Shown here: piece by piece, positions 1-64,000 of the stretch
Numbering within the stretch: position 1 is the stretch's first letter
How the letters are laid out: each line of letters opens with the position of its first letter
Source: Streptomyces flavofungini
GTDB taxonomy: Bacteria; Actinomycetota; Actinomycetes; Streptomycetales; Streptomycetaceae
NCBI RefSeq assembly: GCF_030388665.1
Contig: NZ_CP128846.1
Location: 5,902,501-5,966,500 of the forward strand
DNA length: 64,000 bases
Reading direction: 5' to 3'
Position numbers and translations under genes: made by a program
Notes under the pieces: model-generated
Database searches by the model: none
The model's input: only the letters and a program-made list of their open reading frames with translations
What the model was told of the DNA's origin: nothing

Positions 1-1
1 G

Positions 2-121
2 CCCATGCTCCTGATTCACCGCGTCTCGCGCGACACCGAGGGACAGCCCCTGGAGCGCGTGCGCACTCTCTACCGGGGCGACCGCTTCTCCTTCACGGCG
101 CGTCTGGCCGGCGAGGGCTGA
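2..121 (+). CDS. GntR/HutC-type regulator, C-terminal end (partial)
   Basis: Only the last 39 codons are inside the window. The visible residues ([25 protein letters not shown]) match the end of the UTRA ligand-binding domain of HutC-type GntR regulators, where a short helix is followed by a strand reading 'G.P.E....YRGDR.'. The stop is at 119-121. The gene precedes and points toward the aminophosphonate operon that begins at 289. UTRA-containing PhnF-type regulators commonly control such operons, so local control is likely but inferred. The DNA-binding domain is outside the window, so the subfamily is not certain. Confidence 0.65.
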
Positions 122-201
122 CCCCTCTCCTGCAAACCGGTCGCCCTCCTCGTCCCGCTTCCCGCGCGCCCGTCGACGCCTCACGATTACGGAATGGTAA
201 C

Positions 202-213
202 GGGTCTGGTCCA
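202..213. promoter_or_regulatory. Candidate GntR/HutC (PhnF-like) operator
   Basis: The 12-mer GGGTCTGGTCCA matches the PhnF/DasR-type palindrome TGGTCTAGACCA at 9 of 12 positions. It lies between the GntR gene end and the first gene of the phosphonate operon, about 75 bases before its start codon. HutC-family regulators bind such sites. Assignment to the upstream GntR protein is inference. Confidence 0.35.
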
Positions 214-288
214 AGCTTGATGGGCCGTTCACCGTCCCGTCGCCGACCGGCCCCCGCCGGGTCACCCGTCGACAGGAGCGTTGCCGTC

Positions 289-1410
289 GTGAGAGTCATC
301 GTCGTAGGAGCCGGCGTGGTGGGAACCATGCACGCCTGGCACGCAGTGGAGCGCGGCCACGAGGTCGTACAGATCGAGCGCGAGAGCGAGGCCCGCGGGG
401 CGTCGCTCCGCAACTTCGGGCAGATATGGGTGAGCGGCCGCGCGGGCGGCGAGGAGCTCGACACCGCCCTGCGCGCCCGCGAGCTGTGGGAGGAGATCGG
501 CGCCCGCGTCCCGGGCCTCGGCTTCCGCGCCATCGGCTCGCTGACCCTCGTACGCAACGAGCGCGAGCGCGCTGTCGCCGAGGCCGCCCTCGCCCGCCCC
601 GACGCGGCCGCCCGCGGCTACGAGCTGCTCGGCGCCGACGAGGCCCGCGCCCTCAACCCGGCCCTGCGCGGCGAGTTCACCGCCGCCCTGTGGTGCGAGC
701 GGGACGCCGCCGTCGAGCCGCGCACCGCCCAGCTGCACCTGCGCGAAGAACTCCTGAAGTCGCCCCGGTACACCTTCCTGCCCGGCCGCGAGGTCCGCGA
801 GGTCGTGGGTGCGGGCGCCGTCCGCGACGACCACGGCGACACGCACCGCGGCGACGTCGTGCTGCTGTGCACCGGCGCCTGGCTCGGCGGACTCGTGCGC
901 GAGCTCGCGCCGGAGCTGCCGGTGCGCCGCGTCCGCCTCCAGATGATGCAGACCGCCCCGCTCGGCGAGCCGCTCACCACGTCCGTCGCCGACGCCGACA
1001 GCTTCCGCTACTACCCGGCGTACCGGTCGCCCGAGCTGGACGCCCTCAACGCCGGGCAGGCCCAGACGCCGACCGCCGCCGCCCACAAGATGCAGCTGCT
1101 CATGGTGCAGCGCGCCGACGGCGGCCTGACCATCGGCGACACCCACGAGTACGAACACCCCTTCGCCTTCGACACCCTCGAAGACCCCTACGACCACCTC
1201 ACCGAGGTCGTCGAGGGCTTCCTGGGGCGCCCGCTGCCGAGGATCGGGCGGCGCTGGGCGGGGGTGTACGCGCAGTGCGTCGACACCGGCCGGGTCGTGC
1301 ACCGCGAACAGGTGCGCGACGGCGTCGTGCTGGTCACCGGGCCCGGCGGGCGCGGCATGACCTGCTCGCCCGCCATCGCCGAGAAGACCGCCGACGAACT
1401 GGGATGGTGA
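289..1410 (+). CDS. FAD-dependent aminophosphonate oxidoreductase (DadA/glycine-oxidase fold)
   Basis: This 373-residue flavoprotein opens with the Rossmann dinucleotide motif GAGVVG at residues 7-12, followed by an acidic residue for the FAD ribose, and ends with a second FAD loop (GPGGRGM). It belongs to the DadA/glycine-oxidase family, in the clade found beside phosphonatase-like HAD enzymes and phosphonate transporters and proposed to deaminate an aminophosphonate to an aldehyde. The GTG start at 289 is chosen because AGGAG lies 10 bases upstream and the FAD motif begins at once; the frame is open further upstream but codes an unlikely arginine-rich extension. The next gene overlaps its end by 7 bases. 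The exact substrate (2-aminoethylphosphonate, an N-methyl or a 1-hydroxy derivative) cannot be read from sequence. Confidence 0.85.
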   Translation: MRVIVVGAGVVGTMHAWHAVERGHEVVQIERESEARGASLRNFGQIWVSGRAGGEELDTALRARELWEEIGARVPGLGFRAIGSLTLVRNERERAVAEAALARPDAAARGYELLGADEARALNPALRGEFTAALWCERDAAVEPRTAQLHLREELLKSPRYTFLPGREVREVVGAGAVRDDHGDTHRGDVVLLCTGAWLGGLVRELAPELPVRRVRLQMMQTAPLGEPLTTSVADADSFRYYPAYRSPELDALNAGQAQTPTAAAHKMQLLMVQRADGGLTIGDTHEYEHPFAFDTLEDPYDHLTEVVEGFLGRPLPRIGRRWAGVYAQCVDTGRVVHREQVRDGVVLVTGPGGRGMTCSPAIAEKTADELGW

Positions 1411-2126
1411 GGAAGTTGACCGACGTCAAGGGACCGGGCGACCGCGTACGACTCGTGGTCCTCGACATGGCAGGCACCACCGTCGCCGACGGGGGCCTCG
1501 TCGAGCAGGCCTTCGCCGCCGCCGCGCGCGAACTCGGCGTCGAGGAGGGCTCCGCCGACCACGCCGCGAAACTGGAGTACGTCCGCGCCACCATGGGCGA
1601 GTCGAAGATCTCCGTCTTCCGGCACCTGTTCGGCGACGAGGCGCTCGCGCGGCGGGCGAACGCGGCCTTCGAGGAGGCGTACGGGCAGTTGGTCGACGGC
1701 GGGCGCGTCGCCCCGGTCCCCGGGGCCCGCGAGGCCGTCGAGGAGCTGAAGGCCGACGGCCTGACCGTCGTCCTGAGCACCGGCTTCGCCCGCGTCACCC
1801 AGGACGCCATCCTGGCCGCCCTCGGCTGGCGCGACCTCGTCGACCTCACCCTGTGCCCCGCCGACGCGGGCGGCCGCGGCCGCCCCCACCCCGACATGGT
1901 GCTCGCCGCGTTCCTGCGCACCGGCGCCGCCGACGACGTCCGCGAGGTCGCCGTCGCCGGGGACACCGCGTACGACATGCGCAGCGGGACGCGGTCCGGG
2001 GCAGGCGTCGTCGCCGGAGTGCTCACCGGCGCCCATGACGCGGCCGCGCTCACCGGTGCCGGGGCCACCCACGTCCTCGGCTCCGTCGCCGAACTGCCCG
2101 CGCTGCTCCGGAGCCTCGGCCGATGA
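1404..2126 (+). CDS. Phosphonatase-like HAD hydrolase (PhnX-related)
   Basis: A 240-residue HAD enzyme. Motif I reads DMAGTTV, the DxAGT variant typical of phosphonoacetaldehyde hydrolases, and the C-terminal region has R-P-H-P where ordinary HAD enzymes have lysine, also a phosphonatase trait. True PhnX has a cap-domain lysine in a context like RKPMG that forms a Schiff base with the aldehyde; the matching segment here is RATMG, so that lysine is missing. This places it in the PhnX-like family whose substrate may differ from phosphonoacetaldehyde. The gene starts at ATG 1404, overlapping the oxidoreductase by 7 bases, and shares ATGA with the next gene, so translation is probably coupled. 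The oxidoreductase product is its likely substrate (inference). Confidence 0.85.
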   Translation: MVRKLTDVKGPGDRVRLVVLDMAGTTVADGGLVEQAFAAAARELGVEEGSADHAAKLEYVRATMGESKISVFRHLFGDEALARRANAAFEEAYGQLVDGGRVAPVPGAREAVEELKADGLTVVLSTGFARVTQDAILAALGWRDLVDLTLCPADAGGRGRPHPDMVLAAFLRTGAADDVREVAVAGDTAYDMRSGTRSGAGVVAGVLTGAHDAAALTGAGATHVLGSVAELPALLRSLGR

Positions 2127-3175
2127 GCAACGGCATACGCTTCGACTCCGTGTCGGTCGCGTACGGCGGCAACGTCGTGCTCGACGGCCTCGATCTCACC
2201 GTCGGGCCCGGTGAGGTCATGGCGCTCCTCGGGCCCTCCGGATCCGGGAAGACCACCGCGCTGCGGGCCGTCGCCGGGTTCGTGCGGCCCGTCTGCGGGC
2301 GGGTGTTCATCGGCGACCGCGACGTCACCGCGCTGCCGCCGCACCGGCGCGGCATCGGCATGGTCGTCCAGCAGTACGCCCTGTTCCCGCACCTGCGGGT
2401 CGAGGACAACGTGGCCTTCGGCCTCAAGGCGCAGAAGGTTTCCCGGGCCGAGATTCCCGGGCGGGTCGCCGACGCCCTCGAACTGACCGGCATGGCCGCG
2501 TACGCCAAGCGGTTTCCGCGCGAGCTGTCCGGCGGACAGCAGCAGCGCGTCGCCATCGCGCGGGCGCTCGCCATCCGGCCGGGGGTGCTGCTGCTCGACG
2601 AGCCGCTGTCCGCGCTCGACGCGCGGCTGCGCTCCGGGATGCTGGCCGAACTCGCCAGACTGCACCGGGAGTTGCCCGACGTATCCATCCTGTACGTCAC
2701 CCATGACCAGGTCGAGGCGCTCACTCTCGCCGATCGGATCGCCGTCATGGACCGGGCCCGGTTGCAGGACTGCGGGACTCCGCAGGAGCTCTACCGTCGG
2801 CCGCGGAACGAGTTCACGGCTTCGTTCGTGGGCAACGCGAATCTCCTGCCGGTTTCCGTGGGGGTGGGGTCGGTCTCCCTGGGCGGGGCCGAGTTGAAGG
2901 TGGACACCGGGGAGGTGGCCGCCGGGGTTTCCGCGACCTTGTGCGTGCGGCCGCATCTGGTCGGGCTCGGGCCGGGGCCCAACTCCCTCGACGGGAAGGT
3001 CACCGAGGTGCAGTGGCGTGGGGCCACGCATCGGGTGTACGTCGATGTGGCGGGGCACTCCGTGAAGGCCGACGTCCGGGAGCTCCGGGAGCCGCCCGCG
3101 CTGGGCGGCGACGTCACGTTGCACTTCGCGCCGGAGGACGCGGTGCTGCTGGCCGCGGGGGTGACCGATGGCTAG
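2123..3175 (+). CDS. Phosphonate ABC transporter ATP-binding protein (PhnT-like)
   Basis: A 350-residue ABC ATPase. Walker A is GPSGSGKTT (about residues 33-41), the signature is LSGGQQQR, Walker B is VLLLDEPLSALD, and the switch histidine follows in YVTHDQ. The C-terminal 110 residues form a TOBE-like regulatory domain, as in Fe3+/spermidine/2-aminoethylphosphonate importers. It overlaps the HAD gene by 4 bases (ATGA) and the first permease by 8. It should energise import of an aminophosphonate through the permease pair that follows. Confidence 0.88.
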   Translation: MSNGIRFDSVSVAYGGNVVLDGLDLTVGPGEVMALLGPSGSGKTTALRAVAGFVRPVCGRVFIGDRDVTALPPHRRGIGMVVQQYALFPHLRVEDNVAFGLKAQKVSRAEIPGRVADALELTGMAAYAKRFPRELSGGQQQRVAIARALAIRPGVLLLDEPLSALDARLRSGMLAELARLHRELPDVSILYVTHDQVEALTLADRIAVMDRARLQDCGTPQELYRRPRNEFTASFVGNANLLPVSVGVGSVSLGGAELKVDTGEVAAGVSATLCVRPHLVGLGPGPNSLDGKVTEVQWRGATHRVYVDVAGHSVKADVRELREPPALGGDVTLHFAPEDAVLLAAGVTDG

Positions 3176-4091
3176 GCCTGCCGTGCGTGTGCTTGAACGT
3201 GACCCGGCACCGAGGGCTGTGCCCAATCATCCCGCCCTGCGGGACGATTGCCCACAGCGGCGGACACGGCAAGTGCCGCGCCTTGTCTGGGCGTTGCCCC
3301 CGGTCGCCCTGCTCGGGCTCGTCTTCCTCTACCCCCTCGCCCTCGTCGTACAGCAGTCCGTGCGGCCCGACACCGGGGGGACCTCGCTGGAGCCGTACGC
3401 CGATGTGTTCGCCTCCGAGTCGTTCCGGGAGGCGCTCGGGACCACGGTGTGGCTGGCCGTGGGGGCCACCGTCGGGTGTCTGGTGCTGGGGTTCGCGCTC
3501 GCGTCGGTGATCGCGTTCGTGCCGTTCCCCGGTGGGAAGGCCGTCGCGAAGTTCATCGACGTGTTCCTGTCGTTCCCGTCGTTCCTGATCACGCTCGCGC
3601 TGCTGTTCATCTACGGCACCAAGGGCATGGCCAACGGGTTGTGGACGGACGCGACGGGGGCCGCGGGGGACGGGCCCTTCCAGTTCCTGACCACGCCGTG
3701 GGGCGTGCTCCTCGCCGAGATCACCTACTTCACGCCGTTCGTGATGCGGCCGCTGCTCGCCGCGTTCTCGGCGATCGACACGGCCCAGCTGGAGGTGGCC
3801 TCCTCGCTGGGGGCGCGGCCGCTCAGGGTCGTGCGGCAGGTCATCCTGCCCGAGGCGCTGCCCGCGCTCGCCGCCGGCGGGAGCCTCGTCCTGGTGATGT
3901 GTCTGAACGAGTTCGGCATCGTGCTGTTCACCGGGGCCAAGGACGTCACGACGCTGCCGATGCTCGTGTACAGCAAGGCGATGCTGGAGTCCGACTACCC
4001 GGCGGCCTGCGTCGTCGCCGTCGTCAACATCGCGATCTCCGTGGGCCTCTACGGCCTGTACCGGGTGGTGAGCCGTCGTGCTGGTGCATAG
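3168..4091 (+). CDS. Phosphonate ABC transporter permease 1 (PhnU/V-type)
   Basis: A 307-residue inner-membrane permease with about six transmembrane segments, the first near residues 40-60. The EAA coupling loop is visible as EVASSLGARPLRVVRQVILP. The start codon overlaps the ATPase gene by 8 bases. The N-terminal cytoplasmic tail is unusually long (about 38 residues): residues 17-31 are encoded by an inverted repeat (3216-3258) of the kind usually seen between Streptomyces genes. The gene remains in frame, so the product is probably functional. It pairs with the permease that overlaps its 3' end by 14 bases. Confidence 0.86.
   Translation: MARPAVRVLERDPAPRAVPNHPALRDDCPQRRTRQVPRLVWALPPVALLGLVFLYPLALVVQQSVRPDTGGTSLEPYADVFASESFREALGTTVWLAVGATVGCLVLGFALASVIAFVPFPGGKAVAKFIDVFLSFPSFLITLALLFIYGTKGMANGLWTDATGAAGDGPFQFLTTPWGVLLAEITYFTPFVMRPLLAAFSAIDTAQLEVASSLGARPLRVVRQVILPEALPALAAGGSLVLVMCLNEFGIVLFTGAKDVTTLPMLVYSKAMLESDYPAACVVAVVNIAISVGLYGLYRVVSRRAGA
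3216..3258. repeat. Inverted repeat inside permease coding sequence
   Basis: Two 20-base arms (3216-3235 and 3239-3258) separated by CCT pair at 17 of 20 positions. The left arm begins GCTGTGCCCAATC and the right arm ends GATTGCCCACAGC. From memory, this resembles a dispersed streptomycete intergenic hairpin repeat. Here it lies entirely inside the permease reading frame and keeps that frame open. Confidence 0.75.
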
Positions 4092-4905
4092 CCGCAAGGG
4101 CGAGTGGGCGGCCTGGGTCCTCTTCTTCGTGCTGTTCCTGCCGTTGTTCGCGCTGCCGCTCCTCGTGATCGTCGCGGCGTCGTTCGCCGGGCACTGGTCG
4201 GGGGCGTTCCCGTCCGGCCTCACCGGCGAACACTACGCGGCCGCCACCCGCGGCGAATCCCTCCAGGCCCTCACCACCAGCCTGCTCACCGCCCTCGGCG
4301 CCAGCGTCGTCGCGCTCGCCGCGGGCACCTGGGCCGCGCTCGCCGCCGCCGCGCTGAAGGGGCGCGGGGAGGGCACGACCCGGTTGGCCCGGCTGTGCGG
4401 GCGGACCCTCGACACCCTGTTCATGCTGCCCGTCGCCGTGCCCTCGGTGGTCGTGGGCCTCGCGGTCCTCGTCGCCTTCAGCAAGCCGCCGATGATCCTC
4501 AACGGCACGTCCACGATCGTCGTCCTCGCGCACGCCGTTCTTGTCACGGCGTTCGCCCACCAGTCGGTCGCGGCCGCCCTCGTGCGTCTCGACCCGGCGT
4601 ACGAGCAGGCCGCGGCGTCCCTGGGCGCCCGGCCCGCGTACGTCCTGTGGCGGGTGAAGCTGCCCCTGCTGCTGCCGTCCCTGACCGCCGCCGCCGGGCT
4701 CTGCTTCGCCCTGTCCATGGGCGAGCTGAGCGCCACGATGATGCTCTACCCGCCGGACTGGACCCCGCTGCCCGTGCGGATCTACGCCGCCACCGACCGC
4801 GGCGCCACCTTCACCGGCGCCGCCCTGGCCGTGGTCCTCATGACGGCGACGCTGCTCGTCCTGTTCGCCGTGTCGAGGATCCGCACCAAGGCCTCCTACC
4901 GCTGA
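4078..4905 (+). CDS. Phosphonate ABC transporter permease 2
   Basis: A 275-residue permease with about six hydrophobic segments and an EAA-type loop (EQAAASLGARPAYVLWRVKLP). It starts at GTG 4078, 14 bases inside the previous permease, so the two are probably translationally coupled and form the heterodimeric channel. The C-terminal half (ELSATMMLYPPDWTPLPV) matches the conserved segment of iron/phosphonate-type permeases. It is followed by a 58-base gap containing a ribosome site for the binding protein. Confidence 0.86.
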   Translation: MLVHSRKGEWAAWVLFFVLFLPLFALPLLVIVAASFAGHWSGAFPSGLTGEHYAAATRGESLQALTTSLLTALGASVVALAAGTWAALAAAALKGRGEGTTRLARLCGRTLDTLFMLPVAVPSVVVGLAVLVAFSKPPMILNGTSTIVVLAHAVLVTAFAHQSVAAALVRLDPAYEQAAASLGARPAYVLWRVKLPLLLPSLTAAAGLCFALSMGELSATMMLYPPDWTPLPVRIYAATDRGATFTGAALAVVLMTATLLVLFAVSRIRTKASYR

Positions 4906-4963
4906 CCTCCCCGCCCCCCCCGCTTCCGTGTCCCGTAGCGACCCGTCAGGAGTACGACACGTC

Positions 4964-6046
4964 ATGTCCCAGAACCCTCGCGTCCCCGTCCCCGTCCGCG
5001 CGCTCGCCGCCCTCTCCGGCTGCCTCGTCCTCGCCGGCACCCTCACCGCCTGCGGCGGGAACTCCGCCGCGTCCGACGCCAAGGTCGTCACCGTCTACAG
5101 CGCCGACGGCCTCAAGGGCGAGAACGGCGACGGCTGGTACGACAAGGTCTTCAAGGACTTCGAGAAGAAGACCGGCATCAAGGTCAAGTACGTCGAGGGC
5201 GGCTCCGGCGAGATGGTGCAGCGCGCCGTCCGCGAGAAGTCCAACACCCAGGCCGACGTCATCGTCACGCTCCCGCCGTTCATCCAGCAGGCGGACGAGA
5301 AGGGCCTGCTCCAGACGTACGAGCCGAAGGGGTCCGAGCACGTCGACGGCGCGAACAAGTCGCCCGACGGCAAGTGGACCTCCGTCGTGAACAACTACTT
5401 CGGGTTCATCCACAACAAGAAGGAACTGGGCGGTGCCAAGGCGCCCAGGACCTGGGACGAGCTGACGGACTCCGCGTACAAGAACAAGCTCCAGTACTCC
5501 ACGCCCGGCGTCGCGGGCGACGGGACCGCCGTCCTCATCAAGGCGATGCACGACTTCGGCGGCAAGGAGCCCGCCATGAAGTACCTGGAGAAGCTCCAGT
5601 CCAACAACGTCGGCCCGTCCGCCTCCACCGGCAAGCTCGCCCCCAAGGTCGACAAGGGCGAACTGCTCGTCGCCAACGGCGATGTGCAGATGAACTACGC
5701 GCAGTCCAAGGACATGCCGAACCTCGGCATCTGGTTCCCGGCGAAGAAGGGCAAGAAGCCCACGACCTTCGCGCTGCCCTACGCCGCCGGGCTCGTGAAC
5801 AAGGCGCCGCACAGCGCCAACGCCAAGAAGTTCCTCGACCACCTGCTCGGCCGCACGGCGCAGGCGCAGGTCAGCGAGATCGGCGGCGGCTTCGCCGCGC
5901 GCAAGGACATCAAGGCCACCGACGCCAACGCCATCGCCCTCGACAAGCTCATGGACGGCGTCGAGGTCTTCGAGCCGGACTGGGACGACATCTCCGAGAA
6001 CCTCAAGTCGTACGTGGAGGACTGGAAGTCGGCCACCGGCAGCTGA
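4964..6046 (+). CDS. 2-Aminoethylphosphonate-type ABC binding lipoprotein
   Basis: A 360-residue extracytoplasmic binding protein of the iron/2-aminoethylphosphonate family. A lipoprotein signal ends at the lipobox LTAC (cysteine near residue 31), after which it should be anchored to the outer face of the membrane. The mature part starts KVVTVYSADG and contains the family segment ADVIVTLPPFIQQADEKG. The start at ATG 4964 is preferred over an upstream in-frame GTG because AGGAG lies at 4948-4952. It is the last gene of the operon and defines its import substrate as an aminophosphonate at family level; the exact ligand is not visible. Confidence 0.87.
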   Translation: MSQNPRVPVPVRALAALSGCLVLAGTLTACGGNSAASDAKVVTVYSADGLKGENGDGWYDKVFKDFEKKTGIKVKYVEGGSGEMVQRAVREKSNTQADVIVTLPPFIQQADEKGLLQTYEPKGSEHVDGANKSPDGKWTSVVNNYFGFIHNKKELGGAKAPRTWDELTDSAYKNKLQYSTPGVAGDGTAVLIKAMHDFGGKEPAMKYLEKLQSNNVGPSASTGKLAPKVDKGELLVANGDVQMNYAQSKDMPNLGIWFPAKKGKKPTTFALPYAAGLVNKAPHSANAKKFLDHLLGRTAQAQVSEIGGGFAARKDIKATDANAIALDKLMDGVEVFEPDWDDISENLKSYVEDWKSATGS

Positions 6047-6160
6047 GCGCCCGCGCTGTCGCTTCTCGACGGCAACGAGTCCGGACCAACGCCCCTGCAC
6101 GGCCGGGGGCGCTGGCATGCCCACCCCCGCCCGCACGCCACCCACTTCCCCGGAGGAACC

Positions 6161-6495
6161 GTGTCCCACGGTCCGTCCCGCCGCTCGCCCCTCGTCTCCG
6201 CCGGGCTCCGGCTGGTCCGCGTTCCTCACCGGCACCACCGCGCGAGCCGCCGCCACTCTCACGTATACGACGCTCCACCGCCACGAGGCGCCGCAGCAGG
6301 GGCAGGTGCTCGTCGTCCTACGACGGCGGGCCGCCGGTCGTCGTGAAGACGTACGCCGCCGACACCCCCTCCGTCGTCGAGTCGCTCCGGCTCCAGGTAC
6401 CGGCGGGCGCGCGGAGCGCGCAGGTCCGCTTCCGCTGCACCGGAGGCAACAACTGGTTCTGGGTGATCGACGGGGTGAAGATCAGCGCATCGTGA
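6161..6495 (+). pseudogene. Remnant of a secreted protein gene
   Basis: A GTG at 6161 with GGAGG just upstream begins a typical secretory N-terminus (SHGPSRRSPLVSAGLRLV) that soon runs into nonsense. In another frame, about 6330-6495, a clear protein C-terminus appears: VVESLRLQVPAGARSAQVRF followed by NNWFWVIDGV. The N.WFW.ID.V ending is typical of the jelly-roll domain at the end of secreted metallophosphoesterases and cleaved-adhesin proteins. The middle is missing and the two ends are in different frames, so this is an internally deleted gene. It lies directly after the phosphonate operon; a former phosphatase role would fit but is not proven. Confidence 0.6.
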
Positions 6496-6574
6496 TTAGG
6501 CTGGGGGCGTCGGCACACTGTCGTCCCGGCGCCCCCAGCAGCATCAGTTCGCGCAGACCGCAGGAGTGCACCCC

Positions 6575-7354
6575 ATGGCAGAGCGCAAGCCCATCGAATC
6601 GTGGCTCACCGACATGGACGGCGTGCTCATCCACGAAGGCGTCCCGATCCCCGGCGCCGACGCGTTCATCAAGAAGCTGCGCGACTCGGGCAAGCCGTTC
6701 CTGGTCCTCACCAACAACTCCATCTACACCGCCCGCGACCTCCAGGCCCGCCTCAACCGCATGGGCCTCGACGTCCCCGTGGGCAACATCTGGACCTCCG
6801 CGCTCGCCACCGCCAAGTTCCTCGACGACCAGCGGCCCGGCGGCACCGCGTACGTCATCGGCGAGGCCGGACTCACCACCGCCCTGCACGACATCGGGTA
6901 CGTCCTCACCGACCACGCCCCCGACTACGTCGTCCTCGGCGAGACCCGCACCTACAGCTTCGAGGCCATGACCAAGGCCGTCCGGCTCATCAACGGCGGC
7001 GCCCGCTTCATCTGCACCAACCCGGACGAGACCGGTCCCTCCACGGAGGGGCCGCTGCCCGCCACCGGTGCCGTCGCCGCCCTCATCACCAAGGCGACCG
7101 GCAAGCAGCCGTACTTCGCGGGCAAGCCGAATCCGCTGATGATGCGGACGGGCCTGAACGCGATCGGGGCGCATTCGGAGACGAGCGCGATGATCGGGGA
7201 CCGCATGGACACGGATGTCCTCGCCGGACTGGAAGCCGGAATGGAGACCTTCCTGGTCCTCACCGGGCTCACGACCCGCGCCGACATCGACCGGCACCCG
7301 TTCCGCCCGTCGAACGTGGTCGACTCCATCGCCGACCTCGTCGACCGCGTCTGA
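6575..7354 (+). CDS. HAD-IIA (NagD-like) sugar-phosphatase
   Basis: A 259-residue cytosolic phosphatase of HAD subfamily IIA. Motif I is DMDGV (residues 13-17), motif II is LVLTNNS, and the C-terminal motif is IGDRMDTDVLAG, the hallmarks of NagD-type enzymes that dephosphorylate small sugar or nucleotide phosphates. ATG 6575 follows AGGAG with 8-base spacing; an upstream in-frame GTG at 6566 overlaps that site and is rejected. The gene stands alone, flanked by a pseudogene and a large terminator-like repeat. The substrate is not known. Confidence 0.88.
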   Translation: MAERKPIESWLTDMDGVLIHEGVPIPGADAFIKKLRDSGKPFLVLTNNSIYTARDLQARLNRMGLDVPVGNIWTSALATAKFLDDQRPGGTAYVIGEAGLTTALHDIGYVLTDHAPDYVVLGETRTYSFEAMTKAVRLINGGARFICTNPDETGPSTEGPLPATGAVAALITKATGKQPYFAGKPNPLMMRTGLNAIGAHSETSAMIGDRMDTDVLAGLEAGMETFLVLTGLTTRADIDRHPFRPSNVVDSIADLVDRV

Positions 7355-7398
7355 CCGAGCCCCGTCAGGGGGGCTCCTTTCGGCGCGGACCGGGCAAA

Positions 7399-7534
7399 GC
7401 GCCCCGTCAGGGGCGCGGGGAACTGCGCGACCAGCCACGTCAGAGCCGCAGACGCGGCTGCCGAGCACTGAGCAGACGCGTCTGCGGCTTCTCCCGCGCT
7501 GAGCGCGCAGTTCCCCGCGCCCCTGACGGGGCGC
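7399..7534. repeat. 136-bp dyad repeat, likely bidirectional terminator (copy 1)
   Basis: Two perfect 30-base arms (7399-7428 and 7505-7534) enclose a second inverted repeat with 13-base arms (AGCCGCAGACGCG and its complement). The outer arm core GGGCGCGGGGAACTGCGCG recurs at 12581-12712. The element fills the gap between the NagD-like phosphatase and the next gene and can fold into a very stable two-tier hairpin, so it probably ends transcription. Confidence 0.75.
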
Positions 7535-7630
7535 ACCACCTCGCCCCCGCGCCGCCCCCTGCCCGGACGGGCGTGTCGGGGATGCGCGGGCCCCCGGAGG
7601 GCGGGAACCTGCTGGTACAGGAGGTTCACG

Positions 7631-8182
7631 ATGGGTATATGTTCGCTCGCCGTGCGTGGCGTCGGCGCCGCCGTCCTCATCGCCGTAGGGGCGCCCCCGC
7701 CAGCGACCGCCCATGACCAGGACGAGGTGAAAGCCCAGGTCACCCCGGCGATCGCCGCCCTGGGCGCCCGGGTGGACGTGCGGGTGAAGGGGTGCGACGG
7801 CACCACGGGCGCGGCGGGCTCCGGGGCGTTCACCCGGGACGCCCAGCTGACCGGCCGGGACGGCAAGGGGAACACACTGTCCGGGACGACCCGCATCCGC
7901 CAGGGCGTCTCCGGTACGTACGAGATCACCGTCACCTGTGACGGACACCCGCACCAGGGCGTCGGCACGGTCCAGGTCAAGGGCGCGGGGGCGGGTACGG
8001 GGCAGGCCCCGACCGCCCCGGTCCGCGCCGGCGGCGGCGGCGCCGCCCCCCTGACCTCGGCCGCCGCCGAGGCCGACGAGGCGGGACCCGGCACCCGGCA
8101 CGCGGTCGTCGGCCTGGTCCTCGCGGGTGTGGCGGCGATCGCCGTGGCGCTGCGCAGCGTCCGTCGCCGCCGCCCGGAGTGA
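7631..8182 (+). CDS. Secreted, membrane-anchored protein of unknown function
   Basis: A 183-residue protein not matched to a named domain. It starts at ATG 7631 with AGGAGG six bases upstream. An N-terminal signal (about residues 1-26) leads into a beta-rich extracellular part (about 27-125), then a Gly/Ala/Pro linker, a C-terminal hydrophobic segment (about 153-173) and a basic tail RSVRRRRPE, so it is probably displayed on the cell surface. No classical LPxTG sorting motif is present. Only 4 bases separate it from the sortase gene, so the pair is one operon and the protein may be a partner or substrate (inference). Confidence 0.75.
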   Translation: MGICSLAVRGVGAAVLIAVGAPPPATAHDQDEVKAQVTPAIAALGARVDVRVKGCDGTTGAAGSGAFTRDAQLTGRDGKGNTLSGTTRIRQGVSGTYEITVTCDGHPHQGVGTVQVKGAGAGTGQAPTAPVRAGGGGAAPLTSAAAEADEAGPGTRHAVVGLVLAGVAAIAVALRSVRRRRPE

Positions 8183-8186
8183 CGCC

Positions 8187-8870
8187 GTGACGGGCCCGGA
8201 TCCGGACGCAGGCCCGCACCCGCCCGGGACGAGCCGTCTCGTCATGGGCGTGGCCTGGGCGTTCCTGCTCGTCGGCCTGTGGCTGTGGGGCAACGAGATC
8301 ACCGATGTGCGCGGCGGCCTCTCCGACCCGACGACGGGCGACGTCGCCGCCGTCGGCCGCCCCGCCGGGGTCGACCTGCCGCCCGCGCACGAGCCGCTCG
8401 CCGCGGCCCGCCCGCAGCGCGTCGACGTACCGGGCCTCGGCGTCCGCGCCCCCGTCGTCGCGCGCGGTCTGGACGCGGAGGGCGCCATCGATCCGCCGCC
8501 GTTCGCGCAGCCGGGTGTCGTGGGCTGGTACGGGGGCGGGGTGCGGCCCGGCGCGCGCGGCACCTCCCTGTTCGTCGGGCACGTCGACACTGAGTCCAAG
8601 CCCGCCGTGTTCTACCACCTCAGCGCCTTGCGCCCCGGCGAGAAGGTGCGCGTGACCAGGGACGACGGTTCGGTCGCCGAGTTCACGGTGGACGACGTGC
8701 AGGTCCTCGGCCGCGACGACTTCAGCGCGCGCACGGCCTACGGCCCCCGTGAGGAGGGTCGGGCCGAACTGCGCCTGATCACCTGCGGCGGCACCTTCGA
8801 CCGCGCGAGCCGCACCTACTCGGCCAACGTGGTCGTGTCCGCCTACCTCACCGGGGCCAAGGGGGCATAG
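8187..8870 (+). CDS. Class F sortase
   Basis: A 227-residue transpeptidase with one N-terminal transmembrane anchor (about residues 18-36) and an extracellular catalytic domain. The catalytic triad is visible: histidine in LFVGHVDT, cysteine in LRLITCGG and arginine in ASRTYS. Sequence pattern and small size fit class F, the actinobacterial class. The GTG start at 8187 is preceded by GGAG inside the end of the upstream gene. Class F sortases usually stand alone or beside one secreted protein, as here, and their sorting signals are poorly defined. Confidence 0.88.
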   Translation: MTGPDPDAGPHPPGTSRLVMGVAWAFLLVGLWLWGNEITDVRGGLSDPTTGDVAAVGRPAGVDLPPAHEPLAAARPQRVDVPGLGVRAPVVARGLDAEGAIDPPPFAQPGVVGWYGGGVRPGARGTSLFVGHVDTESKPAVFYHLSALRPGEKVRVTRDDGSVAEFTVDDVQVLGRDDFSARTAYGPREEGRAELRLITCGGTFDRASRTYSANVVVSAYLTGAKGA

Positions 8871-8934
8871 CCGCCGGCCCGCCGGAGCCGCGCGGCCGTG
8901 GCCGCTGACCCGCGGGAGCCGCGCGGCCCCAGCC

Positions 8935-9825
8935 CTAACTCGCCGGCGCCGCCGAGCCGTAGCCCGACGCATCGGCCGTGACCGGCTCCTTCGTCCGCAG
9001 GGCGCGCAGCCCGAGGCCGCCGAACACGACCGCGAACACCGCCCACATCAGCACGTGCGACGCCAGGGACAGCATCCTGAAGTCCCACAGCAGGGTCGCG
9101 CTGACCGGGACCGGGTCGGGGTTGTCGGGCAGCGCCCACAGGAGCGCGAGGACCGCCACCGCCGTCACGGCAGCCGCGCACTGCCGCACCGGTACGGGGC
9201 GCGTGGCGAGGCGCACGTACACCTGCCACACCAGGAACATGCCGAGCACGCCGAGGGCGACCGCGCCGAGCCACATCTCCTGCCGGTCGCCCACGGTGCC
9301 CGCGTCCCCGACCCCGGGCGGGGCCGCCGGATAGCGCAGCGCGGGGAACAGCGAGACGGCGCAGAACGCGGCCGCGCAGAACGCGAGGGCGCGCGGCCAC
9401 GGGTTGCCGCGCGGATCACGCCGGTGCACGAGCGCGTACGCGACGGCGAACAGCACGCCGATCGCGATGCCCGCCACGACCAGGGCGATCACCAGGCCCG
9501 CGTGCTGGGTGGAGCGCGAGAACAGCTCCTCGTGGTGCTGGACGGCGCCACCCGCGGGCTCGTGCTCGTGCGAGCGGGCCTCCTCGGCGCGGATCGCCTT
9601 GTCCATCAGGGGTTCGGCGAGCAGCAGCGAGAACAGCCCGGCGACCAGGCCGCCGAGCGCTCCGGCGACCATCCCGCGACCGAGCAGCGGCAGCACGGGG
9701 GAGCGCCCGGACTCGCGGGACGCGGATGTATCAGTGGTTTCGGGCGACTTGGGGGGTTCGCCGGTGGGGTCGGGGGAAGTGCGGGGAGCGGTGGGAGAGT
9801 TCGGGGACTTCGGGGACGTCGGCAT
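8935..9825 (-). CDS. cbtA: CbtA family cobalt transporter subunit
   Basis: A 296-residue membrane protein with several hydrophobic segments and the CbtA hallmark LLAEPLMDKAIRAEEA near residues 67-82, followed by a histidine-rich loop (HEHEPAGGAVQHHEE) suited to metal binding. The first 45 residues are a Ser/Pro-rich extension not seen in typical CbtA, so the true start may lie further in. It begins 17 bases after cbtB, so both are read from one transcript under the B12 riboswitch. With CbtB it is thought to import cobalt for cobalamin synthesis. Confidence 0.88.
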   Translation of the reverse strand: MPTSPKSPNSPTAPRTSPDPTGEPPKSPETTDTSASRESGRSPVLPLLGRGMVAGALGGLVAGLFSLLLAEPLMDKAIRAEEARSHEHEPAGGAVQHHEELFSRSTQHAGLVIALVVAGIAIGVLFAVAYALVHRRDPRGNPWPRALAFCAAAFCAVSLFPALRYPAAPPGVGDAGTVGDRQEMWLGAVALGVLGMFLVWQVYVRLATRPVPVRQCAAAVTAVAVLALLWALPDNPDPVPVSATLLWDFRMLSLASHVLMWAVFAVVFGGLGLRALRTKEPVTADASGYGSAAPAS

Positions 9826-9842
9826 GGTGCGCGCGGCCCCGA

Positions 9843-10073
9843 TCAGTGGCAGGGAGCACCGAAGAGGTGCCGGCCGTCGTGAGCGAACTCGTGCAGGTAG
9901 TCGCCGGTCGCCGAGATCAGCGAGCCGTTGTCCATGAAGACGGCGTAGAGAGCGATCAGCGCGACGATCGCGGCGGCCGCCGCGATGAGCCAGTCACGGG
10001 TCTCGATCGTCGCGGACTGTATCGCCGCGGTGTCGGTGTGTGCCGGGCCGTGGGCAGGCGTAGCAGTGGACAT
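9843..10073 (-). CDS. cbtB: CbtB family cobalt transporter subunit
   Basis: A 76-residue protein with one transmembrane segment (about residues 29-47) and the characteristic C-terminal motif HEFAHDGRHLFGAPCH, whose histidines and cysteine are proposed to bind cobalt. The start at 10073 has AAGGAG at 10086-10081. Its leader contains a cobalamin riboswitch and a hairpin that can cover this ribosome site, so synthesis should fall when B12 is plentiful. cbtA follows immediately. Confidence 0.9.
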   Translation of the reverse strand: MSTATPAHGPAHTDTAAIQSATIETRDWLIAAAAAIVALIALYAVFMDNGSLISATGDYLHEFAHDGRHLFGAPCH

Positions 10074-10080
10074 AGGTGCT

Positions 10081-10115
10081 CTCCTTATGGGGTTTCCACG
10101 CCCCATGACAGGAGG
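10081..10115 (-). promoter_or_regulatory. Riboswitch expression platform: ribosome-site sequestering hairpin
   Basis: Reading the minus strand, CTCCT (10114-10110) can pair with the cbtB ribosome site AGGAG (10085-10081), stacked on an inner hairpin ATGGGG...CCCCAT (10106-10087). This would hide the ribosome site, suggesting translational control. The alternative ligand-free fold was not worked out. Confidence 0.5.
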
Positions 10116-10238
10116 ACGACGGGTCAGTTCCTGACTTCCGCGCGCGGGTGAGCGGTGACTCGCGCGGGGTAACAGTGGCGGGACCGTCCCGGAGTCGCAC
10201 CGGGTTCCTGGCAACCGTCGCCTCGATGTATGGACTTG
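10108..10238 (-). ncRNA. Cobalamin (B12) riboswitch
   Basis: On the minus strand the leader shows the conserved cobalamin riboswitch core in order: GCCAGGAA..CCGGTGCGACTCCGG (about 10212-10188), the ACGGTCCCGCCACTG B12 box (10187-10173), and the downstream GGAAGTCAGGAACTGACC element (10140-10122). Spacing is normal. It sits between a good promoter and cbtB, a cobalt transporter gene commonly controlled by this element. Confidence 0.9.
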
Positions 10239-10246
10239 TCGCCCGG

Positions 10247-10276
10247 AGAGTCCCAGGTGGTCATGGACACTGTCAA
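10247..10276 (-). promoter_or_regulatory. Candidate promoter of the riboswitch-cbtBA transcript
   Basis: A perfect -35 hexamer TTGACA (10276-10271, minus strand) is followed after 18 bases by GACTCT (10252-10247), a weak -10. Transcription would start about 10240, just upstream of the riboswitch. Confidence 0.4.
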
Positions 10277-10604
10277 CCAGCCCGCGCGCCCCTGACATGG
10301 GGGCTTGTGCGCACGGCGCGCACCCCGGCGCGCGGTGGGCGCGGGCACAACCCGGCCCGGCCAACGACCCGCTCCCCCCGGAGTCGTCGACCGGGCTGGT
10401 CCTCGACCGCGCGCGCTCGAGCTGCGGGAGGAACCCGGCGTCGGCACGGGAGGCCTTGGTTGGTCCCAACGGTTCTGATGGGTCCAGGCGGTGCGAAAAG
10501 GCAACTCCGACCGGGGGCTTGGGCCGTTAGGACTGACTCTAGAGCGGAAGGCGGCCCCGGCCTAGAGGGCTTTTGGCGCCAAGTGCTCGGCGAGTTCTGG
10601 CGGC
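10277..10604. other. Non-coding gap upstream of the riboswitch promoter
   Basis: No gene is supported here. The stretch lies downstream of the GAF-ANTAR gene and upstream of the cbt promoter, both on the minus strand. It should contain the regulator's terminator, but I see no clear hairpin with a U-run and no repeats shared with the rest of the window. Confidence 0.5.
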
Positions 10605-11381
10605 TTACGAGCCCTCTCCGCGCAACGTCGCGTCGTCCAGGGCGCCTTCGATCACCATTCCCGCGACGACGTCCAGCACCAGGCGCTCCCGGCGCGCGTG
10701 CCGCCGCAGCGCCTCGAAGGCCACGTCCAGACCGGTCCGCCAGCGCTCGGCCAGGATCCCCTTGGCCTGCTCGATGCGGATCCTGCTGGTCAGGGCGACC
10801 TGTAGCTGCTGGGAGAGGTCGCGGTACGTGGCGTACGCGCGGTGGTTGCGCAACCCGACCCCGGCGGCGTCGGCGAGCGCCTGCGCGAGCACCAACGCGC
10901 TGTCCTCTTCGCCCTCTTGCGGACGGCCGTCGGGCCGGTTCCCGTTCGGCGACCGGGCGGCGAAGACGTTGAGCGCGCCGAGCACCCGCTCGCGGGCCCG
11001 CAGCGGCACCGCGAACGTGGCCTCCACGCCCCGCGCGCGGGCCCGCTTCGTGAAGTCCGGCCAGCGGGCGAGCGCGTCGGCGGAGGCGAGCAGGACGGGC
11101 GGCACGGGGGTGCCGGTGCCGTACGACTCCAGGCAGGGGCCCTCTGCCGCCTGGGCTTCGAGGAGGTCCCTGGCCAGCTCACCGCCCTTGTCGCTGACGG
11201 CGAGGCCGACGGCGCCGCCGCCGTCGGCGTACACCACGCCCACGGCCAGGGCTCCGAGGAGTTCGGCGCAGTGCTGGCTGACGCGGCGCAGGTGGCGCTC
11301 CACGTCGAAGTCGTCGGCGGCGGTGTCGGCGGCTTCGATGAGGATCTGTGCCAGCCTGCGCGCTGGGGTGCGGTCCAGCAT
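10605..11381 (-). CDS. GAF-ANTAR RNA-binding antiterminator
   Basis: A 258-residue two-domain regulator. Residues about 20-170 form a GAF sensor domain; the last 60 residues are an ANTAR domain with the typical core SRIRIEQAKGILAERW, which binds paired hairpins in nascent RNA to prevent termination. Such proteins are abundant in Streptomyces and usually act far from their own gene. It is transcribed away from cslZ. No ligand can be inferred, and no ANTAR hairpin pair was identified in the window. Confidence 0.85.
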   Translation of the reverse strand: MLDRTPARRLAQILIEAADTAADDFDVERHLRRVSQHCAELLGALAVGVVYADGGGAVGLAVSDKGGELARDLLEAQAAEGPCLESYGTGTPVPPVLLASADALARWPDFTKRARARGVEATFAVPLRARERVLGALNVFAARSPNGNRPDGRPQEGEEDSALVLAQALADAAGVGLRNHRAYATYRDLSQQLQVALTSRIRIEQAKGILAERWRTGLDVAFEALRRHARRERLVLDVVAGMVIEGALDDATLRGEGS

Positions 11382-11541
11382 GAGTCTCCTTCGGGCCCGC
11401 CCCCCACGGCCCCTCGCCTACCCAGCTTCGGCGGGCTGTAACAGGTCACCAACAGGTGTGTCGCCGGGCCTGCCGGGCCTCGTGGGCCGCACCCGGTTAT
11501 GTCAGGATTGAGCACCGGACAGTGCACCCGAGGGGGAGTGG

Positions 11542-12591
11542 ATGTACCGCAAAAACACAGGTCGCGCGCGGGGCTACGCGGCCAGGGGGGTGTCCGTGAC
11601 GGTGGCGCTCGCGGGGGCCGCGCTGCTGCTTTCCGGGTGTTCGTCGGACGGTGACGGCAAGGAGGAGGAGGGCTCCGGCAACGGCGTCAGCCAACAGCCC
11701 AAGGGCAAGGACCCGTTCTGGGTCAACCCCGAGGGGAACGCCGCCAAGCAGGTCGCCGCGTACGAGAAGGACGGCAAGAAGGACGAGGCCGAGCAGATCC
11801 GCAAGATCGCCGAGCAGCCCGTCGGCGAGTGGATCGGCCCGGAGAAGCCCGAGGAGGAGGTCCGCGGGTACACGGAGGCCGCCGAGAAGGCCGACCGGGA
11901 CGCCCTCCTCGTCCTCTACAACATCCCGCACCGCGACTGCGGCCAGTTCTCCAAGGGCGGCGCCGCCGACGGCAACGCCTACCGCGCCTGGATCGACGCC
12001 GTGGCCAAGGGCATCGGCGAGCGGCACGCCACGGTCGTCCTGGAGCCGGACGCGGTCCTGCACATGGTCGACAGGTGCACGCCCGAGCAGTTCCACGAGG
12101 AGCGCTACGACCTCCTCAAGGGCGCCGTCGCCAAGCTCAAGTCCCTGAAGAACACGAAGGTCTACCTCGACGCGGGCAACGCGGGGTGGTCTCAGCCCGA
12201 CTCGCTGTACGAGCCCTTGAAGCGCTCCGGCGTCGAGCTGGCCGACGGGTTCTCCGTGAACGTCTCCAACTTCCAGACCACGGAGGCCAGCAAGGCCTAC
12301 GGCAAGACGCTGTCCTCCAAGGTCGGCGGCAAGCCGTTCATCATCGACACGAGCCGCAATGGGCGCGGGCCCTATACGGGCAAGGGCAAGGACCCTTGGT
12401 GCAACCCGCCCGGGCGGGCCCTGGGCGAGGCTCCCACCGTCGACACCGGCGATGACCTCGTCGACGCGTATGTGTGGGTCAAGCGGCCCGGTGAGTCCGA
12501 CGGGACGTGTCGCGGTGGCCCGCAGGCCGGCCAGTGGTTCCCCGAGTACGCGCTCGCGCTGGCGAAGGCCAGTGAGCAGGGCGCCCCGTAA
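11542..12591 (+). CDS. cslZ: GH6 family endoglucanase lipoprotein (CslZ)
   Basis: A 349-residue secreted glycoside hydrolase of family 6. The lipobox LLLSGC (cysteine near residue 33) predicts a surface lipoprotein. The catalytic domain shows the early aspartate motif LYNIPHRDCGQF and the acid motif VVLEPDAV, both GH6 signatures. It sits tail-to-tail with glxA-cslA, the synthase and oxidase of the cellulose-like polymer made at hyphal tips, and a GH6 enzyme (CslZ) is a known member of that locus, probably trimming the nascent glucan. The last codons and the stop lie inside a dyad repeat (12581-12712), so the native C-terminus may have been altered by it. Confidence 0.85.
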   Translation: MYRKNTGRARGYAARGVSVTVALAGAALLLSGCSSDGDGKEEEGSGNGVSQQPKGKDPFWVNPEGNAAKQVAAYEKDGKKDEAEQIRKIAEQPVGEWIGPEKPEEEVRGYTEAAEKADRDALLVLYNIPHRDCGQFSKGGAADGNAYRAWIDAVAKGIGERHATVVLEPDAVLHMVDRCTPEQFHEERYDLLKGAVAKLKSLKNTKVYLDAGNAGWSQPDSLYEPLKRSGVELADGFSVNVSNFQTTEASKAYGKTLSSKVGGKPFIIDTSRNGRGPYTGKGKDPWCNPPGRALGEAPTVDTGDDLVDAYVWVKRPGESDGTCRGGPQAGQWFPEYALALAKASEQGAP

Positions 12592-12712
12592 GGGCGCGGG
12601 GAACTGCGCGACCAGCCACAGCGAAAGCCGCAGTCGCGTCTGCCGAGTGACCTGGCAGACGCGACTGCGGCTTTTCTCGCGCTGAGCGCGCAGTTACCCG
12701 CGCTTACGGGGC
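12581..12712. repeat. Dyad repeat, likely bidirectional terminator (copy 2)
   Basis: Same family as 7399-7534: the outer arms contain GGGCGCGGGGAACTGCGCG and a slightly diverged complement, and the inner stem has 19-base perfect arms (AGCCGCAGTCGCGTCTGCC and complement, about 12626-12672). It sits between convergent cslZ and glxA. Its first 11 bases encode the end of CslZ including the TAA stop. Confidence 0.72.
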
Positions 12713-12717
12713 TCGCC

Positions 12718-14655
12718 TCACGGGACGTGTACCCACTGGGCCTTGCTGGGCGTGCCCTCCTCGTTCGTCACGAAGAGCATGTACCAGCCGGACTCGACCA
12801 GGCTGCGGTTCTTCGGGACGGTGACCGTGATCCCCTTCGCGGTCTTCTTCATGTCGAGGGCGATGGACGTCTGGTCGATGTCCGTCACATGGGTCGTGGC
12901 GCTGGGCCGGATCAGCCGGGCCTTCTTGATCGACGAGGCGTCGGACGTCGGGAACGTCCCGGACCCGCCGCGCGCGATCTTCTTCGGGCCCGCGCCCAGG
13001 GCGGGCCGGGACCCGTGGTACAGGTACGGCGGCGTGTAGATCTCCACGCGCTGCTCGAAGACGCCCGGCTTCGTGTTGCCCTTGTCGGAGTACAGGGAGT
13101 CCGAGCCGAAGAACATCACGCGGCCGTCGGGCAGCAGGATCGAGCCCGAGTGGTAGTTGCGGCCCACGAGCGGGTCGGCGACCTTGTCGAAGGTGTTGGA
13201 CCTCGGGTCGTAGATCCGGGCCTGCTTGATGTTGGAGGCACTGCGGCCGCGGTAGTCCTCGGAGCCGCCGGAGACGAGGACGGAGTCGTCGGGGAGCACG
13301 GACGCCTGCGGGTAGCGGGTGCCCTTCTCCAGCTCCGGGCCGTCCCGGAAGCGCGGGGCGTCCTCCCGCAGGTCCACGATCCGGGTCTTCGACGAGGCCT
13401 CCTTGGACTCGCCGACGCCACCGCCGCCGACCACCATGTACCGCTGGTCCTGCGCGGGCGGCAGCTCCACCGTGTTGGAGGTCTCCAGGAGGTCCGGGTC
13501 GCTCATGCCGGGGATCTTCTTGAACTTGTTCGTCTTCAGGTCCCAGATGCCCGGGTCACGGCCGACGTCGTCGGGGCCGTAACCGGCGTTGGAGCCGGAG
13601 TAGAAGAGCTTGCCGTCGGCCATCTGGAAGATCGCCGGATAGGTCGGGAACTGCCGGACGCCCTTGGTGTACGTCCACTTCTTGGTCTTCGGGTCGTACA
13701 CCTCGTTCTTGCCCGGTACCAGCTGGCCGATCTCGTCGAGGCCGGAGAGGGAGAGCACCTTGCCGTCGGTGAGCGTGGTCAGCGTGGGATACCAGCGGGC
13801 CTCGTTCATCGGGTCGACCTTGATGTACTTCTCGGCGATCGGGTCGAACTCGAAGGTGTCCTTAATGCCCTGGAAGTCCTTCTTGTCCAGGGCGAGTTTC
13901 TGCGCGATGCCGTACGTGTTGCGGGTGTCGGCGCCGCTGAGGCCCTGCACGCGGTAGTTGTCCTGGGTGCCGGTCTCGTACTTCGCGCCGCTCTGCTGCG
14001 CCTCGACGTAGATCCGGCCGAGGCCGGGGTCGTTGCGCAGGAACTTGCCGGTCTGCTTGTCGAAGACCTTCTTCGCGCGCTCGACGACGACCGGGTCCTT
14101 CGACACGAACGTCTTGCCGTTCTTCTTGCCGGTGAACTTGGTGCCCGCGGGCAGCGTGATCGGCTTGTCCGGGTTCTCGTTGTGCACGATCATCAGGCCG
14201 CCGGCCTTGGTGACGTCGCCCTTGAGCTTCTCGTAGCGCTTGGTGCCGCCCGCGATCAGCAGCTTGCCGTCGGCGAGCTGGGTGTGGCCGGTGCAGAACA
14301 GGTCGACGGGCGTCGGGATCTTCTTGATGGTGTTCTTGACCGGGTCCCAGAGACGGGTGTCGAACTTCTTGTCGTCGAAGTTCTTCTGGTTGTTGCCGGA
14401 CCCGGCCACCATCAGGATCTTGCCGGTGTGCAGGAGCGACGCGTGGATCGTGTTCTGCCGGTACTCCTCCGGGAAGTCGATCACCTTCCAGTGGCCGTTG
14501 TCGGCCTTGTACTCCGGCTGGTTGATCTTGTAGTTGTGGTACTTCTCGGAGCCCACGCGCCACAGCCAGGGGCCGTTCATTCCGGCCAGGGCCAGTACCA
14601 CCGCCGTACCTATCGCGATCCGGCGGGCGCGGCGGCGGCTGGACGGGTCTTTCAT
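12718..14655 (-). CDS. glxA: Radical copper oxidase GlxA
   Basis: A 645-residue galactose-oxidase-like enzyme with an N-terminal signal anchor (about 12-31) and a kelch propeller. Residues expected for the mononuclear copper/radical site are present: Cys121 in LFCTGH and Tyr289 for the thioether cofactor, Trp288 stacked on it, Tyr501-His502 in RNYHSG and His589 in TTHVTD. This pattern matches Streptomyces GlxA, which oxidises the glucan made by CslA and is needed for its deposition and for aerial growth. The gene overlaps the 3' end of cslA by 4 bases, so the pair is co-translated. It is convergent with cslZ. Confidence 0.93.
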   Translation of the reverse strand: MKDPSSRRRARRIAIGTAVVLALAGMNGPWLWRVGSEKYHNYKINQPEYKADNGHWKVIDFPEEYRQNTIHASLLHTGKILMVAGSGNNQKNFDDKKFDTRLWDPVKNTIKKIPTPVDLFCTGHTQLADGKLLIAGGTKRYEKLKGDVTKAGGLMIVHNENPDKPITLPAGTKFTGKKNGKTFVSKDPVVVERAKKVFDKQTGKFLRNDPGLGRIYVEAQQSGAKYETGTQDNYRVQGLSGADTRNTYGIAQKLALDKKDFQGIKDTFEFDPIAEKYIKVDPMNEARWYPTLTTLTDGKVLSLSGLDEIGQLVPGKNEVYDPKTKKWTYTKGVRQFPTYPAIFQMADGKLFYSGSNAGYGPDDVGRDPGIWDLKTNKFKKIPGMSDPDLLETSNTVELPPAQDQRYMVVGGGGVGESKEASSKTRIVDLREDAPRFRDGPELEKGTRYPQASVLPDDSVLVSGGSEDYRGRSASNIKQARIYDPRSNTFDKVADPLVGRNYHSGSILLPDGRVMFFGSDSLYSDKGNTKPGVFEQRVEIYTPPYLYHGSRPALGAGPKKIARGGSGTFPTSDASSIKKARLIRPSATTHVTDIDQTSIALDMKKTAKGITVTVPKNRSLVESGWYMLFVTNEEGTPSKAQWVHVP

Positions 14656-16682
14656 TGTTCGTGGCTCCCGAGGGCGATCTGCTTGGTCTCGTCATTCGAG
14701 GCCCAACTGGGCTTCTGCTGCGGCCCGTGCGGTGCGGGGCGCGCGTGCGGTGGCGCGGAGTGCGGCGCGTACTGCTGGTGCGGGTACGGCTGCTGGTTCT
14801 GACCGGAGTACGCGGCCTGCTGCGGGAAGGGCTGCGGGGCGGGCACGGTCGGGGCGGCGTGCCGGGGCTCGGCCCGGCCCGCGGCGGGAGCGGCGGACTT
14901 CTTCTTCTCCTGGCGCATGCCGTGCCGCCAGGCGAAGATCGGCGCGGCCGTGATGAGCAGCGCGAACGTGGCCCAGATGATCATCGCGGGATGCGCGTGG
15001 TCGTACACGTACGCCGCCGCTATGGACCCGGCGAAGACCAGGATGAAGAACAAGTGGATGCGGAACGTGCCGAACAGCGTGTCCGGGCTCGCCGAGTCGC
15101 CCTTGGGCGTGACGACGAACTTGGACTTGCGGCGCAGCGCGGCGTCCATCAGGGAGCGCGCGTAGATCGGCGCTGACAGCGCCGACATCACCATGCCCGC
15201 GACACCGCCGGAGCCCTCGGGCTCGTGCGGGGAGACGTTGTGGCGGCGGTTCCAGACGTACAGGCCGATCTGCAGCGCCGACGCGTTGCCGTACAGCATC
15301 AGCCAGATGGTCGGGTCGATGTTCACGCCGGAGGCGCCGAGGCCGAGGAACAGGGCGCAGCTGAGGGCCGCGAGGATCCAGTTCAGCGCGGACATCGGGT
15401 AGAAGATGACCATCATCGTGTAGTTGAAGAACCGTCCCGGCGGGAGCGTGAACGGTGCCTTCCAGAACTGCTTGAGGATGGTCTCGTAGGTGCCGCGCGA
15501 CCAGCGGAGCTGCTGGGTGAAGAAGTCCGTCCAGGCGTTGGGGCCCTCGCCGACGGCGAGCACGTCCGGGGTGTAGACCGACTTCCACTTCTTGCCCGTC
15601 GCCGGGTTCTTGTGGCGGTGGATCTCGAAGCCCGTCGCCATGTCCTCGGTGATCGAGTCGTACAGACCGCCGATCTGCTTCAGGGCGCTGATGCGCACCG
15701 CGTTGGACGTGCCGACGAACATCGGGGAGCCGTAGGCGTTGCCCGCGCGCTGGATCAGGGCGTGAAAGAGGAACTGCTGGGACTCGGCTGCCTTGGTGAC
15801 GAACGTGTCGTAGTTGCCGTACACCTGCGGGCCGATGACGAAGCCGACGTCCGGGTCGCGGAAGAAGCCGAGCATCCGCTCCAGGTAGTTGGGCATCGGG
15901 ACGTGGTCGGTGTCCACGGAGGCGAAGTAGTCGTAGTCGTCGCCGTGCGCGTCCAGCCAGGCGTTGTAGTTGCCGTGCTTGGTCTTGGCGCGGTGCGGGC
16001 CCTTGGCCTGGTTCCACTTGGCGATGCCCTTGCGGGAGAAGTGGTGCACGCCGAGGCGCGCGCAGACCGCCTTCACCTCCGGGTCGTCGCCCTCGTCGAG
16101 CAGCCAGATGTGCAGGAGCCCCCGGTGGCGCAATTTCACCGCCGCTTCCAGGGTCTTCGTCACCATTTCGATCGGCTCCTTGCCGGGCACGAACGAGGTG
16201 AGGAAGGCCACGCGGGTGCCGTTCTCGGGCACCACGGGGATCGGGTCGCGGGCGACGAGGGTGGCGTGCGCATTCGACAAGACGTTCATGCAGCGGAAGA
16301 ACTCGATCAGGCCGATCGAGACGAGCATGACAACGTCGAGCACGGGCAGCCAGTCGTGCGCGACGTAGTCGCGCTCCGTCCAGTGCTCGGGCTGCAGCAG
16401 CCAGGCGAGCAGGACGAGGGAGAGCAGCGGGGCCGCGCCGAGCATCAGCGCGGCGCGCAGGCGGTGCGGCTCCTGGGACAGCAGCGAGCGGTACTGGACC
16501 TTGTACGGCTTCGCCGGGTCCGGCTGGGTGAGGGGCCCGGCGAGTCGGCTGTAGTGCTCGTAGTCGTACCGTGGCAGCGATTTCTTGATGCGTCTGAAGC
16601 CGCCCGTGCGGTTCGAGAGGACCCGCAGCTGGGTCGTCTGGGACGGGTCGTTGCTGCCCTGCCCCGTCGGCGTCGACGTCAT
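14652..16682 (-). CDS. cslA: Cellulose synthase-like glycosyltransferase CslA
   Basis: A 676-residue family 2 processive glycosyltransferase. Two transmembrane segments (about 77-96 and 114-132) precede the cytosolic GT2 domain, which shows the D,D,D,QxxRW pattern: DEGDD, SVDTDHVP, TED and QQLRWSRG. At least four further transmembrane segments follow, then a Pro/Gln/His-rich tail of about 80 residues. It should polymerise a beta-glucan and export it at the hyphal tip. The start at 16682 has GGGGGA seven bases before it. glxA follows with a 4-base overlap. Confidence 0.93.
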   Translation of the reverse strand: MTSTPTGQGSNDPSQTTQLRVLSNRTGGFRRIKKSLPRYDYEHYSRLAGPLTQPDPAKPYKVQYRSLLSQEPHRLRAALMLGAAPLLSLVLLAWLLQPEHWTERDYVAHDWLPVLDVVMLVSIGLIEFFRCMNVLSNAHATLVARDPIPVVPENGTRVAFLTSFVPGKEPIEMVTKTLEAAVKLRHRGLLHIWLLDEGDDPEVKAVCARLGVHHFSRKGIAKWNQAKGPHRAKTKHGNYNAWLDAHGDDYDYFASVDTDHVPMPNYLERMLGFFRDPDVGFVIGPQVYGNYDTFVTKAAESQQFLFHALIQRAGNAYGSPMFVGTSNAVRISALKQIGGLYDSITEDMATGFEIHRHKNPATGKKWKSVYTPDVLAVGEGPNAWTDFFTQQLRWSRGTYETILKQFWKAPFTLPPGRFFNYTMMVIFYPMSALNWILAALSCALFLGLGASGVNIDPTIWLMLYGNASALQIGLYVWNRRHNVSPHEPEGSGGVAGMVMSALSAPIYARSLMDAALRRKSKFVVTPKGDSASPDTLFGTFRIHLFFILVFAGSIAAAYVYDHAHPAMIIWATFALLITAAPIFAWRHGMRQEKKKSAAPAAGRAEPRHAAPTVPAPQPFPQQAAYSGQNQQPYPHQQYAPHSAPPHARPAPHGPQQKPSWASNDETKQIALGSHEQ

Positions 16683-17006
16683 CAGTCATCCCCCCGCACG
16701 CGATCGCCCGCGTGTTCGTCGGTCCTGTGTCCGCCCGGTCCCCCTCGACCTTCGCGGACGCATCAGTGGCAGGCCACCTTCCCGTAGGACAGCGAAAGGC
16801 GACCTTCCGGTTGCATGATGCCCCCCTCGGCATCCGTTCATGAACGCGGGGACCCCCGTCCAGGCGTTCACGCGGGTTCTCTCAGCGCCGGCGTGCGAGC
16901 CCCCCAACTGCCCTGTACCGCACGCCTCATGAGAGCCGGGCCGTGCCCGAGCCTCCCGTCAGGGTTCTACGCGCCTAATCATGATCGCAAGAGCGAAACA
17001 AGCAGT
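16683..17006. other. cslA upstream region
   Basis: A 324-base gap between the cslA start and the end of the FadR-type regulator gene. It must carry the cslA-glxA promoter. It contains a perfect 10-base palindrome GTTCATGAAC (16836-16845) with a second GTTCA about 30 bases further, and an AT-richer patch near 16976-17020. No coding sequence is supported, and I cannot assign a regulator to the palindrome. Confidence 0.4.
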
Positions 17007-17720
17007 TTACCGGTCATAACTGGGAAGAGGGAGGGCTGTTGAGGCAGGTGCGCTCAGCCGGGAGCGAATGTTACCGAAGTGTTCCCGTATCGCCCGCTCG
17101 GCGCGGAGCACGTCCGAGGAGCGCACCGCGTCCAGGATCTCCCGGTGCTGCCGGCAGGTGACCTTCGGGTCCTGGGGAATGTCCACCAAATCCGTACGAA
17201 CCCGGTGGAAAGCGTCCCAGAACGCTTCCATGACCTCGCTGAGCAGGCGGTTTCCCAGGCACCTGTAGAGCGCGGCGTGGAAGGCGCGGTCGGTCTCGGC
17301 GCGCACGGTGCCGTCGGGGCCCGCGGCCTCGGCGTCCATGCGGTCCACGAGGGCGTCGAGCTCGGCGAGGTCGGCGGCGGGTATGGAACCGGCCAGGCGC
17401 GCGATCAGGCCGGCCTCCACTGCCTCGCGCAGTTCGAGGAGCTGGAGCAGGCTGTCCTCGCCCCGGTAGTGGCCCGCGACCGTGCGGAAGGTCAGGCCCT
17501 CGATCATCGGGGCCATCGACATCGGTCCGACGTAGGTGCCGAAGCCGTGCCGGATCTCGACGATGCCCATCGCCTGGAGCGCCTTCAGGGCCTCGCGCAC
17601 CGAGTTCCTGCTGGCGCCGAGCCGCTCCATGAGCTCGGGCTCGGTCGGCAGCACCGCCCCCGAGGGCAGCCGCTGGTCGATGATGAGCTTCTTGATCCGC
17701 TCCTGGAGGTCGCGTGGCAT
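17007..17720 (-). CDS. FadR/GntR-family regulator with FCD domain
   Basis: A 237-residue repressor-type protein. The N-terminal winged helix (about residues 8-70) carries the GntR pattern LPTEPELMERLGASRNSVREALKAL in shortened view 'LPTEPELMERLG..R.SVREAL', and residues about 80-220 form an all-helical FCD effector domain with metal-binding histidines (FHAALY, HREILDAV). Such proteins sense small carboxylates or sugar acids. It lies upstream of cslA in the same direction, separated by 324 bases, so control of cslA is possible but not shown. Confidence 0.85.
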   Translation of the reverse strand: MPRDLQERIKKLIIDQRLPSGAVLPTEPELMERLGASRNSVREALKALQAMGIVEIRHGFGTYVGPMSMAPMIEGLTFRTVAGHYRGEDSLLQLLELREAVEAGLIARLAGSIPAADLAELDALVDRMDAEAAGPDGTVRAETDRAFHAALYRCLGNRLLSEVMEAFWDAFHRVRTDLVDIPQDPKVTCRQHREILDAVRSSDVLRAERAIREHFGNIRSRLSAPASTALPLPSYDR

Positions 17721-17840
17721 GGCGCAACCGTAGCGGTCGGGCCCGCCGGGACCCAGGGGCGTGCGGGGGCGCCGGCGGCACGGCCCCGTGGTGTGAGCAG
17801 CACGAAGGGCTCCCGCCGGGCTGGAAGGGTTGCGTCAGCT

Positions 17841-17877
17841 CCGGCCGACCTGAGGGGGTGTGGGTGGCGGAGCCCCC
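17841..17877. repeat. Repeat block shared with 45656-45695
   Basis: The stretch CCGGCCGACCTGAGGGGG followed by TGTGGGTGGCGGAGCCCC recurs with few changes at 45656-45695. Both copies lie just left of a tRNA-Lys gene. It resembles a dispersed streptomycete intergenic sequence and does not code. Confidence 0.6.
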
Positions 17878-17907
17878 GCCAGGGACTCGAACCCCGGACC
17901 CGCTGAT
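17876..17907 (-). repeat. 32-bp fragment of tRNA-Lys 3' half
   Basis: These 32 bases are identical to the 3' part of the tRNA-Lys gene (acceptor 3' strand, T arm, variable loop and the 3' side of the anticodon stem), in the same orientation as the intact gene 110 bases away. Identity stops abruptly at the anticodon loop. It may be a leftover attachment site or a deleted extra tRNA copy. Confidence 0.65.
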
Positions 17908-17981
17908 GCTGCGTTTCCCGGGGGATGACCCCGGACCCCCAGCCGGTTTCGCTGGTCGCTGCCGGGCCTGGTCCAACAGCG

Positions 17982-18009
17982 AAGGCCCCCCGTGTGCACG
18001 GAGGGCCTT
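17982..18009 (-). terminator. tRNA-Lys terminator hairpin
   Basis: AAGGCCCCCCGTGTGCACG followed by GAGGGCCTT forms a strong hairpin 10 bases beyond the tRNA 3' end. On the minus strand the stem is followed by TTCGCTGTT. An identical hairpin follows the second tRNA-Lys copy. Confidence 0.7.
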
Positions 18010-18018
18010 GCTTGTCTG

Positions 18019-18092
18019 TGCGCCGCCAGGGACTCGAACCCCGGACCCGCTGATTAAGAGTCAGCTGCTCTAACCAACTGAGCTAGCGGCGC
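18019..18092 (-). tRNA. tRNA-Lys (anticodon CUU), copy 1
   Basis: A 74-base cloverleaf including the discriminator base. The acceptor stem GCGCCGC pairs with GCGGCGC, the anticodon arm is GCTGA-CTCTTAA-TCAGC with anticodon CTT, and the T arm contains TTCGAGT. No CCA is encoded. Identical copies lie at 29630-29703 and 45777-45850. Confidence 0.95.
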
Positions 18093-18345
18093 CTGCTGAC
18101 CTGGACAACTCTACCGGACGGTGAGGGGTGCTTCTGACCACCCCGGGAGTGGGGCCCGGCCTTCAGCGGGGGACGGCGGGGTGTTCCTGGGGGGTGGCGG
18201 GAGCGGGCGCTGCATCATTCGGACCGTCAACATGCGCCATGCCCGGACAGTTGAGAAGCTGACGCATGTGCAGACGCGCGGAGAGACTTTCCCGGGCCCG
18301 TTCCCCGATCTCGTCGGGAATGCGCCGGAGTGTGAGGGGAATCGC

Positions 18346-19692
18346 ATGGAGGCTGCTCCCGTATTCGAGGAATTCGAGCCCGCGAACGACTGCGACTGCC
18401 CGGGCTGTGTGCACTGGCGGCGTTCCGGAGCACACGCCCTGCCGCCCCGGCTCGGCGGCCACCCGGCCGCTCACGGCGCCCGCCGCGCCCTCGTCCTCGC
18501 GGCCGCGGCCGGCTCCGTCCTCGGCTCCGCCCACACCCTGCCCGCGGTGGCGTCCGAGCAGCTGGGAGGGGTGGGGGAGCGCCCCGCGCAGCCGGGCGAG
18601 CCGCATCGCGCGGCCCCGGCGGGAGCCCTCGCGGGCCTGCCCGGAGCGGACGGCCCCGACACCCCCCAGCGCGGCCCGAGCGCCCTGCACGGAGCGCCCG
18701 GCAAGAGCGCCGCGGCCCGCACGACCAGCCGCGCCGAGATCATCACCCGGGCCAAGCGGTGGGTCGCCGCGAAGGTGCCGTACAGCATGCAGAGGTTCTC
18801 GGCCGACGGTTACCGGCAGGACTGCTCGGGCTTTGTCTCGATGGCCTGGAATCTCGGCGGAAACGAATGGACGGGCAGCCTCGGACGTTATGCGACCCGT
18901 ATCTCCAAGGAAGAACTGAAGCCCGGCGACATTCTCCTCTTCCACAATCCGGCGAACCCGGAGAGAGGTTCGCACGTGACCATTTTCGGCGGCTGGACCG
19001 ACTACACCCGCGGCCATTACCTCGCCTACGAACAGGCCCGCCCGCACGCCCGCAGGCAGGCCACCCCGTACGCGTACTGGAACAACGGCGACCGCTATCT
19101 GGCGTATCGCTACAACGGGCTGCGGCCGACCGGCCAGGCGGGCTCGGGGCCGGGGTCGGCGCGGTTCCCGGGGGCCGGGCGGTTCGGGCCCGGCGCCGAC
19201 AACGACCACGTCACGCGGCTCGGCGAGATGCTGGTGGCCCGTGGTGGCGCCCGCTTCTACCGCACCGGGCCCGGGCCGCGCTGGAGCGAGGCCGACCGGG
19301 CGGCGACCCGGGCCTTCCAGCGGGCACAGGGCTGGACCGGCGCCGACGCGGACGGCCTTCCGGGGCCGACGACGTGGGCGTACCTGGTGGACGGGAAGGG
19401 CAAGGACATTCCTGCCCGCAAGGGCGCTCCCGGTGCCCCCGGCGCCCCGGCCGCGCCCGCCTTCCCGGGCAAGGCGTACTTCCGGCCGGGGCAGAACAAC
19501 GACCACGTGACCCGGCTCGGCAGACAGCTCGTGCGCGCGGGGTTCGGGAGGTACTACGCGCACGGGCCCGGGCCGCGCTGGGGCGAGGCGGACCGGCGCG
19601 CGGTCGAGGCGTTCCAGCGGGCGCAGGGGTGGCGGGGCGGCGCGGCCGACGGGATGCCGGGGCCGGAGACGTGGCGGCGGCTCTTCGCGTGA
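18346..19692 (+). CDS. NlpC/P60 peptidoglycan hydrolase with two peptidoglycan-binding domains
   Basis: A 448-residue secreted cell-wall enzyme. After an N-terminal DCDCPGC segment and a signal-like stretch (about 46-70), residues about 128-255 form an NlpC/P60 domain with catalytic Cys160 in QDCSGF and His210 in GSHVTIF. Two related peptidoglycan-binding modules follow (about 285-350 and 378-448), each with NDHVTRLG and AFQRAQGW. ATG 18346 is preferred because GAGGGGA lies five bases upstream. It probably cuts peptide stems near the csl locus products at the hyphal wall; the substrate is inferred from family. Confidence 0.85.
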   Translation: MEAAPVFEEFEPANDCDCPGCVHWRRSGAHALPPRLGGHPAAHGARRALVLAAAAGSVLGSAHTLPAVASEQLGGVGERPAQPGEPHRAAPAGALAGLPGADGPDTPQRGPSALHGAPGKSAAARTTSRAEIITRAKRWVAAKVPYSMQRFSADGYRQDCSGFVSMAWNLGGNEWTGSLGRYATRISKEELKPGDILLFHNPANPERGSHVTIFGGWTDYTRGHYLAYEQARPHARRQATPYAYWNNGDRYLAYRYNGLRPTGQAGSGPGSARFPGAGRFGPGADNDHVTRLGEMLVARGGARFYRTGPGPRWSEADRAATRAFQRAQGWTGADADGLPGPTTWAYLVDGKGKDIPARKGAPGAPGAPAAPAFPGKAYFRPGQNNDHVTRLGRQLVRAGFGRYYAHGPGPRWGEADRRAVEAFQRAQGWRGGAADGMPGPETWRRLFA

Positions 19693-19718
19693 GGCGCACG
19701 CGCGGTACGGACTCGGAC

Positions 19719-19768
19719 GGAGGCACGGGACTCATGACGGAGGCACGGATGAGACGGAGGCACGGATG
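19719..19768 (+). repeat. Triplicated ribosome-site/start repeat
   Basis: Three copies of a unit close to GACGGAGGCACGGATGAG stand in tandem before the SPFH gene (starting about 19717, 19736 and 19753). Each has GGAGG. The unit ends overlap three potential start codons, of which only the last (19766) opens the long frame. Confidence 0.6.
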
Positions 19769-21067
19769 AGTACGACGACGCAGCGGCCGCCGGAATCCGG
19801 TGAGGGGCCCGGACCGGCAGGACGCTCGCCGCGCCTGATCCACAGCGAGGCCACCACGGAGATCCCCGTCCACCTGCTCTTCCGCGACGACCCCCAGGAC
19901 ATGGCGGCGGCGTCCGGCACGACGGGCGTACCGCTCGGTCCCGCGGTGGTGCGGCGCGGGGCCGTGCTCTCCGGTGGGACGCGGGGCGCGGGGCGGGCTG
20001 GTGGGGCCGGGCGCGCGGGTGGCGCGGGCGATGCCGGGCAGCAGGGGCAGCCGGGACGTGCGGGGAGCGCAGGCCGTGCGGGGCAGGCGGCGCGGACGGG
20101 GCAAGGGGGGCGGGCGGCGGTGGCGCCGGTGCCGCCCGCGCCCTGCGTGCCGCAGTTCGACGCCGGGCTCGCCGAGCGCCGGGGCCGGGTGCTGCCCGGG
20201 GCGGTCGGCGTGTTCGGCGGGGGCGTCGGCGCGGCCGGGTGCGCGCTCGCGCTGTGGTGGGCGGGGGTGCTGCCGGAGCCGGTGGTGGACCTGGTGGCAC
20301 CGGCCGGTGACCTCCGGGGCGGTGGCGCGGCCGGGATCTCCGTCGGGCAGTGGGCCGCGCTCGCCGGGTCGGGGGCGCTGGCGCTCTTCGGGTTCGGCGG
20401 GCTCGCGCGGGGGCGGGTCGGCGGGGCGTGGGTGCTCTCGCTGTTCGGCAGGTACCGGGGGAGCGTGCGGCGCACCGGGCTGCTGTGGGTGAACCCGCTG
20501 CTGTTGCGCCGCCGCGTCGACGTACGGCTGCGGCACTGGCGCAGCGAGCCGATGGCGGCCGTGGACCGCTCCGGGGTCGCGCTGCGCGTGGTGGTGCTCG
20601 TGGTGTGGCGGGTCAAGGACACCGCACGGGCCACGCTCGCTGTCGCCGACCACCAGGAGTACCTGCGGGAGTGCGTGGAGGCGACCACCGCGCGGGTGCT
20701 CTCGAAGCTGCCCGCCGACGCCTTCCACGACGACGCGCCGACCCTGCGGGACGCGGAGGCGGTCGGCGAGGCCCTGACGGCGGCGCTCGCCGCGCAGGCG
20801 GAGCCGGTGGGCGTGGAGATCTTCTCGGTGCAGCCGACGCGCATCGAGTACGCGCCCGAGGTCGCCGCCGCCATGCACCGCCACCGGATCGCCGCACTCG
20901 ACGCCCGGCACCGCGACAGTCTGCTCACGTCGGTGGTGGACTCCGTGGAGGACACGGTGACCCGGCTGACCACGCGGGGCCTGGTCGAGCTCGACGACTA
21001 CGAGCGCAGGGCGCTGGTGAAGGACCTGACGGTGGCGTTCTGCACGGGGCGCGGCGACAGCGCCTGA
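19766..21067 (+). CDS. SPFH/Band 7 domain membrane protein
   Basis: A 433-residue protein. Residues 65-120 are a disordered Gly/Ala/Arg tract, two transmembrane segments follow (about 143-169 and 195-214), and the rest is an SPFH (Band 7/stomatin) domain, recognisable in RTGLLWVNPLL, SGVALRVVVLVVWRV and the C-terminal helix with VEIFSVQP. Such proteins form membrane scaffolds or microdomains. The start is the third of three tandem ribosome-site repeats. Its position between a wall hydrolase and the csl-linked LPMO hints at a role in organising the apical membrane, which is inference. Confidence 0.82.
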   Translation: MSTTTQRPPESGEGPGPAGRSPRLIHSEATTEIPVHLLFRDDPQDMAAASGTTGVPLGPAVVRRGAVLSGGTRGAGRAGGAGRAGGAGDAGQQGQPGRAGSAGRAGQAARTGQGGRAAVAPVPPAPCVPQFDAGLAERRGRVLPGAVGVFGGGVGAAGCALALWWAGVLPEPVVDLVAPAGDLRGGGAAGISVGQWAALAGSGALALFGFGGLARGRVGGAWVLSLFGRYRGSVRRTGLLWVNPLLLRRRVDVRLRHWRSEPMAAVDRSGVALRVVVLVVWRVKDTARATLAVADHQEYLRECVEATTARVLSKLPADAFHDDAPTLRDAEAVGEALTAALAAQAEPVGVEIFSVQPTRIEYAPEVAAAMHRHRIAALDARHRDSLLTSVVDSVEDTVTRLTTRGLVELDDYERRALVKDLTVAFCTGRGDSA

Positions 21068-21076
21068 CGGGGCCGG

Positions 21077-21192
21077 GGGCGCCTGCCCGACTTCGGGTAC
21101 GCCTGTCCGGGTCCGGGAGCGCCCTTCTCGGCTCCGGGCACGCCCGTCCGGATCCGCGGGCGCCCTCCTGGCTCCGGGCACGCCCGACCAGG
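21077..21192. repeat. Degenerate GC-rich tandem repeat
   Basis: About four imperfect copies of a unit near GGCTCCGGGCACGCCCG, spaced about 30 bases apart, fill the gap after the SPFH gene. No coding potential is seen. Confidence 0.5.
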
Positions 21193-21237
21193 GGCCCCGG
21201 CCCCCCCGCGGGCACGATCGCCGTATCGTCCCCGCCC

Positions 21238-21891
21238 ATGAACTCCACGACGAGCCTGACGACCCTCGCGGCGGACGCCTGGAAGCTGACCGAGCGCGGA
21301 CCGCGCGTCGTGCTCGGCCTCGCCGGGCCGCCCGGCGCCGGGAAGTCCACGCTGGCCCGCGCGCTGGTCGCGGAGATCGGCGCGGGCGCCGCCTATCTGC
21401 CCCTCGACGGCTTCCACCTGTCGAACGTCCAGCTGGAGCGCCTCGGCCTGACCTCCCGCAAGGGCTCGGAGCCGAGCTTCGACGCGCGCGGGTACGTCGC
21501 CCTGCTCCGCCGGGTCCTCGACGACACCGCCGCCGACGTCTACGTACCCGATTACGACCGCACCCTGCACGAGCCCGTCGCCGCCCGGCACCGGGTCGCG
21601 CCCGCAGCCCGGCTCGTCGTCACCGAGGGCAACTACCTGGCCTGCGACCTGCCGGACTGGCGGGCGGCGCGGGAGCTGATGGGGGCGTGCTGGTACGTCG
21701 ACGCCCCTGCGGACGTGCGCCAGGAGCGTCTGGTGGAGCGGCAGTTGACGGGCGGGCGGGAGCCGGGCGCGGCGCGCGCGTGGGTGGCGGAGAACGACGT
21801 TCCGAACGGTGAACTCGTGGCTGCCTCGCGCGGTCGGTGCGACCGGATCCTCTCCACGATTGGTATGGACATGTTCAACTACTCGCAATAA
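21238..21891 (+). CDS. Nucleoside/sugar kinase-like P-loop protein (CoaA/uridine kinase fold)
   Basis: A 217-residue cytosolic P-loop kinase. Walker A is GPPGAGKST (about residues 28-36); DGFHLSN and the DYDR segment match the pantothenate-kinase/uridine-kinase-like family sometimes annotated as fructose transport kinase FrcK or nucleoside triphosphate hydrolase. ATG 21238 is the first start in frame with the Walker region and sits close to GGCACGATCGCCGTATCG, without a strong ribosome site. The substrate is not known. The LPMO gene follows after 240 bases with its own operator. Confidence 0.78.
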   Translation: MNSTTSLTTLAADAWKLTERGPRVVLGLAGPPGAGKSTLARALVAEIGAGAAYLPLDGFHLSNVQLERLGLTSRKGSEPSFDARGYVALLRRVLDDTAADVYVPDYDRTLHEPVAARHRVAPAARLVVTEGNYLACDLPDWRAARELMGACWYVDAPADVRQERLVERQLTGGREPGAARAWVAENDVPNGELVAASRGRCDRILSTIGMDMFNYSQ

Positions 21892-21898
21892 TCTGAGG

Positions 21899-21914
21899 CT
21901 TGGTCTAGACCGCA
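21899..21914. promoter_or_regulatory. DasR-responsive element (dre) candidate
   Basis: CTTGGTCTAGACCGCA contains the perfect palindrome GGTCTAGACC (21902-21911), the core of the dre operator bound by the N-acetylglucosamine regulator DasR. It lies 218 bases upstream of the AA10 LPMO gene and just after the kinase gene, the right place to control chitin-related expression. Confidence 0.65.
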
Positions 21915-22131
21915 GAACACATCGCGGAACACGCGGTTCCGCACGGCACGCACCACCAGCAGTACGCACGAACCGCACGTCACGCACCACATGCAGGTCC
22001 TGCACTTCCCCAACAACGCCCCCAGAGGTACGCAGCAGTCTCGGGAACCGACGGTGCCTCGACGGGCGACGCACGACCGTTAGCGCGCGCACGGCTCATG
22101 GAACACCCCCACGTTCTTCAGGAGCGGCAGC

Positions 22132-22731
22132 ATGCGAAAGAAGATTTCCGCGGCCATGCTCGGGATGGCGACGGTGGGAGCGTTCGTGCTCTCGACCGGC
22201 GGCGCCAGCAGCCATGGCTACACCGACCTGCCAGCAAGCCGTCAGATCAACTGCGCGAAGGGCGTAGTGACCGGCTGTGGCGCCATCCAGTACGAGCCGC
22301 AGAGCGTCGAGGGCCCCAAGGGCTTCCCGGCGGCCGGTCCCGCCGACGGGAAGATATGCTCCGCCGGCATCGCGGGCTTCAGCTCGCTGGACAAGGCGAC
22401 CAAGCCCGGCGGCGGCGCCTGGCCCACCACGAAGGTATCGGCCGGTCAGAACTACAGCTTCCGCTGGCAGTTCACGGCCCGGCACCGCACCACCGACTTC
22501 AAGTACTACATCACCAAGCAGGGCTGGAACGAGGGCCAGCCGGTGACGCGGGCGGCGCTCGACACCCAGCCGTTCCTCAACGTCCCCTACGGCGGTCAGC
22601 AGCCGCCCGCGACCCTGTCGCACAGCGGCACGATCCCCGGCGGCCGCAGCGGCCACCACGTGATCGTGGCCGTGTGGACCGTCCACGACACGGGGAACGC
22701 GTTCTACGCCTGCTCGGACGTCCAGTTCTGA
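22132..22731 (+). CDS. lpmP: AA10 lytic polysaccharide monooxygenase
   Basis: A 199-residue secreted copper enzyme. Signal peptidase should cut after residue 27, exposing His28 (SSHGYTD) as the N-terminal half of the copper histidine brace; the second histidine is His118 in FTARHRT. Small size and absence of a binding module fit single-domain AA10 enzymes that cleave chitin or cellulose oxidatively. An LPMO of this type (LpmP) belongs to the extended csl/glxA neighbourhood in S. lividans, and the synteny supports that identity. AGGAG precedes ATG 22132 by 7 bases. A DasR-type operator lies upstream. Confidence 0.88.
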   Translation: MRKKISAAMLGMATVGAFVLSTGGASSHGYTDLPASRQINCAKGVVTGCGAIQYEPQSVEGPKGFPAAGPADGKICSAGIAGFSSLDKATKPGGGAWPTTKVSAGQNYSFRWQFTARHRTTDFKYYITKQGWNEGQPVTRAALDTQPFLNVPYGGQQPPATLSHSGTIPGGRSGHHVIVAVWTVHDTGNAFYACSDVQF

Positions 22732-22854
22732 CCTGACCTGACCTTCCTCCGGGCAGAACTGCCGCCCCCCACGGGTGAGTTCTGTGCACGCCGTCCGCGG
22801 ACGGACGCGACGGCGTGCACAGGACGGCTCCGTCCTGCCGCGCCCCTCCACTTC

Positions 22855-22867
22855 TGACGGTGCGTCA
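22855..22867. promoter_or_regulatory. Candidate operator of the acyl-CoA ligase gene
   Basis: TGACGGTGCGTCA is a perfect inverted repeat (5-base arms, 3-base centre) ending 16 bases before the ligase start codon. TetR-like repressors often use such sites. No regulator is known for it. Confidence 0.35.
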
Positions 22868-22883
22868 ATTATGGTGCGCCGCC

Positions 22884-24557
22884 ATGACGTCCGAACCCGA
22901 AACGGTCGCGGAACTCGTCCTCGCCCGCTGGGGCGACCACCGCCCCGGGCTCCGCTTCGAGGACCGGGAGCTCAGCCACCACCAGGTGGCCGCGGCCGCG
23001 GCGGCGCGGGCCGCGCTGCTGCGGGACCTCCTGGACGGGTGCGCGGCCCGGCACGTCGGCGTCCTGCTCGACAACACCCCCGAGTACCCGCTGTGGCTGA
23101 GCGCCGCCGCGCTCGCCGGCGCGGCCGTCGCCGGGATCAACCCGACCCGGCGCGGCGCCGAACTCGCCCGCGACATCCTGCACACCGACTGCCGACTGCT
23201 CGTGACCGAGCGGGCCCACCTGCCCCTGCTCACCGGACTCGACCTGCCCGGCGTACGCGTCCTGGTCACGGACACACCCGACTACGACGCACTCCTCGCG
23301 CCCTACCGCGGCGCCGCACCCGAGCCCTCCCCGGACGCCACCCCCGCCGCCCGACTGCTCCTCTACTTCACCTCCGGGTCGACCGGCGCCCCGAAGGCGG
23401 CCGTGTGCAGCCAGCGGCGCCTCGCGGCCGCAGGGCACTCCCTCGTCCGGCACTTCGGCGTGCGGCCCGACGACGTCCACTACGTCTGCATGCCCATGTT
23501 CCACGGCAACGCCGTCATCGCCGACTGGGCGCCCGCGCTCGCCGCGGGCGCCGGGGTCGCGCTGCGGCGGCGCTTCTCCGCGTCCGGGTTCCTGCCGGAC
23601 GTACGGCGGTTCGGCGCCACCTACTTCACCTACGTGGGCCGTGCCGTGCAGTACCTCCTCGCCACCCCCGCTCGCCCCGACGACCGCGACCACTCACTGC
23701 GCCTCGGCTTCGGCACCGAGGCCGGGGCGGTGGACGCGCGGCGCTTCGAGGAGCGGTTCGGGGCACGGCTCGTCGAGGGCTACGGGTCGTCGGAGGGCGG
23801 GGCCGCGATCCAGCGCTCGCCCGGCACCCCCGACGGGGCCATCGGGCGGGCCGCGCCCGGCGACGACCTCGCCGTCCTCGACCCCGGCACCGGCGAGGAG
23901 TGCGCGGCGGCCGAGTTCGGGCCCGGCGGTCGGCTGCTCAACGGGGACGCGGCGATCGGTGAGTTGGTCAACCGGGGGCGCAGTGCCTTCGAGGGCTACT
24001 GGCGCAACGCCGAGGCCGACGCGGAGCGGGTCCGGGAGAAGGGCTGGTACTGGACCGGGGACCTCTTCTACCGCGACGCGGCCGGGTACCTCTACTTCGC
24101 CGGGCGCGCGGACGACCGGCTGCGGGTCGACAGCGAGAACCTGGCGGCCGCGGTGATCGAGGCGATCCTCGCCCGGTGGGAGCCGGTGGTGGCCGTCGCC
24201 GTGTACGCCGTGCCGGACCCCGTCGCCGGAGACCAGGTCATGGCCGCGCTCGCCCTGCGGGAAGGGGTGTCCTTCGATCCGCTCGCCTTCTCCGAGTTCC
24301 TGCTGGCGCAAGGGGATCTGGGGACGAAGATGGCGCCTCGTTTCGTGCGGGTGCTGTCACGGTTGCCCGTGACCGCCACGCACAAGGTGGCGCGGGCGGC
24401 TTTGCGCGGGGAGGGGTTCCGTCGCGCGGGGCCGGGGGAGTTGTGGTGGCGGCCCCGGGGGAGCGGGGCCTATCGGGAGTTCACGGTGGGGGATGCGGAA
24501 GGGGTGGTGGGGGAGTTTCGGGAGAGGGGGAGGGAGGGGTTGTTGGGTGAGGGGTGA
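22884..24557 (+). CDS. AMP-dependent acyl-CoA synthetase (FadD-like)
   Basis: A 557-residue adenylate-forming enzyme. The nucleotide loop YFTSGSTGAPKA (about residues 168-179), the GYGSSEGG substrate/ATP motif, the YWTGDLFYRD hinge region and a C-terminal catalytic lysine in ATHKVAR are all present, so it should activate a carboxylic acid and transfer it to CoA. Overall pattern is nearest to mycobacterial-type FadD17/FATP acyl-CoA synthetases. The start ATG 22884 lies only 16 bases after an inverted repeat, with no clear ribosome site, so the message may be nearly leaderless. The chain-length preference cannot be read. Confidence 0.85.
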   Translation: MTSEPETVAELVLARWGDHRPGLRFEDRELSHHQVAAAAAARAALLRDLLDGCAARHVGVLLDNTPEYPLWLSAAALAGAAVAGINPTRRGAELARDILHTDCRLLVTERAHLPLLTGLDLPGVRVLVTDTPDYDALLAPYRGAAPEPSPDATPAARLLLYFTSGSTGAPKAAVCSQRRLAAAGHSLVRHFGVRPDDVHYVCMPMFHGNAVIADWAPALAAGAGVALRRRFSASGFLPDVRRFGATYFTYVGRAVQYLLATPARPDDRDHSLRLGFGTEAGAVDARRFEERFGARLVEGYGSSEGGAAIQRSPGTPDGAIGRAAPGDDLAVLDPGTGEECAAAEFGPGGRLLNGDAAIGELVNRGRSAFEGYWRNAEADAERVREKGWYWTGDLFYRDAAGYLYFAGRADDRLRVDSENLAAAVIEAILARWEPVVAVAVYAVPDPVAGDQVMAALALREGVSFDPLAFSEFLLAQGDLGTKMAPRFVRVLSRLPVTATHKVARAALRGEGFRRAGPGELWWRPRGSGAYREFTVGDAEGVVGEFRERGREGLLGEG

Positions 24558-24608
24558 GGGGGGGAGGGGGGAAGGGGGGATACGGCGGGGCACCGGTACC
24601 GTGCGGCC

Positions 24609-25946
24609 ATGCGACGGGAGAGTGTGTGGGCCGACCTGAGGAACGCCCGACAGTACCCGCGGTCCACCGCGCCCTGGCGGGCGGCCGCCTACGTGACCGG
24701 CGGCGCCCTCCTCGGCGCCCCCTTGCTGGTGGCACTCGCGACGACCCTGGCCACAGGCCTCGTCCTGAGCGTGGCCCTCGTGGGCCTCCCCCTCCTCGCC
24801 GCCCTGGCCTTCGTGGGCCTCCCCGTCGCCGCCCTGGAACGCCGCAGGCTCCGCCTCGTCGACCCGGCGCTCGCGCCGAGCCCGCACCGCGCCCCGGACG
24901 CCCCCGGCCTCACCGCCTGGATCCGGCTGCGCGCCCGCGAACAAGCCACGTGGCGCGAGCTCGCGTACGCCGCCCTGATGGCGTTCGTCCTGTGGCCCCT
25001 CGACCTCCTGGTCGCCGCCTGCGCCCTCGCCCTGCCGCTCCTCCTCGCCGGAGCCCCCGCCCACCTCGCCCTCACCGGAGGGCCCGCCGACGGCGGCGTA
25101 CGACCCGCCAAGCTCTGGCTGGTCGAGAGCTACCCGGCGGCCTGCGGCACCGCCGCCCTCGGCCTCGTCCTGCTCGTCGTCCTGCTGTACCCCCTCGGCG
25201 CGTACGCCGCCGCCCGCGCCGCCCTCGCCCGGCTCCTGCTCGCCCCGCGCGAGGCGGAGACCCGGGCCCGGCTCGCCGAGGTGACCCGCTCCCGGGCCCG
25301 TCTCGTCACCGCCTTCGAGGCCGAACGCCGCCGCGTCGAGCGGGACCTGCACGACGGCGCGCAGCAGCGCCTGGTCGCCCTCAGCATGACCCTCGGCCTC
25401 GCCCGCCTCGACGCCGAGCCGGACAGCCCGCTCGCCGCCCGCCTCGCCACCGCCCACAGCGAGGCCGACGCCGTCCTCGCCGAACTGCGCGAACTCATCC
25501 GCGGCATCCACCCGCAGGTCCTCGCCGACTACGGCCTGTCCGCCGCGATCGAGGACGCCGCCGATCGCTCACCCGTCCCCGTGGACGTGGACACGGGCGC
25601 AGGCACCGACACCGGCACCCGGCTGCCCCGGCTCCCCGAACCCGTCGAGTCCGCCGCCTACTTCGCCGTCCGCGAAGCCCTCACCAACGTCGCCAAGCAC
25701 AGCGGCGCCACCCGCGCCTCCGTCCAAGCCCGTCACGCCCGCGGCGCCCTGCGCCTGACCGTGCGCGACGACGGCACCGGCGGCGCCGACCCCGCCCTGG
25801 GCTCCGGCCTCACCGGGCTCGCCGACCGCCTCGCCGTCCTCGATGGCACACTGACGGTCACCAGCCCGCCCGGTGGCCCCACCGTCCTGACCCTGGAGAT
25901 CCCGTGCACCCCGCGCCCACCGAGCGCCCCCGTACCCACCGAGTAG
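24609..25946 (+). CDS. NarL-type sensor histidine kinase
   Basis: A 445-residue membrane kinase. Hydrophobic segments at about 27-76 and 118-206 form the membrane part with almost no extracellular sensor domain. The HisKA_3 dimerisation helix carries His248 in ERDLHDGAQQRL, and the ATPase domain shows the N box (EALTNVAKHS) and DDGTGGADP. It overlaps the response regulator gene by 43 bases, so the two form a pair. The input signal is unknown. Confidence 0.88.
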   Translation: MRRESVWADLRNARQYPRSTAPWRAAAYVTGGALLGAPLLVALATTLATGLVLSVALVGLPLLAALAFVGLPVAALERRRLRLVDPALAPSPHRAPDAPGLTAWIRLRAREQATWRELAYAALMAFVLWPLDLLVAACALALPLLLAGAPAHLALTGGPADGGVRPAKLWLVESYPAACGTAALGLVLLVVLLYPLGAYAAARAALARLLLAPREAETRARLAEVTRSRARLVTAFEAERRRVERDLHDGAQQRLVALSMTLGLARLDAEPDSPLAARLATAHSEADAVLAELRELIRGIHPQVLADYGLSAAIEDAADRSPVPVDVDTGAGTDTGTRLPRLPEPVESAAYFAVREALTNVAKHSGATRASVQARHARGALRLTVRDDGTGGADPALGSGLTGLADRLAVLDGTLTVTSPPGGPTVLTLEIPCTPRPPSAPVPTE

Positions 25947-26578
25947 TCCTCGCCGAGGACAGCGTGCTGCTGCGCGAGGGCCTGGTGGGCGTGCTCGGCC
26001 GGTTCGGGCACGAGGTGGTCGCCGCGGTCGGCGACGCGGACGCGCTGCGGGCGGCCGTGGCCACGTACGAACCGGACGTCGTCGTCACCGACGTGCGGAT
26101 GCCGCCGGGCTTCCAGGACGAGGGGCTGCGCGCCGCGATCGACCTGCGCGCCGGGCGTCCCGGCCTGCCGGTGCTCGTCCTCAGCCAGTACGTCCAGCGG
26201 TCGTACGCCGCCGAGTTGCTGGACACCGGGGACGGCGGCGGCGTCGGCTACCTCCTCAAGGACCGGGTGGGGCAGGTCGAGCAGTTCGTCGACGCGTTCA
26301 CGCGGGTCGCCGCGGGCGGCACCGTCGTGGACCCCGAGGTCGTACGCCAGTTGCTGCGGCGCAGACGCGATCCGCTGGAGCGGCTCACCCCGCGCGAGCG
26401 CGAGGTGCTCGGCCTCGTCGCCGAGGGCCGCTCCAACGCGGCCATCGCCGCCGAACTCGTCGTCACGGAGGCGGCGGTGGGCAAGCACGTCGGCAACATC
26501 CTCGCCAAGCTCGACCTGCCCGTCACCGACGCCACCCACCGCCGGGTGCTCGCCGTCCTCGCCTACCTGCGGGCGTGA
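25904..26578 (+). CDS. NarL/FixJ-family response regulator
   Basis: A 224-residue regulator with a receiver domain (phospho-acceptor Asp63 in VVTDVRMP, acidic pair near residues 18-19, lysine in LLKD) and a LuxR-type DNA-binding domain whose recognition region reads LTPREREVLGLVAEGRSN. The GTG start 25904 lies 43 bases inside the kinase gene with GGAG just upstream, giving coupled translation. Targets are unknown; neighbouring genes on the same strand are candidates. Confidence 0.88.
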   Translation: MHPAPTERPRTHRVVLAEDSVLLREGLVGVLGRFGHEVVAAVGDADALRAAVATYEPDVVVTDVRMPPGFQDEGLRAAIDLRAGRPGLPVLVLSQYVQRSYAAELLDTGDGGGVGYLLKDRVGQVEQFVDAFTRVAAGGTVVDPEVVRQLLRRRRDPLERLTPREREVLGLVAEGRSNAAIAAELVVTEAAVGKHVGNILAKLDLPVTDATHRRVLAVLAYLRA

Positions 26579-26633
26579 CGGCCCCGGCCGACCCGGCCCT
26601 TTTGACGTGTACGTCTCGACTACGCTGCCCGTC

Positions 26634-27014
26634 ATGAGCGTCCCCGACCGAGCGCCCTCCGGCCAACTGCCCGCCGACGAGACGCCCCTCGACGGAACGC
26701 CCCTCGACGACGTGTCCGACGGCGTGACGTCCGGCGGCGGCGCGGCGCCGGAACGCCTCGGGCTCACCCCGCGCCAGGCCCGGAGGCTGCGCATCGCCGC
26801 GGCCTCGCTGCTCATGGCCACCGCGGCCGTGCTGCTCGCCGTCCGGCTCGCGAGCCGGTCGTCCGTGCTCGTCGTGGGCGTGTACGGGCTGCTGCTCATC
26901 CTCTGCGGCCTCGTCATCGAGCTCAGCAGGCGCGGCCGGACCAGGCTCGGCAGCTATCTGCTGGCCACCGGCCTGGTCGCGGCCCTGCTCATGGACGTGG
27001 TGGTGCTGTCCTAG
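26634..27014 (+). CDS. Small three-span membrane protein, unknown function
   Basis: A 126-residue protein with an acidic, Pro/Gly-rich N-terminus (about 1-40) and three predicted transmembrane segments (about 52-70, 77-95, 105-124) joined by arginine-rich loops (RLGLTPRQARRLR, SRRGRTR). It lies 55 bases after the response regulator on the same strand and may belong to that operon. I recognise no family. Confidence 0.7.
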   Translation: MSVPDRAPSGQLPADETPLDGTPLDDVSDGVTSGGGAAPERLGLTPRQARRLRIAAASLLMATAAVLLAVRLASRSSVLVVGVYGLLLILCGLVIELSRRGRTRLGSYLLATGLVAALLMDVVVLS

Positions 27015-27142
27015 GGCCCGCCCCAGCGGGCTTCCCGCGTCACCCGGTACGCCGCGACCGCCACGTCCGCCGGCGCGACCGGGTACGCCCACCCCCGGAA
27101 CGTCACCTGTCGCGGGGGCGGGAGGGGGCGGTGGGGCGCCGC

Positions 27143-28006
27143 TCAGCACCGCCGGAACACGTGGCCCTTCTCCCCGGCGGGGAGCACGTCCCGGTCCCGC
27201 AGGGTGATCGAGAGATCCTTGCCCCAGCGGCGGCACGCGGCGTCGTACCCCTTCGTCTCGTACTCGATGTCGAAGACCCTCCCGTCGTACGCGGACGAGA
27301 ACGGCTCGCACTCGTCGTACTGCCCGCACTCCTCGACCACCGCGAAGTCGAACCCGATGCCCTTGCCGAGGAGTTCGGCGGTGTTCTTCTGCGCGATGGC
27401 GAGCCCCCGGTCGTGCGCCCGGCGGACGAGGAGCCGGGCGAACGCCGTCGCGTCGGCCGGGTCGAGCCGGTCGTCGGAGCGGGCGTAGGAGTCGAGGTTG
27501 TCCGGCTCGACCGCGTCGAAGCCGGAGCGCGCGCAGCCGTCGATCCACTCGCCGACGATGCCGAGCAGCCGCTCCCGCTTGGCGGCGGTGGAGATGTCGA
27601 GCAGCGGTTCGTCCCAGTCCTCGTCGATCACCGGGTCGCCGTCGTCGTCGCGCAGGATCAGGTCGGGGTGCTCCTCGTCCCACCAGGCGGCGGCCTTCTT
27701 GCCGGGCTGGGCCTGGAAGGCGTTGACGTAGCAGATGTTGTAGCGGCCGGGGGCGGGGTTCGCGGAGCGGTCGCGGGAGACGGCGCGGACGCCGTCCGGG
27801 GGTGTGTAGGGGCCGCCCAGTTGGTAGTCGAAGGGGGCGTCGGCCCGGGGCGGGCGGGGGGTCTTCCCGGTGGTGCCCGTGGAGCGGTCGGCGGGCCGGT
27901 CCGTGTCGCGGTCGGTGTTCCTGTCGGTGGTGGAGCAGCCGGTGAGCAGCGCGAGGGCGGCGGTCAGGGCGAGGGCCAGGTGGGTGGGGCGGGGCGTGCG
28001 GGGCAT
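27143..28006 (-). CDS. GH114-type endo-alpha-1,4-polygalactosaminidase lipoprotein
   Basis: A 287-residue secreted lipoprotein with lipobox LLTGC (cysteine at residue 24) and an Asp/Thr-rich linker. The catalytic part (about 60-287) shows the GH114/TM1410-family pattern: ICYVNAFQAQPG, WWDEEHPDLIL, DISTAAKRERLLG, DAVEPDNLDSY and CRRWGKD. Acidic residues in DAVEPDN are likely catalytic. The family cleaves galactosamine-containing polymers and is also found near exopolysaccharide loci, which suits the wall-polymer setting. It is transcribed opposite to its left neighbours. Confidence 0.82.
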   Translation of the reverse strand: MPRTPRPTHLALALTAALALLTGCSTTDRNTDRDTDRPADRSTGTTGKTPRPPRADAPFDYQLGGPYTPPDGVRAVSRDRSANPAPGRYNICYVNAFQAQPGKKAAAWWDEEHPDLILRDDDGDPVIDEDWDEPLLDISTAAKRERLLGIVGEWIDGCARSGFDAVEPDNLDSYARSDDRLDPADATAFARLLVRRAHDRGLAIAQKNTAELLGKGIGFDFAVVEECGQYDECEPFSSAYDGRVFDIEYETKGYDAACRRWGKDLSITLRDRDVLPAGEKGHVFRRC

Positions 28007-28210
28007 CTGGCCGTCCTGTATTCCGTGCGGGTCGTCCGGGCGTGAGGTGTGCTCTCAGCTGGTGAGGTGCGCTTCAAGTGTGCGCCTGATGATGCTGCTT
28101 GGGGAATTTCCGCTGGTCAGGCTCGTCACAGGGAATCGTCGAGGCCGACCGCACGCCCGTGCGCGACCGCCGGGAACGCGGTGTGTCGTGTACAAGCGCA
28201 GATCCCCTCC

Positions 28211-28250
28211 GTCTGCCCCCGTCTGCCCGCGTCTGCCCCCGTCTGCCTCC
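28211..28250. repeat. 10-bp tandem repeat (GTCTGCCCCC) x4
   Basis: Four exact-length 10-base units (GTCTGCCCCC, GTCTGCCCGC, GTCTGCCCCC, GTCTGCCTCC) stand head to tail, with a decayed fifth. They lie just upstream of the broken dioxygenase gene. No coding role is seen. Confidence 0.75.
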
Positions 28251-28272
28251 GCCTGCGAGGAAGGGGTCTGCT

Positions 28273-28460
28273 GTGAACGGCCGGTCCGTCGCTCCGTCCT
28301 ATGGGCAGATACTCCAGCGCGACGAACTCCCACAGAGCGCGCGTGCACGACGACGGTGTGGCCAGCGTCCTGTTCCGGGCCACGCACCAGTCGTACGAGA
28401 TCTGCTTCGCCGTGATGCTGCGGCATCCGCGGGCGCGGCGGGAGTTGACGCGGGTCCACC
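28273..28460 (+). pseudogene. Frameshifted N-terminal fragment of a tryptophan 2,3-dioxygenase-like gene
   Basis: From GTG 28273 (GAGGAAGGGG upstream) the frame reads SYGQILQRDELPQSAR; after about 28343 the homology continues in the next frame as VHDDGVASVLF and HQSYEICFAVMLRHPRA. The LQ.DEL and HQ..E..F pattern matches the N-terminus of tryptophan 2,3-dioxygenase-like heme enzymes. A one-base shift and loss of everything after about 60 codons make it non-functional. It ends against the convergent thioesterase gene. Confidence 0.6.
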
Positions 28461-28489
28461 GCGCCAGGCCGCGAGGGGCCGCCCGGGGC

Positions 28490-29218
28490 TCAGCTCGCGC
28501 GCAGGGCGTCCTCGATGATCCCCAGCGGCGGCTCGTCCGTCAGATAGAAGTGCCCGCCGGTGAGGGTGTGCAGCGCGAACGGGCCCCGGGTCTGCTCCCG
28601 CCAGGCGGCGGCCTCCGCGGGGCTCACCCGGGTGTCCGCCTCGCCGCGGAGCACCGTGACGGGGCAGTCGAGGAGCGCTTCGGGGCTGCCCGCGTACCCC
28701 GCGACCATCCGGAAGTCCGCGCCCACGTAGGGCATCACGAGCTCCAGGAACACCGGGTTCTCCAGGAGCTCCGCGTCCGTGCCGCCCAGCTGGGCGAGGG
28801 TGCGCAGGACCGCCGCGTCGTCCACCTCGGCGGCGCGCTGCGGGGTGCCGGTCGCCGTGTGCGGGGCGCGGGCCGCCGACGCGAAGAAGTGGCTCACCTC
28901 CGCGCCGTCGGCCTGCCAGATCCTGGCCACCTCGTACGCCACGAACGCGCCCATGCTGTGCCCGAAGAACGCCGTGGGCCGCCCGTCGGGCAGCGGGCGC
29001 AGCTCCTCGGCGAGGTCGCGGGCCATGGCCTTCAGATCCGTGGCGGGCGGTTCGGCGATGCGGTCGGCACGGCCCGGATAGCAGACCGTGTGGACCTCCA
29101 CGTCCGTGAGCGCCTTGCCCCACGAGCGGTAGAAGTACGGCGAGCCCCCGGCGTGCGGGAAGCACACCAGGCGGCCCGCCGCGAAGGGCCGCGCCTCGAC
29201 TGCTTGCGTCCACACCAT
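28490..29218 (-). CDS. Type II thioesterase (alpha/beta hydrolase)
   Basis: A 242-residue thioesterase of the external (type II) class that clears stalled acyl groups from NRPS/PKS carrier proteins. The nucleophile is Ser88 in FFGHSMGAF, the aspartate follows in LRGEADTRV, and the histidine is in TGGHFYL. The N-terminal FPHAGGSPYFYRSW segment is typical. The start is ATG 29218 with a GGGGGA ribosome site. No NRPS or PKS gene is present nearby, only debris on both sides, so it may be an orphan left after cluster loss or serve a distant cluster. Confidence 0.87.
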   Translation of the reverse strand: MVWTQAVEARPFAAGRLVCFPHAGGSPYFYRSWGKALTDVEVHTVCYPGRADRIAEPPATDLKAMARDLAEELRPLPDGRPTAFFGHSMGAFVAYEVARIWQADGAEVSHFFASAARAPHTATGTPQRAAEVDDAAVLRTLAQLGGTDAELLENPVFLELVMPYVGADFRMVAGYAGSPEALLDCPVTVLRGEADTRVSPAEAAAWREQTRGPFALHTLTGGHFYLTDEPPLGIIEDALRAS

Positions 29219-29372
29219 TGCCGTCCCCCAGTCAGCCGGTCGTCCACCGGCGTGCGAGGGCACACCGGACGGCCTCCATGATTCCATCGCGCGCTGACGG
29301 CCACCTGACCGCGGAACGTGAGCTGCGGCACCCCGGCCCGCCCCGGATCCGGGCACCCGCCCGCCCGACTAC

Positions 29373-29552
29373 ATGGCGCCCGCCTACGTCCACCAGCTCG
29401 ACCGGCTGCCCCGCACCGCCCACGGCACGGCCCTCGGCACCCTCCTGGACACCGCGGCCCCCGACTGTCGCACCAAGCTGACCGCGGTGGCCCAGCGCTG
29501 CCAGGAACTGGCGGGGAACGTGACGGTGTCCCGGACGCTGAGCTTCGACTGA
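29373..29552 (+). pseudogene. Short C-terminal-like fragment, possible NRPS adenylation-domain remnant
   Basis: An open stretch of 59 codons whose beginning (PDYMAPAYVHQLDRLPRTAHG, counted from slightly upstream) resembles the A9-A10 region of an NRPS adenylation domain, which usually reads 'P.YMVPA....LDRLPLT.NGK.D'. The catalytic lysine motif is not intact. The remaining 30 residues are not typical. With the adjacent type II thioesterase this suggests decay of a small NRPS, but it could also be a minor unrelated gene. Confidence 0.3.
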
Positions 29553-29592
29553 GGCGTGCGGCGGATCGGACGACGTGTATGGCGCGACAGCG

Positions 29593-29620
29593 AAGGCCCC
29601 CCGTGTGCACGGAGGGCCTT
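29593..29620 (-). terminator. tRNA-Lys terminator hairpin, copy 2
   Basis: Same hairpin as at 17982-18009, placed 10 bases beyond the tRNA 3' end. Confidence 0.7.
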
Positions 29621-29629
29621 GCTTGTCTG

Positions 29630-29703
29630 TGCGCCGCCAGGGACTCGAACCCCGGACCCGCTGATTAAGAGTCAGCTGCTCTAACCAACTGAGCTAGCGG
29701 CGC
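29630..29703 (-). tRNA. tRNA-Lys (anticodon CUU), copy 2
   Basis: Base-for-base identical to the copy at 18019-18092, with the same stems, anticodon CTT and discriminator A, and with the same terminator downstream. Confidence 0.95.
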
Positions 29704-29785
29704 CTGCTGACTCGAAAATAATACCTGGTCCCGAGGGGTGCTCAGGACCACCGTGGACCACCGGGGGCGGACGGGGGCGTGACCC

Positions 29786-29800
29786 GGACAGGACCTGTCC
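29786..29800. promoter_or_regulatory. Palindrome GGACAGG-A-CCTGTCC
   Basis: A perfect inverted repeat with 7-base arms lies downstream of the IclR gene. A related GGACAG-N7-CTGTCC site lies upstream of the IclR gene (30774-30792). It may be a regulator site or a small hairpin; no function is established. Confidence 0.3.
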
Positions 29801-29974
29801 TGGACTCGGCCGAAGTGGCCTAGCTGTATCGATCACGGGCGTTGTTGACGCGGGGCGGACTCATCGACCGCTCCAGCCGGCCCCGTACAACACCGCATCG
29901 CACCACGGCCGCCGCATCGCACTCGGCGGCTACCCACCCATCACCCGCGTCAGCGACCCTCCGGGGCGATACAC

Positions 29975-30733
29975 CTAGATCGCGAGGGACAGCAGGACCG
30001 GGGCGGCCTTGCGGTTCAGGGTTTCCGCGGCTTCGCGGAGGCGGTGGGCGTGCTCGACGGGCAGGGAGAGGGCGAGGGAGCCGACCGTGGCGCCCGCGGT
30101 GATGGGGACGGCGGCGCACACCGTGCCGACCGCGTACTCCTGGAGGTCGAGGACGGGGACCGTGGCGGCCTGGGCGTCGAGGTTGTTGAGCAGGACGCGC
30201 TCGCTGGTGATGGTGCGCGAGGTCAGGCGGGCCATCTTGTGCCGGGACAGGTGGTCCCTGCGGGCGTCCAGGTCGAGCTGGCCGAGCAGGCTCTTGCCGA
30301 CGGCGCTGGCGTGCGCGGAGACCCGGAAGTCCACCCACTCGTTGACCTTCGGCGTGCGCGGGCCGTCGGCGAAGTCGGTGACCCGGATCTCGCCGTCCAC
30401 GTACCGGCTGACGTAGACCGCGGCGCCGATGGAGTCGCGCAGGCCGCCGAGGGTGTGCCGGAGCTTGTCGTGCAGCGCGAGGCTGCGGTCGTGGGCGGAG
30501 CCGAGGCGGGTGAGCGAGACGCCCGTGACGTACGCCCCGTCGGTGATCTGCTCGACGTATCCCTCGCGGCGCAGCATGCGCAGGAGGGCGGCGAGCTGCG
30601 CGGCGGGCACGGTGGTGCGCCGGGCCAGCTCGTCCTCGGTGACACCGGTGCCCCGGCGCGCGACGATCTCGAGCACCCGCAGGGCGTTCTGCACCAACTG
30701 GTGGGCCGTCGTCGACTCGCGCTGCACCGCCAC
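29975..30733 (-). CDS. IclR-family regulator
   Basis: A 252-residue regulator with an N-terminal winged helix (about 10-70; NALRVLEIVARRGTGVTEDELARRTTVP) and a C-terminal IclR effector domain (about 85-250; SAHASAVGKSLLG, TITSERVLLNNLD). The GTG start at 30733 has AGGGAG five bases upstream; the frame is open further upstream without plausible protein. It lies downstream of the Ehu-type transporter genes on the same strand and is the natural candidate to control the 30-39.4 kb module. IclR proteins usually sense the pathway substrate or an intermediate. Confidence 0.87.
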   Translation of the reverse strand: MAVQRESTTAHQLVQNALRVLEIVARRGTGVTEDELARRTTVPAAQLAALLRMLRREGYVEQITDGAYVTGVSLTRLGSAHDRSLALHDKLRHTLGGLRDSIGAAVYVSRYVDGEIRVTDFADGPRTPKVNEWVDFRVSAHASAVGKSLLGQLDLDARRDHLSRHKMARLTSRTITSERVLLNNLDAQAATVPVLDLQEYAVGTVCAAVPITAGATVGSLALSLPVEHAHRLREAAETLNRKAAPVLLSLAI

Positions 30734-30773
30734 GGCTTCTCCCTGATCCCTGAGCCTGAGATGGAACGGTTCC

Positions 30774-30792
30774 GGACAGCTGGACACTGTCC
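30774..30792. promoter_or_regulatory. Candidate IclR operator
   Basis: GGACAG-N7-CTGTCC lies 41-59 bases upstream of the IclR start codon, where an autoregulatory operator would be expected. Confidence 0.35.
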
Positions 30793-30839
30793 ACGATAAC
30801 TGCCAAATACCCCATGGGGAGAGGGTGTTGGCCACAAGA

Positions 30840-30876
30840 GTGGCGCGTTTCCGGCTCGCTGAGCAGGAACGCGCCA
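30840..30876 (-). terminator. Hairpin after the transporter operon
   Basis: GTGGCGCGTTTCC and GGAACGCGCCAC form a 12-pair stem with one bulge, about 100 bases after the ehuA stop. It probably ends the ehuBCDA transcript before the IclR gene. Confidence 0.5.
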
Positions 30877-30976
30877 CCCTGGCATATGCCAAGTGAATAC
30901 ACCGGCGCCATGGCCTCACGCGTTGCGCGCCGTGCTCACGGCGCCGGCCGGTGTGCCGCCGGTGCGTCGGCCGTGC

Positions 30977-31792
30977 TCAGAGGACCGCCGACAGGAATCC
31001 CCGCGTCCGCTCGTGCTCGGGCTCGGTGAAGATCTTCTCCGGCGGCCCGGACTCGATCACCCGGCCCGCGTCGAACATCAGGACCTGGTCGGAGATGTCC
31101 CGGGCGAAGTTCATCTCGTGGGTCACGCACAGCATCGTGATGTCGGTGGTGTGCGCGATGTCGCGCAGGACGTCGAGGACGCCCGCCACCAGCTCCGGGT
31201 CGAGCGCGGACGTCACCTCGTCCAGGAGGAGCACCTGCGGCCGCATCGCGAGGGCGCGGGCGATCGCGACGCGCTGCTGCTGGCCGCCGGAGAGCTGCGT
31301 GGGGTAGGCGTCGCAGCGGTCGCCGAGGCCGACCATGTCGAGCAGGTCGCGGGCCCGCTGCTCCGCCTCGTCCTTGGACAGGCCGAGCACGGTGACGGGC
31401 GCCTCGGTGATGTTGCGGAGCACCTTCATGTTCGGGAACAGGTTGAACTGCTGGAAGACCATGCCGATGTTCTTGCGGACCTCGCGCACGTGCTTCTCGC
31501 CGGCCGGAACGAGCTTGCCGTTCTTCTCCTCGTGCGTCAGGTACTCCCCGCCGACCTTGATCGTGCCCTCGTCCGGCTTGAGCAGGGTCATCAGGAGGCG
31601 CAGGATCGTCGTCTTGCCGGAGCCGGACGGGCCGATCAGCGTGACGTGCTTGCCGGAGGCGACGGAGAAGTCCAGCTCGTCCAGGACCGTGTGGGACCCG
31701 AAGCGCTTGACGACCTTGTCGAAGCGGATCAGCTCGCTGCCGTCCACCGCCGGGTTCGGCTGGTCTTTGGTGAGGTTGGTGTCAGCGGACAA
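30977..31792 (-). CDS. ehuA: Polar amino acid-type ABC transporter ATPase (EhuA-like)
   Basis: A 271-residue ABC ATPase with Walker A GPSGSGKTT, signature LSGGQQQR and Walker B VLLLDEVTSALD, in the polar amino acid uptake class that includes EhuA of the ectoine/hydroxyectoine importer. The chosen start is TTG at 31792, which overlaps ehuD by 11 bases and has GGAG eight bases before it; a longer reading frame to 31855 lies fully inside ehuD and looks unlikely. It powers the two permeases encoded just upstream. Confidence 0.85.
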   Translation of the reverse strand: MSADTNLTKDQPNPAVDGSELIRFDKVVKRFGSHTVLDELDFSVASGKHVTLIGPSGSGKTTILRLLMTLLKPDEGTIKVGGEYLTHEEKNGKLVPAGEKHVREVRKNIGMVFQQFNLFPNMKVLRNITEAPVTVLGLSKDEAEQRARDLLDMVGLGDRCDAYPTQLSGGQQQRVAIARALAMRPQVLLLDEVTSALDPELVAGVLDVLRDIAHTTDITMLCVTHEMNFARDISDQVLMFDAGRVIESGPPEKIFTEPEHERTRGFLSAVL

Positions 31793-32447
31793 GACGGCGC
31801 TCCAGGGCTCGCAGGAGGAGGGAGGACGGGTAGGCGATGAGGATGAAGGCGACACCGACGACGGTCAGTGCCTCGGTGTACTGGAAGGTCTGCGCGGCCT
31901 CGAGGCGCGAGCGCTGCAGGAGCTCCAGGACGCCGATGCTGGCGAGCAGCGGGGTGTCCTTGAGCATCGCGATGACGTAGTTGCCGAGCGCGGGGATCAC
32001 GCGCCGGATCGCCTGCGGCAGGATCACCGCGGTCCAGGTGCGCGTGTACGACAGGCTGAGCGCCTTGGCCGCCTCCCACTGGCCGACGGGCACGGCCTCG
32101 ATGCCCGCGCGGTAGACCTGCGCGGTGTACGTCGAGTAGTGCAGGCCGATCGCGATGGTGCCGGTGGTCATCGCGGAGTACTGGATGTCCCACTCCGGCA
32201 GCACGAAGTACAGGAAGAAGAGCTGCACCAGGAGCGGGGTGTTGCGGATGAACTCGGTGACGATCCCGACCGGCCAGCGGATGAACCGCGTCGGCGCCCG
32301 GAACGCGAGCGCCCAGACGAGACCGACCCCGAAGGAGATCAGCGAGCCGAGGGCGAGCACCTGGAGGGTGACGAGCAGCCCGTCCCAGAAGTGCGGCATG
32401 AAATCGGAGACGGCGCCCCAGTCCCACTTGTCCGTACCGTCGTTCAT
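31782..32447 (-). CDS. ehuD: ABC transporter permease (EhuD-like)
   Basis: A 221-residue permease of the HisM/GlnP type with about five membrane spans and the coupling-loop sequence WEAAKALSLSYTRTW. Its ATG overlaps the ehuC stop (ATGA). It matches EhuD-type permeases by order and length. It should form a heterodimer with EhuC in the cytoplasmic membrane. Confidence 0.86.
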   Translation of the reverse strand: MNDGTDKWDWGAVSDFMPHFWDGLLVTLQVLALGSLISFGVGLVWALAFRAPTRFIRWPVGIVTEFIRNTPLLVQLFFLYFVLPEWDIQYSAMTTGTIAIGLHYSTYTAQVYRAGIEAVPVGQWEAAKALSLSYTRTWTAVILPQAIRRVIPALGNYVIAMLKDTPLLASIGVLELLQRSRLEAAQTFQYTEALTVVGVAFILIAYPSSLLLRALERRLVR

Positions 32448-33190
32448 GAGGCGCCCCCGTTCTGCTTCACCGTGCTGGTCAGCTCGCCCGTCGACTGGCG
32501 AAGGCCCAGCCTGCGCATGATGCCGACGCCCGGCTCGGGCCGCTGCCCGATCCCGGCCTTGGCCCGGCGCTCCAGGACCCGCATCCCGCGGGTCAGCAGG
32601 AACGCGAGCACGAAGTAGATGACGAGCGTGATCGAGTAGATCTCCGCGCTCTCGGTGGTGGCGAGCCGCACCAGATAGGCGGCGAAGGACACGTCACCGA
32701 TGCCGAGCAGCGACACCAGGGCGGTGCCCTTGAGCAGCTCGATCAGCAGGTTGGAGAACGGCGGGATCATCTCCGGCACGGCCTGCGGCAGCAGGATGAG
32801 CCGCATCCGCTGCCACGGCGTGAAGCTCAGCGCGACCCCCGCCTCGCGCTGCGCGGGCGCCACCGCGTTCAGGGCGCCCCGGACGACCTCGGCGCCGTAG
32901 GCACCGTACGAGAGCCCGAGGGCGAGCACCGCCGCCCACATCGGGACCAGCGCCCAGCCCGCGAGCTGCGGCAGGACGAAGAAGATCCAGAACATCAGCA
33001 CGAGCGCCGAGGTGCCGCGGAAGACCTCGGTGTAGAACCCGGCGAAGAAGCGCACCACCCGCAGATGGTGCGTGCGCGCGATGCCGACGGCGAAGGCCAC
33101 GACCGTCGCGAGCGCCGCGCTGTAGAGCGTGAGCTGGATGGTGATCCAGATGCCCGGGAGGACCCAGTGTTCCCACAGTCCCGCTGTCAT
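32444..33190 (-). CDS. ehuC: ABC transporter permease (EhuC-like)
   Basis: A 248-residue HisM/GlnP-type permease with about five spans and the coupling-loop sequence REAGVALSFTPWQRMR. ATG 33190 is chosen because AGAGGAG lies eight bases upstream and the start overlaps the ehuB stop by four bases; an in-frame GTG six bases earlier lies too close to that ribosome site. It forms the import channel with EhuD. Confidence 0.86.
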   Translation of the reverse strand: MTAGLWEHWVLPGIWITIQLTLYSAALATVVAFAVGIARTHHLRVVRFFAGFYTEVFRGTSALVLMFWIFFVLPQLAGWALVPMWAAVLALGLSYGAYGAEVVRGALNAVAPAQREAGVALSFTPWQRMRLILLPQAVPEMIPPFSNLLIELLKGTALVSLLGIGDVSFAAYLVRLATTESAEIYSITLVIYFVLAFLLTRGMRVLERRAKAGIGQRPEPGVGIMRRLGLRQSTGELTSTVKQNGGAS

Positions 33191-34086
33191 TTGCACAGCT
33201 CCTCTGCGGTCAGCTCGGTCATCTCGTCCTTGGTGAAGCCGAACCGCTTGAGCACCCGGAAGAGCTCGCCGCTCTTCTTCATCTTGTGGATCTCCACGTT
33301 GAAGGCGTCGCGGAGCTCGGTGTCGGTGGGGCGGAAGGTGAAGCCGCCGCCGTCGACGTGCTTCTTGCCGTCGACGATGGGGGCGAACGGCTCGGTGGCC
33401 TCGGCCTTGCGGCTCTTCTTCACGACGCCGCGCGTGGTCAGCGCGGTGCCGCCGAAGACGTCGATGCGTCCGGCCTCGACGGCGTTGAGCCCCGCCACCG
33501 GGTCCTGGAGGATCACGATGTCGCTCTCCTTGTACCCGGCGTCGACGGCGTACGCGATCTCGGCGTAGCCCGTCCCGGTCCCGAACTTGGCCTTCTTCTT
33601 CACGACGTCGGCGTACGTGTGCAGCCCCTTCGGGTTGCCCTTGCGCACGATGAAGGAGTCCAGCATCTGGTACTCGGGATCGGAGAAGATCACCTGCTGG
33701 CAGCGCTCTTTGTTGATGTACATCCCCGCCGAGACGACATCGAACTGCTGCGTCTTGAGCCCCGGGATCAGCGAGCTGAAGTCGGTGGCGACGGGCTGCA
33801 CACTGTCCACGCCGAGCCGCTTGAAGATGATCTTCGCAAGCTCCACCGCCTCACCGGTGAAGTCGCCCTCGTCGTCGATGTAGCCGTACGGGGCCTCGCC
33901 CGCGATGCCGAGCCGCACCGTGCCCTGCGACTTCAGACGGGCCAGCGTGTCGCCCGTCGGCACCCGGCTGCACGCCGTCGCGCCGAGCGCGCCCGCGCCC
34001 AGGACGGCGGCGGAGGCGAGCACGGATCTGCGGCGCACGCCGGACGCGCGCTCTGTCTTGTTTGGGTTCCTCGATGGTGGAGCCAT
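33187..34086 (-). CDS. ehuB: ABC transporter substrate-binding lipoprotein (EhuB-like)
   Basis: A 299-residue family 3 binding protein. The N-terminus carries RRRSVLASAAVLGAGALG ending near the cysteine of ATAC, a Tat-like lipoprotein signal. The mature domain starts TVRLGIAGEAPYGYIDDEG and shows FVVSAGMYI and SDPEY-type elements typical of EhuB. EhuB proteins bind ectoine and hydroxyectoine, but this genus-wide version sits with an amidase and isomerases and no ectoine hydrolase, so the ligand should be treated as unknown. No good ribosome site precedes ATG 34086. It is divergent from the DUF3830 gene. Confidence 0.82.
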   Translation of the reverse strand: MAPPSRNPNKTERASGVRRRSVLASAAVLGAGALGATACSRVPTGDTLARLKSQGTVRLGIAGEAPYGYIDDEGDFTGEAVELAKIIFKRLGVDSVQPVATDFSSLIPGLKTQQFDVVSAGMYINKERCQQVIFSDPEYQMLDSFIVRKGNPKGLHTYADVVKKKAKFGTGTGYAEIAYAVDAGYKESDIVILQDPVAGLNAVEAGRIDVFGGTALTTRGVVKKSRKAEATEPFAPIVDGKKHVDGGGFTFRPTDTELRDAFNVEIHKMKKSGELFRVLKRFGFTKDEMTELTAEELCK

Positions 34087-34194
34087 GGCCGCGCGGCTAC
34101 CCGAGTCGACACGAGGTATGCCGTTGAATTTCGGCCCCTGATGCGATCGTTGTCCACTTGACGCGGGCGCCGACCCGGGGTGGACCATGGCCCC

Positions 34195-34686
34195 ATGGCA
34201 GACCGATACATCGAAGTCTCCCTCGCCAAGCGGGGAGTTCAGGCCACGGCGAAGCTCCTCGACGACCGGGCCCCGGTGACCTGCGCGGCGGTCTGGGACG
34301 CGCTCCCTCTGGGCGGGGAAGTGTTCCATGCGAAGTACGCCCGGAACGAGATCTATGCCCTGTTCCCGGCCTTCGCCCCCGAGGAGCCGCCCCTGGAGAA
34401 CCCCACCATCACCCCCATCCCCGGCGACCTGTGCTATTTCACCTTCACCGGTACGGAACTGGGCACCAAGTCCTACGGCTACGAACAGGACCACCGCGGC
34501 ACGATCGTCGACCTGGCCCTCTTCTACGAGCGCAACAACCTCCTGATCAACGGCGACGTGGGCTGGGTCCCCGGAATCGTCTGGGGCCAGATCGTCGAGG
34601 GCCTGGAGGAGATGGCGGAGGCGTGCAACGACCTGTGGAGGTCGGGGGCGCTGGGGGAGAGCCTGAACTTCCGGAGGAAGTCCTAG
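34195..34686 (+). CDS. DUF3830 family protein (cyclophilin-like fold)
   Basis: A 163-residue protein of the DUF3830 family, which has a cyclophilin-like beta-barrel. Family features include the opening YIEVSLAKRGV, the segment LLDDRAPVTCAAVWDALP and the GDLCYF turn near the middle. The biochemical role is not established; members occur beside amidases and Asp/Glu-racemase-fold enzymes, as here. Its promoter is shared with the divergent ehuB gene (109 bases between starts), tying it to the transporter. Confidence 0.82.
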   Translation: MADRYIEVSLAKRGVQATAKLLDDRAPVTCAAVWDALPLGGEVFHAKYARNEIYALFPAFAPEEPPLENPTITPIPGDLCYFTFTGTELGTKSYGYEQDHRGTIVDLALFYERNNLLINGDVGWVPGIVWGQIVEGLEEMAEACNDLWRSGALGESLNFRRKS

Positions 34687-34704
34687 CCCGTCCGGCGCCG
34701 GGGT

Positions 34705-34725
34705 CCAGGGGCGCACCGCCCCTGG
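34705..34725. terminator. Bidirectional terminator hairpin
   Basis: CCAGGGGCG-CAC-CGCCCCTGG is a perfect 9-pair stem with a 3-base loop between the convergent DUF3830 and amidase genes, 19 bases after one stop and touching the other. Confidence 0.7.
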
Positions 34726-36135
34726 TCACGGGAAGGGGCGGGGCCGGGGAACGCTCCGCGCGGCGCCCCCGCCGTACAACGCCTGAGCAGCCCGAAGGAC
34801 CACCGCGTCCGCGTGCCGCGAGGCGACGATCTGCACCCCCACGGGCAACCCGTCCCCATCCACCCCGCAGGGCACCGTCGCGGCAGGCTGCTGCGTCAGG
34901 TTGAACGGATACGTGAACGGAGTCCACCCCGTCCACCGCCGGAGCCCCGACCTCCCCGGCACCTCGGCCCCCGCCTCGAACGCGGTGACCGGCAACGCGG
35001 GCGTCACCAGCAGGTCGTACGTCTCGTGGAAGAGCCCCATCCGCCGTCCCAGAGCCATCCGCACGTCCACGGCCGCCAGATAGTCGAGCGCGCTGAACCG
35101 GGCCCCCTGCGCGCAGATCTTCCGAAGCCCGGGGTCGAGCAACTCCCGCCGCTCGGGCGCCAGATGCTGCACCACGCGCGCGGCCCCGCTGAACCACAGC
35201 GTGTGGAAGGCCTCGACGGGGTCGGCGAAGTCGGGATCGGCCTCCTCGACGTACGCGCCGAGCGAGGCCAGCGTCTGCACCGCGTCCCGCACGCCCGCCG
35301 CGACCGGCGCCCGCACCGCGACCTGCCCGCCGAGCGTGGGCGAGTAGGCGACCCGAAGCCCCCGCACCCCGCTGTCGAGCCCGTCCCTGAAGCTCCCCGG
35401 CACCGGCCCGAGCTGCGACCAGTCCCGCGCGTCCGGAGCGGAGATCACGTCCAGCATCAGCGCCGCGTCCGCCGCGTCCCGCGTCATCGGCCCGACGTGC
35501 GCGAGCGTGCCGAACGCCGACGCCGGATACAGCGGCACCCTGCCGTACGTCGGCTTGAACCCGAAGATCCCGCAGAAGGCCGCCGGGATGCGCACCGAGC
35601 CGCCGCCGTCCGTGCCGAGCGACAGCGGACCCGCGCCGAGCGCCACGGCGGCCGCGCTGCCGCCGCTGGAGCCGCCCGCGGTGCGCGAGGGGTCGTACGG
35701 GTTGCGGGTGACGCCGTGCCGGGGGCTGTCCGTGACGCCCTTCCAGCCGAACTCCGGCGTCGTCGTCTTGCCCACGAACACGGCGCCGTGCTCGCGCAGC
35801 CGCGCCACCGACGGCGCGTCCTCGTCCCAACGGCCCGCCTCCGAGACCGTCTTGGAGCCGCGGAAGGTCGGCGCGCCGCGCTGCAGCAGGATGTCCTTCA
35901 CCGTCACCGGCACCCCGTCGACGAGCCCGGCGGGCTCACCGCGCCGCCAGCGCTCCGCGCTCTCCTCGGCCCCCGCGAGCGCCCCTTCCGGGTCCAGGCG
36001 TACGAACGCGTTGACGACCGGCTGGATCTCCTCGGCCCTGCGCAGCACCGCACGGGTGACATCCACGGGGCTGAATTCGCCCTTGCGGTAGCCATCGACG
36101 AGTTGTACGGCGGTGAGGTCCGTGAGCTCGGTCAT
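34726..36135 (-). CDS. Amidase signature family hydrolase
   Basis: A 469-residue cytosolic amidase. The Ser-cisSer-Lys triad is in place: Lys80 in VTVKDI, the cis serine in TAGGSSGGS (about 156-157) and the nucleophile Ser180 in GTDGGGSVRIPA. It should hydrolyse a carboxamide imported or produced by the module. Many such enzymes act on amino-acid amides, maleamate-like or malonamide-like compounds; the exact substrate cannot be deduced. It reads toward the DUF3830 gene and follows the dehydrogenase gene on the same strand after a tandem repeat. Confidence 0.88.
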   Translation of the reverse strand: MTELTDLTAVQLVDGYRKGEFSPVDVTRAVLRRAEEIQPVVNAFVRLDPEGALAGAEESAERWRRGEPAGLVDGVPVTVKDILLQRGAPTFRGSKTVSEAGRWDEDAPSVARLREHGAVFVGKTTTPEFGWKGVTDSPRHGVTRNPYDPSRTAGGSSGGSAAAVALGAGPLSLGTDGGGSVRIPAAFCGIFGFKPTYGRVPLYPASAFGTLAHVGPMTRDAADAALMLDVISAPDARDWSQLGPVPGSFRDGLDSGVRGLRVAYSPTLGGQVAVRAPVAAGVRDAVQTLASLGAYVEEADPDFADPVEAFHTLWFSGAARVVQHLAPERRELLDPGLRKICAQGARFSALDYLAAVDVRMALGRRMGLFHETYDLLVTPALPVTAFEAGAEVPGRSGLRRWTGWTPFTYPFNLTQQPAATVPCGVDGDGLPVGVQIVASRHADAVVLRAAQALYGGGAARSVPRPRPFP

Positions 36136-36170
36136 GCGTGCTCCTCAGGGAGACGGGGGCGGGGCGGGCG

Positions 36171-36221
36171 CCGACGACGGTCGGGTACCGACGACGGCCG
36201 GGCGCCGACGACGGCCGGGCG
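36171..36221. repeat. 17-bp tandem repeat x3
   Basis: Three 17-base units (CCGACGACGGYCGGGYR consensus) lie head to tail between the amidase and dehydrogenase genes, 35 bases before the amidase start. The last two are identical. Confidence 0.75.
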
Positions 36222-36253
36222 TCGGTCCGGTGCCCGGCGCGGATGCCGGACGA

Positions 36254-37411
36254 TCAGTGCCCAGGGACATACCCACGTTTCTTGTCGACCACGTTCGGCA
36301 GCGGCCGACCCGCCACCCACTGGCCGAACAACGTCACGAACTGCGCGCCGAGTTCGTCCCGCCAGCCCACCGTGTCACCGCTCATGTGGGGCGAGACGAT
36401 CAGGCCCGGGGCGGTCCACAGCGGGCTGTCCGCGGGCAGCGGCTCCCGCTCGAAGACATCGAGGGCGGCACCCGAGATCCACCGCTTCGACAGCGCCGCG
36501 GCGAGGTCGTCCTCGACGACGAGCTGGCCCCGGCCCACGTTGATGAAGTGCGCGGAGGGCTGCATGACGCCGAAGCGGCGCTCGTCGAACATGCCCCGGG
36601 TGTCGTCCGTCAGGGGCGCCGCGCACACCACCCAGTCGGCGCGAGCCAGCAGCCGGTCGAGGTCCTCCGGACCGTGCACGCCGGCGCGCGGGGTCCGCCC
36701 GACGAGCGCCGAAGTGATGCCGAGCGCCTTCAGGGTGCGGGCGATGGCACGGCCGATCGGGCCCGAACCCACCACGCACGCGCGCGTGCCCGCGATCCGC
36801 CGGCTCTCGCGGTGCAGCCAGGTCCGCTCCCGCTGGAGGTCGAGGGTGCGCGGCAGGTCCTTGGCCATGGCGAGGACGAGGGCGGCCACGTACTCGGCGA
36901 TCGGCTCGTCGAAGACACCCCGCGCGTTGGTCACCACCGCGTCGGACGCGGCGAGTTCGGGGCACATCAGATGGTCGACGCCCGCGCTCGCGGTGTGCAC
37001 CCAGGCGGGCCGCGGCCCCTTGCCGGGCCAGGCGCGCCGCACCGCGTGCGAGAGGAAGTCCCACACCAGGAGCACATCGGCTTGAGCGAGCCGGTCCGCG
37101 AGCGTGTCCTCGTCGGCGTGCAGCACCCGGGCGCGCCCGGTCAGGGAGCCGAGGCGGGGCGGGGGCGCGGGGGCGGGGGCGTCGAGCACCAGGACGGTGG
37201 GGGTGGTGGGGACGGTGCGGGCGGTGGGGGCAGGGGCGTGGGTGGATGCGGAGGTGGTGGCGGGGGGCGCGAGGGGTTCGGCGGGCCCTGCCGCCCGCGC
37301 CCCGGTGCTCCGGGGCGCGCCCTCACCGGGTGCCGTGCTTCCGGAAGCCCCGCCCTCGAAGCCTCCGTTTCCGGCACGCGCGGCGCTTTCGGAGCCACCG
37401 CTTTCGGACAT
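36254..37411 (-). CDS. D-isomer-specific 2-hydroxyacid dehydrogenase
   Basis: A 385-residue NAD(P)-dependent oxidoreductase. The Rossmann motif is VVGSGPIGRAIA; the catalytic arginine (INVGRGQLV), glutamate (DVFEREPLP) and histidine (SPHMSG) of the family are all visible. The first 75 residues are a Gly/Ala/Pro-rich low-complexity extension, so the real start may be internal. It should interconvert a 2-hydroxyacid and a 2-ketoacid within the pathway. It is on the amidase strand and divergent from the isomerase pair. Confidence 0.85.
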   Translation of the reverse strand: MSESGGSESAARAGNGGFEGGASGSTAPGEGAPRSTGARAAGPAEPLAPPATTSASTHAPAPTARTVPTTPTVLVLDAPAPAPPPRLGSLTGRARVLHADEDTLADRLAQADVLLVWDFLSHAVRRAWPGKGPRPAWVHTASAGVDHLMCPELAASDAVVTNARGVFDEPIAEYVAALVLAMAKDLPRTLDLQRERTWLHRESRRIAGTRACVVGSGPIGRAIARTLKALGITSALVGRTPRAGVHGPEDLDRLLARADWVVCAAPLTDDTRGMFDERRFGVMQPSAHFINVGRGQLVVEDDLAAALSKRWISGAALDVFEREPLPADSPLWTAPGLIVSPHMSGDTVGWRDELGAQFVTLFGQWVAGRPLPNVVDKKRGYVPGH

Positions 37412-37734
37412 GGCAGAGAAACCGTTTCGCAACGAGAGCCCGCTTCCCTGGGAGTGCGTCAGGACGACACCGCAGTGCCCCGGCGGCCGACGTTCTCGGC
37501 CGTCTGAGATGTGCGGATTGACCACGCTGGCACCCCAACCTACCTTCGTCAACAGAAGCAGTTCAGCTCCGGCACCACAGGGACGAGCACGCTGCGTGCC
37601 TCCTCCCTCGCGCACGGTGTGCTCGCCGCACACGCACCCCCGTCCCGACGTCCCGGCGCGTCGAGCGCCGCCAAGCTCCACTTCCGGCCCCCGGCCGGCC
37701 CTGTCCCTGCACGCACGATTCTTAGGGCCTGCTC
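37412..37734. other. Divergent intergenic region between dehydrogenase and isomerase genes
   Basis: This 323-base gap should carry promoters for both directions. It holds the motif GTTTCGCAAC near the dehydrogenase start and short AT-richer patches, but I find no convincing operator pair or hairpin, and no gene. Confidence 0.4.
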
Positions 37735-38655
37735 ATGGACGTCACTTCCTTTTCCACCCTCGGCGGACCACACCCTCAGCGCGGTGTCGGTGTCGTCGCA
37801 CCCTTCGACTTCGCCCTGGACCGGGAGCTGTGGCGCTGGGTCCCGGACGAGGTCTCCCTGCATCTGACGCGCACGCCGTACGTGCCCGTCGAAGTCAGCC
37901 TCGACCTGGCCCGCCTGGTCAGCGAGCACGAGACCCTCGCCGAGGCGGTGCGCGCGCTCACCGCCGCCGAACCCGAAGTCCTCGCGTACGCCTGCACCTC
38001 GGGCAGTTTCGTCGGCGGCATCGCGGGCGAGCGGGCGATGTGCGAGGCCATGACGCGGGAGGGCTCGGTCGCCTCGGTGACGACGTCCGGCGCCCTCCTC
38101 GACGCGCTCGACGAGCTGGACGCGCGGCGGATCGCCCTGGTCACGCCCTACACCTGGTCGGTGACCCAGTCCCTGGAGGAGTATCTGGCCGAGGCGGGCG
38201 TCTCGGTCGTGGGCCGCGCCTATCTGGGCCTCACCCGGCACATCTGGAAGGTGCCCTACCGCGACGTGGCCGACATGGCGCGGCAGGCGGCGTCAGGACC
38301 CGTCGACGCGCTGTTCATCAGCTGTACGAACCTGCCCACGTACGACGTCATCCCGCAGCTGGAAGCGGAGCTGCGGGTGCCGGTGATCTCGGCGAACCAG
38401 GTCACGATGTGGTCGTCCCTGCGCAGGCTGGGTACACGAGCCGTGGGGCCCTACCAGGCGCTGATCAACGCGGGCGCGCGGCCGGGCACCGCGGACTTCG
38501 GTGCCCTCGACGCGCTCGCCCAGCCACCGGTGTCACCCGCGGTGCCGCCGGCCGCGGCGCCCTCGGACGGACTGCCCGACCCGCCCGGAGGCCCGGCAGG
38601 GCCCGCGGAACCCACCGGGCCCGCAGGACCGACCGCCGAAGGAGGCTGGACTTGA
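37735..38655 (+). CDS. Maleate isomerase/Asp-Glu racemase-fold enzyme, two-cysteine form
   Basis: A 306-residue enzyme of the maleate cis-trans isomerase/arylmalonate decarboxylase/Asp-Glu racemase superfamily. Both catalytic cysteines are present: Cys87 in YACTSGSF and Cys197 in FISCTNLP, giving the two-base arrangement of isomerases and racemases. Residues about 255-306 are a Pro/Ala/Gly tail. It overlaps the next gene by four bases (TTGA), so the paralogous pair is co-translated. A role in isomerising a cis-dicarboxylate such as maleate is plausible but unproven. Confidence 0.84.
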   Translation: MDVTSFSTLGGPHPQRGVGVVAPFDFALDRELWRWVPDEVSLHLTRTPYVPVEVSLDLARLVSEHETLAEAVRALTAAEPEVLAYACTSGSFVGGIAGERAMCEAMTREGSVASVTTSGALLDALDELDARRIALVTPYTWSVTQSLEEYLAEAGVSVVGRAYLGLTRHIWKVPYRDVADMARQAASGPVDALFISCTNLPTYDVIPQLEAELRVPVISANQVTMWSSLRRLGTRAVGPYQALINAGARPGTADFGALDALAQPPVSPAVPPAAAPSDGLPDPPGGPAGPAEPTGPAGPTAEGGWT

Positions 38656-39392
38656 CCGCACTCGGATTCCTCTATCCCGGACACTCGGCCGAGGACGACT
38701 ACCCCCGCATGGAACAGCTCCTCGACTCCGACATCCGCCTGCACGTCGTGCACACGGACATCGGCGAGGACGCGCACCGCGTGGACGCGCTCCTGGAGAT
38801 GGGCGCGGCGGCGCGGCTCACCGCCGGGGTCGAGGAACTGCGCCTGACCGGCGCGGAGGCCGTCGTCTGGGCCTGCACCAGCGGAAGCTTCGTCTTCGGC
38901 TGGGAGGGGGCGCACGACCAGGTCCGCACGCTCGCCCGCAGTGCCGGGATGCCCGCCTCCTCCACCTCCTTCGCCTTCGCCCACGCGGTGCGTGAGCTGG
39001 GCGTCGAGCGGGTCGCCGTCGCCGCCACCTATCCCGAGGACGTGGCCCTCCACTTCTCCGCCTTCCTCAAGGCGGCGGGCGCGGAGGTCGTGGGTGTGCG
39101 GGGCAGCGGGATCATCACCGCCGCGGAGGTCGGCACCTGGGGCCGGGACGAGGTCCTCGCCCTCGCCCGCGCGGGCGATCACCCCGACGCGGAGGCCGTC
39201 CTCCTCCCCGACACCGCCCTCCACACGGCCGCCCACATCCAGGCCCTCGAATCCGACCTGGGCAAACCCGTCCTCACCGCCAACCAGGCAACCCTCTGGG
39301 AAGCCCTCCGCCTCACCTCCCGCCGAGTGAACGCCCCGCGCCTGGGCGCCCTGTTCACGAAGGAACCCATCGCCCAGGCCCGCGACGACTAG
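38652..39392 (+). CDS. Maleate isomerase/Asp-Glu racemase-fold enzyme, one-cysteine form
   Basis: A 246-residue paralogue of the upstream gene. It keeps Cys75 in WACTSGSF, but the position of the second catalytic cysteine reads LLPDTAL, with Asp187 in its place. A one-cysteine active site argues against simple racemisation and for a decarboxylase, a lyase or a regulatory partner. The TTG start at 38652 has GGAGG six bases upstream inside the previous gene. Arylmalonate decarboxylase also has one cysteine, but at the other position. Confidence 0.82.
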   Translation: MTALGFLYPGHSAEDDYPRMEQLLDSDIRLHVVHTDIGEDAHRVDALLEMGAAARLTAGVEELRLTGAEAVVWACTSGSFVFGWEGAHDQVRTLARSAGMPASSTSFAFAHAVRELGVERVAVAATYPEDVALHFSAFLKAAGAEVVGVRGSGIITAAEVGTWGRDEVLALARAGDHPDAEAVLLPDTALHTAAHIQALESDLGKPVLTANQATLWEALRLTSRRVNAPRLGALFTKEPIAQARDD

Positions 39393-39398
39393 CCCCGC

Positions 39399-39419
39399 CG
39401 GGGGCGCTCCGCCCCCGGA
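39399..39419 (+). terminator. Terminator hairpin after the isomerase pair
   Basis: CCGGGGGCG-CTC-CGCCCCCGG forms a perfect 9-pair stem 7 bases after the stop codon. Confidence 0.7.
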
Positions 39420-39486
39420 CCCCCCTCCTCAATCCCCGGAGGGGCTCTCTCCCACCCACCCGCCCCCTCTGCCCACAGCCCCCCAA

Positions 39487-39628
39487 CAGCCCGGGCACCA
39501 CCTCAGCCCGCCCGGGCACCACCTCAGCCTGCCCGGCACCACCTCAGCCCGCCCCGGCAAGACCTCAACCCGCCCCGGCACCACCCCAGCCCGCCCCGGC
39601 AACATCTCAGCCCGTCCGGCGTTTGAGG
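39487..39628. repeat. 21-bp tandem array, about seven units
   Basis: Units near CAGCCCGCCCGGCACCACCT, 20-21 bases long, repeat about seven times; the last unit merges into the dispersed element CAGCCCGTCCGGCGTTTGAG, which suggests the array grew from it. Confidence 0.7.
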
Positions 39629-39720
39629 ACGAGGCGCGGAGCGCCGATCCGGCGGCACCCCGTCTGACCCGAAGGGAGCACCGACCCATTTCCAGCCCGT
39701 CCGGCGCTTGAGGACGAGGC
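39608..39720. repeat. Dispersed streptomycete repeat, two direct copies
   Basis: CAGCCCGTCCGGCG[T/C]TTGAGGACGAGGC occurs at 39608-39635 and 39693-39720. Related sequence appears at 34686-34700 and, inverted, near 55515-55540. Confidence 0.7.
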
Positions 39721-39915
39721 CGCAGGCCGATCGGCGTGGGCTGCCCGACCCGGAGGGGACGTCGGGGATGGCTGGGGTCCAGGGGGCGCAGCGCCCCGGT
39801 TTCGGAGAAGGGGCGGGACTGGGGCGCCCCGCGGGAATAAGCGGAGCCACCCTCCCGTTCGACCCTGCGTACCGCGAAGACGCGAGGCGAAGACGGCGAG
39901 AACCAGGAGGCCCCG

Positions 39916-41070
<1,155 letters not shown>

Positions 41071-41126
41071 GAGCACGGCCGTACCCCCCGCCCCCCGTGT
41101 CCCACCCGCTTCCCTAACCTGTCGCC

Positions 41127-42035
41127 ATGGACATGGACACCCGACTGCTGCGCAGCTTCACCGCCGTCGCCCAGGAGGGCGACCTCAGGCGTGCCGCCGA
41201 CCGGCTCCTCCTCCCGGTGGCGACGCTGACCCGGCAGCTCAGGCGCCTGGAGACGCAGTTGGGGACGGAGCTGTTCACGCGGTCGCGCGCCGGGATGGCC
41301 CTGACGGACGCGGGTGCGGCACTCGCGGCCGCCGCGCCCGCGGTGCTTGACGCCTGGGACGCGGCGCTGCGTTCCACGCGGGGCGCGGCGGCGCGCGCGG
41401 ACCGGGTCCTGCGCGTGGGCTTCGTGACCGACGGGGCGCAGGGGCTCGCGCGGCACGGCATCGCCGAGTTCGCGCGCCGCAGACCCGGCTGGCGGGTGCG
41501 CCTGACGCAGGCCGCCGCCGACGACCCGACGGCGGGCCTGGCCGCGGGCACCGTCGACGCGGCGCTGCTGCGCCTGCCGTTCCCCGGCCAGGAGGCCCTG
41601 GACGTAGAGGTGTTGCTCACCGAGCCGCGCCGCGTCGCGCTCCCCGCCGGGCACCGCCTGGCCGTGCGCGAGGACGTCGACTTCGCCGAACTCCTCGACG
41701 AGCCCTTCGTCGCCGCCCCGCCGGAGTCCGGCTGGTGGCGCGACCACTGGCTGGCGACGGACGAACGCGAGGGCCGCCCGGCGAAGATCGGCGCCGTGGC
41801 CCGCACGTTCGAGGAGTGGCTGACCGCCATAGCGGACGGCGAGGGCGTGTCCCTCGCCTCGGCGGCCACGGCCCGCGCCTGCCGACGCCCCGGCGTGGTC
41901 TACCGCGCGGTGCGCGGCATCCGCCCGGCCCAGGTCGGCGTGGCCCACGCCCGGGGCACTCAAGTCCCGCAGGTGGTGCGGGACTTCGTACAGTCATGCG
42001 TCACCGCGCGCGACGCGCGGGACCCCGAGGTGTGA
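41127..42035 (+). CDS. LysR-family regulator
   Basis: A 302-residue regulator with an N-terminal winged helix (about 4-63; LLRSFTAVAQEGDLRRAADRL, LFTRSRAGMALTDAG) and a C-terminal periplasmic-binding-like effector domain (about 90-290). It begins 57 bases after the monooxygenase gene on the same strand, so the two may be co-transcribed, unlike the usual divergent LysR arrangement. ATG 41127 or the ATG two codons later would both serve as start. Effector and targets are unknown. Confidence 0.87.
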   Translation: MDMDTRLLRSFTAVAQEGDLRRAADRLLLPVATLTRQLRRLETQLGTELFTRSRAGMALTDAGAALAAAAPAVLDAWDAALRSTRGAAARADRVLRVGFVTDGAQGLARHGIAEFARRRPGWRVRLTQAAADDPTAGLAAGTVDAALLRLPFPGQEALDVEVLLTEPRRVALPAGHRLAVREDVDFAELLDEPFVAAPPESGWWRDHWLATDEREGRPAKIGAVARTFEEWLTAIADGEGVSLASAATARACRRPGVVYRAVRGIRPAQVGVAHARGTQVPQVVRDFVQSCVTARDARDPEV

Positions 42036-42044
42036 CCGCGGGCG

Positions 42045-43928
42045 TCACGCGTCCTGCGCGACCACCTGTCGCTTGCCGCGCGACCCGAGCAGTACGGAGA
42101 TACGATCCGCCGCCACCGGCCGTGAGTACAGCCACCCCTGCCCGGTGTCGCACCCGATCCGGCGCAGCCGCTCCGCCTGCCCGGACGTCTCCACGCACTC
42201 CGCGGTGACGGTGAGCCCGAGGCGGTGGGCGAGTTGCACCAGGGCCTCGACGATCACCTCGTCGGCGGGGTTGATGTGCGCGGACGCCGTGCCGTACTCG
42301 CCCTCGTCGTACTGGAAGCCGCGCACGAAGGAGCCGTCCAGCTTCAGGACGGACACCGGGAGGCGGCTGAGGTAGGCGAGGTTGGAGTAGCCGGTGCCGA
42401 AGTCGTCGATGGCGATGCGGACGCCCATGTCGCTGAGCGCCTGCAGGGCTTGCAGGGGCCGGCCCGCGGAGCCCATGACGGCGGACTCGGTCAGCTCCAG
42501 TTGCAGCAGCCCCGGCGCGAGGCCGGTCTCCGCCAGGATCTCGGCCACGTCCGCCACCAGGTCGGAGTCCCACACCTGGCGCACGGCGACGTTGACGCTC
42601 ACGAACAGCGGCTCCCTGCCGGGGTTCTCGAGCTGCCACCGCCGGGCCTGCCGACACGCGGTCCGCAGCACCCAGCGCCCGAGCTGCACGATCGAGCCGT
42701 CTTCTTCAGCAAGTCCGATGAACCGATTCGGCGTGAGCAAACCGAACTGCGGATGATTCCACCGTACGAGTGCTTCGACACCGCGCACGTCACCGCCCTC
42801 CAGACACACCAACGGCTGGTAGTCCAGGACGAATTCGTCGCGCTCGACGGCGGGGCGCAGCGAACTGGCGAGCGCCTGCCGGGTCATGCGGTGGGCGTTG
42901 CGCTCGGGGTCGAACAGGGTCCAGCGGGCCTTGCCGTCGGCCTTCGCCCAGTACAGCGTGGTGTCGGCGGCCTGCATCAGACCGGTGGTCGTGGTGCCCG
43001 CGGCGCGTCGCTCGACGACGCCGATGGAGGCCGAGACCGAGAGCCGCTGCCCGGACAGGTCGAAGGGTTCCTGGAGCGTTCTGAGGACTGTCTCGGCGAG
43101 TTCGGTGAGCTGGTCGGTGCCGGTGGAGTCCTCCACGAGCAGCGCGAACTCGTCCCCGCCGAGCCGGGCGACCAGCGGCGCCGACGCCCTGCCGTATCCG
43201 GCGCGGTCGGCGAGGGCGGTGAGCCGCTCGGCGACGGCGGCGAGGAGCCGGTCGCCGACGCGGTGGCCGAGCGTGTCGTTGACCGCCTTGAACCCGTCGA
43301 GGTCCAGATAGCAGAGCCCGATCCGGCCGGTGCTCGTGTCGTCGTACGCCCCCGCTTCGAGGGCCGTGGCCAGGCGCTCGAAGAACAGCGCGCGGTTGGG
43401 CAGCCGGGTCACCGGGTCGTGCATCTGCAGATGCCGCAGCCGGGCCTGCAGGTCGCGGCGCGCGCTGATGTCGGCGGCGGCGAGCAGGACGCTGCCCGCG
43501 CCGCGCCGCTCGGGCCCGCCGGGCAGCGGGGACGCGGTGATCTGGGTCCACAGCGAGTGCCCGTCGGGGTGTTTGAGTCGGCGGGTGCAGCGGAGCTTGG
43601 CCTGCCGGCCGCGGAGCACCTCGCGGTACGCGTGCCAGGTGCGGGCGTCGGAGGCGAGATCCACCAGGTCGGCGGCGATCCGCCCGGTGAGGTCGGCGGC
43701 ATCGGCGCCGAGCAGTTCGGCCAGCGCTTCGTTGGCGCTGACGACCAGGCCCTCGCGGTCCACGACGGCGAGGGCCAGGGGGGCCGCCGCGAAGGCGGCG
43801 CGGTAGTCGGCGGCGTACTGGGCGAGGGGGCCGGTCGGGCCCGTTTGGTGACGCTCTGTGACGGCAGGCCGGGCACGGCCGGGGTCTGCGACCGCTGTGG
43901 CGGTCGGCCCTTGTGAGGTTCCGTTCAC
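42045..43928 (-). CDS. PAS-GGDEF-EAL cyclic-di-GMP turnover protein (RmdA-like)
   Basis: A 627-residue cytosolic protein: PAS domain at about 43-158, GGDEF diguanylate cyclase at about 165-335 with intact GGDEF (257-261), and EAL phosphodiesterase at about 350-610 with intact EAL (385-387) and DDFGTGYSNL. No RxxD inhibitory site precedes GGDEF. Domain order and lack of membrane spans match Streptomyces RmdA-type proteins, which act mainly as phosphodiesterases in development. GTG 43928 is preferred because GGGAG lies six bases upstream; the frame is open for 117 more codons without plausible protein. Confidence 0.86.
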   Translation of the reverse strand: MNGTSQGPTATAVADPGRARPAVTERHQTGPTGPLAQYAADYRAAFAAAPLALAVVDREGLVVSANEALAELLGADAADLTGRIAADLVDLASDARTWHAYREVLRGRQAKLRCTRRLKHPDGHSLWTQITASPLPGGPERRGAGSVLLAAADISARRDLQARLRHLQMHDPVTRLPNRALFFERLATALEAGAYDDTSTGRIGLCYLDLDGFKAVNDTLGHRVGDRLLAAVAERLTALADRAGYGRASAPLVARLGGDEFALLVEDSTGTDQLTELAETVLRTLQEPFDLSGQRLSVSASIGVVERRAAGTTTTGLMQAADTTLYWAKADGKARWTLFDPERNAHRMTRQALASSLRPAVERDEFVLDYQPLVCLEGGDVRGVEALVRWNHPQFGLLTPNRFIGLAEEDGSIVQLGRWVLRTACRQARRWQLENPGREPLFVSVNVAVRQVWDSDLVADVAEILAETGLAPGLLQLELTESAVMGSAGRPLQALQALSDMGVRIAIDDFGTGYSNLAYLSRLPVSVLKLDGSFVRGFQYDEGEYGTASAHINPADEVIVEALVQLAHRLGLTVTAECVETSGQAERLRRIGCDTGQGWLYSRPVAADRISVLLGSRGKRQVVAQDA

Positions 43929-44298
43929 CGCTTGCTCCCGCAGTGCAATTGATGTCGAGCAGGTCGATGGGCCCCGAATCCTGGCGGGTCTGGGGAGGCG
44001 GTCGGCCGTTTGGGGGGCGGCCGACGGGGCCGTGAAAGTCTGCCGATCATAGAGGCAGGCCGACGGCCCGTTCCAGCCGTAGCACGCCCCGCGAGGGCCA
44101 TCGAGGCGACCGACAGATCGTTTCTGCTCGGCCCTGTGCAGGCTTCTTCGCTGCTCGACCGCTTGTGACAGCCCGTGAGCGGTCGGAGTGTCGCAACCTG
44201 GCCGATCCTCACTCGACCGGGTCAGACAAACAGGGCGAACTTGGGAAAACCCCCACAGGGTGGGTGAGGTGTCTCGCATTCCGCACCCGGAGGTCGAC
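43929..44298. other. Divergent promoter region, 370 bp
   Basis: This gap separates the start of the cyclic-di-GMP gene from the start of the M6 peptidase gene and should hold both promoters. GGAGG at 44289-44293 is the peptidase ribosome site. I looked for a BldD-type site and found none convincing; no gene or repeat is supported. Confidence 0.4.
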
Positions 44299-45549
44299 GT
44301 GGGGCGTCAGCTCCCCCCTTGGATGCTCACCCGTGGAGGGGAGAGGCCGCGGCTGCGCACCGTGGGCGTCCTCTTCACCTGCCTGACCGCTCTCGCCGCC
44401 ACCTCGCTGGTCGCGGGGCCCGCGATCGCCCATGGCGAGGCGGGTCCGTGTGCCCTGCGGCGCACGCCCGCGCACCACTCGGAAGGCCTCGACACCTGGA
44501 ACGGCGCCTATCCGCGCCCGTCCCGCGCCCTCGACGCCGTCATGGTCTTCCTCTCCTTCCCGGACTCCCCGCCGCTGACGACGCCGCAGGAGCTGGCGGC
44601 CGACTACTTCCCGGCCACGAGTGACTTCTTCGACCAAGCCTCCTACGGGAGGTTCCGGCTGCGCGCCCACCCGCAACACGAATGGGTGGAAATGCCGGAA
44701 GATTCCACGATGTACGCCATAGAGCGGGACTGGGATCCGCAGCACCGCGCGTCCTACCTCCGGGACGCGGTGGCCGTCGCCGACGCGCGCGTGGACTTCT
44801 CCGCGTACGACATCGTGTACTTCGTCGCCGACCCGGACGCGCCCGGGGTCAACTCGGACGCCACGAAGGTCGTCAACTTCGACCGTCCGATGCGGGCCGA
44901 TGGCACCAGCATCCGCCGCATCGTCACCGTCTTCGAACGCCATCCGCCCGACCGCAATGTCCTCGCCCACGAGACCGGTCACGTCTTCGACCTCCCCGAC
45001 CTCTACCACCGGCCCACCGACGGCAAGGGCGACTGGGACACCCACGTCGGCGACTGGGACGTCATGGGCAGCCAGTTCGGCCTCGCCCCTGAGCTGTTCG
45101 GCTGGCACAAGTGGAAGCTCGGCTGGCTGGGGCCCCGCCAGGTGGTCTGCGTCGACGGCGGCCCGCGGCGCCTCACTCTCGACCCGCTCGCCGCCCAGCC
45201 CGTTCCCGGCGGGGGCGGCGCCACCAAGCTGGCCGTCGTCCGCACGGGCCGGGGCAGCGCCGTCGCCATCGAGGCGCGTGGTGCCGTGGGCAACGACCGG
45301 AGTACGTGCCGTGAGGGCGTCCTCGTCTATCGCGTCCGCAACGAGACGGCGTCGGGCCGGGGCCCCGTCGAGGTCATCGACGCCCATCCGGACTCGGAGG
45401 CCTGCGACACCGAATCCGTCTACCCGCCTCTCGCGGACGCGCCGGTGCGGGTCGGCGAGGCCTTCACGGTGCCCGGGGAACGCATCCGCATCGAGGTCGA
45501 GAACCGCACCCCGTCCGGCGCCTGGACCGTCACGATCAGTCCCACGTGA
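44299..45549 (+). CDS. Secreted M6-like zinc metallopeptidase
   Basis: A 416-residue exported protease related to immune inhibitor A (family M6). A signal peptide spans about residues 20-45 (VGVLFTCLTALAATSLVAG then AIA). The zinc site is HETGH at residues 224-228 followed by FDLPDLYH, and the Met-turn GDWDVMGSQFG follows. A small C-terminal beta domain completes it. GTG 44299 is chosen because GGAGG lies five bases upstream. It should degrade extracellular proteins; there is no obvious operon partner. Confidence 0.85.
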   Translation: MGRQLPPWMLTRGGERPRLRTVGVLFTCLTALAATSLVAGPAIAHGEAGPCALRRTPAHHSEGLDTWNGAYPRPSRALDAVMVFLSFPDSPPLTTPQELAADYFPATSDFFDQASYGRFRLRAHPQHEWVEMPEDSTMYAIERDWDPQHRASYLRDAVAVADARVDFSAYDIVYFVADPDAPGVNSDATKVVNFDRPMRADGTSIRRIVTVFERHPPDRNVLAHETGHVFDLPDLYHRPTDGKGDWDTHVGDWDVMGSQFGLAPELFGWHKWKLGWLGPRQVVCVDGGPRRLTLDPLAAQPVPGGGGATKLAVVRTGRGSAVAIEARGAVGNDRSTCREGVLVYRVRNETASGRGPVEVIDAHPDSEACDTESVYPPLADAPVRVGEAFTVPGERIRIEVENRTPSGAWTVTISPT

Positions 45550-45655
45550 TCCTTCCGGGGGGCGTGCGGAGACGCCCAGGGCGCGATGGGGTGCGCGGGG
45601 GAGCCCCAGGGTGCCCCGGGGGGGCTCCGAGGGGGCACTCCATTGTTCCGTCCCC

Positions 45656-45695
45656 CCGGCCGACCTGAAGGGGGGTGTGGGTGGCGAAGCCCCCA
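45656..45695. repeat. Repeat block shared with 17841-17877
   Basis: CCGGCCGACCTGAAGGGGGG followed by TGTGGGTGGCGAAGCCCC, a near copy of the block beside tRNA-Lys copy 1. Confidence 0.6.
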
Positions 45696-45723
45696 CACCG
45701 CGCGGCGAAGCCGCGCAAAAAAA

Positions 45724-45770
45724 CGACAGCGCCTGATGTCCACGCTTTCTGTGGACATCAGACGCTGTCG
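45724..45770 (-). terminator. tRNA-Lys copy 3 terminator
   Basis: A long hairpin: CGACAGCG-C-CTGATGTCCAC, loop GCTTTCT, GTGGACATCAG-A-CGCTGTCG, about 19 pairs with one mismatch. On the minus strand it is followed by TTTTTTTGCG, a true intrinsic-terminator tail. It differs completely from the terminator of copies 1 and 2. Confidence 0.8.
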
Positions 45771-45776
45771 ATGTCG

Positions 45777-45850
45777 TGCGCCGCCAGGGACTCGAACCCC
45801 GGACCCGCTGATTAAGAGTCAGCTGCTCTAACCAACTGAGCTAGCGGCGC
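45777..45850 (-). tRNA. tRNA-Lys (anticodon CUU), copy 3
   Basis: Identical in all 74 bases to copies 1 and 2 but with different flanks on its 3' side. Its first 10 bases overlap the end of the upstream Prim-Pol-like coding sequence, including that gene's stop codon. Confidence 0.95.
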
Positions 45851-46506
45851 CTGCTGACGTCGTAGACCTTAGCATCCTGATCGCCGCCAGGAAAAATCGA
45901 TATACGCACTGCGGAGCTGGTGGCGGCGCGGGCCGCGCGGACGCACGCCCAGAGCAGCACGTCGGGTCCGGGGAGCCAGGGCTGGCGGGTGTCGGGGGCG
46001 ACCAGCCAGCGGGATCCGCGCCGGTCGTCGGGGTCTGTGCCGTGGCCGGCGGTGAGCGGGGGCACGGTCACCGCGTCGCCCGTGCCGTGGCAGAGCAGGG
46101 CGGGGACGGCGGGGCCCCATTCCTCCCACTCCAGGAGCGAGGGGAGGCGGCGGGCCGTTCCTGGAGCCGCGAAGAGCAGCATCCGGCCGCGGTAGGTGGC
46201 CACCGGGCCCGAGCCGGGGCCGTCGTGCCATAACCGGTCGACCATGCGCCGCCCGAAGACGGCGGGCACGCTGACCACGTCGAAGACGGTGCCGCAGGAC
46301 AGGACCGCGGGGGTGGTGGGGCGGGCGCGCCAGTCCGCGAGCGCTCTGTGCGGATACGTTTCGGCGGAGGTGAGCCAGGTGGCGCCCGCGGGGGTGACGT
46401 CGCAGGCGTTGGTGGGGGTGGCGGGGGTGCTGCGGGCGCCGGGTGCAGCGGGCGCAGTGGGGGTGTGGGGGGTGCGGGGGGTGAGGGTGAGGGAGGAGCT
46501 GCTCAT
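45841..46506 (-). CDS. Small bifunctional primase/polymerase-like protein
   Basis: A 221-residue protein resembling the short actinobacterial proteins annotated as bifunctional DNA primase/polymerase (Prim-Pol) N-terminal domain: ATWLTSAETYPHRALADW, LSCGTVFDVVSVPAVFGRR, ALLCHGTGDAVTVPPL and SRWLVAPDT are the recognisable blocks. Catalytic acidic residues of true Prim-Pol are not obvious, so polymerase activity is doubtful. The start at 46506 lacks a strong ribosome site. The gene runs into the tRNA-Lys gene: its TAG is at 45843-45841, inside the tRNA 5' end, so message and tRNA are likely cut from one transcript or compete. Confidence 0.7.
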   Translation of the reverse strand: MSSSSLTLTPRTPHTPTAPAAPGARSTPATPTNACDVTPAGATWLTSAETYPHRALADWRARPTTPAVLSCGTVFDVVSVPAVFGRRMVDRLWHDGPGSGPVATYRGRMLLFAAPGTARRLPSLLEWEEWGPAVPALLCHGTGDAVTVPPLTAGHGTDPDDRRGSRWLVAPDTRQPWLPGPDVLLWACVRAARAATSSAVRISIFPGGDQDAKVYDVSRRR

Positions 46507-46598
46507 GTCGATACATCTACCGGGTGTGAGCGGGTCCTCTCGCTGAGTTGCGGGAAACCGGGACAGTGGCCGGGGGTGTGAGGTACCTTGCCCCACCG

Positions 46599-46608
46599 GC
46601 ATATGCCA
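46599..46608. promoter_or_regulatory. Palindrome GGCATATGCC
   Basis: A perfect 10-base palindrome lies about 95 bases upstream of the Prim-Pol-like gene. The same sequence with flanking bases (TGGCATATGCCAAG) occurs at 30880-30893 upstream of the IclR gene. Function unknown. Confidence 0.3.
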
Positions 46609-46622
46609 AGGGATCTTGTGGG

Positions 46623-47063
46623 TCAGTGGGGGCCGGGTTCCGTTGTCGGATCCGATGAGTCCGACGACTCTGGCGTTTCTGTTGGCCCTGCCGCTTCCGT
46701 CGGGCCCGCCGCGCCCGACGCCTCGGGGTCGCCTCGCAGGAGTTCGCGGCCGAACTCGATCATCTTCTTCGCGTAGTCCTCGGTCCACTCGGCGCGTTCC
46801 GCGATGTCGGCCGGGGTGAGGCGGTCGAAGCGCCGCGGGTCGGCCAGTTGGGCGGCGGCCAGGGCCTGGAACTCGACGGAGCGGTCGGTCGCGGCGCGGA
46901 AGGCCAGGGTCAACTCGGTGGACCTGGCGAGGAGTTCGCGCGGGTCCTCGATGGACTCCAGGTCGAAGAAGTGCTCGGGGTCGGAGGTGGCTTCCGCGGG
47001 CTCGAAGAGGAGCGGTGCGGGGCGCATGCGCTGGCTGGACCGGGGCCGCGAGGGCTCCGCCAT
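46623..47063 (-). CDS. Conserved actinobacterial hypothetical protein
   Basis: A 146-residue cytosolic protein without a named domain. The middle (about 30-110) is helical and rich in Glu/Arg/Leu (FDLESIEDPRELLARSTELTLAFRAATDR) and contains LTPADIAERAEW with some helix-turn-helix character; the C-terminus is an acidic Ser/Thr/Pro tail. The start at 47063 has AGAGGA seven bases upstream. It lies between the helicase operon and the Prim-Pol-like gene on the same strand. Confidence 0.65.
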   Translation of the reverse strand: MAEPSRPRSSQRMRPAPLLFEPAEATSDPEHFFDLESIEDPRELLARSTELTLAFRAATDRSVEFQALAAAQLADPRRFDRLTPADIAERAEWTEDYAKKMIEFGRELLRGDPEASGAAGPTEAAGPTETPESSDSSDPTTEPGPH

Positions 47064-47247
47064 GTCGTTTTCCTCTCGTCGTACGCCACGTGGCCGCATC
47101 CATTGTCCCCCGCCCCGCAAGAGGCCCGCGCGGAGTCGTGTCCCGCGCGGGTGCTGGCGGTGCCCCTCTGCTCGGGTTCCGGCACGGCCCCTCCGGTCCG
47201 GAGGTGGGGTTTCCCCTTCGGCCGGCCGTCCGGTGGGGGTGGTGTGG

Positions 47248-48603
47248 TCAGGGCCAGGGGACCCGGTGGGACGTCAGGCGCGAGAGGATTGCGTGGTTGG
47301 CTTCCCAGCCGTCGGGGAACTTGACCGTGACGCCCAGTTGGACGGGCTCCGTGGAGGGATGGTCGTCCAGGAGGGTGTCGACTCCCGCGCGGCACACCAC
47401 GATGCACGCGTGCCGGTGCCGGGACGTGAGGACGCACAGCCGTCCCGTCTCCAGGTGGAAGGCCGTGGCGTCCGGCCGCCCGGACAGGGGGTGGAGGACC
47501 ACGGTCACGTCGAACTCCCGGCCCTGGAGGCGATTGGCCGTGTCCACGGTCACGTTCGTGACCCCGAGGGCGGAGAGCGCGCCGCGTACGGCTGCTGCCT
47601 GGTCCCGGTGCGCCGTCCCGACGGCGATCCGGTCGGCCGTGAGGGGGACGGGATCGGGCGCCCGCTCGGACGTGGCCGCCCCGCCCCGGTCGAGCAGCCG
47701 CCGCACCACGAGAGCGACGGCCCGGACGGCCTCGGGGTCCGTACGCGGCGTGTTGCGGGCGGGCAGTTCGAGGAGACCCCACCCGGAGTGGGCCGCTTCG
47801 TCGATGACCCGGTCGGGACCCGAACCGTCGGAGGGGACGGCGAAGCCGAGCGCCCGGTCGGCGTGGGAGGTGCCGCTGCGGAAGGGCGTGTAGGGATAGA
47901 ACGCGTCGGAGACCAGCGGCGCGGCCGACGCGGGCAGCCGCCACGACACGGGCAGCCGGTGCTGCGGCAGCCCGGGGTTGTGGGCGAGGAGCGTGGTCAC
48001 CGCGGACGCCGACGGATCGTACGCGAGCCCCGCCCACTGCTCGGCCTCGGCGATGGCGAAGGGGTCCAACTGCCCCGGGTCGCCCACGAACAGGGCCCGC
48101 TCGAAGAGCCCGGCGACAGCGAGGAGCGCGTCGGACCGCATCTGGTACGCCTCGTCGACGATGGCGTGCCGCCAGGGCTCGACGTCCTTGACGTGCCCCC
48201 ACTTCGCGGCGGTGGACACGACGACGTCGAGCCCCGCGAGGTCGCCGGCCTTCGCGGACTTGCGTACGTTCGCGAGGGCGTCGAGCGCCTTGTCGTACGG
48301 GTCGGGGTCGCTGCTGTGCAGTCGGCCGACGGGCAGTTCGGGGTTCTTCTCGGCGAGGCGCAGGACGAGGTCGTCGACCTGGGCGTTGGTCTGGGCGACG
48401 ACCATCAGGGGGCGCCCCGCCGCGGCCAGTTCGAGGGCGGCGCGGACCACGAGGGTCGACTTCCCGGCGCCGGGAGGGGAGTCGACGACGACTCCGCGGT
48501 GCGCGCCGTCGAGCGTGTCGCGCAGGATCGCGTCGGTGGCCCGGGCGGCTTCCGCCCCGGGGTCGAAGGGGGCTGTGCTCGCTTCGAGGGGTGCCGGGCT
48601 CAC
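47248..48603 (-). CDS. SF1B (Dna2/Upf1-like) helicase
   Basis: A 451-residue helicase. Walker A is DSPPGAGKST (41-50), motif II is IVDEAYQM (DEAY at about 150-153), motif III is FVGDPGQLDPF, motif V is DTANRLQGREFD and motif VI is LCVLTSRHRHA, the set found in AAA_11/AAA_12 proteins such as Dna2 and Upf1. It is shorter than most and lacks accessory domains. The GTG start shares GTGA with the stop of the upstream gene, so synthesis is coupled to it. With the Fe-S nuclease two genes upstream it resembles a Dna2 enzyme split into subunits. Confidence 0.85.
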   Translation of the reverse strand: MSPAPLEASTAPFDPGAEAARATDAILRDTLDGAHRGVVVDSPPGAGKSTLVVRAALELAAAGRPLMVVAQTNAQVDDLVLRLAEKNPELPVGRLHSSDPDPYDKALDALANVRKSAKAGDLAGLDVVVSTAAKWGHVKDVEPWRHAIVDEAYQMRSDALLAVAGLFERALFVGDPGQLDPFAIAEAEQWAGLAYDPSASAVTTLLAHNPGLPQHRLPVSWRLPASAAPLVSDAFYPYTPFRSGTSHADRALGFAVPSDGSGPDRVIDEAAHSGWGLLELPARNTPRTDPEAVRAVALVVRRLLDRGGAATSERAPDPVPLTADRIAVGTAHRDQAAAVRGALSALGVTNVTVDTANRLQGREFDVTVVLHPLSGRPDATAFHLETGRLCVLTSRHRHACIVVCRAGVDTLLDDHPSTEPVQLGVTVKFPDGWEANHAILSRLTSHRVPWP

Positions 48604-50195
48604 AGGATGTCCTCCGCTGTCACGGGGTCGGGCCGTTCACCGACGGGGGGCGCCGCCCGCGGGGGACCGCCGTGCGTCCACGGGGTGTCCTCCGGGTCCG
48701 GGAGGCGCGGCCCGCCCCGCTGCTCGTGCTCGAAGAGCGTCCAGCACAGGCGGTCGCCCACCTCCGGGACGGAGCCCGGCTCGGGCTCCTTGCCCCGGCC
48801 CATCTTGTCCAGGAGGCGCAGGACGAGCCCGCCGTCGGGGGCGTGGGCGACGAACTGGAAGGACTGGGGCTTGCCCGCGAGCGAGCGGTAGGCCTTGACG
48901 CCCTCGTCGAGCTGGGGGCGGTCGGCGGTGTCGACGGTGACGAGGGGGCGGGGGCGGGGCGAGCGGCCTTCGCCGTACGCCATGACGACGTCGGTCACCT
49001 CCCCGGCGAAGGCCTCGCCCGCGAGCCGCCGCCCGGCCATGACCAGCGGGTCGTCCAGGGCCTCCTGGGCGTCGAGGCGGGCCTGCTCGCGCTCGCGGGT
49101 GGCGAGCTTGTTCGCGGCGGTGACCGCGTCGTCGACGCGGGGCTGCGGCGGCTCACCGGCGGCGACGCGGTCGCGGTGCCCGGTGAACGACCAGCGGTCC
49201 CCGCGCCACCGGTCGAGGGCGCTCGGCGCCTCGGGCAGGGTGCACAGGATGTCCAGGCCGCGCCACACCGCGTCCCAGGTGGGCCGGGTGCGGCTGGCCA
49301 CGAGGGCGTCGATCTCGCGCTCGGCGGCGCCGAGCGAGGCGAGCAGCGCGTCCGCCTCGACGCCGTCCGCGGCCGCGGCCAGGGCGGTGCGGGCCCGGTC
49401 GTGGCGCTCGATGGCCGGGGCGAGGAGCTGGTTGTCGAACGCCGGGTCCGTGGCGGGGCCCGCGGGCGGACACAGCAACTGCCCGTCGGCGTCCCTGGCC
49501 AGCTCCGCGCGGAGCGCCGCTGCCGCGCCGGACGTCCCCTCGGGCGCCTCGATCCACGCGAGCAGCGCGCCCAGGTGCTGCTCCTCCAGGGAGGACTGGC
49601 CGGTGGCCCAGTGCCGGGACAGCAGGTCGGTCATGGCGAGGAGCAGCGACGAGCCGGGCACGCGGGAGCGCTCGCCGTAGTGCGTGAGCCAGCGCCCGAG
49701 CAGCGGCACGCGCGGGGGCGCGGGATACGGCGCGTCCGGATCCTGCTCGGCCGTGCGCCGGAACCGCATGGAGCGGCCGAGCAGCCGTACGAACTCGATG
49801 CCCGCGCGGCTCGGCACGATCAGCTGCGGGGCGTCCGCGCACAGCTCGGCCTCGACCTTGACGCGCTTGCCGGTCTCCGGGTCGGTCTCGGTGCGCTCGG
49901 CGGCCTCGACGTCGTCCGCGTACGACTCGACGTACGGCAGCAGGATCTCGGCGAGCCGGGACAGGAACGCGAAGCGCAGGTCGCGGTCGCGGGGCTGGGC
50001 CACCGTGAGCAGGCGGGGGGCCGTGCGCTCGGTGCCGATCAGGGCGCCGAGCGGGGCGCCCGTCTCACCGGCGGTGGTGAGCGGCACGAAGACCAAGGGG
50101 CGCTGGGAGAGGTGCCGGTGGCGGACGGTGGCCCGCGGCTGGGCGCGTCCCGTGGTCGCGGCGTCGAGCCGGGCCAGGTTGTCGATCAGGGACAA
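48600..50195 (-). CDS. Central protein of the nuclease-helicase operon, unknown function
   Basis: A 531-residue protein I cannot assign to a family. It is largely helical with charged, coiled stretches (ATREREQARLDAQEALDDP), and has a short beta-rich C-terminal part (about 410-531) containing PRPLVTVDTADRPQLDEG and FVAHAPDGGLVLRLLDKMG, which could be a small nucleic-acid-binding fold. It starts at TTG 50195 with GGAGG upstream, overlaps the nuclease gene by 10 bases and the helicase gene by 4. The tight coupling implies a stoichiometric complex with both neighbours. Confidence 0.72.
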   Translation of the reverse strand: MSLIDNLARLDAATTGRAQPRATVRHRHLSQRPLVFVPLTTAGETGAPLGALIGTERTAPRLLTVAQPRDRDLRFAFLSRLAEILLPYVESYADDVEAAERTETDPETGKRVKVEAELCADAPQLIVPSRAGIEFVRLLGRSMRFRRTAEQDPDAPYPAPPRVPLLGRWLTHYGERSRVPGSSLLLAMTDLLSRHWATGQSSLEEQHLGALLAWIEAPEGTSGAAAALRAELARDADGQLLCPPAGPATDPAFDNQLLAPAIERHDRARTALAAAADGVEADALLASLGAAEREIDALVASRTRPTWDAVWRGLDILCTLPEAPSALDRWRGDRWSFTGHRDRVAAGEPPQPRVDDAVTAANKLATREREQARLDAQEALDDPLVMAGRRLAGEAFAGEVTDVVMAYGEGRSPRPRPLVTVDTADRPQLDEGVKAYRSLAGKPQSFQFVAHAPDGGLVLRLLDKMGRGKEPEPGSVPEVGDRLCWTLFEHEQRGGPRLPDPEDTPWTHGGPPRAAPPVGERPDPVTAEDIL

Positions 50196-51415
50196 CGCGC
50201 ACCTCCGGCGAGCGCCTCGGCGCGCAGCGCGCCCGCGCGGCGCAGCGCCGCCACCGCCGGGTCGTCGGCGTCGCCCGCCTCGCCCCGGGCCGCGGCCAGG
50301 GCCTCGTCGATGGTGGCGAGCGTGCCGAGGTCGGCGCGCAGGGAGCGGCCGAGCGAGGCCGGTTCGCCCGCCGCGCGGGCCCGGTCGCGGCAGTGGAAGG
50401 CCAGCTCGCAGGCGGCCAGGCACTCGGGGGCGTACGTCGCGGGGACCGCGTCGACCGCGGCGGCGAGCTCGGCGGCGGGCCGCGTCACGTCGAACGTCGT
50501 GCCGGGCGGGAGCGTGGCCGCGATGTCCTCGACGCGGGTCAGGCGGGACAGCTGGCGGCGGGTGACGGCGAGCTGCTTGCGGACGTCCACGGGGGACGCG
50601 GTCGGCAGGTTCGAGAAGTCCTTGGGGCAGACGAGGAGCGCGCGGTGGCGCACCTCGGGCGCGGGGTCGAGGCGGTGCGCGACCCGCTCCAGGGCGAGGA
50701 CGTACACCGCGGCCTGCCGGGCCGCCGCGCCCACCTTCGCGGCGTCCGCCGACCCGTCGATCATGGGGAAGGACTTGATCTCGACGACCGTCCAGGTCCC
50801 GTCCGGCGCGACGACCACGGCGTCCGGCTCCAGGAAGGCGGGCGTGCCCGCGACGTCGAGGGCCAGCATCGGGTGGTCGAGCAGCGCCCAGGTGCCGGTG
50901 GCCGAGGCCTCCTCCAGGGCGAGCTCCGTGCGGGCCGCGCGGCCCTCGGGCCCGGCCGCCGTGAGGTCCGGCACACTCGCCGCCCCGGGCTCCGGCTCAG
51001 GTCCGCCGCCCAGGCACGCGTGCGTGAGGCGCAGCAGCTCCGTGCCGCCGTCGGCCTTCACACGGGCCTCGAAGGCGTGCCCCCGCATGAACGCGAACTG
51101 CGACTGCCCGAAGCCCGAGGGCGAGCCCAGCGCCTCGGCGAGCGCCGCCTTGGGCACGCCCGCGCCGTCCAGCAGCGCGCGCCGCCCGCAGCCCGGGTTC
51201 GCCGCGAGCGCCGCCAGGGCGCGGGCGTCCAGGGGCTGCGGCGGTACGTCAGGTCCGCGCAGCTCCGCGAGCCGGTGTCTGAGCGCTGTCCCCGGTGTCC
51301 GAGGCGCGGCCCGCGGGCCTGGCGCCCTTGTTCCCGCAGGGCTTGCCGCCCGGCTTGGCGGCGGGCTTGCCGCCCGGATCGGTCCCGAGCTTGCGCTGAT
51401 GGGGAATTCGCTCAC
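50186..51415 (-). CDS. Fe-S cluster PD-(D/E)XK nuclease (Cas4/RecB/Dna2-like)
   Basis: A protein of about 409 residues. The nuclease core is visible as RGHAFEARV (motif I region), then LEPDAVVV...TWTVVEIKS, giving Asp198, Glu212 and Lys214. Four cysteines follow the iron-sulfur nuclease layout: one near the N-terminus (Cys76 in NPGCGRRA) and three near the C-terminus (Cys332-X3-Cys336-X5-Cys342 in ECLAACELAFHC). Dna2, AddB and Cas4 share this pattern. The start is uncertain: GTG 51415 or ATG 51445, either of which overlaps the PAP2 gene by more than 160 bases; the first 45 residues are low-complexity. Confidence 0.8.
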   Translation of the reverse strand: MSEFPISASSGPIRAASPPPSRAASPAGTRAPGPRAAPRTPGTALRHRLAELRGPDVPPQPLDARALAALAANPGCGRRALLDGAGVPKAALAEALGSPSGFGQSQFAFMRGHAFEARVKADGGTELLRLTHACLGGGPEPEPGAASVPDLTAAGPEGRAARTELALEEASATGTWALLDHPMLALDVAGTPAFLEPDAVVVAPDGTWTVVEIKSFPMIDGSADAAKVGAAARQAAVYVLALERVAHRLDPAPEVRHRALLVCPKDFSNLPTASPVDVRKQLAVTRRQLSRLTRVEDIAATLPPGTTFDVTRPAAELAAAVDAVPATYAPECLAACELAFHCRDRARAAGEPASLGRSLRADLGTLATIDEALAAARGEAGDADDPAVAALRRAGALRAEALAGGARCP

Positions 51416-52322
51416 CCGCCGAAGTCTGGCATCCGGCACTGACAATCGAGGAGTCAGTGGCGGCCGGGGCGGGGGTGGCGTCAGCGGGGCCCTCGGCGCG
51501 CCTCGCGGCGAGGGCGGTCGTGACGATCGGCCGCAGCCGGGCCCTGACCCGGGCCGCGGCGCCCTGCACCGGCCGGACGAGCAGCAGGCCGATGCCCATC
51601 ACGACGGCGCCCGCGACCGCGTCGAGGAAGTAGTGGTTGGCGGTGCCCATGACGACGACGGTGGTGAGCAGCGGGTAGGCGATGGCGAGGGTCTTCATCA
51701 GGGGCGTGCGGCCGTACCGCCAGAGCACCACACCGCACCACAGCGACCAGCCGACGTGCAGGCTGGGCATCGCCGCGTACTGGTTGGTCATGCCGCCGAG
51801 TCCGCGCGGGGCGCTGGCCTGGCCGCCCCACCAGCCCCAGTCGCTGTACTGCGCCATCGTGTCGACGAAGCCGTGCTTGGCGTCGAGGAGGCGCGGCGGG
51901 CAGGTCGGCATCAGGGTGAAGCCGACCAGGCCGATGAGCGTGGAGACCATCAGCCAGGTGCGGGCGGCCGCGTAGTGCACGGCCCTGCTGCGGAACAGCC
52001 AGACCAGCACCAGTGGCGTGACCAGGTAGTGCAGCGAGGCGTACCAGAAGTCCGCAGGAACGCCGATGGAGGTGTGGGCCGTGAAGAGCCGGTTGAGCGG
52101 ATGCTCCAGGTTCAGGTTCAGGGCCTTCTCGACGCGGAGGAGGTCGAGGCCGTGGTCCACGGCCGTCGTGACGTCCCCGCGCGCGAGCAGCCGCCCGGCG
52201 GAGTAGGCCCCGTACACCAGGAGGATCAGCGGTAGCTCCGTCCACCAGCGCGGGCGGATCGGGGACGTCAGGCTCTCCGATATGCCGCGGCTGCCGGCGC
52301 CCTTTGCCTCGGTCTGCGGCAT
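51249..52322 (-). CDS. PAP2-family membrane phosphatase
   Basis: A 357-residue integral membrane protein with about six spans. The phosphatase motifs appear as MPTCPPRLL, YAAMPSLHVGWS (catalytic histidine in SLHVG) and ANHYFLDAVAG (second histidine), the pattern of the inositolphosphotransferase/PAP2_3 group that acts on lipid phosphates. The last 90 residues are a Pro/Gly/Lys-rich tail. ATG 52322 is preferred over ATG 52343 because GGGGGA lies nine bases upstream. Its 3' end overlaps the presumed start of the nuclease gene in another frame. Confidence 0.83.
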   Translation of the reverse strand: MPQTEAKGAGSRGISESLTSPIRPRWWTELPLILLVYGAYSAGRLLARGDVTTAVDHGLDLLRVEKALNLNLEHPLNRLFTAHTSIGVPADFWYASLHYLVTPLVLVWLFRSRAVHYAAARTWLMVSTLIGLVGFTLMPTCPPRLLDAKHGFVDTMAQYSDWGWWGGQASAPRGLGGMTNQYAAMPSLHVGWSLWCGVVLWRYGRTPLMKTLAIAYPLLTTVVVMGTANHYFLDAVAGAVVMGIGLLLVRPVQGAAARVRARLRPIVTTALAARRAEGPADATPAPAATDSSIVSAGCQTSAGERIPHQRKLGTDPGGKPAAKPGGKPCGNKGARPAGRASDTGDSAQTPARGAART

Positions 52323-52495
52323 CCGGTGGGTCCCCCATCTCATTCGCGCTGTTCCCGCTCTGTTCTCGCGGCGTACGGCCGCTGGGTCACTTTACGGCGT
52401 ACGCGAAGGCCGATGAGTCAACCCCCTGTGCCTCAAAGACGCAGAGATCGCCGCCCGGGTTGCGCCTTCCCGGTGTGAGTGATGATGGAAGGAAC

Positions 52496-52511
52496 GGACA
52501 GGTCGCTGTCC
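52496..52511. promoter_or_regulatory. Inverted repeat GGACAG-GTCG-CTGTCC
   Basis: A perfect 6-base inverted repeat with a 4-base centre, 38-53 bases before the phosphatase start codon. It could be an operator or a small leader hairpin. It shares half-sites with the palindromes around the IclR gene. Confidence 0.35.
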
Positions 52512-52548
52512 CTTTTTGTCCTTGCATGTCCTTGTAGAAAGGCTCCTC

Positions 52549-53145
52549 ATGGCACCGCGCATCCTGCTGGCCCGGCACGGACAGACCGAGTGGTCGCTGT
52601 CCGGAAAGCACACCGGCAGGACGGACATCCCGCTCCTCGAAGAGGGCAGGCGGGGCGCGAAGCTCCTGGGCCAGCGGCTGCACCGGGCGCCCTACGACGG
52701 CCTCCCCGGCGTCGAGGTGCGCACCAGCCCGCTCTCCCGCGCGCGGGAGACGTGCGAGCTCGCCGGGTTCGGCGACCGGGCCGCCGAGTGGGACGCCCTG
52801 ATGGAGTTCGACTACGGGGCGTACGACGGACTGACCCCCGCCGACATCCAGGCCCTGCGCCCCGGGTGGTTCATCTGGCGGGACGGGGTTCCGGACGGCG
52901 AGACGCTGGCGCAGGTGTCCGCGCGCGCGGACGAGGTCGTCGCCTGGGCCCGCGAGGCCGACCGGGACGTCCTCGTCTTCGCCCACGGCCACATCCTGCG
53001 GGCCATCGGCGCCCGCTGGCTCGGCTACGACATCGACTTCGCGTCCCGCATCCGCCTCAACCCGACGTCCCTGTCGGTCCTGGGCTGGGCCTACGGAGAG
53101 CCCGCCCTGGAGTCCTGGAACGAGACGGGCCACCTCGCCGGATAA
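52549..53145 (+). CDS. Histidine phosphatase (phosphoglycerate mutase-like)
   Basis: A 198-residue cytosolic phosphatase. The catalytic RHG motif is [11 protein letters not shown] (residues about 6-16), the second arginine is in [10 protein letters not shown], the glutamate in [11 protein letters not shown] and the second histidine in VFAHGHILR. Family members dephosphorylate sugar phosphates, acid-pathway intermediates or phosphoproteins. The start ATG 52549 has AAAGG six bases upstream. It is monocistronic and tail-to-tail with the NsdA-like gene. Confidence 0.87.
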
Positions 53146-53180
53146 CCGTCACCCCCGCGCGCGGGCCCGTCGGGCGAGCG

Positions 53181-54629
53181 TCACCCCCGCGCGCGTGCCG
53201 CGTGCTGTTCCAGGAAGCCCGTCACCTCGTCGGCACGCCGGTGCGGCAGCAGCAGCCGGGCGGTGGTCGCGAGCATGCACGCGATCCGCGACGACTGGAC
53301 CTCGTCCAGAAGGGCGAGGACCCGCAGGCCCGCCGCCGCGGCCTCGTCCGGGCGGCCCGCGCGGGCCAAGTCGTCGGCGAGCTCCGCCGTGTACAGCGCG
53401 ATGTTCCGCGTGAACTCGGGCGTCTGCTCCGCCGCCACGTCCGCCGCGCGCTGCGCGTGCCGGGCCGCGCGCTCCCACTGGCCGAGCGCCGACCAGCACT
53501 GCGCCTCCAGGCCCGCGAGCTCCGCGGCGCCGTAGAAGGTCATCCACTCCGGGTCGCCCTCGGCGGGGCCGCGGTCGAACAGGGCGTGCGCGCGGGTGAG
53601 CGCTTGGCGGCAGCCCGCGCGGTCGCCGAGCCCGGCCCAGCCGCCCGCCTCGCGCAGCGCGAGCAGGGACAGGAACCGGGGCGAGTCCAGGTGCCGGGCG
53701 GCCCGCGCCGCGGCCTGCGCCGCCCGCACCGCCTCCCGGGGCCTGCCCGCGTCCCTGGCCAGGAAAGCCGTGTTGCAGAACGCGTGCGCCTCCAGGGCGG
53801 GATCCCCGGCCATCCGTGCCGTCGCGAGCGCCTCCGCGTAGTGCGAGCGGGCGTCGTCGAAGCGGCCGGAGTCGTGCGCGAGCCAGCCGACGGAGATCGC
53901 GAGCTCGCCCGCGCCCGCGTAGAGCCGGGCGGCCACCGCCTGCCCGGCCTGCCGGGTGGTGCCCGCGTCGAGCAGGGCGTAGGCGGTGCGCAGCGGGGCG
54001 GCCGCCCGCCGGTAGAGGCCGTCGGCGCCGTGCCGGTCGTCGAGCAGGCGGATCTCGCGGACGGCCTCCTCGACGGCGTGCACCTCGTGCTTGTCCGCCG
54101 GGCGGTACCGGCGCGACTCGTGGGCGCGCGCCTCGGCGGCGCCGCCCAGCGGGAGCCCGGCGGCCCCCAGGGAGGCGACGGCCACGGTGGCCGTGCCGCT
54201 GGTCATGAATGCGCGACGCCGCACGTCGCTCTCCTCGGTGCTGAAGGTGTTGTCGCTGTCACTGGCGCGCGGGTACCTCGGGTCGTGGCCGTCATGCGCG
54301 CGGTCGGTGGCCGCCCCGCGCGCGTCGCCCGCGGCCCGTGCCCCCCGGCCCCGGACGGCCGCGCGTGGCGCGAAGCCCAGGTCCGTCAGCGTCCGGCCGG
54401 GGAACATGTGCAGGAACACCCGTTCGTACGCGTAGTTGGGGCAGCGGATCTCGCCCGCCTCCACGCGGCCGACGTACCGCGCGTCACAGCTGACCCGCTC
54501 GCCGATCTCGCGCGCGGCCCGTCGCACCGCGGCCGCGAACTCGCCCGGGGAGCGCTGCCCGCGCAGCTGCCGGAACGCGACATTCGGACGCGGAGGCGGA
54601 GTTGACGATGCCGATGACGACGACACCAT
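53181..54629 (-). CDS. NsdA-like regulatory protein with helix-turn-helix and TPR repeats
   Basis: A 482-residue protein. The N-terminal part (about 15-75) contains an HTH-like segment (FAAAVRRAAREIGERVSCD, YVGRVEAGEIRCPNYAYERVF); a central RRRAFMTSG...ASLGAAGLPLGG stretch looks like a twin-arginine signal but lies internally; the C-terminal two thirds are TPR-like helical repeats. This architecture is that of the Streptomyces NsdA group, negative regulators of differentiation and antibiotic production. Start 54629 has GAGAGGA six bases upstream. Confidence 0.75.
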   Translation of the reverse strand: MVSSSSASSTPPPRPNVAFRQLRGQRSPGEFAAAVRRAAREIGERVSCDARYVGRVEAGEIRCPNYAYERVFLHMFPGRTLTDLGFAPRAAVRGRGARAAGDARGAATDRAHDGHDPRYPRASDSDNTFSTEESDVRRRAFMTSGTATVAVASLGAAGLPLGGAAEARAHESRRYRPADKHEVHAVEEAVREIRLLDDRHGADGLYRRAAAPLRTAYALLDAGTTRQAGQAVAARLYAGAGELAISVGWLAHDSGRFDDARSHYAEALATARMAGDPALEAHAFCNTAFLARDAGRPREAVRAAQAAARAARHLDSPRFLSLLALREAGGWAGLGDRAGCRQALTRAHALFDRGPAEGDPEWMTFYGAAELAGLEAQCWSALGQWERAARHAQRAADVAAEQTPEFTRNIALYTAELADDLARAGRPDEAAAAGLRVLALLDEVQSSRIACMLATTARLLLPHRRADEVTGFLEQHAARARG

Positions 54630-54968
54630 GCCGGATCCTCTCGCTGGCGACCGGGCGGCCCCCGGGAGCCGTGCTGGACCGTGGGGGCCGTGCTGGACCG
54701 TGGCACGCCGTTTCCGCACGTTCGGTCCGGTGCGCCGGCCGGAGCCGACCGTGCCGACCGGTGCGGACTTGTTCCGGCGGAGCATGCAACGTACCCGCTG
54801 TGAACCGGTCACCACGCGGAGTTTGGCTACAAACCGGATATCTCACCCGTGATCTGCCATGAACTGCCATCCTTTGCGGCGGCGTGGCGCCGTAGCTGTT
54901 GACGCCCCGGCGCGTTGAACCATGCGGAGAGGGAGCGACGCCGCTTCCGCCCTGGCGAGGAGGTTCCC
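54630..54968. other. Divergent intergenic region, 339 bp
   Basis: The gap should hold promoters for the NsdA-like gene and for the small protein gene at 54969. A 17-base direct repeat (GCCGTGCTGGACCGTGG) occurs twice, 19 bases apart, at 54668 and 54687, close to the NsdA-like start and possibly an operator. An AT-richer stretch lies near 54825-54870. No further gene is supported. Confidence 0.4.
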
Positions 54969-55466
54969 TTGTTGGAGTTCGGCATGGAGAACAGCGAATC
55001 CGGGGGCGCGCTGACGACGGCCCGGCATCGGCCGAGCCAGGACCGCAGCGCGGGACCCGGCCGCGACGGCCTCGACGGTTACGAGGACCCGGACGGTCAC
55101 GAGGAGTGCGACCTCGTGACCGTACCCGCGCGGCAAGGGCTCGAGGCCGTCGACATTCTGCGCCGGGGGGGCGGTGAGGAGGCCGTGGGGCCCGTGCTGC
55201 ACGACGGTGGGTGCGACACCCTCGGGTTCCTCGTGCCGCCCGGCACGGCGGACGGGTGGGATCTGCCCGGCAGCGCCTGTACCCAGACCTTCGGGCGGGG
55301 TGTCGCCGTGGCCCGGGACCCCGATCCGGTGCCCGCGCCGCCCGTCGCCGGGACGGGGTGGCTCCTGCCGCCCGGGGAGACGGACCCCGTGACCGACCCC
55401 GCTGTGCTGCGGGCCGCGCTGGGGGAGGCCGCCCGCATGATCGAGGCCGCGGACAACTGCCGGTGA
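54969..55466 (+). CDS. Small Streptomyces protein related to the Prim-Pol-like gene at 45841
   Basis: A protein of about 165 residues, not assigned to a named family. The order GPVLHDGGCDTLGFLVPPG, GTGWLLPPG and ALGEAARMIEAADNCR parallels the PALLCHGTGDAVTVPP...RWLVAPD...ACVRAA order of the gene at 45841-46506, so the two are probably distant relatives. TTG 54969 has GAGGAGG five bases upstream; ATG 54984 with its own GGAG is an equal alternative. Function unknown. Confidence 0.65.
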   Translation: MLEFGMENSESGGALTTARHRPSQDRSAGPGRDGLDGYEDPDGHEECDLVTVPARQGLEAVDILRRGGGEEAVGPVLHDGGCDTLGFLVPPGTADGWDLPGSACTQTFGRGVAVARDPDPVPAPPVAGTGWLLPPGETDPVTDPAVLRAALGEAARMIEAADNCR

Positions 55467-55567
55467 GGGGGTAGCGGGGGCTGCGCCCCTCGCCCCGCCC
55501 CTCGCCGCTTCGCGGCTCGTCCTCGCGCCGGACGGGCCGATATCGGGCGGGTGTTCGGTACAGCGTT

Positions 55568-55573
55568 GATAAT
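55568..55573 (+). promoter_or_regulatory. -10 element giving a leaderless message
   Basis: GATAAT lies 7 bases before the GTG start codon at 55580, so transcription probably begins at or next to the start codon. No ribosome site is present between them. Confidence 0.45.
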
Positions 55574-55579
55574 GGGTGT

Positions 55580-56440
55580 GTGGCACGGAATCGGCGGGGA
55601 CGGTCGGCGCGGGAAGCACTCGTCGAGGAGGTGGACGGAGGGCTTGCCGAGCTGATACCCGACCGGGAGCGGCCCCGCGGGTGGACGCTGCTCGTCGACG
55701 GCGCGCCGCAGTCGCACGTCGACCTGGACGACCCCGCCCACCTCGGGTTCGAGTACCAGCGCCGGATCGGTCACATCGTCGACCTCGTCGCGCCGCCCGG
55801 GCGGCCCGTGCACGTGCTGCACCTCGGCGGTGGTGCCCTCACCCTCGCCCGGTACGTCGCCGCGACCCGGCCCCGCTCCACCCAGCAGGTCGTCGAACGC
55901 GACACCGCCCTCGTCCAACTCGTCCGCCGCGCCCTGCCCCTCGACCCCGGCGCCCGCATCCGCATACGCGGCACCGACGCGCGCGAAGGGCTCGCCAAGA
56001 CCCCCGACGGCTGGGCCGACCTCGTCATAGCCGATGTGTTCAGCGGCGCCCGCACCCCCGCCCACCTCACCACCGCGGAATTCCTCGGCGACGTCCGCAG
56101 GGCCCTGAAGCCCACCGGCTGGTACGCCGCCAACCTCGCCGACGGCCCGCCGCTCGCCTATCTGCGCGGCCAACTCGCCACCGCCGCCACCGTCTTCCCC
56201 GAACTCGCCCTCGTCGCCGATCCGGCGGTCCTGCGCGGCAAACGCTTCGGCAACGCCGTGCTCCTCGGCGCCGGACACCCCCTGCCCATCGCCGAACTCA
56301 CCCGGCGCAGCGCCGGGGACCCGCACCCGGCCCGGGTCGAACACGGGCCCGCGCTCGGCGCGTTCAGCGGCGGCGCCGCAGCCGTCACCGACGCCAGCGC
56401 GGTGGCCTCGCCCGCGCCGCCGCCGTCGGTGTTCCGCTGA
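55580..56440 (+). CDS. Spermidine synthase-fold methyltransferase-like protein
   Basis: A 286-residue protein of the spermidine-synthase/SAM-methyltransferase fold. VHVLHLGGGALTLARYVA is the cofactor loop, VVERDTALVQLVRR the acidic strand and DLVIADVFSGARTP the catalytic-strand region; the HTD/DxxD residues of true polyamine synthases are not clear, so aminopropyl transfer is uncertain. Such proteins are often annotated as fused-MFS/spermidine synthases without proven function. The GTG start is supported by a -10 box 7 bases upstream (leaderless). Confidence 0.78.
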   Translation: MARNRRGRSAREALVEEVDGGLAELIPDRERPRGWTLLVDGAPQSHVDLDDPAHLGFEYQRRIGHIVDLVAPPGRPVHVLHLGGGALTLARYVAATRPRSTQQVVERDTALVQLVRRALPLDPGARIRIRGTDAREGLAKTPDGWADLVIADVFSGARTPAHLTTAEFLGDVRRALKPTGWYAANLADGPPLAYLRGQLATAATVFPELALVADPAVLRGKRFGNAVLLGAGHPLPIAELTRRSAGDPHPARVEHGPALGAFSGGAAAVTDASAVASPAPPPSVFR

Positions 56441-56450
56441 CGGCCGTACC

Positions 56451-57002
56451 TCAGTACGTGGTGACGTCGACCCTCGGCGCGTGGTCGTGCCACGTGCAGA
56501 ACACCGAGACGCGGTCCGCTCCCGAGGTGTACTCCACGCGGATCCACGTAGGGGCCTTCCACACCTGCATCGACCAGCCCGCCGCCGGTGCCGCCGACAC
56601 CAGCGTCGCGGAGGCCTCGCCCAGGTCGAAGACGACGCGCCCGCCCTCGGTGTGGTAGCCCTTGACGCTGCTCGACCGGGACGGCGACGGGTGCGGTCCC
56701 GGGCGTTCCGGGGCCGGGCGCCGCGGGGTCTTCGCGGGCTTCGGGGTCTTCGTCGGGCGGGGGCGCTCGGACCCGGACGGCTTGCCGGACTCCTTCGGCT
56801 TCGAGGGGCCCGCGGTCGGCTCCGGGCGGTGCGTGGACGACGACTGCGGCAGCGCCGACCGGTCGCCGGACATCAGGGGCAGCGCGCGCGGCGGATCGTA
56901 CGCCGTGCCCGCCATCACCGTGCGCACACCCCACCACGACAACGTGACCGCCGCGCCCGTGGCGAGCGACCACGCGATGGTGTGTACGAGACCTCTGCGC
57001 AT
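56451..57002 (-). CDS. Single-span membrane protein with extracellular domain, unknown function
   Basis: About 183 residues: a short basic N-terminus, one transmembrane segment (about 8-29; AWSLATGAAVTLSWWGV), a long Ser/Pro/Lys/Arg linker (about 50-115) and a compact extracellular domain (about 118-183; FDLGEASATLVSAAP, WKAPTWIRVEYTS, VFCTWHDHAP). It is convergent with the spermidine-synthase-like gene (10 bases apart) and divergent from the response regulator gene. The start at 57002 lacks a clear ribosome site; a longer frame reaches 57164. No family recognised. Confidence 0.65.
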   Translation of the reverse strand: MRRGLVHTIAWSLATGAAVTLSWWGVRTVMAGTAYDPPRALPLMSGDRSALPQSSSTHRPEPTAGPSKPKESGKPSGSERPRPTKTPKPAKTPRRPAPERPGPHPSPSRSSSVKGYHTEGGRVVFDLGEASATLVSAAPAAGWSMQVWKAPTWIRVEYTSGADRVSVFCTWHDHAPRVDVTTY

Positions 57003-57157
57003 CGCGGGCCATAGTGCACCACCCGCCGCGCCCAGGACCAGGAGTCGAGGCTTCCGCTCGGCTCCGGCACACACCCCGGCACCGGACATCGGCCCCAAGT
57101 CCGGGCCAAAAGTCCCGCCCGGCACCCGTGTCCCCCGAATGGCGTACGGTGCCGCCC

Positions 57158-57856
57158 ATGGCAAGTGTGCTCGTCGTCGAGGACGACCAGTTCGTACGCT
57201 CGGCCCTCATCCGGCACCTCACCGACGCCTCCCACACGGTACGGAGCGTCGGCACCGCCCTGGAGGCGCTGCGCGAGGTCGCCCATTTCCGGTTCGACCT
57301 GGTCATCCTGGACCTCGGGCTGCCCGACCTCGACGGGGCCGAGGCGCTGAAGATGCTGCGCGGCATCACCGACGTACCCGTGATCATCGCGACCGCGCGC
57401 GACGACGAGGCGGAGATCGTGCGGCTCCTCAACGACGGCGCCGACGACTACCTGACCAAGCCGTTCTCCGTCGAGCACCTGTCCGCGCGCATGACCGCCG
57501 TGCTCCGGCGCTCGCGCGGCTCCGGATCGGGCAACGGCGACGCGTCGCCCCGGCCCGTGCTCCAGGTCGGCGGCCTCACCGTCGACCCGCTGCGCCGCCA
57601 GGCCCAGTTGGACGGCGCCCGGCTCGACCTGACCCGGCGCGAGTTCGACCTGCTCGCCTTCCTCGCCGGGCGGCCCGGCGTCGTCGTACCGCGCAAGGAA
57701 CTGCTAGCCGAGGTCTGGCAGCAGAGCTACGGCGACGACCAGACCATCGACGTCCATCTGTCCTGGCTGCGCAGGAAACTGGGCGAGACCGCCGCCAACC
57801 CCCGCTATCTGCACACCTTGCGGGGCGTCGGCGTGAAGCTGGAGCCACCGCAGTGA
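57158..57856 (+). CDS. OmpR-family response regulator
   Basis: A 232-residue regulator with receiver domain (acid pair at 9-10, phospho-acceptor Asp52 in VILDLGLPD, lysine in YLTKPF) and OmpR-type winged helix (about 130-230; LDLTRREFDLLAFLAGRPG, TIDVHLSWLRRKLGE, LRGVGVKL). No ribosome site is evident; TACGGT lies 8 bases before ATG 57158, so the message may be leaderless. The sensor kinase gene follows after 28 bases. Confidence 0.88.
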   Translation: MASVLVVEDDQFVRSALIRHLTDASHTVRSVGTALEALREVAHFRFDLVILDLGLPDLDGAEALKMLRGITDVPVIIATARDDEAEIVRLLNDGADDYLTKPFSVEHLSARMTAVLRRSRGSGSGNGDASPRPVLQVGGLTVDPLRRQAQLDGARLDLTRREFDLLAFLAGRPGVVVPRKELLAEVWQQSYGDDQTIDVHLSWLRRKLGETAANPRYLHTLRGVGVKLEPPQ

Positions 57857-57884
57857 CCCGCGCCCGGCGGGCGGGAGCCGCGCC

Positions 57885-59312
57885 GTGAGGTGGGCGCTCG
57901 TGCGGGTGTGCCTGGCCGTCACCACGATGGTCGTGGCCGCGTTCGCCATCCCGCTGGGCCTCGTCATCCAGGAGATGGCCCGCGACCGCGCCTTCTCGGC
58001 CGCCGAACGGCACGCCGCCGGCATGGGCCCGACCCTCTCCATCACCACCGACCGCGCCCAGCTCACCCGGGCCGTCGCCACCTCCGAGGCGGGCGGCGAC
58101 GGGCGGATGGCCGTGTACGTGCCGGCCGTCGGCGAGCAGCCGGCGCTGCGGATCGGTGACCGTCGCGCCGCCGCCCGCGACGTGGCCGCGACCCGGGCGG
58201 AGGGGCGGGCGCGGACCGCGGGCGTGCCCGGCGGCTTCGCGCTGCTGCAGCCCTTCGGGCTGAGCTCCGGCGAGATCGCCGTCGTCGAGATCTTCGTGCC
58301 GGAGAGCGAGGTCAGCAACGGCGTGACCACGGCGTGGCTGGTGCTCGCGGGCGTCGGCGTGGCGCTCGTCATCGGGTCCGTCGCGGTCGCCGACCGCCTC
58401 GGCGTGCGCATGGTCCAGCCCGCCCGGCGGCTCGTGGGCGCCGCGCACGACCTCGGCGAGGGCAAGCTCGGCGCGCGGGTTCCGGAGGACGGGCCGACCG
58501 AACTGCGGCTCGCCGCCGTCGCGTTCAACTCCATGGCCGACCAGGTCGTCCAGCTCCTCGCCAACGAGCGGGAACTCGCGGCCGACCTGTCGCACCGGCT
58601 GCGTACCCCGCTGACGGTCCTGCGCCTGAACGCCGCCTCGCTCGGCGACGGCGCCGCCGCCGAACAGACCCGGACCGCCGTCGAACGCCTCGAACGCGAG
58701 GTCGACACCATCATCCGTACGGCACGGGACGCGAAGCCGCAGACGGCGGCCGGTGTGCACACCGGGCCCGGCGCCGGGTGCGACGCCGCCGAGGTGATCC
58801 GCGAACGGATGGAGTTCTGGTCGGCGCTCGCCGAGGACGAGGGGCGCGAGGCGCGGGTCGCCGGGGTGGAGCAGCCGGTGTGGATCCCGGTGGCACGGGC
58901 GGACCTGGTCGCCGCGGTGGACGCCCTCCTCGGCAACGTTTTCCGGCACACGCGGGAGGGCGCAGCCTTCGCCGTGGACGTGCACAGCGGCGAGGACGCG
59001 GTGATCGTGCTCGTCTCCGACGCCGGGGGCGGGATCGCCGACCCCGGGGCCGCACTCGCCCGCGGCACCTCCGGGGCCGCGACCGGCACGACGGGGTCCA
59101 CCGGCCTCGGCCTCGACATCGTCCGCCGCCTCGCGGAGTCCACCGGCGGCGATGTGCGCATCGGCCGCTCGGTCCTCGGGGGTACGGAGGTGCGCCTCTG
59201 GATCCAGCGGGACCCGCGGCGGCCCGCGGCCGGGGGGCGGGGGCGGCGGGGGGCCGTGCGGCGGCGCAGGCGGGTGCGGGCGGAGCAGGGGGCGAAGTCC
59301 CGCGCGGACTAA
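57885..59312 (+). CDS. OmpR-partner sensor histidine kinase
   Basis: A 475-residue membrane kinase: transmembrane segments at about 8-27 and 149-170 flank an extracellular sensor domain of about 120 residues, followed by HAMP (about 172-225), the phosphorylation helix with His237 in DLSHRLRTPL, and an ATPase domain with N box (ALLGNVFRHTREG) and GGGIADP. The C-terminal tail is strongly arginine-rich. It is co-transcribed with the response regulator. The chitinase gene begins 136 bases downstream, making chitin-linked control possible but unproven. Confidence 0.88.
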   Translation: MRWALVRVCLAVTTMVVAAFAIPLGLVIQEMARDRAFSAAERHAAGMGPTLSITTDRAQLTRAVATSEAGGDGRMAVYVPAVGEQPALRIGDRRAAARDVAATRAEGRARTAGVPGGFALLQPFGLSSGEIAVVEIFVPESEVSNGVTTAWLVLAGVGVALVIGSVAVADRLGVRMVQPARRLVGAAHDLGEGKLGARVPEDGPTELRLAAVAFNSMADQVVQLLANERELAADLSHRLRTPLTVLRLNAASLGDGAAAEQTRTAVERLEREVDTIIRTARDAKPQTAAGVHTGPGAGCDAAEVIRERMEFWSALAEDEGREARVAGVEQPVWIPVARADLVAAVDALLGNVFRHTREGAAFAVDVHSGEDAVIVLVSDAGGGIADPGAALARGTSGAATGTTGSTGLGLDIVRRLAESTGGDVRIGRSVLGGTEVRLWIQRDPRRPAAGGRGRRGAVRRRRRVRAEQGAKSRAD

Positions 59313-59448
59313 CCTTTCCCGACCCCGATCCCACTCTTAAGCCAACCCTAAGATCGTCAACTGGAGCCCGCTAAGCCCCTTTTGTCGTCTGCGGCCGGGC
59401 TAACGTGCGAGCGGTCCCACCCCCGCACCCCCCGAAGAGGCAGGCTCC

Positions 59449-60930
59449 ATGAGCACCCACCGTCGCAGGATCACAGGCAGGCAGAAGGCCGTGGGCGCCG
59501 TCGTCACGGCGGCCGTCGTCGGTGGCGGTGCCTTCCTGCTGTCCGGCACGGCCCAGGCGGCCTCCGTCGGCGCCGCGTACACGAAGACCAGCGACTGGTC
59601 GGGCGGATACACCGCGCAGTACGTCGTCAAGAACAGCTCCGACCGGGCCAAGGCCGACTGGACCCTGGAGTTCGAGCTGCCCGCGGGCACGAAGCTCAGC
59701 TCGCTGTGGAACGCCGAGCACAAGGTCGAGGGGCGCCGGGTCACCGTCACCCCGCCCAAGTGGGACAAGGAGCTGGCCCCCGGCGAGTCGGTGACGGTCG
59801 GGTTCGTCGTGTCCGGCGCCGCCGACCCGGTCACGTGCCTGATCGACGGCGCCAAGTGCGCGACCGACGACGACGCGGCCCCCGAGCCCTCCGGCCGCCC
59901 CACCGAGAAGCCCACCCAGGACCCGACCGGCGAGCCGACGGGCAAGCCCACCGGCAAGCCGACCCAGAAGCCCACCCCGACCTCCACCCCGACCCCCACC
60001 AGGATTCCCGGCGCTCCCGGCGAGGGCACCGGCAGCAAGGGCGCCGCCAAGTTCGCCCCCTTCGTCGACACCTCCCTCGCCCCGGCCTACGACCTCGTGG
60101 GCACCGCCGCGAAGACCGGCGTGAAGGAGTTCAACCTGGCCTTCGTCACCTCCGGCGGCGGCTGCGAACCCCTGTGGGGCGGCAGCACCGCGCTCGGCGA
60201 CGACAAGGTGGCCGCCCAGATCGGCGACCTGCGCGCCAAGGGCGGTGACGTCCGGGTGTCCTTCGGCGGCGCGGCGGGCTCCGAACTGGGTCTGCGCTGC
60301 GACAGCGCGGGCGCCCTCGCCAAGGCGTACGGCAAGGTCATCGACGCGTACAAGCTGACCAAGGTCGACTTCGACATCGAGGGCGCGGCCCTGCCGGACA
60401 CCGCCGCCAACTCCCGCCGCGCTCAGGCCGTCGCCGCCCTCCAGAAGGACCACCCGGGGCTCGACGTCTCCTTCACGCTGCCGGTGATGCCCGAAGGCCT
60501 GACCCAGCCGGGCGTCGACCTGCTCGCCGACGCGAAGAAGAACGGCGTGAGGATCTCCGCCGTGAACATCATGGCCATGGACTACGGGCCGGCCTACAGC
60601 GACGACATGGGGACCTACGCCACCCAGGCGGCGACCGCGACCCAGGCGCAGATCAAGGGCGTACTCGGCCTGTCGGACGCGCAGGCCTGGAAGACCGTCG
60701 CGGTCACTCCCATGATCGGCGTCAACGACGTCACCACGGAGATCTTCAAGGTCGACGACGCCACCCAGCTGGTGAAGTTCGCCAAGGACAAGGGGATCGG
60801 CTGGCTGTCGATGTGGTCGTCGACGCGCGACAAGGCCTGCCCGGGCGGCTCCGGCGGCGTCCAGCCGACGTGCTCGTCGATCGAGCAGGACCCGCTGGCG
60901 TTCACGAAGGCGTTCGCCGCGTACCAGTAG
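59449..60930 (+). CDS. Secreted GH18 chitinase with N-terminal carbohydrate-binding module
   Basis: A 493-residue exported enzyme: signal peptide 1-38 (ends TAQAAS), a CBM2-type module at about 39-133 (KTSDWSGGYTAQYVVKN, conserved tryptophans), a Thr/Pro/Lys linker at about 145-195, and a GH18 barrel at about 200-493. The catalytic DxDxE motif is DFDIE at residues 307-311. It resembles the chitinase D-like group of Streptomyces exochitinases/endochitinases. It cleaves chitin outside the cell. It is convergent with bglC and separated by a strong terminator. Confidence 0.9.
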   Translation: MSTHRRRITGRQKAVGAVVTAAVVGGGAFLLSGTAQAASVGAAYTKTSDWSGGYTAQYVVKNSSDRAKADWTLEFELPAGTKLSSLWNAEHKVEGRRVTVTPPKWDKELAPGESVTVGFVVSGAADPVTCLIDGAKCATDDDAAPEPSGRPTEKPTQDPTGEPTGKPTGKPTQKPTPTSTPTPTRIPGAPGEGTGSKGAAKFAPFVDTSLAPAYDLVGTAAKTGVKEFNLAFVTSGGGCEPLWGGSTALGDDKVAAQIGDLRAKGGDVRVSFGGAAGSELGLRCDSAGALAKAYGKVIDAYKLTKVDFDIEGAALPDTAANSRRAQAVAALQKDHPGLDVSFTLPVMPEGLTQPGVDLLADAKKNGVRISAVNIMAMDYGPAYSDDMGTYATQAATATQAQIKGVLGLSDAQAWKTVAVTPMIGVNDVTTEIFKVDDATQLVKFAKDKGIGWLSMWSSTRDKACPGGSGGVQPTCSSIEQDPLAFTKAFAAYQ

Positions 60931-60955
60931 CCGATCCCACGGCCGCTTCCCCCCG

Positions 60956-60994
60956 GTAGCCACCGCATCCCCCCAGTAGCCACTGCATCCCCCC
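60956..60994. repeat. 20-bp tandem duplication after the chitinase gene
   Basis: GTAGCCACCGCATCCCCCCA is followed directly by GTAGCCACTGCATCCCCCC, differing at one position. Confidence 0.7.
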
Positions 60995-60998
60995 ACAC

Positions 60999-61037
60999 GC
61001 GCCCCGGCCGGCACCTTCCCCCACCCGGCCGGGGCGC
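60999..61037. terminator. Bidirectional terminator between chitinase and bglC
   Basis: GCGCCCCGGCCGG (60999-61011) and CCGGCCGGGGCGC (61025-61037) form a perfect 13-pair stem with a 13-base loop in the gap between two convergent genes. Confidence 0.75.
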
Positions 61038-61044
61038 ACCTCTC

Positions 61045-62520
61045 TCACTCCTCGGCCGCGCGCAGCTCCCCGCTCGCCGCCAACTTCCCGTACCAGTGGG
61101 CGCTCGACTTCGGCGTCCGCGCCTGGGTCTCGTAGTCGACGTACACCGCCCCGAACCGCTTGCTGTAGCCGTACGCCCACTCGAAGTTGTCCATCAGCGA
61201 CCAGAGGAAGTAGCCGCGTACGTCGGCGCCCGCGAGGATCGCCTCGTGCACGGCGGCGAGGTGGCCGTGCAGATAGCGGATTCGGTCGGGGTCGTGGACC
61301 CGGCCGCCCGCGCCCGGCTTGTCGTCGTAGGCCGCGCCGTTCTCCGTCACGAAAAGGGGAACCCCGGGGGCCTGAGCGGTGTACTCAAGGAGAAGGTCCT
61401 TCAGGCCGGTGGGGTCCACCGGCCAGTCCATGGCGGTGAGTTCACCGGGCGCCCGGTGGAAGGAGACGCAGTCGGCGCCCGGCCAGGGGGAGTGGTCGGC
61501 GGCGCCGTGCCCGTCGAGGCGGGGTCCGGGCGCGGGCGGGGCGGCCGACACGACAGCGGGGGAGTAGTAGTTGATGCCGAGGAAGTCCAGCGGCTGCCGG
61601 GCGGTGGCCAGGTCGCGGTCGCGCACGAAGGACCAGTCCGTGATCCGCGCGGTGTCGGCGAGCAGATCGTCGTCGTACGTCCCGCGGAGCATCGGCCCGG
61701 TGAAGACGCGGTTGGCGAGCGCGTCGATGCGGCGCCGCGCGTCGAGATCCGCGGCGGACGGGGTCAGCGGGCGCACGGCGCTCGGGTTGAGGCAGACGCC
61801 GACCCGGGCGCGGGTCGGCAGCGCCGCGCGCAGCGCCCGGACGCCCAGGCCGTGGGCGAGGTTGAGGTGATGCGCCGCGCGCAGGGCGGCCGCGGGGTCG
61901 GTGCGGCCGGGCGCGTGCACGCCCGATCCATAGCCGAGGAACGCGCTGCACCATGGCTCGTTGAGGGTCGCCCACAGCTCCACGCGGTCGCCGAGCGCCC
62001 CGGCGACGAGGCCCGCGTACTCCTCGAAGCGGTAGGCCGTGTCCCGCTCCGGCCAGCCGCCGCCCGCCGGGGAGCCGCTGGGGAAGGCCGACTCCAGGTC
62101 CTGGGGCAGGTCCCAGTGGTAGAGCGTCACCATCGGCGTGATGCCGTGCGCGAGCAGCTCGTCGACGAGGGCGCGGTAGAAGTCGAGACCGCGCTGCACC
62201 GCGGGCCCGCGCCCGGTGGGCTGCACCCGGGGCCACGACACGGAGAAGCGGTACGCACCGATCCCGAGGTCGGCCATCAGCCGCACGTCCTCGCGCCACC
62301 GGTGGAAGTGGTCGCAGGCCACGTCCCCGGTGTCAGCGCCGAGCACCTTCCCCGGCGTATGGCTGAAGGTGTCCCAGATCGACGGCGTCCTGCCGTCCTC
62401 CCGCACCGCCCCCTCGATCTGGTACGCGGCGGTGGCGGCGCCCCACAGAAAGGAGGGCGGAAACCGCAGGCCGTCGCGGGACTCGGCGGGGGACGTCGCG
62501 TCGGACTTCACATCGGGCAT
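61045..62520 (-). CDS. bglC: GH1 beta-glucosidase (BglC)
   Basis: A 491-residue cytosolic family 1 glycosidase. The acid/base is Glu188 in ATLNEPW and the nucleophile Glu393 in FVTENGAAY; the N-terminal [14 protein letters not shown] signature is present. It follows two ceb permease genes on the same strand and so matches bglC, which hydrolyses imported cellobiose and cellotriose to glucose. A CebR box overlaps the start codon, so CebR can block bglC on its own as well as the operon promoter upstream. No secretion signal is present. Confidence 0.93.
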
Positions 62521-62533
62521 GGAAGCGCTCCCA
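62520..62533. promoter_or_regulatory. CebR operator
   Basis: TGGAAGCGCTCCCA matches the CebR palindrome TGGGAGCGCTCCCA at 13 of 14 positions. It abuts the bglC start codon. CebR is the cellobiose/cellotriose-sensing LacI-type repressor of this operon. Confidence 0.85.
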
Positions 62534-62583
62534 TGGGTCGTACGGAAAGGACGAGAGGGGGTGGGGCACACGGGACGTGGCGG

Positions 62584-63435
62584 TCAGCCCTTGACGGCGC
62601 CCTGCATGATGCCGCCCACGATCTGCTTGCCGAACAGGACGAAGGCGATGAGCAGCGGCAGCGTGCCGAGCAGCGCGCCCGCCATGATCACGGACTGGTC
62701 GGGGATCTGGCCGCGGCCGAGTCCGGCGAGGGCCACCTGCACGGTCGGTTCGCCGCCCTGCGTCAGCGCGATGATGGGCCAGAAGAAGTCGTTCCAGGCC
62801 ATGACGAAGGTCAGCATGCCGAGGACGGCCATCGCGGGCCGGGCCGCGGGGAACACCACGTGCCAGATCAGCCGCAGACTGCTGGCGCCGTCGACGCGGG
62901 CGGCCTCGATCACCTCGGTGGGCAGCGCCTCGATGAGGTACTGCCGCATGAAGAACACCCCGAAGGCGCTCACCAGCGTCGGCAGGATCACCGACTGCAG
63001 CTGATCGGTCCAGCCGAACTCCGCCACCATCATGAACAGCGGTACGACACTGAGCTGCGGCGGCACCATCATCGTGCCGACCACGAGCAGCAGGAGCAGC
63101 CCCCGGAAGCGGAACCGCAGCTTGGCGAAGGCGAAGCCCGCGAGGGTGGAGAAGAGCACGGTGCCCACGGTGATGGTGCCCGCCACCACCAGGGTGTTGA
63201 GCAGGGCCGTGCCCATGTTGGCGTCGGTCCAGGCGATCTCCAGGTTCTTGAAGAGGTTCCCGCCGAACCAGAAGGGCGGGGGCGTCTCGGCGAGCCGCGT
63301 GTTGTTGCGGGACGCGGCGATGGCGGTCCACACCAGGGGGAAGAGGGAGCCGATGGTGAACAGGATCAGTACGGCGTAGGCCAGCTTGCCGCCGTGCAGT
63401 TGGCGTCCGGCGCCGCGTTTCTTGAGGCTTGCCAC
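62584..63435 (-). CDS. cebG: Cellobiose ABC transporter permease CebG
   Basis: A 283-residue MalG-type permease with six transmembrane segments and the EAA loop EAARVDGASSLRLIWHVVFP. Position between cebF and bglC and the CebR box identify it as CebG, which forms with CebF the membrane channel for cello-oligosaccharide uptake (energised by the shared ATPase MsiK encoded elsewhere). It starts 9 bases after the cebF stop, suggesting coupling. Confidence 0.9.
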   Translation of the reverse strand: MASLKKRGAGRQLHGGKLAYAVLILFTIGSLFPLVWTAIAASRNNTRLAETPPPFWFGGNLFKNLEIAWTDANMGTALLNTLVVAGTITVGTVLFSTLAGFAFAKLRFRFRGLLLLLVVGTMMVPPQLSVVPLFMMVAEFGWTDQLQSVILPTLVSAFGVFFMRQYLIEALPTEVIEAARVDGASSLRLIWHVVFPAARPAMAVLGMLTFVMAWNDFFWPIIALTQGGEPTVQVALAGLGRGQIPDQSVIMAGALLGTLPLLIAFVLFGKQIVGGIMQGAVKG

Positions 63436-63444
63436 GTCATCCCC

Positions 63445-64000
63445 TCACGCGCTTCTGCGGATCCAGCGGCTGATCGCCCAGTTGAGCAGGCCGATCAGGA
63501 CGAGAATGAGGAACATGGTCCAGGCGATCGCCGAGGACCGGCCCAGGTGCTGGTTGAACCAGCCCTGTTCGTACAGATAGAGACCCAGCGTCTGGAACTG
63601 GTGGTCGGAGCCGCCGGTGGGGCTCGCGCCCTGGCTGAACAGGAGCGGCTCGCCGAAGAGCTGGGTCGCCCCGATCGTCGAGACCACGCAGGTGAACAGG
63701 ATCGTCGGCCGCAGCGAGGGAATCGTGACGTGCCGGAACTGCTGCCAGCGGCTCGCGCCGTCCAGCGCCGCCGACTCGTACAGATCGTTGGGGATGGCCT
63801 GCATCGCGGCGAGGTAGATCAGCGCGTTGTAGCCCGTCCACCGCCAGATGACGATCGAGGAGACGGCGATCTGGGCGGTCCAGTCGCCGTTCTGCCAGTC
63901 CACGGCGTCGACCCCGACGAGGCCGAGCGCCCAGTTGATCATGCCGTGGTCGGTGCGGCTGAACATGAGCACGAAGACGAGCGTCGCCGCGGCCACGGAG
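63445..64000 (-). CDS. cebF: Cellobiose ABC transporter permease CebF (partial)
   Basis: The last 185 codons of a MalF-type permease; the 5' part lies beyond the window. Membrane segments and the EAA loop (YESAALDGASRWQQFRHVTIP) are visible, as is the C-terminal ISRWIRRSA tail. It is the partner of CebG; cebE, the cellobiose-binding lipoprotein, is expected just outside the window. Confidence 0.88.
   Translation of the reverse strand, partial: SVAAATLVFVLMFSRTDHGMINWALGLVGVDAVDWQNGDWTAQIAVSSIVIWRWTGYNALIYLAAMQAIPNDLYESAALDGASRWQQFRHVTIPSLRPTILFTCVVSTIGATQLFGEPLLFSQGASPTGGSDHQFQTLGLYLYEQGWFNQHLGRSSAIAWTMFLILVLIGLLNWAISRWIRRSA

Follow-up and report, generated by a model that had tools for sequence, protein, structure and literature searches.

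A conserved three-gene operon of Streptomyces with the predicted anatomy of a Dna2-like nuclease-helicase

The whole 64,000-nucleotide stretch of Streptomyces flavofungini DNA analysed here (the window) contains an operon of three overlapping minus-strand genes, NUC, MID and HEL, which spans positions 47248-51415 (Table 1). The overlaps of 10 and 4 bases reported in a preliminary description of this locus are real in the window and are kept across other Streptomyces-type loci. Among 80 such loci fetched, all titled Streptomyces except one 'Actinobacteria bacterium' and referred to below as core loci, the overlap of 10 bases between NUC and MID recurs in 60 of the 76 in which both genes could be placed, and that of 4 bases between MID and HEL in 58 of 74. 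Translation is probably coupled at the NUC/MID overlap. A PAP2-family ORF intrudes 167 bases into NUC from upstream, making the NUC start uncertain, and the first ~40 NUC residues may therefore be partly untranslated. On the other side of the trio lies a 420-aa ORF without Pfam match, which is present in 50 of 55 long loci and whose end overlaps a tRNA-Lys gene by 10 bases. The latter, about 1.4 kb downstream of the trio, belongs to a group of three tRNA-Lys(CTT) genes within 28 kb, perhaps a trace of integration having occurred repeatedly at one type of tRNA.

Table 1. Positions of the genes and neighbouring features discussed in the text (G, genome; L, locus).
Feature	Sequence and position	Strand	Remarks
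HEL	window 47248-48603	minus	451 aa
MID	window 48600-50195	minus	531 aa; TTG start
NUC	window 50186-51415	minus	GTG start; frame open to 51445
NUC/MID overlap	window 50186-50195	minus	10 bases
MID/HEL overlap	window 48600-48603	minus	4 bases, GTGA
PAP2-family ORF	window 51249-52343	minus	upstream of NUC
420-aa ORF	window 45841-47103	minus	downstream of trio
tRNA-Lys(CTT), three genes	window 18018-18092, 29629-29703, 45776-45850	minus	
G381 pPIWI-RE set (PprPIWI, PprDinG, PprRE, PprPDDEXK)	L152 5572-14773 with L123 4784-9835		divergent from X-NUC-MID-HEL
G123 HmaA-like/HmaC-like region	L151 5628-9116 and 11980-15516 (= L121 1977-5516)		
HA-repeat helicase	L122 9910-12150		after trio
HA-repeat helicase	L140 2-1789		outermost contig kilobases

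Judged by motif alone, NUC is a putative RecB/Cas4/Dna2-type Fe-S PD-(D/E)XK nuclease. Numbered from position 51445, it has E126, D208, E222-I-K224, Q244 and Y248, and the cysteines C86 and C342/C346/C352; the motifs of the Fe-S nuclease with one N-terminal and three C-terminal cysteines that had been proposed thus appear intact, and they are conserved. The active-site acids and lysine are kept in 74-75, and the four cysteines in 74-76, of 76 core rows, the remainder being gaps, while Q244 is replaced by R in a single row. In 10/10 rows from other genera all these residues are retained, and the active site and cysteines are also conserved in the copies linked to SbcCD-like genes described below. 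One in-frame stop was met in the NUC match of G132, a genome absent from these residue counts, and stops also in G055 and in the second copy of G123. NUC has no match in Pfam or PADLOC at E ≤ 1, nothing above cut-off in NCBIfam, and matches no nuclease of the PDB by sequence; the single sequence gave nothing there, and its profile drew two designed proteins (E 6.9e-7 and 4.6e-5, over ~35 residues) that we put down to composition.

In HEL the SF1B motifs, including Walker A/B, are present and Pfam AAA_11/AAA_12 match, by which the SF1B helicase of the preliminary description can be specified as a UPF1/DNA2-type motor. It is the sole match to PF13087 (AAA_12) in this genome, and the UvrD family is absent among its 15 Pfam matches (E ≤ 1). 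By sequence it matches SMUBP2, DNA2 and UPF1 in the PDB, the first two best. About 41 residues stand ahead of Walker A in HEL; before the place where its motor aligns there are 207 residues in SMUBP2 and 646 in DNA2. Judged by this length, HEL seems to lack a 1B barrel of its own before the motor. In PADLOC-DB 2.0.0, HEL gave six partial matches, the best to MkoA (E 2.3e-8), and a full-length component match is absent there for NUC, MID and HEL. Against PLuB (NF040671) HEL scored 52.7 bits, compared with a cut-off of 999 and through the helicase part only; the literature search for PLuB returned only an unrelated use of the word.

The predicted fold of MID residues ~30-320 may resemble the 3'-5' exonuclease (RNase H-like) domain of family-B polymerases. 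In the same model this part is followed by a helical stalk (~324-391) and by a beta-barrel (~392-489) resembling that of Sen1/senataxin, where we take the matched stretch to be the 1B domain; neither Dna2 nor UPF1 is among the 50 VIA-align rows listed, which does not count against them. The motif-I acids of KOD polymerase, D141/E143, are placed by the alignment offset at MID 37/39, and no acid occurs at these residues in 111/111 ungapped rows. The motif-I D-x-E is thus missing from MID, in a register deduced from the aligned end points, since only these are known. In the predicted model, the C-terminal half of MID thus looks like what is missing from HEL, a stalk and a 1B barrel. By structure the middle protein would belong between nuclease and helicase, where the preliminary description supposed it to act as a bridge. 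In line with its unassigned status in the preliminary description, we found no named family for MID in Pfam, NCBIfam or PADLOC (nothing at E ≤ 1); weak Pfam hits in single relatives (n=2) were unrelated. The MID sequence retrieved nothing from the PDB, and we discount as chance what its profile found there, NucC (E 0.13-1.4) and HSC70 (E 1.1). Relatives of MID are numerous (3502 among 8000 candidates scored). Among the 120 matches listed, coverage is 96-100% and the organism is Streptomyces wherever named, and nearly all named relatives among the matches listed are annotated as hypothetical.

MID is found in 142 of 150 Streptomyces species. Seven of the eight lacking it also lack NUC, and several are fragmented drafts; the eighth is a fragmented draft in which part of NUC lies at the edge of a contig. 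HEL is absent in 5/5 MID-less Streptomyces tested. Across Actinomycetes, NUC, MID and HEL occur in the identical 21 of 148 genomes (11 of them Streptomyces), so that the co-occurrence on which the preliminary description had staked its proposal is almost perfect, and in 20 of the 21 the trio is adjacent and in the same order. In the loci of the class search all three genes stand side by side in 19/20, the exception being G095 (L117), where NUC-MID has no adjacent HEL and the helicase gene lies about 36 kb off; the 21st genome, G111 (L130), has the trio together. Further MID hits in G127 and G139 (E 5e-4 and 8e-4), both without NUC and HEL, were counted as chance. A phylum-wide search with the MID profile found 10/246 genomes, all Actinomycetes. 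The window's gene neighbourhood surrounds the trio in 55/55 long loci (of 80), with the PAP2-family neighbour kept in 54; HEL identity is 83-90% among 25 loci listed, and the order NUC-MID-HEL is unchanged in the core, in other genera and in extra copies. To the question raised earlier, whether the trio is a core Streptomyces locus or part of a variable island, the answer is hence a core locus with conserved synteny, and a variable defence island is ruled out for the window copy by this synteny together with its near-universal presence in Streptomyces. The literature searched, from which most subscription journals fall outside, holds no description of the NUC-MID-HEL set.

Some Streptomyces carry a diverged second trio, with about 36-47% MID identity to the window. 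Those extra copies that were close enough to the queries to appear in the lists examined are of two kinds, SbcCD-type and pPIWI-RE-type. Genomes of the SbcCD type were picked by MID sequence alone, one such MID as query giving 15/392 Streptomyces at E ≤ 1e-90. In 15/15 of them, X-NUC-MID-HEL, where X is an additional gene, is accompanied by a divergent SbcD/Mre11-like gene (the match in G393 is partial), and 14/15 have an SbcC/Rad50-like match, which in seven covers less than half of the query. A Wadjet set continues from this copy in 7/15 genomes and 2/2 plasmid copies, of type I on both plasmids and in four of the genomes, of type II in the other three. Type II (L128, L142, L143) and type I (L129, L131, L132, L140, L141, L144) sets look exchangeable downstream of the SbcCD-linked trio.

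In four of the five near-complete genomes of this type (one or two contigs), the SbcCD-type set lies less than 22 kb from the chromosome end, namely 21.7 kb (G494) and 21.5 kb (G420) from each end of the main contig, 8.8 kb from each end (G664) and 6.8 kb from one end (G460); the exception is G475, at 520 kb. In these five genomes the distance from the core copy to the closer end is 2.95-3.8 Mb. Random placement would yield four of five within 22 kb with P about 2e-9, a value that overstates independence because the five genomes are related. Moreover, end position may partly reflect where accessory genes gather, since Wadjet is already described as enriched toward Streptomyces chromosome ends (PMC10482375) and ttrA helicase genes as present at most replicon ends (PMC8743542). 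On the two plasmids, the distances to the record ends are 12.8 kb and 4.3 kb, the second of these records being labelled circular and its SbcCD genes looking fragmented. HA (helicase-associated)-repeat helicases, which may be TtrA-like, were seen after the trio in L122 and L134 and in the outermost contig kilobases of L140 and L146.

In 4/4 loci of the pPIWI-RE type, PprPDDEXK and PprDinG are divergently oriented to X-NUC-MID-HEL; the four represent about one event, as PprPDDEXK and X are 93-96% alike. PprRE and the PIWI gene, for which these loci were searched, were found only in G381. NUC of this type has E126H, E222L and K224R and retains all four cysteines; owing to these substitutions, the nuclease should be dead. 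The accessible sections of PMC3702460 describe pPIWI-RE as a three-gene operon with REase and DinG and do not mention the NUC-MID-HEL trio. In G123 the pPIWI-linked trio is directly followed by an HmaA-like gene and, farther downstream, by an HmaC-like gene; L124 and L127 instead have nearby an SNF2 gene of a different, C3a139-like type.

The MID and HEL trees both separate the core (100/100) and pPIWI (100/100) types and place the SbcCD type, weakly, on one side of a branch (73/90 and 91/87, respectively). They conflict over the pPIWI type, which groups with the core by HEL (98/93) and does not do so by MID. Gene X, whose product of about 250-325 aa begins like a coiled coil, stands ahead of NUC in every SbcCD-type and pPIWI-type copy examined, and also in 4/10 loci of other genera (L113, L114, L119, L133). 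It gave no confident match in Pfam or the PDB, only coiled-coil-like hits, and a search for it in the window's genome came back empty, which is weak evidence.

Taking together overlap geometry, co-inheritance, motifs, MID folds, the barrel-less HEL and the neighbours of the extra copies, we consider it probable (roughly 0.6) that the three proteins make up a single machine, a nuclease-helicase of Dna2-like build distributed over three coupled genes, likely processing DNA ends, flaps or gaps. That the three proteins act as one is suggested by their presence in the same genomes, joint loss, constant order and conserved overlaps, as well as by a HEL without barrel next to a MID whose model carries one; the SbcD-like neighbour in all SbcCD-type genomes points to DNA ends. 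In the assembly that we envisage, HEL would be an ATP-driven SF1B motor and MID would add in trans what UPF1, Sen1 and Dna2 helicases have within their own chain, a helical stalk and a 1B barrel, the two proteins together making a working helicase. The putative, catalytically empty exonuclease-like domain of MID would probably grip DNA or dock the nuclease. NUC, for its part, may cut the single strand (ssDNA) leaving the HEL motor, with a corresponding strand polarity, and its Fe-S fold could double as a scaffold, in which case even a dead nuclease would be worth keeping. The core copy would most likely act in repair or replication by processing DNA (not RNA) ends, flaps or gaps. Copies that diverged may have been taken into service next to Mre11-Rad50-like (SbcCD) genes, in many cases at chromosome ends, and also next to pPIWI-RE, a setting in which the nuclease appears dead and neighbouring genes encode other nucleases. 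The preliminary description had left the choice between end processing and defence; this can be narrowed, as the core copy is a syntenic chromosomal locus and only extra copies are in defence or chromosome-end settings. More tentatively, and with the odds clearly against it, the extra copies, as a divergent six-gene set [SbcC-SbcD]<->[X-NUC-MID-HEL], might be a bacterial counterpart of the resection machinery that eukaryotes build from MRE11-RAD50 plus DNA2, acting on the ends of linear Streptomyces replicons or selected for them, the core trio being general-purpose and genome-wide.

The same neighbours could be read in favour of immunity, the trio being a fixed Streptomyces set that degrades phage or plasmid DNA or primes defence: the extra copies adjoin SbcCD-like genes and then, in about half of the genomes and both plasmids, Wadjet, or they stand beside pPIWI-RE genes in every locus of that type. 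Defence genes are usually patchy in distribution, however, whereas the core copy occupies one syntenic place in 142/150 Streptomyces with a slowly evolving HEL (83-90% in the 25 loci listed), and neither MID nor NUC has a PADLOC match at E ≤ 1. We therefore regard a core immune system as unlikely. Still less probable, though like the immune reading a serious competitor, is a role in R-loop or nascent-RNA surveillance, with a bacterial Sen1/UPF1-like motor and an attached nuclease. The Sen1-like barrel of MID would fit such a role, but the best PDB sequence matches of HEL are SMUBP2 and DNA2, RecB-type Fe-S nucleases act on DNA, the motif-I acids are missing from MID, and DNA ends are what the SbcCD-like genes next to the extra copies suggest.

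A last explanation reduces the operon to mere co-transcription, with MID a separate protein, e.g. a scaffold or regulator, and NUC and HEL not forming one enzyme. The distant helicase gene of G095 speaks for this; against it stand the near-perfect co-occurrence and joint loss, and a barrel missing in HEL and carried by MID, and we deem it the least credible of these explanations.

With the divided Dna2-like machine as the preferred reading, a near-universal 'hypothetical' operon of Streptomyces gains a concrete anatomy, that of a Dna2-type enzyme cut into three, in which part of a helicase is apparently encoded by a separate 'unknown' gene, MID. If true, the trio becomes a resection candidate in bacteria with linear chromosomes. 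The extra copies connect the trio with Wadjet, with pPIWI-RE and, in many cases at chromosome ends, with Mre11-Rad50-like proteins, and the presumably dead NUC with all four cysteines offers a ready natural control for a structural role of the Fe-S nuclease domain.

Among known systems, Dna2 likewise combines an Fe-S RecB-type nuclease, an SF1B motor of the UPF1 family, and a stalk and barrel. Its features recur in the trio as the putative D-E-K site and four Fe-S cysteines, the SF1B motor and, in MID, the stalk and 1B barrel, and its domain order (nuclease, barrel/stalk, helicase) equals the gene order NUC, MID, HEL. Unlike Dna2, which is one chain, the trio consists of three separate ORFs in the window and the loci compared, MID adds an apparently inactive exonuclease-like domain that Dna2 does not have, and DNA2 is matched by HEL alone, within the motor only. 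The trio is thus Dna2-like by anatomy and not a Dna2 by the one-chain criterion. The TM0106 family (TIGR03491), also one chain, was compared using 13 actinobacterial ORFs of 1131-1303 codons from 14 loci fetched. It has a C-terminal motor related to HEL (profile E 6e-22), and its N-terminus weakly matches the cysteine-bearing region of NUC (E 0.003; reversed control 0.44); as an ancestor of MID it has no sequence signal (E 0.22; reversed control 0.29). NUC, MID and HEL do not match TIGR03491 at E ≤ 1, nor does the window's genome, and one of the 21 trio genomes exceeds its cut-off. The seemingly complementary distribution (overlap 1 vs 5.5 expected, P 0.009) was not used as evidence, being confounded by ancestry because 11 of the 21 are Streptomyces.

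UPF1/SMUBP2/Sen1 helicases share the motor motifs of HEL, and the Sen1/senataxin barrel resembles that of MID; in these enzymes the barrel belongs to the helicase chain, whereas the trio has it in another protein and adds a nuclease partner. AddAB, RecBCD and AdnAB, which act in end resection, similarly pair a RecB-type nuclease with a helicase, yet their motors are UvrD-like SF1A, in contrast to the SF1B motor of HEL without UvrD match. A parallel to the extra Streptomyces copies, in which Mre11-Rad50-like genes stand beside a nuclease-helicase set, is the archaeal Mre11-Rad50-HerA-NurA operon, although HerA and NurA belong to families different from the trio proteins. Mre11-Rad50 is partnered by Dna2 in eukaryotes and by NurA-HerA in archaea.
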